Origin: a virus
Length of the DNA stretch: 23,802 nucleotides
Virus record (IMG/VR): IMGVR_UViG_3300038435_000025
Location: 1 to 23,802 of that record
Reading direction: 5' to 3' (one strand)
The translations under genes and the position numbers were made by a program. Positions 1 to 23,802 of this stretch are shown here, one piece after another. The stretch's first letter is position 1, and each line of letters starts with the position of its first letter. Under the pieces are notes generated by a model. The model did no database searches, was not told the origin of the DNA, and was given only the letters and a program-made list of their open reading frames with translations.

Positions 1-64
1 CGCGGGAGAACTCGCCCAGCGCAGGCATGTCGGGACGCCATTCGGCGAAGGGGATCAGGGCCAT
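1..64 (-). CDS. Partial CDS, N-terminus of a probable phage tail or head-tail protein
   Basis: Only the first 21 residues are inside the window, beginning MALIPFAEWRPDMPALGEFS; the rest lies beyond base 1. The ATG overlaps the stop of the upstream adaptor gene as TAATG, so the two are translationally coupled. Start segments of this type (an xxIPxxxxRPDxPALG pattern) occur in podovirus genes just downstream of the adaptor; that is remembered family knowledge, not an alignment. Function beyond 'late structural gene' cannot be given. Confidence 0.6.
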   Translation of the reverse strand, partial: MALIPFAEWRPDMPALGEFSR

Positions 65-744
65 TAGGGCGCCATCCCCGCACGCACCCGAAGGCGCGGA
101 TTGGCCGAGGCCGTGATGCGCTGGGTGCGAGCGTTCAGGCCTGAGACGCTGGCATTGTAGAGTTGCAGGTAGCGCTGTGCGCCGCCCTCGTCCTGCGTGC
201 GGATGCAAGCCTCAATGAGGCAGCCCCACAGGTACACATCGGGGTAGTTCGTGAGGATGACGTTGGCCGTCGCGCCCGCAGGCGTCGTCAGCTTCTTGTA
301 GTAGCGCAACTCTGCGGTGATCGCCGTCGTCGGCGCGTCGAACACGCGGAAATTCGTGCCAGAGATAGCAATGATGCCGCCAACGCGGCCCATGGTCTGG
401 CTGCCGTAGCCGTCAATGACGCGCTGAGCGTTGATCTGGATGGGCTTGTCGTCGCTGTTGTTGTAGGCCGAGATCAGTTCGAGGAAGCCCGTAGGCTGCG
501 CCACAGTGCCGGACGACAGCGAGAAGGCGCTATCGACGGTCTCCATCTCGACAATGCGCAGCGGGTCCGAGCGGAGCGCGTTGCCCACGTCCTCGGTGGC
601 GTAGCCGTAGTACATCCGGCGCTCGCACAGGGCCAGGATGTCATCAAACCGGCTGGTGATGACGGTCTCGCCCGAGGCATCGCGGCCCAGCCACGACAGG
701 ACGCCGCCCAGGATGCCCGCGTAAGTGTTGATCGCGACGGCCAT
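64..744 (-). CDS. Probable head-tail adaptor (connector) protein, 226 aa
   Basis: The predicted protein is soluble, mainly helical in its N-terminal half, with an Arg/Tyr-rich segment near residues 40-50 (ERRMYYGYATED) and a C-terminal segment in which aromatic residues precede the helix YLWGCLIEACIRTQDE. Size, position two genes after the coat protein and composition fit the adaptor that docks under the portal ring in P22-like and other short-tailed phages. It starts with ATG overlapping the upstream HNH gene stop (TAATG) and ends in TAATG with the next gene, so expression should be coupled to both. The adaptor assignment rests on order and general look rather than a catalytic motif. It could instead be a tail tubular protein. 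Confidence 0.6.
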   Translation of the reverse strand: MAVAINTYAGILGGVLSWLGRDASGETVITSRFDDILALCERRMYYGYATEDVGNALRSDPLRIVEMETVDSAFSLSSGTVAQPTGFLELISAYNNSDDKPIQINAQRVIDGYGSQTMGRVGGIIAISGTNFRVFDAPTTAITAELRYYKKLTTPAGATANVILTNYPDVYLWGCLIEACIRTQDEGGAQRYLQLYNASVSGLNARTQRITASANPRLRVRAGMAP

Positions 745-1199
745 TAGGCCGAACTCCAGTTTCGGCCGGACTTGACGGCACCTATGGTTGTTCGCGCCAC
801 GCCGTAGTCTGCCGCGATCTGCTCGTGCGTTCGCATGTCGGCGCGAATTGCCGACACATCCGATTCGCTGAGGCGGGCGCGGGGGTTGCGCACCCCTACC
901 GGCTTGTTTGCCCTGTTCTTCCGCACCTTATCGGCAACGTTGTCGTCATTCGTGCCAAGAAATAGATGATCCGGGTTGATGCAGGCCGGCACGTCGCACT
1001 TGTGACAGACGTGAAGGCCCTCAGGAATCGGTCCGCGATGGACTGTCCATGCAGCGCGGTGCGCCAGCATCGTTGCGCGCTTCTTAGGCACGCAGACAAC
1101 GCCGTATCCCGCCGGATTGGCGTAAGCGGTCCAAAGCAGGCAGCCGCTGTTCGGCTCGGGGATGCTGTAGTGTTCAAGTCGCTCAGCGAGAACGCTCAT
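744..1199 (-). CDS. HNH homing-type endonuclease, free-standing, 151 aa
   Basis: The protein carries an HNH_3-type core at residues 63-90 with zinc-binding cysteines 65, 68 and 73, followed by INPDHLFLGTNDDN, where N75 and H78 complete the HNH signature. Residues 115-145 form a helix-turn-helix with the pattern HEQIAADYGVARTTIGAVKSGRNW, typical of the DNA-binding tail of intron-type or free-standing homing endonucleases. Such enzymes nick or cut related phage genomes lacking the insertion and so spread themselves. Here the gene sits between two conserved head genes and is fused into the operon by one-base overlaps at both ends (TGATG at 1199, TAATG at 744). The ATG at 1199 is chosen because it gives that coupling and removes a non-homologous N-terminal extension. 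Confidence 0.85.
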   Translation of the reverse strand: MSVLAERLEHYSIPEPNSGCLLWTAYANPAGYGVVCVPKKRATMLAHRAAWTVHRGPIPEGLHVCHKCDVPACINPDHLFLGTNDDNVADKVRKNRANKPVGVRNPRARLSESDVSAIRADMRTHEQIAADYGVARTTIGAVKSGRNWSSA

Positions 1200-1522
1200 C
1201 ACAGCACCGATCCATCCGTTCGGAGATATCTCCACTCCGAACTGTTCAGCAGCGAATCGACCTTGTCCTGATGATCGGGATTCCAGTAGTCGACGCCGTA
1301 TTTGACCATCCATGTGTAGATGACGCTGTAGGGGATGCGCGCGACCAGCTTCACGCTGCGGTCGGGAAAGTGCGTATCGCAGTGGTTCTGCGCCTCTTTG
1401 TTGGCGTCGAGCAGCGCAGTGTTGTCCTGCACGATCTCCTGCGCCCAATTGCCTTCCCCGTCCTCGTGCCACCACTTGGCGAGGCCCGTGTCGGGATCGA
1501 AACCGAGAAGACGCTTGTTCAC
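1199..1522 (-). CDS. Conserved phage head-region protein, 107 aa, unknown function
   Basis: This small protein begins near RLLGFDPDTGLAKWWHEDGE and ends in a segment LLNSSEWRYLRTDGS. Proteins with this start and the 'LLNS-EYRYLRTT' type ending are found directly downstream of the coat gene in many short-tailed phages, but I know no assigned role. A part in head completion is only suggested by position. The start is GTG at 1522, preceded by an AAGGAGC Shine-Dalgarno sequence. The stop overlaps the HNH gene start (TGATG). It is separated from the coat gene by about 58 bases that hold a hairpin. Confidence 0.75.
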   Translation of the reverse strand: MNKRLLGFDPDTGLAKWWHEDGEGNWAQEIVQDNTALLDANKEAQNHCDTHFPDRSVKLVARIPYSVIYTWMVKYGVDYWNPDHQDKVDSLLNSSEWRYLRTDGSVL

Positions 1523-1545
1523 TTCGCTTGCTCCTTGTGGGAGTT

Positions 1546-1570
1546 GGAGGGAGCCACGACGGCCCCCTCC
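1546..1570 (-). other. RNA hairpin between coat gene and the 107-aa gene
   Basis: In the minus-strand transcript GGAGGG and CCCTCC pair, extended by one G-U and three further pairs to a 10-bp stem closed by the loop GUCGU. No T-run follows, so it is not a typical intrinsic terminator. It could be a partial terminator, a pause site or a 3' stabiliser for the abundant coat mRNA, as often lies after coat genes. This is seen as sequence complementarity only. Confidence 0.5.
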
Positions 1571-1580
1571 ATCCCTACGC

Positions 1581-2528
1581 TTACGAGGTGGTCAGATCGG
1601 CAACCACGCCAGAGCCGGCCTGGTTCTTCGCTTCGAGCGTGACTTCGCAGATCAACTGGAACTTGCGAGCGTCGCCGGTCTTGGCAAGCTCCTCGCTCTT
1701 GATCTTGCGCAGCCACAGCGTGCGCCACAGCTCGGTGTCGACCACCAGGCACGACCGGCTGCGGACGTAACGCGACGGCGCCGCGTTGAACGTGCCGAAG
1801 TCCGAGACGTAGCGGTCAACGGCGGCAACAACGGTCGCCGTCCTGCCCTTGGCCTCCTGGTACTGCGTGGCAATACCGCTGAAGGTCGAGAAGATCTGCT
1901 TATTGAACGAGCCCATAAGCAGCCAGTTCGGCCGACCGCCGTTGTCGTAGGCCGACTTGATCACGGCCTTCAGGAGGGTTTCCGTGAAGGCGCGCTGCGT
2001 GCCGTCAGTCGCGGCAACGGTGTTGCCCGAGCTGAAGCCGCCGTTGGTGCCCGTGGTGCCACGGGAGACGTTCGAGGTGATCCAGCTCTCATAGCCGCCC
2101 ATCTTGCGGGGGTCGGCGCTGGTCGACGCCTGGTTGCCGCACAGGAAGGACTCAATGTCCATCTTGAGGCGACGGCCGGCGAGGGCCTTCTGATAGCTGA
2201 TTTCCGAGTCGCGACCGGCCTTCTTCACCGCTTCCTGGGTCTGGGAGACCGTAAACGGCTTGTTCAGGATCTGGAGGCGGTTGCCGACGCGCACGGTCGG
2301 CGTGATTGCCGCCGCGGTAACGTCGTTGCCTTCAGCCTGGTAGTTGGTCGCGTTGGCCGAGCCGAGGTCGTCGGTCTGCCACTCCTCGTAGGTCGCTTCC
2401 GCCGAGCCAGAGCCGATAGCGGCCATGAACGGCGTCTCGTCCTTGTTGAGGGTCGTGATGATGTCGTGCAGCGATTCGCGATTGCCGATCGCAGCCGACG
2501 TGAGGAAGGTATTGGTAGGCGCAGCCAT
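1581..2528 (-). CDS. Major capsid protein, SU10/DUF5309-like, 315 aa
   Basis: The protein begins MAAPTNTFLTSAAIGNRESL, followed by a segment with TPFMAAIGSGSAEATYEEW, then NRLQILNKPFTVSQTQEAVKKAGR and a C-terminal part with WRTLWLRKIKSEELAKTGDARKF. This pattern (threat-free N-arm, 'ILNKPFTVSxTQEAV' and 'DARKFQLICEVTLEAKNQAG') is characteristic of the SU10-type major head proteins of the HK97 fold, and 315 residues is normal for them. It follows the scaffold gene directly. The ATG at 2528 has a near-perfect AAAGGAGG ribosome site at good spacing, consistent with a very highly translated gene. It would form the icosahedral shell. Confidence 0.85.
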   Translation of the reverse strand: MAAPTNTFLTSAAIGNRESLHDIITTLNKDETPFMAAIGSGSAEATYEEWQTDDLGSANATNYQAEGNDVTAAAITPTVRVGNRLQILNKPFTVSQTQEAVKKAGRDSEISYQKALAGRRLKMDIESFLCGNQASTSADPRKMGGYESWITSNVSRGTTGTNGGFSSGNTVAATDGTQRAFTETLLKAVIKSAYDNGGRPNWLLMGSFNKQIFSTFSGIATQYQEAKGRTATVVAAVDRYVSDFGTFNAAPSRYVRSRSCLVVDTELWRTLWLRKIKSEELAKTGDARKFQLICEVTLEAKNQAGSGVVADLTTS

Positions 2529-2543
2529 TGCTGCCTCCTTTGG

Positions 2544-3632
2544 CTAGAGTCCACGTAAGCGGATAAGCTCGGCGGCATCTCGGATGTCGCGCCCTCCGCT
2601 CTTGATGAACCGCTCTCCAACTCGCCGTGCTTGTTCAGCGTTACGGTCGCCGGAGGCTTTCGCTCCCGGTCCGGGCTGCACTCGCTTCGGTGTCTCTGCG
2701 GTGAATTTTCCAGTCTTCGTGTCCCGATTGGTCACGACGGTGGAAGCCTGCTTTTGGGCCTTCTCGAACCGCATGGCGTTCAGTGCCATTTCGATGATCG
2801 GGGCCTCGTGAATTTGCTCGATGCGCTCGGCTGGAATGCCCTTGGAGAACAGGAATTCGCTCAGCTCCTTGTAGGTCGCCGTCGCCTTCTCGGTCGTGCC
2901 GAAGAACTCGGGAATCTTGGCCGCAAGTTTCTCGTGCTCGGTGCGCTTCAGTTCGTTGATCTGCGCCATGGCGCGCTTGTTGGCTTCCGCGATGTCGCGC
3001 TGGCCGCGCTCGTGCGCTTGGCGCAGTAGGGCTGCCTCTTGGTCACGTAGAATGGTGAGCCTCTGGCACTCGGCGGGGTCTTTCTCGGAAAGCTCGACCC
3101 AGTTGACCTGCGCCCACTTGTCGCCGAACGACTTGAAGAACTGCGGCCCGTTGGCCTGCCACCACTTGGCGGCCTCATCGACCACGCCAGCGACCTTCTG
3201 GACCTCTTCGGTGGCCTGCTTGCGCACCTCGGCGGCCTCGCGGGCCTTCTCCTGCTCGAACTGGACGCGCTGCTTGTCAATCTTGTGCAGCAGCGGACGC
3301 AGGGCCGGGGGCACCGTAGCCCACGCAGCCTTGTCCTCGGCCGACCAGAACTCGGGCGCCTCGCTTAAGGCCGGGTCTTCGCTTTCGCCAGCCTCTGCTT
3401 CTGCCTCGCCTTCGCCCTCAGCGTCGCCTTCAGCGTCTTCGCCTTCCACTCCGGTATCGGACCCGGCATCCGCCTCTCCCACGGCAGCGGCTTCGCTATC
3501 AGCTCCAGCAGTTTCTCCATTGGCGTCATCATCCCGCTCCTCCAGTGCGTCCATAAGCGCCGCAGCCTCGTGAACGTTCGTGCTCTCGGGCAGCGGGGCC
3601 GATTCAGTTGAGGGGCTGTTCTCGGTGGCCAT
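2544..3632 (-). CDS. Capsid scaffolding protein, 362 aa
   Basis: The N-terminal third (about residues 1-90) is strongly acidic and Ala/Gly/Glu rich, including GEDAEGDAEGEGEAEAEAGE. Then come EFWSAEDKAAWATVPPALR and a long charged coiled-coil region (about 115-250), and a basic C-terminus (about 290-362) with KRVQPGPGAKASGDRN. An acidic, helical protein with a basic C-terminal tail, encoded between portal and coat, is the usual form of a scaffold that directs procapsid assembly and then leaves. The ATG at 3632 has AAGGAAG upstream and overlaps the end of the 93-aa gene by 29 bases. No protease motif was seen. Confidence 0.8.
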   Translation of the reverse strand: MATENSPSTESAPLPESTNVHEAAALMDALEERDDDANGETAGADSEAAAVGEADAGSDTGVEGEDAEGDAEGEGEAEAEAGESEDPALSEAPEFWSAEDKAAWATVPPALRPLLHKIDKQRVQFEQEKAREAAEVRKQATEEVQKVAGVVDEAAKWWQANGPQFFKSFGDKWAQVNWVELSEKDPAECQRLTILRDQEAALLRQAHERGQRDIAEANKRAMAQINELKRTEHEKLAAKIPEFFGTTEKATATYKELSEFLFSKGIPAERIEQIHEAPIIEMALNAMRFEKAQKQASTVVTNRDTKTGKFTAETPKRVQPGPGAKASGDRNAEQARRVGERFIKSGGRDIRDAAELIRLRGL

Positions 3633-3885
3633 TCTTGGCTTCCTTGTGCTTCAAAACGGTCTGTTCGTTCTCGTAGTCATCGACCCTCTGCATCAGGCAG
3701 CCCTTCAACTCGCCGGCCACCTTGGCGCGGCGATAGGCTTCCTCTCGGGTCTTCGGGTCGTGGATGTTGCTGTCGTAGATCTTCTTCATTTCCGCAGCGA
3801 TGAAGCCGTCGAACAGCCAATCAAGGCCGTCCAACAGTTCCTTGGCGCGGAGGTAGCGCTGGCGGTTCTCGTCGGCGTCGCTCAT
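3604..3885 (-). CDS. Hypothetical protein, 93 aa, between portal and scaffold
   Basis: A charged, mainly helical protein with a central DWLFDGFIAAEMKKIYDSNI segment. I do not recognise a named domain. It starts at an ATG overlapping the portal stop (ATGA) and its last 29 bases overlap the scaffold start, so it is locked into the head operon. A helper role in portal or scaffold assembly is possible from position only. Confidence 0.7.
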   Translation of the reverse strand: MSDADENRQRYLRAKELLDGLDWLFDGFIAAEMKKIYDSNIHDPKTREEAYRRAKVAGELKGCLMQRVDDYENEQTVLKHKEAKNGHREQPLN

Positions 3886-6089
3886 GACACCTCCTGCTCA
3901 CGCTGCTGCGCCGCGCCCTGCACTTCCGCGTTGGTCTTGATCTCCAGTGCGCCCAGTGCGGCTTCCTGCTCCAACTCGCGGGCCTTGAGCTGCGCATCCA
4001 GCGCGGCCTTCTCGCGAGCGATCTGCATGTCGAGCGCCGCCTTCTCGCGGGCGATCTGCAGCTCCTGCGCGGCCCTTTCGCGGGCCAACTGCATGTCGAT
4101 CGCGGCCTGCTGGCGCTTGGCCTCGATGTCGGCCATCAACTTCTGCTGGTTCAGTTGCTGATCCGCCTGGAATGCGGCCTGGTCGGCCATGATCTTGGCC
4201 TCGACCTCGGCCATCTTCGGGTCCTTGGGAGGCTCGGCCGGCGGTGTCTGCGCCACCTTCTCGGGCGGCTGGAAGAACATGCCCTGCGTCTTGAAGCCCA
4301 GTTTCTCGGACATCTTGTTGGCCAAGTTGGCGACGTTCTCGGCCGTCACGAACGGGCCGTTGGTCCCGCCCTGCAACGTCACCAGCTTCTCTTGCGCCTG
4401 CGCGATGAACGACAGATGCTCCAGTTCCTGCTGCGTGTTGCCCGTGCCAAGCCCGACATTCACCGTCAGGTCGACATCATCCGGCCACTTCGTCGGGTCG
4501 ACCGTCTTGAACGTGTCGCCCGCCCAGTAGGACTCCGGCCCCGTGGCCGCGCGCTTGATGGCGCGATAGACCAGCCGGTAGACGCGAGCCACGAAGGTCT
4601 CGGCCAGCACGCGGGCAATCAGCTTCTGCCGCTGCGACTTCGCGCTCTCCATCAGGTTCATGCCGCGCGCGGTCTTGTTCAGGCTGTCGGCGTCAAGGCC
4701 CTGGTTTGCGCGATTCGTGCCCGTGCGGTTCTCGGTGACGGTGCTGAAGTACTCTAGCGCAGCCAGCGCCTCGTTCATCACGCTCGGCGGCTGCTGCCAG
4801 TCAATGTGCCCGTCGCCCGGCTTGGCGCCCTGCTTGAACCGGATGGGCGAGCCGGGAACCCAGTCCAGAACGCTGTCGAGGATGACCTGATCACTCACCG
4901 CCGGCCGCGGGCGGTTGGCCACATAGAGATTGTCCAGCAAGCCGCGCGTCAGGACAGACTTGATCTGCTGCACGTCCTTGGTCTGGTCGAACATCGACCG
5001 GCCCACGATGCTGTGCGGCATCAGGATTGGGCTTGCCAGCGCGATCGACGCCGGGCCGTCCCATTCCTCACGCTCGATGATCTTGGCCGCCACGCCGCCC
5101 GCATGGGCGTACAGCACGCGCTCCATGCTCGACGTGCCGTTGCCCCTGAAGTCGGCCTTCACGTAGGCCACGACCAGCCAGAACTTCTTCTCGCTGTCGC
5201 CGTCCTCGTTGCGCTCGGGCTGGATTGCCGAGGCGCTGTCGGTGCGCTGGTTTTCCTCGGGCTCGTTGGGCCGCTCCGAGTTCAACTCGTCAATCTCATC
5301 CTGGCTCACGCCGAGCTTGACGAGATCGGACGCCGAGGTCTCCTGCACGAACCCCAGGTAAGAGCACTTGTCTTGATCGCGGGCGGTCGGGGTGAAGCGG
5401 ATGTCCTCGGGCGCGATGGTGTCGCACACGACGACCTTGCGGCGGCGGGTGATGGTGACGGTGCCGGAGAAGGTGATGGGCGCGGAAAGAGGCGCCGGCA
5501 TTCCCAGCTCGACCGGTCCAGCAAGATCGTTACTTTCGCTCGGCGGCGCGGCGGCATTATCTTGCGCCAGATCCATCTCAAGCTCGGCGCCCTGCTTCTC
5601 AGCCTCGGCCACAATCAGGTCGATGGCGTCCTGCGTCAGGCCCTGCGCCTGCACCGTGCGCGTCTCGTCCCGGTCCTCTAGGTCGACGTTGATCCCGCCC
5701 AAGCGGCTCATCAGCGCGTCTTTGATCGACGCCGACAGCAGCAGGAAGCCCTTGTTGCGCTGCATGAAGCAGTGGCCAACGTAGTCGCTGGCCTCCTGCA
5801 TGTACTGCTCGTCGCCGGGGTGCGTGGGCGTGAACTGGACGATCTGGTCGCCGCCCGCGAATACCTCCATCAGCCCCGGCATGGTCGATTCGATTACGTC
5901 GGCAAACTCGGAGGTGACGACCTTGGACGAGCCCTCCTGCTCGTCACCGTAGGGCTGGCGGTCGTAGTAGTTGTTGGCATCGACGCGGATGGCCGACAGC
6001 GTGCCCGTCTGGTACGAGGTCGCGGCCGACTCCTCCTTGCGGAGAATGTCGATCAGGTCGTCGTCGGAGAGGATGGGCTTGTCAGCCAT
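3882..6089 (-). CDS. Portal protein, 735 aa
   Basis: The protein begins MADKPILSDDDLIDILRKEE and carries typical portal-clip segments such as SKVVTSEFADVIESTMPGLM, the region CDTIAPEDIRFTPTARDQ and RGLLDNLYVANRPRPAVSDQ with GTNRANQGLDADSLNKTARG. These belong to the large portal family of P22-like and related podoviruses (about 700 residues). Twelve copies would form the DNA-entry ring at one capsid vertex. The last 90 or so residues are a long Ala/Glu/Arg coiled coil with 11-residue repeats, reminiscent of a barrel extension. The start at 6089 is chosen because it couples to the upstream gene through TGATG; an upstream in-frame ATG at 6152 would overlap that gene by 64 bases with unlikely sequence. 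Confidence 0.88.
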   Translation of the reverse strand: MADKPILSDDDLIDILRKEESAATSYQTGTLSAIRVDANNYYDRQPYGDEQEGSSKVVTSEFADVIESTMPGLMEVFAGGDQIVQFTPTHPGDEQYMQEASDYVGHCFMQRNKGFLLLSASIKDALMSRLGGINVDLEDRDETRTVQAQGLTQDAIDLIVAEAEKQGAELEMDLAQDNAAAPPSESNDLAGPVELGMPAPLSAPITFSGTVTITRRRKVVVCDTIAPEDIRFTPTARDQDKCSYLGFVQETSASDLVKLGVSQDEIDELNSERPNEPEENQRTDSASAIQPERNEDGDSEKKFWLVVAYVKADFRGNGTSSMERVLYAHAGGVAAKIIEREEWDGPASIALASPILMPHSIVGRSMFDQTKDVQQIKSVLTRGLLDNLYVANRPRPAVSDQVILDSVLDWVPGSPIRFKQGAKPGDGHIDWQQPPSVMNEALAALEYFSTVTENRTGTNRANQGLDADSLNKTARGMNLMESAKSQRQKLIARVLAETFVARVYRLVYRAIKRAATGPESYWAGDTFKTVDPTKWPDDVDLTVNVGLGTGNTQQELEHLSFIAQAQEKLVTLQGGTNGPFVTAENVANLANKMSEKLGFKTQGMFFQPPEKVAQTPPAEPPKDPKMAEVEAKIMADQAAFQADQQLNQQKLMADIEAKRQQAAIDMQLARERAAQELQIAREKAALDMQIAREKAALDAQLKARELEQEAALGALEIKTNAEVQGAAQQREQEVS
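3975..4110 (-). repeat. 33-bp tandem repeats coding for 11-residue coiled-coil repeats
   Basis: About four imperfect 33-base units occur in the 3' part of the portal gene, for example those starting near 4011 and 4044. They encode 11-residue blocks such as AREKAALDMQI and ARERAAQELQI. Eleven-residue periodicity suits a right-handed or nearly straight coiled coil, consistent with a portal barrel. Unit number could vary by slippage. Confidence 0.7.
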
Positions 6090-6283
6090 CAGATGTACCC
6101 CTCGCAGCGCTTGCAGCGGCGCGCGCCGGGAGCGGGCGGCGGCAATGGGCACTCGCAGGACATGCAGCGGAGGCCGGACATCTTCTCTTCCATCGCGGCG
6201 TCCTCGGCGGCCATCTGCGCCTCACCAACCTCGCGGACGATCTCGTCGATGCGCTCTTGGGGGAACGGGGTGCGGTCAGCCAT
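6089..6283 (-). CDS. Small zinc-ribbon-like protein, 64 aa
   Basis: A helical acidic N-terminal half is followed by a cysteine cluster: C40, C43, C45 and then C57 and C60 in RRCKRCEGYI. Two CxxC knuckles about 14 residues apart suggest a zinc ribbon. Its role is unknown. Start and stop are both overlapped by neighbours (8 bases with the upstream gene, TGATG with the portal), which supports that it is real and fixes the start at 6283. Upstream in-frame codons would lie antiparallel to protein-like sequence in the upstream gene and are rejected. Confidence 0.7.
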   Translation of the reverse strand: MADRTPFPQERIDEIVREVGEAQMAAEDAAMEEKMSGLRCMSCECPLPPPAPGARRCKRCEGYI

Positions 6284-7538
6284 CACGCACCATCGCCGGC
6301 ATCTTCTTCTCGCGCGTGAACCGGCTCGCGAACTTCCGATCGGTAAAGTTGTCCAGGAACCGAGCCCGGCTGCCCTCCAGCAGGTCCATGACCGTGGCAA
6401 ACTGCTTCTCGACCTCGAACCCAAACGGCATGTCCGGGTGCAGGTCGGTCTCCATCACCATCGGCCGCTTGAAATAGGGCCAGTAATCGCGGGTGAAGTT
6501 CACCCGGTTCCACACCCACTCGCAGTACTCGGGCGCACTGACGAACTTGCCCCAGACCTTCTTGCCCGGAGGCGAAACCTCGATGAACGTCAGCCCGTCG
6601 CTCGGCTTAGGCACGTAGATGCGCGGCTCGCCGTTCTCGCCGGGCGGCACGAACTCGGGCAGCAGGCAATCCATCGTGCTCGTGAAGGCCACGGGCGCAT
6701 TGGCCATCAGGTGCGGCGCCAGCCACACGGGATTCTGGAAACACGAGTAGATGTGCAGGGCTTCCTTGCTCTGCCAGATCAGGCGCGGCCCCACCGGCAA
6801 GCGCTCCTCGCCCGGCTTCAGGCTGCCCCGGTTCATAAACAGGGCCTTGGACTCGTCGTGCATGTGCTGCGCCGCAATCGTGCCCAGCGCCTTGTCAGGG
6901 ATGGCCAGTTCCCCGCCCCTCGGGTCGTTGTTGCGAAAGGCGTCCAGCGCGTCCTTGGCCGACTCGATGTCCACCGACATGCCGGCCTGCACGATGGCGT
7001 CGTGGCTCTTGGCCAGCCGAAACATGTTGGCGAAGTAGTCCTTGGCGTAGACGTGATCGGGCATCAGCATGTGAAAGCCCATGCCGTCCCGGCCCGCCAT
7101 GTGACACAGGACGTTCTGGACGCAGCCGATCATGCAGAACTGCATGTCGTACTTCTCGGCCTTCTCGTCGGCCGAGGCGTCAGGACCGGCCACCATCTCG
7201 GCCATCACCCACTCGGGGATGTCGCGCAGCACGACCTCGAAGCCCTCGCGACGCAGCCAGTTGCACAGACGGAACATCAGCGGGCCGGCGGCCGGCGGAC
7301 GGTAGATCACGATGCGACAGCGACCGCGCAGGGCCTTTAGGTTCTCCGGGCTGCCGAGGGTGGGCAGGCACCAGATGGCGAAGCGCTCAAGGAACTCACG
7401 GCCCCACAGGGGAACGCCCATCAGCACGTCTCCGGGACGGCGGGCGGCGGCCTTGCTGTAGAGGTCGTAGATCTCGGCGTCGAACCACGGTTCGAGCTTC
7501 TTCATTACGGCCTGGGCGATGTTTTCGGCCTCGAACAT
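6276..7538 (-). CDS. Conserved phage protein resembling glycosyltransferase-like proteins, 420 aa
   Basis: No name is certain. The N-terminal half contains DVLMGVPLWGREFLERFAI and, after a variable loop, FHMLMPDHVYAKDYFANM, where the second segment looks like the aspartate-containing strand of nucleotide-diphospho-sugar-transferase-like folds. The later pattern HDESKALF followed by a 'P-L-W' spacing, NPVWLAPH, AFTSTMDCLLPEF and LTFIEVSPP matches a layout I associate with uncharacterised bacterial proteins of polysaccharide clusters. This is pattern memory, not alignment. It lies between terminase and portal, with TGATG coupling to the upstream gene, which sets the start at 7538. Alternatives: a head-morphogenesis protein of unknown fold. 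Sure that it is a gene, not of its function. Confidence 0.75.
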   Translation of the reverse strand: MFEAENIAQAVMKKLEPWFDAEIYDLYSKAAARRPGDVLMGVPLWGREFLERFAIWCLPTLGSPENLKALRGRCRIVIYRPPAAGPLMFRLCNWLRREGFEVVLRDIPEWVMAEMVAGPDASADEKAEKYDMQFCMIGCVQNVLCHMAGRDGMGFHMLMPDHVYAKDYFANMFRLAKSHDAIVQAGMSVDIESAKDALDAFRNNDPRGGELAIPDKALGTIAAQHMHDESKALFMNRGSLKPGEERLPVGPRLIWQSKEALHIYSCFQNPVWLAPHLMANAPVAFTSTMDCLLPEFVPPGENGEPRIYVPKPSDGLTFIEVSPPGKKVWGKFVSAPEYCEWVWNRVNFTRDYWPYFKRPMVMETDLHPDMPFGFEVEKQFATVMDLLEGSRARFLDNFTDRKFASRFTREKKMPAMVRDG

Positions 7539-7726
7539 CAGGCGTCGGTCCACTTGCCAGCGGTGCCGGTCGGCTGCGGCCTCCAGCGCACCCAACCAAA
7601 CGGCTCTCCGCACCACGTCGCGTTGTTCGGCGGGGGCACGGCGCGCATCTCACGCATGAGCCGCATAGCGCGATCCTCATGCATCTTTTCGTCCTCAGTT
7701 GGGACCGTGGAGAACTCGTGCGTCAC
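7538..7726 (-). CDS. Hypothetical protein, 62 aa
   Basis: A small protein starting MTHEFSTVPTEDEKMHED and ending with a Trp/Gly/Pro-rich tail (CGEPFGWVRWRPQPTGT). No domain is recognised. The start is GTG at 7726, overlapping the terminase stop as GTGA; the stop overlaps the next start as TGATG. The two tight overlaps are the main support. Confidence 0.65.
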   Translation of the reverse strand: MTHEFSTVPTEDEKMHEDRAMRLMREMRAVPPPNNATWCGEPFGWVRWRPQPTGTAGKWTDA

Positions 7727-9210
7727 AGCACCCTCTTCCTGAGGGCCGCCAGCCGCTCCTCAATGCGCCGATCGTCCTGCACGTTCTTGCGCGCCACGGG
7801 CATCGCAAACGTCAGTGCAAACGCATCGCCATCGTCCGGCGAGGCAAGGCCGCGCTTCTTCATGTCGTCCTTTTTCTCAAGCAGGATGGCGTTGTGGGCG
7901 TCGTAGCCGTAGTTCACGCCCGTCAGATCCGCCTTCAGGTCGTTGTCGTCGGGCAGGCAGCCGGTCTTGCACCAGTCTTTCGCCCCACCCCACATCTTGG
8001 CCCGCATGTTGGCGTAGGCCACGCCCTGCCCGGGCGTCACGTCCAGCCGCTCACCGAAGTTGATGGCGTGCACGTTGGGGTATCCGAGCTGCACGAGGCG
8101 GTCATAGACGCCCGCGCCGATGCCAGTCGCATCCACGAACACCGCATCCGGCTTGAATGTGTCGATGTTCTCAGCCACCCGCGCCGCAATCTGCATCAGG
8201 TCGGGGATGCGCATGCGGACAGGGGCTATCGTGCGGGCGTCTAGTCCTTTGCGGAATCGGATGACGGATTGGTCGCCGGCAAGGCTTCGGGCCACGTCAA
8301 CGCCCATGATCAGCGGGGCGCCCTCGTCCTTCACCAGATCGCGCTTGATGGCCAGTTCAACACGCTCGCTGTCGATGAACTGGAGGTCGCCGGCACGGGG
8401 GAAGATGCCCCGGACGCGAACGCGGACAAAGTCAGAGTCCTCGCCGTAGTCCGCAATCCATTCATCAATCTGCGCCTTGTTGCTGAAGCTGACGGTGCGC
8501 GAGTCGATCTGGTTGTGGTGCCAGCGATGGGCAAAGCGGCCACCAGCAAAGCACTCGCGGAACCGGCCGACGTTCTGCGTCGGGTTGCCGAACACGCACC
8601 ACAGCAGCTCGGTATCAGCGTCCGTCAGCGCGCCCTCGATCGTTTCAAAGATCACGTCCGGAATGGCCGACGCCTCGTCGAACAGCACAAACGCCCGCTT
8701 GCCCTTGTTGTGCAGGCCCGCAATCGCCTCGGTGTTGTTCTCGCTCCAGGTGATCGCATCCACCCGCCATGTCCGGTCGTGGCCCGAGAGGACGCTGTAA
8801 ATGGCTGTCGCCGTGCAGTTAAACCATCCGCGATTGATCGACAGCGCGTGCCATTTGGTCAGCTCGGGCCACGTCTTGGTGCGCAACTGGCCCTCGGTGT
8901 TCGCCGTCACCACGCCGCGCGTATCGGGAAAGGTCGAGATGGCCCACAGGATGATCCACGCCACCAGGGCGGACTTGCCAATGCCGTGCCCAGAGGCCAC
9001 AGCCTCGCGCACAGCGCCGTCAGGAGAGATCAGGCCCTTGCCTATCCGCTCCAGCAGATCGCGCTGCCAGGGCTCCGGGCCTTTGTCGCTGGCCAGCGCG
9101 CCGGGCTCGCCCCATGGGAATGCGAACAGCACAAAGCCGAGCGGGTCGTGGCGGAACGACATCACCGCGTCATGCAGTTCCTTGACGAGGTCGCGGGCCG
9201 GCATGCTCAT
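7723..9210 (-). CDS. Terminase large subunit, 495 aa
   Basis: This is the DNA-packaging motor. The N-terminal ATPase has a Walker A-type loop SGHGIGKS at residues 73-80 and Walker B FVLFDEAS at 174-181, where the glutamate after the aspartate is the catalytic carboxylate. The C-terminal nuclease has RNase H-like acidic motifs MGVDVARS (D305), VFVDATGIGAGVYD and SPDDGDAFAL. Length is normal. It couples ATP hydrolysis to DNA movement through the portal and cuts the concatemer. The start at 9210 overlaps the small upstream gene stop (ATGA). Confidence 0.93.
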   Translation of the reverse strand: MSMPARDLVKELHDAVMSFRHDPLGFVLFAFPWGEPGALASDKGPEPWQRDLLERIGKGLISPDGAVREAVASGHGIGKSALVAWIILWAISTFPDTRGVVTANTEGQLRTKTWPELTKWHALSINRGWFNCTATAIYSVLSGHDRTWRVDAITWSENNTEAIAGLHNKGKRAFVLFDEASAIPDVIFETIEGALTDADTELLWCVFGNPTQNVGRFRECFAGGRFAHRWHHNQIDSRTVSFSNKAQIDEWIADYGEDSDFVRVRVRGIFPRAGDLQFIDSERVELAIKRDLVKDEGAPLIMGVDVARSLAGDQSVIRFRKGLDARTIAPVRMRIPDLMQIAARVAENIDTFKPDAVFVDATGIGAGVYDRLVQLGYPNVHAINFGERLDVTPGQGVAYANMRAKMWGGAKDWCKTGCLPDDNDLKADLTGVNYGYDAHNAILLEKKDDMKKRGLASPDDGDAFALTFAMPVARKNVQDDRRIEERLAALRKRVL

Positions 9211-9461
9211 AGTTCACCCGGCCACACGAAGTCGTCTTCCCCCGCTTCCCATTTCTCGCGGGCGAACGCCGCTACCTGCTTACGAAAGGCATCCGACTTC
9301 ACTTTCTCCACAAAAGCCGGGAAAGCGGCATCTTTCTCCTGCGGGCCATTGAGCCGCACGTAGCCGAAATCGGTCAGATAGCGGTGCTCGACCTTCTTGC
9401 CGCCGATGATCTGGACATAACCAGTGCGCGGCTCGGTGAACTGATCGCGCCAGTCGCTCAT
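9207..9461 (-). CDS. Hypothetical protein between the terminase subunits, 84 aa
   Basis: A small protein with aromatic residues and charge (MSDWRDQFTEPRTGYVQIIG, ending EDDFVWPGEL). No known domain was recognised. It is translationally coupled on both sides by ATGA-type overlaps with the small and large terminase genes, so it is very likely expressed with them and may assist packaging, but that is inference. Confidence 0.7.
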   Translation of the reverse strand: MSDWRDQFTEPRTGYVQIIGGKKVEHRYLTDFGYVRLNGPQEKDAAFPAFVEKVKSDAFRKQVAAFAREKWEAGEDDFVWPGEL

Positions 9462-9865
9462 CGCTCGCCCGCCCGGCCCATACCGGCCTCGATCAGGGCC
9501 AGCAGGCGGCCGTTGGCGCTAAGCTCCACCTCGTGAGTCTGGCGGTCGCCGTAGATCTTCGGCAGTGCCTTGCTCAGCATCCACTTTCGGGTGTCGACGC
9601 GGAGGCGATCGCGCGCAGGGTCGCCCAGCTTGTCGTCCGCAATCTCCACAAGAGCGTCGGCCATCAACTCGTAGCCGCTCTCCCTCGCCCGCGCGTACTG
9701 TTCGTAAAACTCTTTCTTTTCATGCTTCCAACCGATCACAGTGGATGCGGCGGGCATGTCATCGTCGGCGCAGATTCCCCTAAGCGTTTCCCCCAACGCA
9801 AGACGCTCGCAGATGCGAGCAGCCAGTTCTTCGCTGTATAGGGACGGACGGCCGGGGGCAGCCAA
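9458..9865 (-). CDS. Terminase small subunit, 135 aa
   Basis: The protein begins MAAPGRPSLYSEELAARICERLALGETLRGICAD, followed by MPAASTVIGWKHEKKEFYEQYARARE. That helix-turn-helix plus 'Y..AR' helix is typical of Sf6/Bbp25-like small terminases, which recognise the pac or cos site and load the large subunit. A C-terminal segment RKWMLSKALPKIYGDR is also usual for the family. The start is TTG at 9865; no ATG or GTG lies upstream in frame before a stop near 9893, and a GGAG sequence lies about 10 bases before TTG. Confidence 0.85.
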   Translation of the reverse strand: MAAPGRPSLYSEELAARICERLALGETLRGICADDDMPAASTVIGWKHEKKEFYEQYARARESGYELMADALVEIADDKLGDPARDRLRVDTRKWMLSKALPKIYGDRQTHEVELSANGRLLALIEAGMGRAGER

Positions 9866-9948
9866 AAGCGCGTTGCTCCGTTGGGGACAGAGTTAACGCC
9901 TATACAGTTGAACAGATGTTTGAATGACGCCACAAAAAAGGGGGGCAC
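9866..9948 (-). promoter_or_regulatory. AT-rich gap ahead of terminase, possible late promoter
   Basis: Among very compact genes this 83-base gap is unusual. It contains a CCCCCCTTTTTT run and an AT-rich part with TGTATAGG that could serve as a -10 element on the minus strand, but no convincing -35 is seen. It might be the late promoter, or a pac/cos region next to the small terminase. Weak evidence. Confidence 0.25.
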
Positions 9949-10182
9949 CTAAGTTATCCGCCTCACCAGCCAGCCGCTGCCGTCGCGCTGCTTCTTGCGC
10001 GACAATATCCAGCCGTACTTCCGGACCCAGCGGGCGCCGGCCCTTGCCGCTCCCTGTGTTGGCACCAGGATAGCCTCACCGATCGCCATGAACCTCCAGG
10101 GCCTTATGGGGGGCCTGTAGGGTGGGCGCTGGGCGTGGAGGTCGGCCAGCATGGCTTGGAGCCTGTCGTGTTCGGAGATCAA
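9949..10182 (-). CDS. Hypothetical basic protein, 77 aa
   Basis: An Arg/Pro-rich small protein (RPPYRPPIRPWRFMAIGEAI, then ARWVRKYGWILSRKKQRDGS). No domain is recognised. The reading frame starts at TTG 10182, overlapping the stop of the gene upstream (TTGA); an internal ATG at 10152 is an alternative. Its basic composition would suit nucleic-acid binding, which is only a guess. Confidence 0.55.
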   Translation of the reverse strand: MISEHDRLQAMLADLHAQRPPYRPPIRPWRFMAIGEAILVPTQGAARAGARWVRKYGWILSRKKQRDGSGWLVRRIT

Positions 10183-10382
10183 GTGCCGTTCTCCCGGATG
10201 TCAGCCAGCAGGCGTTGCTGGTGCGCGTCGCGCTCCTCCGCTTCGATCTGACAGAAGACCCGCATGTGCGCTTCCTCTACCGACATACCGCCATCGGTCA
10301 GCGGCTTCATTCGGCGGTCGATCTCTTCCATCCGCCTCAACGATGCCACCATGCCCTCGGCACTGAATGGTCCACCAAACAT
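10179..10382 (-). CDS. Hypothetical helical protein, 67 aa
   Basis: Begins MFGGPFSAEGMVASLRRMEEID and continues as a charged helix with RVFCQIEAEERDAHQQRL. No family recognised. The start at 10382 lies ten bases downstream of the HNH gene stop; further upstream in-frame residues overlap that gene and look random. Its stop overlaps the next start. Confidence 0.6.
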   Translation of the reverse strand: MFGGPFSAEGMVASLRRMEEIDRRMKPLTDGGMSVEEAHMRVFCQIEAEERDAHQQRLLADIRENGT

Positions 10383-10392
10383 GATCTTTCTC

Positions 10393-10671
10393 CTATTGCC
10401 CCGGTAAGGTGCGGCAGTCGCCACGGGTCTTGAGCTTGTGCTGCTCGGTCTTGAGCCATTGGAGGTTCTGCACGGTGTCAGATCCGCCACGGCATAGCGG
10501 GACGACATGGTCCCGTTCCCAGCCAGGGCAGGCACCCGTGGTCTTGCCGGTCGAGGGGCATGGAAATTCCCGCTGAAAGGCTGCCGGCGCGTTGCGGTCT
10601 CGGGCCTCTGCAGGCAATGCCAGCAGCAGGAGCAGGATGGGAATGCCCTTCTCGATAGTGAGGGAGGTCAT
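10393..10671 (-). CDS. HNH endonuclease with predicted N-terminal signal peptide, 92 aa
   Basis: Starting at the ATG at 10671, the protein has a short charged start, a hydrophobic core (GIPILLLLLALPAEA) and a plausible signal-peptidase site after AEA. The rest has FPCPSTGKTTGACPGWERDHVVPLCRGGSD followed by NLQWLKTEQHKLKTRGD: the DHVVPLCRGG and NLQWL..EQHK pattern is an HNH nuclease core, with the H of DH as the general base and cysteines C36 and C45 as possible ligands or disulfide. Small HNH proteins with export signals occur in phages and bacteria; function outside the cytoplasm is inferred. The start is coupled by ATGA to the upstream gene. A start at the upstream ATG 10743 would hide the signal sequence and is less likely. 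Confidence 0.8.
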   Translation of the reverse strand: MTSLTIEKGIPILLLLLALPAEARDRNAPAAFQREFPCPSTGKTTGACPGWERDHVVPLCRGGSDTVQNLQWLKTEQHKLKTRGDCRTLPGQ

Positions 10672-10871
10672 GGGCGGCCCCAGTCCACTTCGATAGCTAT
10701 CGGGCCACGCCAGGCTTGCGTCTCTTTCACGGGAAACCCGCAAAGATCTTCCAGCACCGCCAGCGTGACGGCATGGGCGCCTACCCCCTGCACCTCGGCT
10801 TGAAAGAACCGCTCTTTCATGGCCGCGAACTGAGCTGGGGTTACGACAATCTTGTCCGGCTTCTCGCTCAT
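10668..10871 (-). CDS. Hypothetical protein, 67 aa
   Basis: Sequence begins MSEKPDKIVVTPAQFAAMKE and contains LAVLEDLCGFPVKETQAW. No family is recognised. It is coupled by ATGA overlaps to genes on both sides (10868-10871 and 10668-10671), which supports the start at 10871 over the upstream ATG at 10916. Confidence 0.6.
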   Translation of the reverse strand: MSEKPDKIVVTPAQFAAMKERFFQAEVQGVGAHAVTLAVLEDLCGFPVKETQAWRGPIAIEVDWGRP

Positions 10872-11089
10872 CGCTTCCTGCACTCCTTCATGTCGAGATT
10901 GGACACCACGAAGCAAAGCCCTTGGTGGCTATAGCCAAGCGCCTTCCAGCGCCTCACGCTGTCCTCGTCCAGCCATCTGCTGAAGCGTCCGGCGCGCACA
11001 TCCAACCAGTCGGTGATGACGAGGTAGGCGAGGCAGCACGGGAAGAACCCGACGCCCCACGCCAAGATCAGAATGTCCTGCCAGCTCAT
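10868..11089 (-). CDS. Small membrane protein, 73 aa
   Basis: Residues 5-26 (DILILAWGVGFFPCCLAYLV) form one hydrophobic segment, followed by a soluble charged tail with WLDEDSVRRWKALGYSHQGL. The type of single-pass small protein is common in phage early and lysis regions; no specific role can be given. It is not recognisable as a holin. A 15-codon reading frame (11086-11133) overlaps its start. Confidence 0.6.
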   Translation of the reverse strand: MSWQDILILAWGVGFFPCCLAYLVITDWLDVRAGRFSRWLDEDSVRRWKALGYSHQGLCFVVSNLDMKECRKR

Positions 11090-11133
11090 GGCCTGTGCTC
11101 CTCCGTGACTTGGTGGCGTGGATCTCTAGGCAT
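11086..11133 (-). CDS. Candidate 15-codon micro-ORF
   Basis: ATG at 11133 opens MPRDPRHQVTEEHRP and stops in the ATGA overlap with the start of the 73-aa membrane protein. It may be a leader that couples ribosomes into that gene, since GGAGG lies within its end, or it may be fortuitous. Confidence 0.2.
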   Translation of the reverse strand: MPRDPRHQVTEEHRP

Positions 11134-11146
11134 ACCCCGCACCCCG

Positions 11147-11371
11147 CTAAAACGTAGTGTCCCAGCAAGGGCAGTTCTTGCCTTCGTCGCGCCCCATGTA
11201 CTTACGGTTCTGCGTCCACTCCTTGACGCGCCAGTGCGCCGTGATTGACTCAGGCCACTTCGCGTCGGGGATGGGCGCCGTGCATTCAAAGACGCGGCCC
11301 GAAACGGCGCGCTGGCCAGGCGGTTTCGCCCAGTACATGCAGGTGCGGCAGCACCGATCCTTCGCCTTCAT
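11147..11371 (-). CDS. Cysteine-rich small protein, 74 aa
   Basis: Begins MKAKDRCCRTCMYWAKPPGQ with CCxxC, has a further Cys at residue 30 and ends in KNCPCWDTTF. The C-x2-C plus CPC arrangement suits zinc binding, but no family is recognised. The stretch KWPESITAHWRVKEWTQNRKY is aromatic-rich. Start at 11371 rather than 11422 because the extra N-terminal part would overlap the upstream gene. Confidence 0.6.
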   Translation of the reverse strand: MKAKDRCCRTCMYWAKPPGQRAVSGRVFECTAPIPDAKWPESITAHWRVKEWTQNRKYMGRDEGKNCPCWDTTF

Positions 11372-11399
11372 GCTGCCATCCTTTCGGGCTGGTCGTTGG

Positions 11400-11897
11400 T
11401 CAGAACGGCATGTCGTCGTCATCGATCGGCGGCGGCTCAGGCGGCAGTTCCTTCGGCTTCGCGGGCGCGCGCCACTCGACCAGTGCCTGCCGAATCATCT
11501 TCCGGCCGCGCATCCGCTTGTCGCATTCGGCCTTGAGTTCGGCCCACGTCGGCCAAAATTCCTCGCGGTTTGCCCAGCCATCAACGGCCGCAACCACGAT
11601 GTCCTGCGGGTATGCTGCCAAGCGTTCGGTGTAGGCGCCGGCCATCAACTCCACGTCGACGCCGTCGCGCGCACGGTGCGCCGTCAGCACGCGAAGCTCG
11701 GCCAGCTTGCGGGCGGCCAGTTGCGGGTCGCACGGATCGCAGATGTCCATGACATCCCGCAGGCACGCGGTGACCATCGCTTGATCCGCGTCTTTGTCGA
11801 CGCGAACGCCCGTGATGTTGACGCCCTCGAAGCCGTGGCTGCCGATGATGCTAGTCTCGCCCCAGACGAGCAGCGGCACGAGCGAATGCGCCAGCAT
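11400..11897 (-). CDS. Replication-associated protein, possible helicase loader partner, 165 aa
   Basis: The likely start is the ATG at 11897, which has AGGCGGGG just before it; the frame is open to 12140 but that part overlaps the replication initiator and looks non-coding. From about residue 41, the segment MVTACLRDVMDICDPCD leads to LAAYPQDIVVAAVDGWANREEFWPTWAELKAECDKR, a pattern (YPxDVV..AL..W....FWPTWAEL) seen in small proteins directly downstream of phage replication initiators in alphaproteobacterial phages. It lies in the position of lambda P, so a helicase-loading role is plausible but unproven. The C-terminus is Pro/Asp-rich (KELPPEPPPIDDDDMPF). Confidence 0.6.
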   Translation of the reverse strand: MLAHSLVPLLVWGETSIIGSHGFEGVNITGVRVDKDADQAMVTACLRDVMDICDPCDPQLAARKLAELRVLTAHRARDGVDVELMAGAYTERLAAYPQDIVVAAVDGWANREEFWPTWAELKAECDKRMRGRKMIRQALVEWRAPAKPKELPPEPPPIDDDDMPF

Positions 11898-12552
11898 CCC
11901 CGCCTGTGCTGGCAGCCCGAACGCCGCGAGCGGCTGGCTTTCGGTCAGCGTCGGTGTTGCACCAGATGCAATATCGCCTCTCCCAGCCGGCACGAGTTCG
12001 CTTCTCGTTGCGGCCTCGGCCTTGGGTGAAGTAGTCGACGACGGCCTCTGTGACGTTCGCTGGATCAAGGCCCTTGTCGCTCGCATGGTGTCGCGAAGGC
12101 TCTGAGGGCTGCCAGTCTGCGGGAAGTTTGAATCGCTCATCTTGGGGCTCCTTGCGGGTGCGCTCCGTAGCTTTAGCTACGGTCTGTTCTGTATCTGCTT
12201 CTGTCTCTGACTCTGAGGGCGTTTCAGAAACGTTTCGTTGGCGTTCCCGAAACTGTTTCACCCGGTTGGTTGAAACGTCGGACCTGTACTGCCACTTGTT
12301 CCAATTGTAGGGCTCTATCCCCTTGCGGCCCCGGACGAGAAAGCCGAGGTCGATCAACTCCCGAATGAGAATGCCCGTCTCGTCCTCTGACTTGCGCAGC
12401 AGGAAGGCAGCGTCAGGCAGAAGCGGGAGCCGTCCGTCGTACTCGGATGCCATGCACAAGAACGAGTCCCATGCGCGGTACTGCCGATCGGTGAGGCGCT
12501 GCACCTTCGGGTCATTCAGCTTGGAGGCGTGCGAACGGAACCAGCGAGCCAT
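11851..12552 (-). CDS. Phage replication initiator (O/DnaT-like), 233 aa
   Basis: Residues 1-85 (MARWFRSHASKLNDPKVQRL and DETGILIRELIDLGFLVRGR) look like a winged-helix replisome-organiser domain. Residues 92-138 form a low-complexity acidic linker. Residues 141-200 (FKLPADWQPSEPSRHHASDK, then AVVDYFTQGRGRNEKRTRAGWERRYCIWC) match the DnaT-like C-terminal domain that binds DNA or helicase. The architecture mirrors lambda O: DNA binding, linker, partner domain. The DNA that encodes the linker holds a cluster of palindromic pentamers and an 18-bp inverted repeat, a candidate origin. The start ATG at 12552 directly abuts the upstream stop. The last 33 residues overlap the downstream gene and may not be conserved. 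Confidence 0.78.
   Translation of the reverse strand: MARWFRSHASKLNDPKVQRLTDRQYRAWDSFLCMASEYDGRLPLLPDAAFLLRKSEDETGILIRELIDLGFLVRGRKGIEPYNWNKWQYRSDVSTNRVKQFRERQRNVSETPSESETEADTEQTVAKATERTRKEPQDERFKLPADWQPSEPSRHHASDKGLDPANVTEAVVDYFTQGRGRNEKRTRAGWERRYCIWCNTDADRKPAARGVRAASTGGDAGAFARAAARLGRD
12165..12276. other. Candidate phage replication origin inside the initiator gene
   Basis: Six copies of GAAAC/GTTTC lie between 12221 and 12276, arranged as overlapping inverted repeats (GTTTCAGAAAC 12221-12231, GAAACGTTTC 12227-12236, GAAACTGTTTC 12249-12259). Next to them, 12183-12219 is a purine-biased stretch on the minus strand (for example AGAGTCAGAGACAGAAGCAG), and at 12165-12182 there is a perfect inverted repeat CCGTAGCT-TT-AGCTACGG. 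Iterons, a strand-asymmetric low-complexity stretch and a palindrome within the initiator gene is the layout of lambda ori. Origin function is inferred. Confidence 0.5.
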
Positions 12553-13035
12553 CTATGCGCCACCATCGGCAAGGGCGGCGCGCTCAGTGAATGATCGACG
12601 CGGACTAGCCTTCGCCCTTTCCTCGGCTTCGTGCTCTGCGAACTCCTCGCCTGTCACGAGCCGGAACTCGTGCCGGTATCCACGGATGAGCGACTTGAAC
12701 GCTCCTGCCGTCGTGATGCGCAGCTTGGTCTTGCCGAATGTTGACCCGCGCGGATCAATCCACTGTCGGACGTAGAACACGCGCGCCGGGTATTTGCCCG
12801 GCTTGTGGACGCTGACGACGGTCAAGGCCTGTGAGCCCATGCCATCAGCGACCGACTCGCTGTCGTCCCCCGGCGGCAGCACTTCAAAGCGCACGCCCGG
12901 ACGCCACGACATGAACTCTTCCATGTACGGGCCGCCCTCGTCGCCGCTCGGCCTGCTCGCCAAGTCCCAGCAAAACGGGTGGGGCACGACGAACTGCGCG
13001 CCGCTCTCAATTGTGGTAGACGGATTCTCAGCCAT
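12553..13035 (-). CDS. Hypothetical protein, 160 aa
   Basis: No domain was recognised. The protein contains GAQFVVPHPFCWDLASRPSG early and PARVFYVRQWIDPRGSTFGK near the middle, ending in a charged helix with EEFAEHEAEERAKASPRRS. ATG at 13035 has GGAGG at good spacing, and the stop abuts the initiator start (no gap). Position in the replication segment is the only functional hint. Confidence refers to it being a gene. Confidence 0.65.
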   Translation of the reverse strand: MAENPSTTIESGAQFVVPHPFCWDLASRPSGDEGGPYMEEFMSWRPGVRFEVLPPGDDSESVADGMGSQALTVVSVHKPGKYPARVFYVRQWIDPRGSTFGKTKLRITTAGAFKSLIRGYRHEFRLVTGEEFAEHEAEERAKASPRRSFTERAALADGGA

Positions 13036-13047
13036 GCGCGCGGCCTC

Positions 13048-13269
13048 CTATGCCAGCGTGTGGTTAGAGCCGGGAGAGGCGTTGGTAGCGCCGCCCGGCT
13101 CGCCTACGGGTTGTAGCAGAACGGACGGCGAACACAAGCGCGAAACGCTGCAAACGTTGATGTTTGGCGCACTCCTGCTGCCGCAGTTCTCCGCGAACGA
13201 AGTGAGCCACCCCAACCGCGTTCCACGTCTAACGGGCTCAGGGCGAGCGAAGAGGTCGGGCGCTGTCAT
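13048..13269 (-). CDS. Dubious small ORF, 73 aa, carrying a start-repeat copy
   Basis: The ATG at 13269 overlaps the upstream gene stop (ATGA) and the first eleven residues (MTAPDLFARPE) look natural. From about residue 15 the frame runs through one of three dispersed start-associated repeats and then through an imperfect hairpin, giving protein of poor quality (Ser/Cys/Pro-rich). Most likely the N-terminus of a gene that has been truncated or degraded, or a non-functional frame. No function is assigned. Confidence 0.3.
   Translation of the reverse strand: MTAPDLFARPEPVRRGTRLGWLTSFAENCGSRSAPNINVCSVSRLCSPSVLLQPVGEPGGATNASPGSNHTLA
13067..13101 (-). other. Hairpin upstream of the 160-aa gene
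   Basis: GAGCCGGG (13067-13074) and CCCGGCTC (13094-13101) are perfectly complementary, with a nested GGCG/CGCC pair inside. No T-run follows on either strand. It lies between a start-repeat copy and the GGAGG of the downstream gene. A tRNA was considered and rejected. Confidence 0.5.
13165..13213 (-). repeat. Start-associated repeat, copy 1
   Basis: On the minus strand this copy reads GGGGTGGCTC, a variable hairpin-prone part, GAGAACTGCGGCAGCAGGAG, then TGCGCC. It shares GAACTGCGG and CAGGAGTGCGC with copies at 13.9 and 14.7 kb. The AGGAGTGCGC tail includes a Shine-Dalgarno sequence, but unlike the other two copies no ATG follows within ten bases. Confidence 0.75.
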
Positions 13270-13508
13270 TGGATCACCCGTGCGACCGGCTGCTCTGCCA
13301 AGCTATCCCGCGTAGAATGGGAAGCCTCCAATAGAGCGGGGCGAGCTTCTTCCGGGCACTGGTCGATGATGGAACTGATAAGCCCCAGCAGGCCCGCGAT
13401 GATCTCCACGGCTGTCATGGGATGACCGGAGGCCATGCGCGCGATCGAGTACGCGCTGACGTACATGCCAAGGTTCTCCGCGAAGGCGTTGGGGGCGTCG
13501 TCGCTCAT
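13266..13508 (-). CDS. Hypothetical protein, 80 aa
   Basis: A largely helical small protein (MSDDAPNAFAENLGMYVSAY, then MTAVEIIAGLLGLISSIIDQ, a moderately hydrophobic segment that could be a single membrane helix or core helix). No family is recognised. Its start overlaps the VRR-NUC gene stop (ATGA), and its stop overlaps the following small ORF. Confidence 0.6.
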   Translation of the reverse strand: MSDDAPNAFAENLGMYVSAYSIARMASGHPMTAVEIIAGLLGLISSIIDQCPEEARPALLEASHSTRDSLAEQPVARVIQ

Positions 13509-13873
13509 GCAGCGATCCGGGCATGCAAAGGGATGCCGACGCCCTTCAAGAACCCCTCAACCTCATCGACAGAGCGGGCGACCTCGAACACGACGGCGCC
13601 CGAGAGCACCAGCCGAGATTGCATCGCCTTCTGGGCCTCCGACAGCGAACCCTTCTGCGCCTTCAACTCAATGAAGATGGCGCGACCTCGCCAGACGATG
13701 ACGATATCGGGAATGCCGGGCTTCACGCCCAACCACTTGAGCTTGGCAGCGACGGCGGCGTGACGATGGCCTCCGTTTGGCGGATGGAACCACACGGCAT
13801 CGGCGGGCAATGCGCTATCGAGGAAGTCGCACACCGCACCCTGGATCTGTTCTTCGGTTGGGTGCAGCCTCAT
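13505..13873 (-). CDS. VRR-NUC domain nuclease, 122 aa
   Basis: A compact PD-(D/E)XK-fold nuclease: WFHPPNGGHRHAAVAAKLKW is followed by the catalytic core GIPDIVIVWRGRAIFIELKA, in which D56, E69 and K71 are the metal and catalytic residues. Length and layout match phage stand-alone VRR-NUC proteins (usually 90-130 residues), which probably cut branched recombination or replication intermediates. The ATG at 13873 follows the start repeat (AGGAGTGCGCA-ATG). It lies downstream of a DNA methyltransferase gene and a 59-aa ORF. Confidence 0.85.
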   Translation of the reverse strand: MRLHPTEEQIQGAVCDFLDSALPADAVWFHPPNGGHRHAAVAAKLKWLGVKPGIPDIVIVWRGRAIFIELKAQKGSLSEAQKAMQSRLVLSGAVVFEVARSVDEVEGFLKGVGIPLHARIAA

Positions 13874-13927
13874 TGCGCACTCCTGTTTCCACGGTTCTCC
13901 CCGGAGCGCGAAGCGCGGAGGCACCCC
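13869..13927 (-). repeat. Start-associated repeat, copy 2
   Basis: Minus-strand GGGGTGCCTC, a variable hairpin (GCGC-TTC-GCGC with outer CTCC/GGAG), then GAACCGTGGAAACAGGAGTG and CGCAATGAGGC: it places the Shine-Dalgarno AGGAG before the ATG of the VRR-NUC gene. It matches copy 3 at TGCGCAATGAGGC. The outer arms differ in sequence but remain able to pair. Confidence 0.8.
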
Positions 13928-14049
13928 ATCTCCCTTCTTAGGGAAGACAACCTCATCTTCATGAGTCTCTTTTGCTTTGCTCTTTTGTTTCCGGGAGAAG
14001 CGAGAGCGACAGCGCGGATCTGGCGGGCGATGTGCGGATACTCGGTCAT
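13870..14049 (-). CDS. Small basic protein, 59 aa, between methyltransferase and nuclease
   Basis: The ATG at 14049 overlaps the methyltransferase stop (ATGA) and its own stop overlaps the nuclease start (ATGA). It encodes MTEYPHIARQIRAVALASPG followed by a Lys/Arg-rich tail (NKRAKQKRLMKMRLSSLRRE), then the translated repeat. Junctions support a real gene, but the last fifteen or so residues come from the start-repeat and are probably not conserved. No function known; basic composition suits nucleic-acid binding. Confidence 0.45.
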   Translation of the reverse strand: MTEYPHIARQIRAVALASPGNKRAKQKRLMKMRLSSLRREMGCLRASRSGENRGNRSAQ

Positions 14050-14684
14050 GCGACAGCCTTTGATTGCTGGGCAAGGAAGGCGCGGCCGATGAACTCGCTG
14101 TAGGCTGGAGGGACCATCTGCGCGACCTCCTTTCGGGTGGCGTGCCAGTCAATGCCCATGGCCGTCATGCCGTCCTGGCGGCGGAAGTTGTGCCCGGCGA
14201 CGCAGATCATCTGGGCGCCGGTCGAAAATCGGGAGTACGTTCGCGATGAGTTGGTTGTTCCCCGGTGGTCATGGTGCGCGGGGACCATGACGAAGAAACT
14301 CGCCTCGAACTGCCGATGCCGATAAACCTTGAGTCCGAACATCGTGCCGCAGAGAACGAACGGATCAATCAGGGGAGCGCCTGGCACGTTCTCAATGCAG
14401 TACGGCACGCCCGACGCCTTCAGCCGCTCACGGATCGGCTCGACAAGCTCAGGATGGTCTTTGTCGTGGAGCTTGGCCGTGATGCTATACGCTTGGCAGG
14501 GCGGCGACGCCCATATGAAGTCGAAGCCGTCGAGAGGATACGTCAGCGCGTCGGCCTGGTGGAACTCGAACGGGTAGTTCGGTTGCGGAACGACATCCAC
14601 GCCCACGACATCGAAGCCAGCGCGACGAAGCCCAACAGACACGCCGCCGGCGCCGCAGAAAAGATCAAGCGCCCTGGGCCTCAT
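14046..14684 (-). CDS. DNA (cytosine-5) methyltransferase, short phage type, 212 aa
   Basis: The enzyme transfers a methyl group from S-adenosylmethionine to C5 of cytosine. Motif I DLFCGAGGVSVGL (residues 7-19) binds the cofactor, motif IV SPPCQAYS (60-67) contains catalytic C63, motif VI ENVPGA is at 98-103 and a RHRQFE stretch at 122-127 resembles motif VIII. The C-terminus has RKEVAQMVPPAYSEFIG as motif X-like sequence. At 212 residues it lacks most of a target recognition region and belongs to the short phage type (about 200-230). ATG at 14684 follows a start-repeat copy (AGGAGTGCGCA-ATG). Protection of phage DNA from host restriction is the usual role. Confidence 0.88.
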   Translation of the reverse strand: MRPRALDLFCGAGGVSVGLRRAGFDVVGVDVVPQPNYPFEFHQADALTYPLDGFDFIWASPPCQAYSITAKLHDKDHPELVEPIRERLKASGVPYCIENVPGAPLIDPFVLCGTMFGLKVYRHRQFEASFFVMVPAHHDHRGTTNSSRTYSRFSTGAQMICVAGHNFRRQDGMTAMGIDWHATRKEVAQMVPPAYSEFIGRAFLAQQSKAVA

Positions 14685-14732
14685 TGCGCACTCCTGGGGC
14701 CGCAGTTCACCCCGAGCGTAGCGAGGCACCCC
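14680..14732 (-). repeat. Start-associated repeat, copy 3
   Basis: Minus-strand GGGGTGCCTCGCTACGCTC, then GGGGTGAACTGCGGCCCCAG and GAGTGCGCAATGAGGC. It carries the Shine-Dalgarno sequence of the methyltransferase gene, and lies just after the stop of the upstream HTH gene. Distance from the GGGGTG edge to the GCGC edge is 47 bases, as in copy 1 (copy 2: 53). Confidence 0.8.
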
Positions 14733-14733
14733 T

Positions 14734-15375
14734 TCATCCCCTCACCCGCTCGTGTCGGCGGTCGAGATAAGGAGGGAAGGCGAGATCATCGCACACGACG
14801 CCGCGGGAATTAGAGCCGAGCCCGTCAAGGGTGGTGACGGCAGGGCCTACCGTGCTCGTTGCCACGGGTGCCCCGCCGTCACGCAGGGGGCTTTGGCGGT
14901 CCCCCTGCTCTACTGAATGGATGATTTCCTCTGCGGGCGAATCGTGGTCAGAAGGCCCGTCGTTATTGGCTCCGAGGGTGATTTCCTCTATGATTTCGCC
15001 CGTCTCCGAATCGTGGGGTGGCGTCGCATTTGAGGCCTGTTTTGCGACATGCCGTGCGCGGGCCACGGTTGCCCTGTGAACGCCATTCGCGGCGCACGCC
15101 TCTCCGACCGGGACACCCTCCGCAATCGCTTGCAGCGCCCGCCCCTTGCCACCCAACACGTCCTCGTAGGCCTTCAGCAGTTCGTCGTCGCGCTGACGCT
15201 TCTCGGCGTCCATGCGCTCCCGGACGAACACTTTGCGCAGCGCCTTGCCGTCAACCCCTTTGCCTCGCGCGTCCGTGACGATACCGGCGATCGACTTGGT
15301 TCGCTGGTCGCGGATGTCGGCGTGCGCGTGCATGGCGTCAAGGAAGGTCCGAAGGGCGACGGGGTCTATCTTCAT
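14734..15375 (-). CDS. GapR/DUF2312-like protein with HTH, 213 aa
   Basis: Residues 10-75 (MHAHADIRDQRTKSIAGIVT to FVRERMDAEKRQRDDELLKAYEDVLG) match the coiled-coil layout of the DUF2312/GapR family (GxDxKALRKV + R...DEL..Y...LG), nucleoid proteins of alphaproteobacteria that bind overtwisted DNA. Residues 88-110 (VPVGEACAANGVHRATVARARH) add a helix-turn-helix, giving an unusual combination; the last 90 residues are low-complexity and of unclear conservation. Probably DNA binding. Stop is followed two bases later by the start-repeat copy. ATG at 15375 overlaps the preceding gene (ATGA). Confidence 0.7.
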   Translation of the reverse strand: MKIDPVALRTFLDAMHAHADIRDQRTKSIAGIVTDARGKGVDGKALRKVFVRERMDAEKRQRDDELLKAYEDVLGGKGRALQAIAEGVPVGEACAANGVHRATVARARHVAKQASNATPPHDSETGEIIEEITLGANNDGPSDHDSPAEEIIHSVEQGDRQSPLRDGGAPVATSTVGPAVTTLDGLGSNSRGVVCDDLAFPPYLDRRHERVRG

Positions 15376-15917
15376 GCTGCCGCCCTCGCCGCTTCGCGGG
15401 CGGCAATGCGCGCACGGAGACGGGCAAAGTATCGTTCTTCCGCCTCCAGCAACTCTACGATGCGACGAGCGTGCGCGATTCGGGCTGGCGCCTTGTTCAC
15501 CTCCAGATCAGCGTGGGCGCGGCACCAACGTCGGAAATGGAGCAGATCATCGATCTCTATCGTTTCCATTTCCGGCTGGGCCAGGACCTCATCCACAATC
15601 CGGCGCACCGCTGGCGCAGCGGGGTAGAGTTCTTTGCCCGCGCCGATATGGATCAGATGAAACGGCTTCATCGCGCGGTGCAGTTGCTGCTCCACACGGT
15701 ACGTTGAGCGCGTGCTGCCAATGAGCGTGAACGGCGCGCCCTCATATTCGAGATTGATTGCGCGAAGTCGATCCTTCAGGCGCGTCGAAAATCCGATCTT
15801 GATCCAGCGGCCGTCAGCCGACTCGGCCGCGTACAGGTCGCCCTTCTCGTTGACCACCCGGAGCCGAGCGACGGATTTGTTGCGCCGCTCTAGGGACTTG
15901 AGCTTGGCGTCGGTCAT
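15372..15917 (-). CDS. T5orf172 / MUG113-type (GIY-YIG-like) protein, 181 aa
   Basis: Residues 27-105 contain DLYAAESADGRWIKIGFSTR, LKDRLRAINLEYEGAPFTLI and the strand-loop region YRVEQQLHRAMKPFHLIHIG: the 'YxAx...xKIGxS..LxxRLxxxN' pattern is the T5 Orf172/MUG113 domain, a GIY-YIG relative found in phage DNA-interaction proteins. The C-terminal half is helical and basic. Role unknown, perhaps DNA binding or nicking. Start ATG 15917 overlaps the upstream zinc-finger gene (TGATG). Confidence 0.75.
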   Translation of the reverse strand: MTDAKLKSLERRNKSVARLRVVNEKGDLYAAESADGRWIKIGFSTRLKDRLRAINLEYEGAPFTLIGSTRSTYRVEQQLHRAMKPFHLIHIGAGKELYPAAPAVRRIVDEVLAQPEMETIEIDDLLHFRRWCRAHADLEVNKAPARIAHARRIVELLEAEERYFARLRARIAAREAARAAA

Positions 15918-16096
15918 CAGTAGTCGTCCTCAAAATCATCGCGCCCCAGAACGAAGTCGCGCCCGCTCAGTCCATGGCAGCGAGGACATTCGATCTCTTG
16001 GGCACCACAGACGCACAGATCTCCGCCACAATGGCAGTCAACCTCGCCAGTGTTCTGGCAGCGGTCGCAGTATTCGCCGGGAACCCACTTAGGCAT
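15917..16096 (-). CDS. Cysteine-rich zinc-finger protein, 59 aa
   Basis: Found from the junctions: its ATG (16096) overlaps the preceding stop as TGATG and its stop overlaps the T5orf172 start likewise. It encodes MPKWVPGEYCDRCQNTGEVD and then a set of paired cysteines: C10/C13, C21/C23, C28/C30 and C37/C40, with CxxCxGxG-like spacing recalling the DnaJ-type zinc finger. Probably binds two zinc ions. Tail is acidic. Role unknown. Confidence 0.7.
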   Translation of the reverse strand: MPKWVPGEYCDRCQNTGEVDCHCGGDLCVCGAQEIECPRCHGLSGRDFVLGRDDFEDDY

Positions 16097-16281
16097 CAGT
16101 CGTCACCGAGCGGCAGGCGTGGTTGCAATTCGCGGCCCAATTCCGCCGCCAGCCTGTTCGCCCTCTCCCACCGCAGATCCGCCAAGTCCTGCGCCCGCGT
16201 TGCCTTCGCGATGAGCCTGTCCAGCTCGCGCAATCTCGTGTCTGGCGTAGATGAGTTCGTTGATTCGTTCTCTGTTGGCAT
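16096..16281 (-). CDS. Small coiled-coil protein, 61 aa, overlapping another ORF
   Basis: ATG at 16281 has a strong GGGAGAGGGG preceding it. The protein has a Ser/Thr start, a helix TRLRELDRLIAKATRAQDLA and an acidic end. Its stop overlaps the zinc-finger gene start as TGATG, a strong sign of being real. It overlaps the 3' 179 bases of the gene described next, in another frame. No function known. Confidence 0.55.
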   Translation of the reverse strand: MPTENESTNSSTPDTRLRELDRLIAKATRAQDLADLRWERANRLAAELGRELQPRLPLGDD

Positions 16282-16540
16282 CGCCCCTCTCCCTTAAGGC
16301 GTTAACCTTGTTAAGTTCGTTTCGTAGGCGATCCATCTCATGGGCGTCGATGCGACGAGCCCTGCGGTGCGCGATGTTCCATGTGCGCGCAAACGTCCAG
16401 CCGAGCGCCCGAGAGACGCCGGCAATAGCGGCCTTGCGCTTCCCCACCCAATCGCGGGGAGCGAGCTGCCAAATGGCTTCCTGCGCTTCATCTGCAATCA
16501 CGCGCAACTCCTTGCAGGTTTTTCTCAACTCTTTGCTCAC
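16103..16540 (-). CDS. Phage protein with conserved 'RRIDAHEMDRLR' motif, 145 aa
   Basis: The GTG at 16540 is preceded by GGAGG five bases away and is chosen as start over ATGs at 16552 and 16603. Residues 1-90 are helical with AIWQLAPRDWVGKRKAAIAG and RTWNIAHRRARRIDAHEMDR, a pattern I associate with small regulatory-like proteins of alphaproteobacterial phages. Beyond about residue 105 the frame becomes Gly/Ala-rich and overlaps the 61-aa gene, so the true C-terminus may end earlier through a frameshift or the tail may be unconserved. DNA binding is possible (helical, basic). Confidence 0.6.
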   Translation of the reverse strand: MSKELRKTCKELRVIADEAQEAIWQLAPRDWVGKRKAAIAGVSRALGWTFARTWNIAHRRARRIDAHEMDRLRNELNKVNALRERGDANRERINELIYARHEIARAGQAHREGNAGAGLGGSAVGEGEQAGGGIGPRIATTPAAR

Positions 16541-16846
16541 GGCTGCCTCCATTGTCTTGCCTATGAGCAAGGCCGACACATGGAAGCCACTCGGGGCACT
16601 CACACAGCGAATCGCTTGCCGGCTGAAGTCGCTGCGTGAGGCCGAAATTCAGGAGGAAGTCGCCGGTCCCGCCCGTGGGGCGAACGAGACCGGCGCAGGT
16701 GGCGATGCGACCGACGAACGAGGGGGCGTCGGTGGGGGAAGCATCGCTGGGGAGACGAATGTCATCGCGGCCCGTGTTTGGGGCACTCGCCGCGCGGCCG
16801 GACTGGCGCCAACAAAGCCCCCGCTTCAAGGTGCTGGTCCGGCCGA
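16541..16846. other. 306-base gap without a minus-strand gene; weak plus-strand ORF
   Basis: No convincing minus-strand gene, tRNA or hairpin terminator is seen. On the plus strand an ATG at 16564 opens MSKADTWKPLGALTQRIACRL, which looks natural for about 35 residues and fills the gap, then becomes Gly-rich. It would run to 16985 and overlap the next minus gene. There is no clear ribosome site, so it is left as a candidate. Confidence 0.3.
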
Positions 16847-17056
16847 TCAACCGTCTAACTCCTGCGATATCCATTTCGCGTTCTTGGGCGTGCCGTCCCA
16901 TGTGATCGGCCAGCCCTGCGCGTCGGCAGTCTCGAGGACGAAGGCGATCGGCTCACCAATCCGTGCGGCGACGACCTCGGGATGAATGCCATCGGCAAGC
17001 TCGGCCTCGGCTTCCCGCCAGCCGTACTCTCGGAAACTGCGCGGACGGCCGCTCAT
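16847..17056 (-). CDS. Small HTH-like protein, 69 aa
   Basis: MSGRPRSFREYGWREAEAEL is followed by a helical segment HPEVVAARIGEPIAFVLETA that resembles a helix-turn-helix, then a Trp/Gly end. No specific family. Start at 17056 overlaps the DnaA-like gene stop (ATGA), which excludes the longer frame to 17266. Transcription role unproven. Confidence 0.6.
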   Translation of the reverse strand: MSGRPRSFREYGWREAEAELADGIHPEVVAARIGEPIAFVLETADAQGWPITWDGTPKNAKWISQELDG

Positions 17057-17664
17057 TGCGCGGGCGCCTTCTCGTTCAGGATGGCCTGCGCTCGAGGGTC
17101 CGCAAACCAAGGCCTGAACTCGGGCAAGTCCCCGCGCTCCCTGGCCTTTCTCAGCCCGTGCATCACGGTCGAATGGTCCCGCTTGCCAAAGACGCGACCA
17201 ATCTGAGTTGTAGACAGATCGCGGCGGGCCTTGTGCAGCAGGAACATCGCAAAATGCCGAGGCCACGCCATTCGGCGCACCCGCATGGGAGAGCGGAAGT
17301 CCTCTATCGAGACTCCGGTGATCTCCGCAGCAAGGGCAAGGATCTCGTCTATCGGACGAGGCTCTTCCTCAGTGTAGGCAAGCGCTCTGGCGCGACGGGC
17401 CTTCGCCCTGTCATCAAGGGCGGCGCTGATCATCCGCTCGATGGCGTGAAGAACCGCCGGGCTCTTGAGCTGCGACGCAACTTCGGCCTTCACCTGAAGG
17501 TAGGTCGGGGGCTGCCTGGGGGGATACTTGACGCGCTCGGCTCGCCGCTTGGTCACGATGCCGAGCACGTCGCGTTCGGCCAGTCGATCGTCGACCGACA
17601 TTGCAGGAGGGACTGGCCGGTCCATATCCAAAGGGCCCGCTACTGCGGGCGAACTCTCACTCAT
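17053..17664 (-). CDS. DnaA domain IV protein (phage initiator-like), 203 aa
   Basis: The region of residues 107-175 matches the DnaA C-terminal DNA-binding domain: EILALAAEITGVSIEDFRSP, RRMAWPRHFAMFLLHK and the signature GKRDHSTVMHGLRKA at 160-174, where cellular DnaA has GGRDHSTVxHA for reading the DnaA box. There is no AAA+ (Walker) domain; residues 1-100 are an unrelated charged linker. Such short proteins occur in alphaproteobacterial phages and might compete with or recruit host DnaA. The ATG at 17664 lies on a 35-base start repeat and abuts the preceding stop. Confidence 0.82.
   Translation of the reverse strand: MSESSPAVAGPLDMDRPVPPAMSVDDRLAERDVLGIVTKRRAERVKYPPRQPPTYLQVKAEVASQLKSPAVLHAIERMISAALDDRAKARRARALAYTEEEPRPIDEILALAAEITGVSIEDFRSPMRVRRMAWPRHFAMFLLHKARRDLSTTQIGRVFGKRDHSTVMHGLRKARERGDLPEFRPWFADPRAQAILNEKAPAQ
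17630..17664 (-). repeat. Start-proximal hairpin repeat, copy A (DnaA-like gene)
   Basis: The first 22 bases of the gene match the first 22 of the neighbouring 105-aa gene at 20 positions (minus-strand start ATGAGTGAnAGTTCGCnCGCAG). Just inside is an inverted repeat GCCCGC-TACT-GCGGGC (17635-17650) followed by CTTT. Confidence 0.7.
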
Positions 17665-17982
17665 CTACGCCACCCGCCAGACGCGGACTACGCGCTTGCC
17701 GTTCTCCTCAACAACACGGCATGCGAATTTCCCGGAGAGGCCCTGGATTCTGGCCATCCGATACACGCCGTTTCGCTGCATCTCCAGCGACGTATCCGGA
17801 TTGCGCGGGCGGTACACAAACGATTGGCCGATTGCCAGCCGTCGCATGGCATCAGTGTTGCCGCCATGCTTCCCCCCAACGGCGGGAGGCGGAACCGGAA
17901 CGTTGTCGTCGATCTGAATTGCAGTCACGGCCGTATGTCCTCCGTTAAAGGGCGCGGCACCTGCGCGCGAACTATCACTCAT
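17665..17982 (-). CDS. Hypothetical phage protein, 105 aa
   Basis: The N-terminal third is Gly/Ala-rich and low complexity; residues 47-105 (MRRLAIGQSFVYRPRNPDTS to KFACRVVEENGKRVVRVWRV) contain a conserved-looking pattern with KFACR.....RVWRV found in small phage proteins of unknown role. Its start shares a repeat with the DnaA-like gene. The stop directly abuts that gene's start. Confidence 0.6.
   Translation of the reverse strand: MSDSSRAGAAPFNGGHTAVTAIQIDDNVPVPPPAVGGKHGGNTDAMRRLAIGQSFVYRPRNPDTSLEMQRNGVYRMARIQGLSGKFACRVVEENGKRVVRVWRVA
17947..17982 (-). repeat. Start-proximal hairpin repeat, copy B (105-aa gene)
   Basis: Thirty-six bases matching copy A at the outer parts (GAACTxTCACTCAT and AAAGGGC on the plus strand) while the central arms differ. 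Both encode MS(D/E)SS at the N-terminus. Confidence 0.7.
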
Positions 17983-17985
17983 GGC

Positions 17986-18135
17986 TCACCAGTCCATTAC
18001 GATGTCGTAGGCGACGGCGAGGATCGCCCCACCGCCGATCGTCAGCAGAACCGCCGGCGCGTACCAGGCCAGCAAGCCGATCACTCCCCACGCAGACAAA
18101 GACAGGAGGGGGACCAAGATGAGGGGGCGGGTCAT
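17986..18135 (-). CDS. Small membrane protein, 49 aa
   Basis: MTRPLILVPLLSLSAWGVIG and WYAPAVLLTIGGGAILAVAY form two hydrophobic segments, so a two-pass inner membrane protein is likely. ATG at 18135 overlaps the stop of the upstream gene (ATGA). No known family; not assigned as a holin. Confidence 0.6.
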   Translation of the reverse strand: MTRPLILVPLLSLSAWGVIGLLAWYAPAVLLTIGGGAILAVAYDIVMDW

Positions 18136-18431
18136 GCCAACACCGTCATCTTGCGGATGCTGACTTCGACGCCCTGGGCCAACCAATGAGCAGCCCGCGC
18201 CGTCGCCGTGTAAATGGCCGTGAAGTCCTCAAACGGCCAACCTTCTGGTTGAAGCCGCCAGACTTCCTTGGTGCGGGGAGCGGCGTGGTAACCCGCCCCA
18301 GCCAGCATGGCCTTGAGGGTGCGGGCGTGCTCGGCTGCGCGCCTAATATCGATGACCTCGCCGAGCGGGCCGCTTTGCAAGCCGACCCAACCTTCCAGCC
18401 ACTCCATCGCGGCCTTCTCAGCGTCGGTCAT
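18132..18431 (-). CDS. Hypothetical protein, 99 aa
   Basis: MTDAEKAAMEWLEGWVGLQS is followed by a helical region and then GWPFEDFTAIYTATARAAHW. No domain known. Start at 18431 overlaps the upstream stop (ATGA). Early position next to the regulator suggests an early gene. Confidence 0.6.
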   Translation of the reverse strand: MTDAEKAAMEWLEGWVGLQSGPLGEVIDIRRAAEHARTLKAMLAGAGYHAAPRTKEVWRLQPEGWPFEDFTAIYTATARAAHWLAQGVEVSIRKMTVLA

Positions 18432-18658
18432 GGGGTTTCCCTCAGAGCGTCGGAAATCAGTTGGGCCTGCCAAGCCGGATCTGTGCAGGCGCGAACGGCG
18501 CGTAGGGCGGTGCGCAGGCGCAGAATCTCGGCAAGCGCGTCGCGGTCTACGGATTCGGAGTGCGGGCGGCCCTGCTCGGCGTGCCACGCGATGCTGTTCT
18601 CCAATGCAGCCACGATGTCCGTCTGGCCTACTAGGCGGCGGGCGTCTTGAGGCGACAT
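18428..18658 (-). CDS. Hypothetical helical protein, 76 aa
   Basis: Begins MSPQDARRLVGQTDIVAALE and contains a charged helical region with DALAEILRLRTALRAVRACT. No family is recognised. Stop and start overlap neighbours (TGATG at 18658). Confidence 0.6.
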   Translation of the reverse strand: MSPQDARRLVGQTDIVAALENSIAWHAEQGRPHSESVDRDALAEILRLRTALRAVRACTDPAWQAQLISDALRETP

Positions 18659-18876
18659 CAGGCCCTCCGCTTCTTGGGGGCGGGGCCGAAGATGTCAGGG
18701 CGCAGAATCTCACGGGACACCCCCGTCGCCTCTTCCACCGCAAGGACCCGCATCACGGGGATCGTCTTGCCCCACTGCGTAATCGCGGCGCGCGTCTTGC
18801 CGATCCGTCGCGCCAGTTCTGCCTTGTTGCCGTCGACCGCCTGAAGCGCAGCGGCAAGACCAGTGAGTGATGCCAT
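18658..18876 (-). CDS. Cro/YdaS-like DNA-binding protein, 72 aa
   Basis: Residues 8-60 match the YdaS/Cro-like helix-turn-helix: GLAAALQAVDGNKAELARRI, GKTRAAITQWGKTIPVMRVLA and EATGVSREILRPDIFG. Such proteins are the first gene divergent from the repressor in lambdoid switches and oppose CI. The ATG at 18876 is used; an upstream in-frame ATG at 18912 would lie in the operator. It is the first gene of the long leftward operon. Transcription likely starts close to the gene. Confidence 0.75.
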   Translation of the reverse strand: MASLTGLAAALQAVDGNKAELARRIGKTRAAITQWGKTIPVMRVLAVEEATGVSREILRPDIFGPAPKKRRA

Positions 18877-18884
18877 GCCGGTAG

Positions 18885-18930
18885 GGTAAATCAATGCTTT
18901 ACCGTCTGTCAAGCGCGGTCAAGCATTAAT
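18885..18930 (-). promoter_or_regulatory. Leftward early promoter and operator (cI/Cro control)
   Basis: GGTAAA (18885-18890) and TTTACC (18898-18903) form an inverted repeat, as do AATGCTT (18893-18899) and AAGCATT (18921-18927). TCAAGC occurs twice ten bases apart (18909, 18919). On the minus strand these give TTGACC and TTGACA, candidate -35 boxes, before a weak -10. The 15-base motif ATTAATGCTTGACCG (18916-18930, minus) recurs at 19753. Confidence 0.6.
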
Positions 18931-18970
18931 GCAGACTCGGCTTTCCCTTAAGTTAAGTGATACTCAGCGC

Positions 18971-19690
18971 ATGGATTTGGCGAAGGCGATCCGCGACGCC
19001 CGGAAAAAGGCGAACCTCAGCCAGCCGCAGCTGGGAAAAATGCTGGGGGTAAGTAAGGCGGCGGTTTCGCAATGGGAAACAGGCGCGAACATGCCCGATC
19101 CGAGACGCCTGCAAGCCATTCTAAAAGCACTAGACATAGACGCCAGGATTGCCATTGGGGGTGGCGAGATAGGCGAAAATGCACAGTTACCGTCCGGTAG
19201 CGAACACGCAATTATCACAGGCGCGCCAAGCGATGTTAGGCGCGAGGATGGCGCGCCTACACTCCCGAGCAGGGCTGAGCTACGGAGAATAATCCCGGTC
19301 CTGGGGGTCGCTGTAGGAGGCGCGGCGGGGGATTTCACAATGAACGACGGCTCGCCGATCGCCTATGCCCTTGAAACTCCCGGGATAGTTGGTCGACAAG
19401 AGGTCTTCGCGCTTTTTGTGCAGAACGAGTCGATGTCCCCGTGGCGCGAACCGGGCCAGCTCGTGTATGTCGATTCCCACCAGCCGCCCAAGATCACCGA
19501 TTACGTCGTGGTCGAGATGAAGGCCGAACCAGGATCGGGCGAGCGGGCGGCCTACCTCAAGCGCCTGGCGGGACGTAGCGGGAACATGCTGCGGCTTGAG
19601 CAGTTCAACCCGGCCAAGGTTTTCTCCGTCGACATGCGGAAGGTCCACAAGGTGTACCGAGTGATAGATTGGTCGGAGTTGCTCGCCTAA
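18971..19690 (+). CDS. CI/LexA-type phage repressor with S24 peptidase domain, 239 aa
   Basis: The N-terminal helix-turn-helix (MDLAKAIRDARKKANLSQPQ, then LGKMLGVSKAAVSQWETGAN) is followed by a linker and a LexA-like S24 peptidase domain: catalytic Ser154 lies in NESMSP and Lys197 in AAYLKRL. AAGD near residues 118-121 is the expected Ala-Gly autocleavage site. Such repressors maintain lysogeny and are inactivated through RecA* after DNA damage. Start at 18971 (upstream in-frame ATG 18929 lies in the operator and is less likely). It is flanked by the two operator regions and oriented opposite to the leftward operon. Confidence 0.88.
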   Translation: MDLAKAIRDARKKANLSQPQLGKMLGVSKAAVSQWETGANMPDPRRLQAILKALDIDARIAIGGGEIGENAQLPSGSEHAIITGAPSDVRREDGAPTLPSRAELRRIIPVLGVAVGGAAGDFTMNDGSPIAYALETPGIVGRQEVFALFVQNESMSPWREPGQLVYVDSHQPPKITDYVVVEMKAEPGSGERAAYLKRLAGRSGNMLRLEQFNPAKVFSVDMRKVHKVYRVIDWSELLA

Positions 19691-19752
19691 CCGCGACCAT
19701 TTTGCACACCCCGCGCCAGAAGACCGGGGGACAAAAAGTAAAGCGCTCGTAA

Positions 19753-19790
19753 ATTAATGCTTGACGGTTAACCGTGGGTTAACCTATGTT
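19753..19790 (+). promoter_or_regulatory. Rightward early promoter with GGTTAACC operators
   Basis: TTGACG (19761-19766), an 18-base spacer and TATGTT (19785-19790) form a good sigma-70-like promoter. The spacer holds two palindromic GGTTAACC boxes (19766-19773, 19777-19784), one helical turn apart. ATTAATGCTTGACGG at 19753-19767 matches the leftward promoter motif at 14 of 15 bases. Confidence 0.7.
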
Positions 19791-19817
19791 CGTCCCCACC
19801 AGCAGGGAGACGCACAC

Positions 19818-20153
19818 ATGACCGAAGCCGCCAAGAGGAAGACCCGCAAGCCCGCGAAGAAGCTAACCGCCGTCGAGTTGATGAAGACGCCTCGCCACAT
19901 GCTGGCGTGGCTGCAGAGCATGCCAGCGCGATCGGTCGTCACCCGAGACCTCCTTTCCGACACCAAGTGCCTGGGTGCGAACTTCATCAAGGCGCAAGGC
20001 TGCACCGAATTTTTCGGGGACCTGATCACATCCGGCGCGGCTTGGGGCAAGAACGACTGGTTCGGCAACGTGATCAACGAGTTGGGTAGCGAAGGGGAAC
20101 GCGAGGCCGTCACCGCCCAGCGCGCGATCCGCGCCATCAAGTCGGCGTCCTAA
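19818..20153 (+). CDS. First gene of the rightward early operon, 111 aa, unknown
   Basis: The start has AGGGAGA upstream. The first 20 residues are Lys/Arg-rich (MTEAAKRKTRKPAKKLTAVE), then MLAWLQSMPARSVVTRDLLS and GAAWGKNDWFGNVINEL. No domain is recognised. An upstream in-frame ATG at 19761 lies inside the promoter and is rejected. Immediately downstream of the operator, so controlled by CI. Confidence 0.65.
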   Translation: MTEAAKRKTRKPAKKLTAVELMKTPRHMLAWLQSMPARSVVTRDLLSDTKCLGANFIKAQGCTEFFGDLITSGAAWGKNDWFGNVINELGSEGEREAVTAQRAIRAIKSAS

Positions 20154-20156
20154 CCC

Positions 20157-20372
20157 ATGCCCGCCACCGACCAGTCCGCCAAGGACGAAGCCGCCAGCGC
20201 AATGCTCAAAGCGCTGGAGAAGATCACTGGCCACTTCGCTGGTGTGATGGGCGGCCCGCTGGTGACCGGACAAGGCATTGCTTTCGCCAACGGCATTGAA
20301 GGCATTCCAACCATTGCCAATGCCCGCGCCGCGATCGCCGCCGCTCGTGCCGCCGGGATCAAGGGAGCCTGA
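20157..20372 (+). CDS. Hypothetical protein, 71 aa
   Basis: The N-terminus (AKDEAASAMLKALEKITGHF) includes a stretch nearly identical in DNA to the start of the next gene. The rest is Gly/Ala-rich and helical, ending ARAAIAAARAAGIKG. No known domain. Starts three bases after the preceding stop. Confidence 0.6.
   Translation: MPATDQSAKDEAASAMLKALEKITGHFAGVMGGPLVTGQGIAFANGIEGIPTIANARAAIAAARAAGIKGA
20180..20207 (+). repeat. 28-base direct repeat, first copy
   Basis: CAAGGACGAAGCCGCCAGCG followed by CAATGCTC occurs in identical form here and at 20379-20406, encoding KDEAASAML in the same phase of two adjacent genes. Confidence 0.85.
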
Positions 20373-20373
20373 C

Positions 20374-20559
20374 ATGGACAAGGACGAAGCCGCCAGCGCA
20401 ATGCTCGCCGCCGAGCGGACTTGGGAGATCAGCGACATCGACGGCACGAACCGCCGCCGTGTGACGCTGGCTCAGTTCCGCGCCGAATTGGACGCAGCCA
20501 AGACGAAGGCGGAAGCCATTTTCGCGGCGTCCGTCTGCAGCCTCAAAAAGGAGTCCTGA
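20374..20559 (+). CDS. Hypothetical protein, 61 aa
   Basis: Begins MDKDEAASAMLAAERTWEIS, with the same KDEAASAML as the gene before it, then a charged region (GTNRRRVTLAQFRAELDAAK). Start ATG 20374 follows the preceding stop directly. Unknown function. Confidence 0.6.
   Translation: MDKDEAASAMLAAERTWEISDIDGTNRRRVTLAQFRAELDAAKTKAEAIFAASVCSLKKES
20379..20406 (+). repeat. 28-base direct repeat, second copy
   Basis: Identical to 20180-20207; 199 bases separate the two start positions. Recombination between the copies would fuse the two genes in frame. Confidence 0.85.
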
Positions 20560-20560
20560 C

Positions 20561-20851
20561 ATGCCCGACACAGCAATCACTGCCGGCGCCGAGCCGGTCA
20601 CTGTCACCACCGCCGACTCCTTCGTCGTGGTGAGCCTGTGGCGCTCATGGGGCGGCAAGAGCGAGTCCTACGACTACGAGCCGCACGCCACGCTCAACGG
20701 TGCGCTGGATGCCTACCGCGAGATGGAGAACGGCGAGTATCCCCGCGCTCGGGCAATCGGCATCTTTGCCGCCAAGAACGGCCTCCCGATTGGCGGACGG
20801 ATGGAGCCCGCCACCATCCTGCGCCTCATGCGCGAAACGAGGGCGGCGTAA
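20561..20851 (+). CDS. Hypothetical protein, 96 aa
   Basis: Contains FVVVSLWRSWGGKSESYDYE and a region HATLNGALDAYREMENGEYP with IFAAKNGLPIGG. No domain is recognised. ATG follows the preceding stop by one base; AAGGAG lies upstream. Confidence 0.6.
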   Translation: MPDTAITAGAEPVTVTTADSFVVVSLWRSWGGKSESYDYEPHATLNGALDAYREMENGEYPRARAIGIFAAKNGLPIGGRMEPATILRLMRETRAA

Positions 20852-21156
20852 TGCCCAACAGCGAACTCTCCTCGCGTGGCACATCGTGGGACGTGATCGT
20901 CACGCACCCCGGTTTCCGCTGCGGCTTCGATCATGTGCGCGCCGGGCATGATTGGGAGCCGATGCAGGCTAAGCACGGTCGCGACTGGTGGTGGTGGTAC
21001 GAGCATGGCCGCCTGTTCGCTGCCAGCACCTATTCTCACCGCTGGGCCACCATGCCGAGCGACCGCCGCAAGATCACGCCGACGCTGCGCAAGGCGATCC
21101 GCGCAGCCAGCAAAGGCTCTGTCTTTCCCCGCACCGATGGCGATTGGCGCCACTGA
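20851..21156 (+). CDS. Hypothetical protein, 101 aa
   Basis: TAATG coupling at 20849-20853 sets the start. Aromatic-rich (DWWWWYEHGRLFAASTYSHR) with RKITPTLRKAIRAASKGSVF. No known domain. Confidence 0.6.
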   Translation: MPNSELSSRGTSWDVIVTHPGFRCGFDHVRAGHDWEPMQAKHGRDWWWWYEHGRLFAASTYSHRWATMPSDRRKITPTLRKAIRAASKGSVFPRTDGDWRH

Positions 21157-21191
21157 GCACAGACCTCCCAACTCGATACGAAGTGAGCCCC

Positions 21192-21488
21192 ATGCCCGAC
21201 AGCATCCCGACCAACGTCGCCGCCGAGCGCTTCGATAGGTTCGCCGCTCGCGGTCTGGCCGACGACGCGCCCGATCGCAAGGAAGACCTGCGGCTTGGAC
21301 TGCAGCACATCCTCTGGGCGCTCGGCCACCTGAAGGACGCGGGCGTGTCGTCCGACTATCGCGAAGACCTCGCCAAGCTCGCGCACGACGCGATTTCAGC
21401 GCGGGACGGCCAGCTCGACGGCGACTTGGACGCGGCGAAGCGCTGGGCGGACCCCGTCGACCTCACCGAACTGGAGAAGCTGACATGA
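21192..21488 (+). CDS. Hypothetical helical protein, 98 aa
   Basis: Begins MPDSIPTNVAAERFDRFAAR and is charged and helical (LGLQHILWALGHLKDAGVSS). ATG at 21192 follows a GAAGTGAG sequence. The stop overlaps the next start (ATGA). Unknown function. Confidence 0.6.
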   Translation: MPDSIPTNVAAERFDRFAARGLADDAPDRKEDLRLGLQHILWALGHLKDAGVSSDYREDLAKLAHDAISARDGQLDGDLDAAKRWADPVDLTELEKLT

Positions 21489-21682
21489 GCAAGAAATCAG
21501 CATTGCGGGCACTAGCTAATGCCATCGAGGACATTCAATGGATGTCGGCGGCCAGCGACTTTGCGCCAGACGGCAAGGCGCACAAGGGCTGGGTGAAAGT
21601 GCGGACCAGACTGGCACGCTACGAGGAAGCATTGGCCGCGGCGGTTGAAGAACTTCCCCCCTTCAAGGCAGACAAGCCATGA
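21485..21682 (+). CDS. Hypothetical helical protein, 65 aa
   Basis: MSKKSALRALANAIEDIQWM, then RTRLARYEEALAAAVEELPP: helical and charged, ATGA-coupled on both sides. No family recognised. Confidence 0.6.
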   Translation: MSKKSALRALANAIEDIQWMSAASDFAPDGKAHKGWVKVRTRLARYEEALAAAVEELPPFKADKP

Positions 21683-21861
21683 CCGATCTTCCGAACACCG
21701 AAGCCCAGGCCAAGGCCGAACTGTGGAAGGCCATGGGCTGCCCTCGCTGGGATCTACTCCCCGTCGAGCCCATCAAGCCTATCCGCCCTTACTACGGCTA
21801 CCTCATCTACACGGCCCTTATAGCGGGGGTGGTGGGGTGTGGAGTGATGTTTTTGAGATGA
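21679..21861 (+). CDS. Small single-pass membrane protein, 60 aa
   Basis: A soluble N-terminal part with ELWKAMGCPRWDLLPVEP is followed by a C-terminal hydrophobic segment (YGYLIYTALIAGVVGCGVMF). Unknown function; ATGA-coupled to the upstream gene. Confidence 0.6.
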   Translation: MTDLPNTEAQAKAELWKAMGCPRWDLLPVEPIKPIRPYYGYLIYTALIAGVVGCGVMFLR

Positions 21862-21873
21862 GTGTTCGCTGCG

Positions 21874-21892
21874 ATTACGCAGCCTGTGTAAT
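21874..21892 (+). terminator. Weak hairpin in the 81-base gap
   Basis: ATTACGC (21874-21880) and GTGTAAT (21886-21892) can pair over seven positions including one G-U, loop AGCCT, with TTTT a few bases later. A leaky terminator is possible, but the stem is AT-rich. Confidence 0.25.
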
Positions 21893-21942
21893 TCCAGTTT
21901 TACCAATCCTGAAGCAACACCGACCCAACCAAGGAAGCCCCA

Positions 21943-22494
21943 ATGACCGCCAAGCTCTACAAGATAGTCTCGACCGACTTCATGCCCATCCACGGCGGCA
22001 GCGGCCTTTGGTTCGCGCCGACAAAAACGAAGCCCGGCAAGTGGATGCCGAAGATCGCGGAAGTCGAGGCGTGTTCGTCCGGCTATCACCTCATCCCTGC
22101 GAAGGCGATTCTCGACTGGCTACCGCTCAAGCCCGTCGAAGGCTACCTGTGCGAGGCCGAAGGGCGTGGCGCTTCAGACAGCGAAGGCGACAAGACGGCT
22201 TTCGCTCAGGCGCGGTTGCTCAAGGTCGTCGGCGTGCTCGATGAAGTGTCGATGCGACTCGCAGCGGCCGACATGGCCGAGCGTGTGTTGCCGATCTTCT
22301 ACAAGGTCGTCCTCCCTAACGACAATCGCCCCGCTCTCGCGATCCAAGCCGCGCGCGACTACGCGAACGGGAAAATCGGGGACGCTGCCAGGGCCGCTGC
22401 CGGGGACGCTGCCGGGGCCGCTGCCGGGGACGCTAACGTGAAGATCATCATCGCCCAAGCCAAGGCGCGGTTCATCGCTTCCACCCCTGCATAG
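21943..22494 (+). CDS. DUF7666-like phage protein with Ala/Gly/Asp repeat, 183 aa
   Basis: The N-terminal half has GLWFAPTKTKPGKWMPKIAE and SSGYHLIPAKAILDWLPLKP followed by LCEAEGRG, a pattern typical of the DUF7666 phage family (GKW-P, GYHL, YEAEGRG), of unknown role. Near the C-terminus, five 12-base repeats encode AAGDAAGAAAGD. An AGGAAG precedes ATG 21943. Confidence 0.6.
   Translation: MTAKLYKIVSTDFMPIHGGSGLWFAPTKTKPGKWMPKIAEVEACSSGYHLIPAKAILDWLPLKPVEGYLCEAEGRGASDSEGDKTAFAQARLLKVVGVLDEVSMRLAAADMAERVLPIFYKVVLPNDNRPALAIQAARDYANGKIGDAARAAAGDAAGAAAGDANVKIIIAQAKARFIASTPA
22378..22437 (+). repeat. 12-bp minisatellite inside the DUF7666-like gene
   Basis: Five consecutive units of GGGG(A/C)CGCTGCC (one with first base A, the last ending in AAC), arranged as an alternating A/C pair, i.e. 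a 24-base higher unit. Adds or removes four residues per unit by slippage without frameshift. Confidence 0.85.
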
Positions 22495-22524
22495 ACAGCG
22501 ATACGCGACCCAAAGGGAACCCCC

Positions 22525-22578
22525 ATGCCTGACACCACCGTTCTCACCCCCGTAGAACGCCGACAACAAGGAGATTGA
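22525..22578 (+). CDS. Candidate 17-codon leader peptide
   Basis: ATG 22525 opens MPDTTVLTPVERRQQGD and ends one base before the next start (22580). Its last codons include the AAGGAGA ribosome site of the next gene. The upstream sequence AAGGGAAC could act as its own site. Translational coupling would be plausible. Confidence 0.35.
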   Translation: MPDTTVLTPVERRQQGD

Positions 22579-22579
22579 A

Positions 22580-23428
22580 ATGCCCAACGAGTTAGTTGCC
22601 ATACCTTCAAACGGTGTCGAGACCTATCGCATGTCGACCGATGCCGCCAACATCTGCGGCGCGATCGTGAAGGCTACAGCCAAGGATATTCAGGGCCGCA
22701 AGTACGTCTGCGTCGAGGGCTGGCAGGCCATCGCCGTCGCGCACGGCTGCGCGGCTACCTCCTGTGGGGTCGAGCGCGTCGACGGCGGCGTGAAGGCCAC
22801 CGGCCAAGTGCGCCGCATGGATACCGGCGCCGTTATCGCCGAGGCCGAGGGTTTCGTCGGCGAGGATGAAGCCACTTGGTTCGGCGGCGAGGCCGAAGTG
22901 TGGGACAAGCAGGCGCGCATGCGTGTGAAGAAGATGCTGCCCAAGCGTGCCGACTTCGCGATCCGCGCCATGGCGCAGACCCGAGCCATCAGCCGCGCAT
23001 GTCGGTCTGCGTTTGCTCACGTCGTGGTCCTCATCGACAAGGACCTCGGCACGACGCCAGCCGAGGAAATGATGGGCGTGATCGACCACGATCCGGGCGC
23101 CAACGTCGGGCGCGGTCGCGGCAATTGGGTCGACGAGGCCAGACAGGACGGCATCGTCGATGACAGCCGACCCAAGGGGCAGATGCCCGGCAAGGCGGCC
23201 ACCAACGCCAACGGCAAGAAGACCGCCGCCGAGAAGGCCAAGGACTGGACCGACAAGGCCATCCAGACGTTGAACTTGGGCGACCATACCGCCGACAGCC
23301 TCAAGGCGTTCTGGACCGAGAACGCCGACAAGATCGAGTGGATGGAAGAGAACCTTCCGGACCAGCACGAACGGTTCTTGACGGCTTATGACAACGCGGC
23401 CGAGGCCGCTAAGGCGAGGGCCGCCTAA
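22580..23428 (+). CDS. Conserved phage protein with MAQTRAISRA motif, possibly recombination-associated, 282 aa
   Basis: Contains KYVCVEGWQAIAVAHGCAAT and, near residue 135, RAMAQTRAISRACRSAFAHV, a motif seen in a family of phage proteins that often lie near single-strand-annealing or exonuclease genes. The C-terminal third is a Lys/Ala-rich linker plus a helical segment (DNAAEAAKARA). Role not established. Coupled (TAATG) to the next gene. Confidence 0.6.
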   Translation: MPNELVAIPSNGVETYRMSTDAANICGAIVKATAKDIQGRKYVCVEGWQAIAVAHGCAATSCGVERVDGGVKATGQVRRMDTGAVIAEAEGFVGEDEATWFGGEAEVWDKQARMRVKKMLPKRADFAIRAMAQTRAISRACRSAFAHVVVLIDKDLGTTPAEEMMGVIDHDPGANVGRGRGNWVDEARQDGIVDDSRPKGQMPGKAATNANGKKTAAEKAKDWTDKAIQTLNLGDHTADSLKAFWTENADKIEWMEENLPDQHERFLTAYDNAAEAAKARAA

Positions 23429-23802
23429 TGGACACGGTCGTCACCCGTCACCACAACGAGCCGCCGCTTTCCGATCGGCTCGCCCTGGAACATGCCGACC
23501 TCTTGAAGAAGGCCACGGAAGCCGCCGCTTTGGTGCCTGCCGATCTCCGCGCCATCGCAGACGACGACGAGGCGGGGGCCTACACGGAAGCCGCCGCCGA
23601 CATCAAGAAGGTGATCGGCGAGGCCGATAAGGCATTCACGGCGGAAAAGGAACCCTGGCTCAAGGGCGGAAAGACGGTCGATGATTTCTTCCGGTTCCGC
23701 GTCTCACTCAAGGCGGCCGTCGACCGGACGGTGAAGGTGCTCAACGCATACCAGAACGCCAAGCTGGCCGCCGCCCGCAAGGCTGAGGCTGAAGCCGCCG
23801 CC
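23428..23802 (+). CDS. Partial CDS, coiled-coil phage protein, at least 125 aa
   Basis: Begins MDTVVTRHHNEPPLSDRLAL; then KKVIGEADKAFTAEKEPWLK and GGKTVDDFFRFRVSLKAAVD, where 'KEP(F/W)LxGGKxVDxFF' is a pattern in phage proteins of unknown role next to early recombination genes. The 3' end lies beyond the window in an Ala/Glu-rich coiled coil. Confidence 0.65.
   Translation, partial: MDTVVTRHHNEPPLSDRLALEHADLLKKATEAAALVPADLRAIADDDEAGAYTEAAADIKKVIGEADKAFTAEKEPWLKGGKTVDDFFRFRVSLKAAVDRTVKVLNAYQNAKLAAARKAEAEAAA

Follow-up and report, generated by a model that had tools for sequence, protein, structure and literature searches.

A probable replication origin inside a phage initiator gene

To our knowledge, the origins of most temperate phages are unmapped. 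Lactococcal TP901-1 carries repeats within its replication gene. The origin of phage lambda (ori-lambda) lies in gene O, where palindromic iterons are followed first by an unwinding region with purine asymmetry and then by an inverted repeat (PMC6022878; PMC7466680; PMC5043065). The RepA_N plasmid pSK41 likewise has its origin where rep codes for the linker, with binding boxes inside rep (PMC5703833; PMC7145576). An origin of this kind is thus already known from ori-lambda and pSK41.

We analyzed a 23,802-nt stretch of viral DNA (hereafter the window; IMG/VR record IMGVR_UViG_3300038435_000025, positions 1 to 23,802), in which a 112-bp stretch of the initiator gene is very probably the phage's own replication origin (Table 1), as the initial annotation had proposed; homologue conservation, the ori-lambda order of parts and the domains of the initiator all support this reading. 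As in lambda, the initiator gene carries the putative origin at its middle, where it encodes the linker that joins an N-domain (here the presumed DNA binder) to a C-domain (here the presumed recruiter), and palindromic sites are followed by a strand-asymmetric (purine on one strand) presumed unwinding region and then by an inverted repeat; the relation to ori in lambda O drawn by the initial annotation therefore holds for both the parts and their order. The two differ in form: the iterons of lambda, four in number and 18 bp long, are spaced 20-24 bp apart, whereas the window has 10-bp palindromes made of 5-bp half-sites and tiled at 11.5 bp; and the unwinding region of lambda is A-rich, whereas that of the window is a regular CAGANN repeat of 49% GC. 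With lambda O entered as a single sequence, hhalign detected no homology (0.2% for the whole of O, 2.1% for its N-terminal part). "Lambda-like" is right for the architecture, and shared ancestry draws no support from the lambda O profile comparison.

The RepA_N initiators (pSK41, PLE) share a winged-helix N-domain with the window protein (PDB fold matches include 4pta, 4pql, and 5kbj); they also have a host-specific C-domain and a linker that the ori encodes (PMC5703833; PMC7145576). They differ in the form of the iterons, and no CAGA array is described for RepA_N in the literature consulted. Neither the window protein nor its homologues matched RepA_N (PF06970) in Pfam, and no PDB sequence match was obtained; the fold resemblance is weak (Foldseek E 0.03), and the best PDB match of the model (4pta, a RepA_N-type initiator, E 0.028) is to be read as a lead rather than a match. 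We found no account of the CAGANN array or of the lattice in this initiator family in the open-access literature. Judging from the open literature, four features are new: the tiling of 10-bp palindromes at 11.5 bp, the regular CAGANN array and its fixed junction, the loop preference of the hairpin, and the presence of this array in an unrelated initiator family as well.

Table 1. Features of the putative origin and its surroundings in the window. Half-site offsets are counted from the first CAGA of the array.
Feature	Position	Strand	Basis or remark
Replication initiator gene, 233 aa	11851-12552	minus	ORF; family matches of homologues
Winged-helix N-domain, aa 3-81, presumed half-site binder	12310-12546	minus	AlphaFold2, Foldseek
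Conserved basic helix, aa 96-106 (STxRVKxFRER), overlapping half-sites	12235-12267	minus	conservation, model
DnaT-like C-domain, aa 141-207, presumed helicase/primosome recruiter	11932-12132	minus	weak PF17948, model
Downstream ORF, 246 aa by longest frame, overlapping the initiator end	11400-12140	minus	tblastn relatives
Half-site lattice	12221-12276	minus	shuffle test, family register
Half-site GTTTC	12276-12272	coding strand	-61
Half-site GAAAC	12259-12255	coding strand	-44
Half-site GTTTC	12253-12249	coding strand	-38
Degenerate half-site GGAAC	12243-12247	minus	-32
Half-site GAAAC	12236-12232	coding strand	-21
Half-site GTTTC	12231-12227	coding strand	-16
Half-site GAAAC	12225-12221	coding strand	-10
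Junction GCCCT, 5 nt, last half-site to array	12216-12220	minus	homologue consensus GCCCC
Polar (CAGANN)n array CAGAGTCAGAGACAGAAGCAGATACAGAACAGA, presumed DNA-unwinding element	12183-12215	minus	stability, polarity, reversed scan
Hairpin CCGTAGC-TAAA-GCTACGG (coding strand), 18 nt	12165-12182	minus	DNA fold, homologue enrichment

The initiator protein and its gene neighbor

The AlphaFold2 model of the window protein shows the layout of an initiator: a winged helix (pLDDT mostly at least 90), a flexible linker that is predicted to be disordered (pLDDT under 50 for aa 112-118 and 120-137), and a C-domain of three helices (aa 151-204). The protein itself falls below the curated cut-offs of every named family in Pfam and PHROG. 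Among its homologues, 30 of 31 matched phrog_3926 ("replication initiation protein") and 10 of 31 matched PF09681 (Phage_rep_org_N, replisome organizers), the window protein being under threshold for both. Against DnaT (PF17948) it scored 16.1 bits (the curated cut-off is 25), and seven of the 31 homologues matched DnaT at E 0.1 or better; its match to the O-like phrog_678 is weak (18.4 bits) and covers profile positions 106-226, outside the N-terminal part.

The true start of the ORF downstream of the initiator is probably later than the longest frame gives. Neither Pfam nor PHROG returned a match for it, and tblastn located relatives directly after the initiator in two other loci (L301 and L307); it is possibly a replication partner of the initiator. 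Elsewhere in the window, a protein with DnaA domain IV (PF08299, E 1.4e-19), too short for a full DnaA, is encoded at 17053-17664 (minus strand); some 17 related loci contain a relative, frequently close to the initiator (e.g., L292, L343, and L227). The protein may bind or mask host DnaA boxes. The product of 14734-15375 (minus strand) has a GapR-like DNA-binding domain (PF10073) and, after it, a helix-turn-helix; together with the genome matches, this suggests an alphaproteobacterial host.

A phased lattice of half-sites

Six copies of GAAAC/GTTTC lie within 56 bp, as first annotated, together with the overlapping palindromes, the purine-skewed stretch and the perfect 18-bp inverted repeat. 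Read along the coding strand, the layout is GTTTC...GAAACaGTTTCGGGAACGCCAACGAAACGTTTCTGAAAC-GCCCT-CAGAGTCAGAGACAGAAGCAGATACAGAACAGA-CCGTAGCTAAAGCTACGG (half-sites, polar repeat, hairpin). The palindromes GAAACaGTTTC (centered at 12254) and GAAACGTTTC (centered at 12231.5) are 22.5 bp apart, consistent with the proposed separation of about two helical turns. None of 20,000 synonymous resamplings with the codon usage of the window, which keep the amino acids as the initial annotation had suggested, and none of 20,000 codon permutations within the initiator gene reached six half-sites in 56 bp; moreover, the densest 56-bp cluster among all 5-mers of the 23.8-kb window is that of GAAAC/GTTTC. All three codon frames are represented among the six half-sites, which the peptide therefore cannot account for. 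The clustered palindromic sites come after the part of the gene that codes for the N-domain and before the part that codes for the C-domain, with a strand-asymmetric region of low stability adjacent to them, as in the lambda-type arrangement. The idea that all parts lie in the linker needs amending: the array and the hairpin do encode its disordered part, whereas the half-sites encode aa 93-111, which include the predicted basic helix.

Conservation of the lattice among homologues

The first relatives were collected by protein similarity alone, before any motif search: one Bradyrhizobium phage, one Acinetobacter phage, and four near-identical Pseudomonas phages. In each of the six, G(A/T)AAC/GTT(A/T)C is clustered at the same point, and a AGATACAGATACAGA-type (CAGATA) repeat follows. 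A protein-profile scan then gave 80 viral and eight bacterial loci (all eight alphaproteobacterial); some of the sequences behind the retrieval profile (A3) had been selected by motif, and half-sites encode the final residues of this profile. The search alignment comprised seven sequences, the 28-sequence alignment being too diverse. Scans of viral and genome contigs with the single protein returned no relatives, and a scan of terminase neighbors returned one (L058). Searching known phages with the ori stretch by blastn gave chance-level matches, except for a weak one in the homologous gene of PP9W.

Conservation was counted in 74 non-redundant genes picked by N-domain similarity. At least three half-sites are present in 68 of them and at least three CAGA in 71, so nearly all keep the palindromes with the same array behind them, the outcome that the initial annotation had named as a check. 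Half-sites number 6.08 per gene on average; codon permutation lowers this to 2.44, and the N-domain region has 0.82. The corresponding means are 6.82 for CAGA and 0.70 for TCTG. Across the homologues, the half-sites are distributed over the three codon frames as 237/120/93. Half-sites of the same orientation are 11/12, 22/23, 34/35, and 45/46 bp apart (a lattice of 11.5 bp), and those of opposite orientation abut to form 10-bp palindromes. The register is fixed relative to the first CAGA: GNAAC starts most commonly at -10, -21, -32/33, -44, -56, and -68, and GTTNC at -16, -28, -39, -51, and -61; the sites of the window (-10, -21, -44 and the degenerate -32; -16, -38, and -61) follow it. One low-scoring locus (L361) has TGACG/CGTCA half-sites and the same array.

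The pattern also retrieves the gene family. A search of viral contigs with DNA only (GAAACGTTTC-N(2-32)-CAGATACAGA) returned 101 contigs. For 98 of them, the motif falls in an open reading frame whose product matches the initiator N-domain. Reversing the array in this search cut the yield to five contigs.

Two low-scoring homologues (L335 and L369) that had seemed to be without an origin were rejected as such. Their initiator genes, like that of L297, another low scorer, carry an in-frame HNH endonuclease-like domain between the winged helix and downstream origin-like sequence, and their proteins continue after the insertion with VTVTVTPPE-type sequence, so the three are not clean negatives. 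In the initiator genes of L292-L379, the C-domains after the origin vary widely, as if swapped downstream of the hairpin. We also looked for co-variation between N-domain residues and half-sites; the top columns are those of the STxRVKxF helix, which is itself encoded by half-sites, and the test was set aside as circular.

The array, its junction and the hairpin

The purine-skewed stretch (12215-12183) resolves into a regular polar repeat, in which CAGA recurs at 5-6-nt intervals along the coding strand. Among the homologues, the step of the array is 6 nt in 589 of 737 steps. The junction was found in 60 homologues, and in 58 of these precisely 5 nt separate the last half-site from the array. 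Nearest-neighbor energies make the array the 36 bp of lowest stability in the initiator gene and put it within the least stable 0.5% window-wide; 53 of 68 homologues have their array among the least stable 5% of the gene. This low stability fits an unwinding element despite the GC content.

The hairpin beyond the array has a DNA fold of -7.2 kcal/mol (z -4.1). A perfect stem of at least 7 bp, at most 45 nt after the array, is present in 32% of the homologue genes; stems of at least 7 bp are found in 1.2% of other segments of the same genes, and in 3.5% after codon permutation. The stems vary among homologues (for example, CCGTTAGC, CCGTTATC, ATACACTC, and CCAATAGC), shifting with the amino acids while the pairing is kept. 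Most loops read C(TAAA)G, C(TAAC)G, or C(TGAC)G; since the loop was outside the selection, its conservation is independent support.

No clear turn of GC skew was seen at the site in the window (the record is a fragment), Rfam gave no match, and the window holds one DnaA box, the number expected by chance. Other clustered direct repeats of the window lie elsewhere. Tandem coding repeats of 33 bp occur at 3987-4148, close to the end of a 756-aa ORF whose position resembles that of a portal gene, and 12-bp tandem repeats at 22377-22436, inside a predicted ORF, encode an Ala/Gly-rich repeat.

Alternative explanations

Palindromic sites of this size are typical operators, and initiators of iteron replicons often regulate themselves. 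It is conceivable, then, that the half-sites, which the shuffle test shows to be real, form an intragenic operator, at which a repressor or the initiator binds and controls transcription of the replication genes, with replication starting elsewhere. The sites are, however, about 280 bp inside the gene and at a fixed 5-nt distance from a polar array of low stability, which an operator does not need, and we regard this as very improbable. The pattern might instead be a by-product of constraint on the protein, given the low-complexity acidic linker encoded there (TDTDTD, SETPSESE) and a partly conserved peptide (RVKxFR/NVSETPP). Against this, the half-sites of the homologues use all three frames and are lost in codon shuffles, their spacing of 11-12 bp is not set by codons, and the hairpin keeps its pairing as its amino acids change; we give this explanation next to no credence.

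Another possibility is that the element chiefly serves mosaicism, as conserved DNA at which phages recombine and swap C-terminal domains. The C-domains after the hairpin do differ widely while the N-domain and the sites stay, and chimeric initiators are known, e.g., pPR9 (PMC5703833). But the helical lattice, the polarity and the low stability are all unpredicted by it, and the swapping more plausibly follows from having a conserved origin at a domain border; as the chief role, we consider it highly improbable. Weighing against an origin are the sub-threshold family scores of the window protein, the absence of detectable homology to lambda O, the finding of stems of at least 7 bp in only about a third of the homologues, the lack of a clear GC-skew turn at the site, and the partly motif-derived retrieval profile. 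An origin of replication is nevertheless the reading that we adopt below as very probable.

The same array in presumed initiators of unrelated families

Among the matches listed, the first array scan also met genes without this N-domain, several of them encoding DUF1376 (PF07120) proteins, some with DnaT domains. These DUF1376 genes (L071, L083, L106, and L380-L393) contain intragenic CAACG/CGTTG half-sites, spaced 11, 22/23, 33/34, and 44/45 bp apart, and the same CAGATA array. They resemble the window family in the polar array and in the lattice of about 11 bp of inverted half-sites inside the gene, but differ in the N-domain family, in the half-site, and in the gap between inverted half-sites. 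The DUF1376 sets were picked through the array, so they do not give the share of DUF1376 proteins that have it; and the peptide patterns used in the DUF1376 and Lin1244_N scans partly covered the array. The comparison suggests that DUF1376 is a DNA-binding domain of phage initiators. We tentatively propose, as a possibility somewhat short of even, that the polar (CAGATA)n array is an origin module independent of the initiator, onto which unrelated initiators (the window family, DUF1376, Lin1244_N, and others) each dock their own half-site, with a similar lattice of about 11 bp where measured. On this view, what reads the array would be a host factor that they share or a single-strand chemistry in common: every six bases, the complement of the array presents CTG, the triplet at which E. 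coli-type primase starts.

Proposed mechanism and significance

At the putative origin, initiator N-domains would bind GAAAC/GTTTC as dimers stacked on one helical face, at the 11.5-bp intervals of the lattice, and the bound complex would melt the adjoining (CAGANN)n array, in line with its computed instability. Because the array is strongly one-sided, one strand would be captured, leaving the other free for helicase loading through the DnaT-like C-domain, as lambda and plasmid precedents suggest. The hairpin beyond the array might, at a guess, be a primer start, a pause or a fork barrier.

A DNA code of phased half-sites, fixed junction, CAGANN array, and hairpin would allow origins and initiator binding motifs to be called from sequence in a great many environmental phages, and would explain the TDTDTD or SETPSE wording of initiator linkers. 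How one strand is chosen at origin opening is an open question according to a review (PMC5043065), and these loci would provide a large natural set for asking it. If the array is indeed a module independent of the initiator, arrays could mark origins in raw phage sequence and give a role to DUF1376, a domain of unknown function according to Pfam, which is predicted here to be the DNA-binding domain of an initiator.
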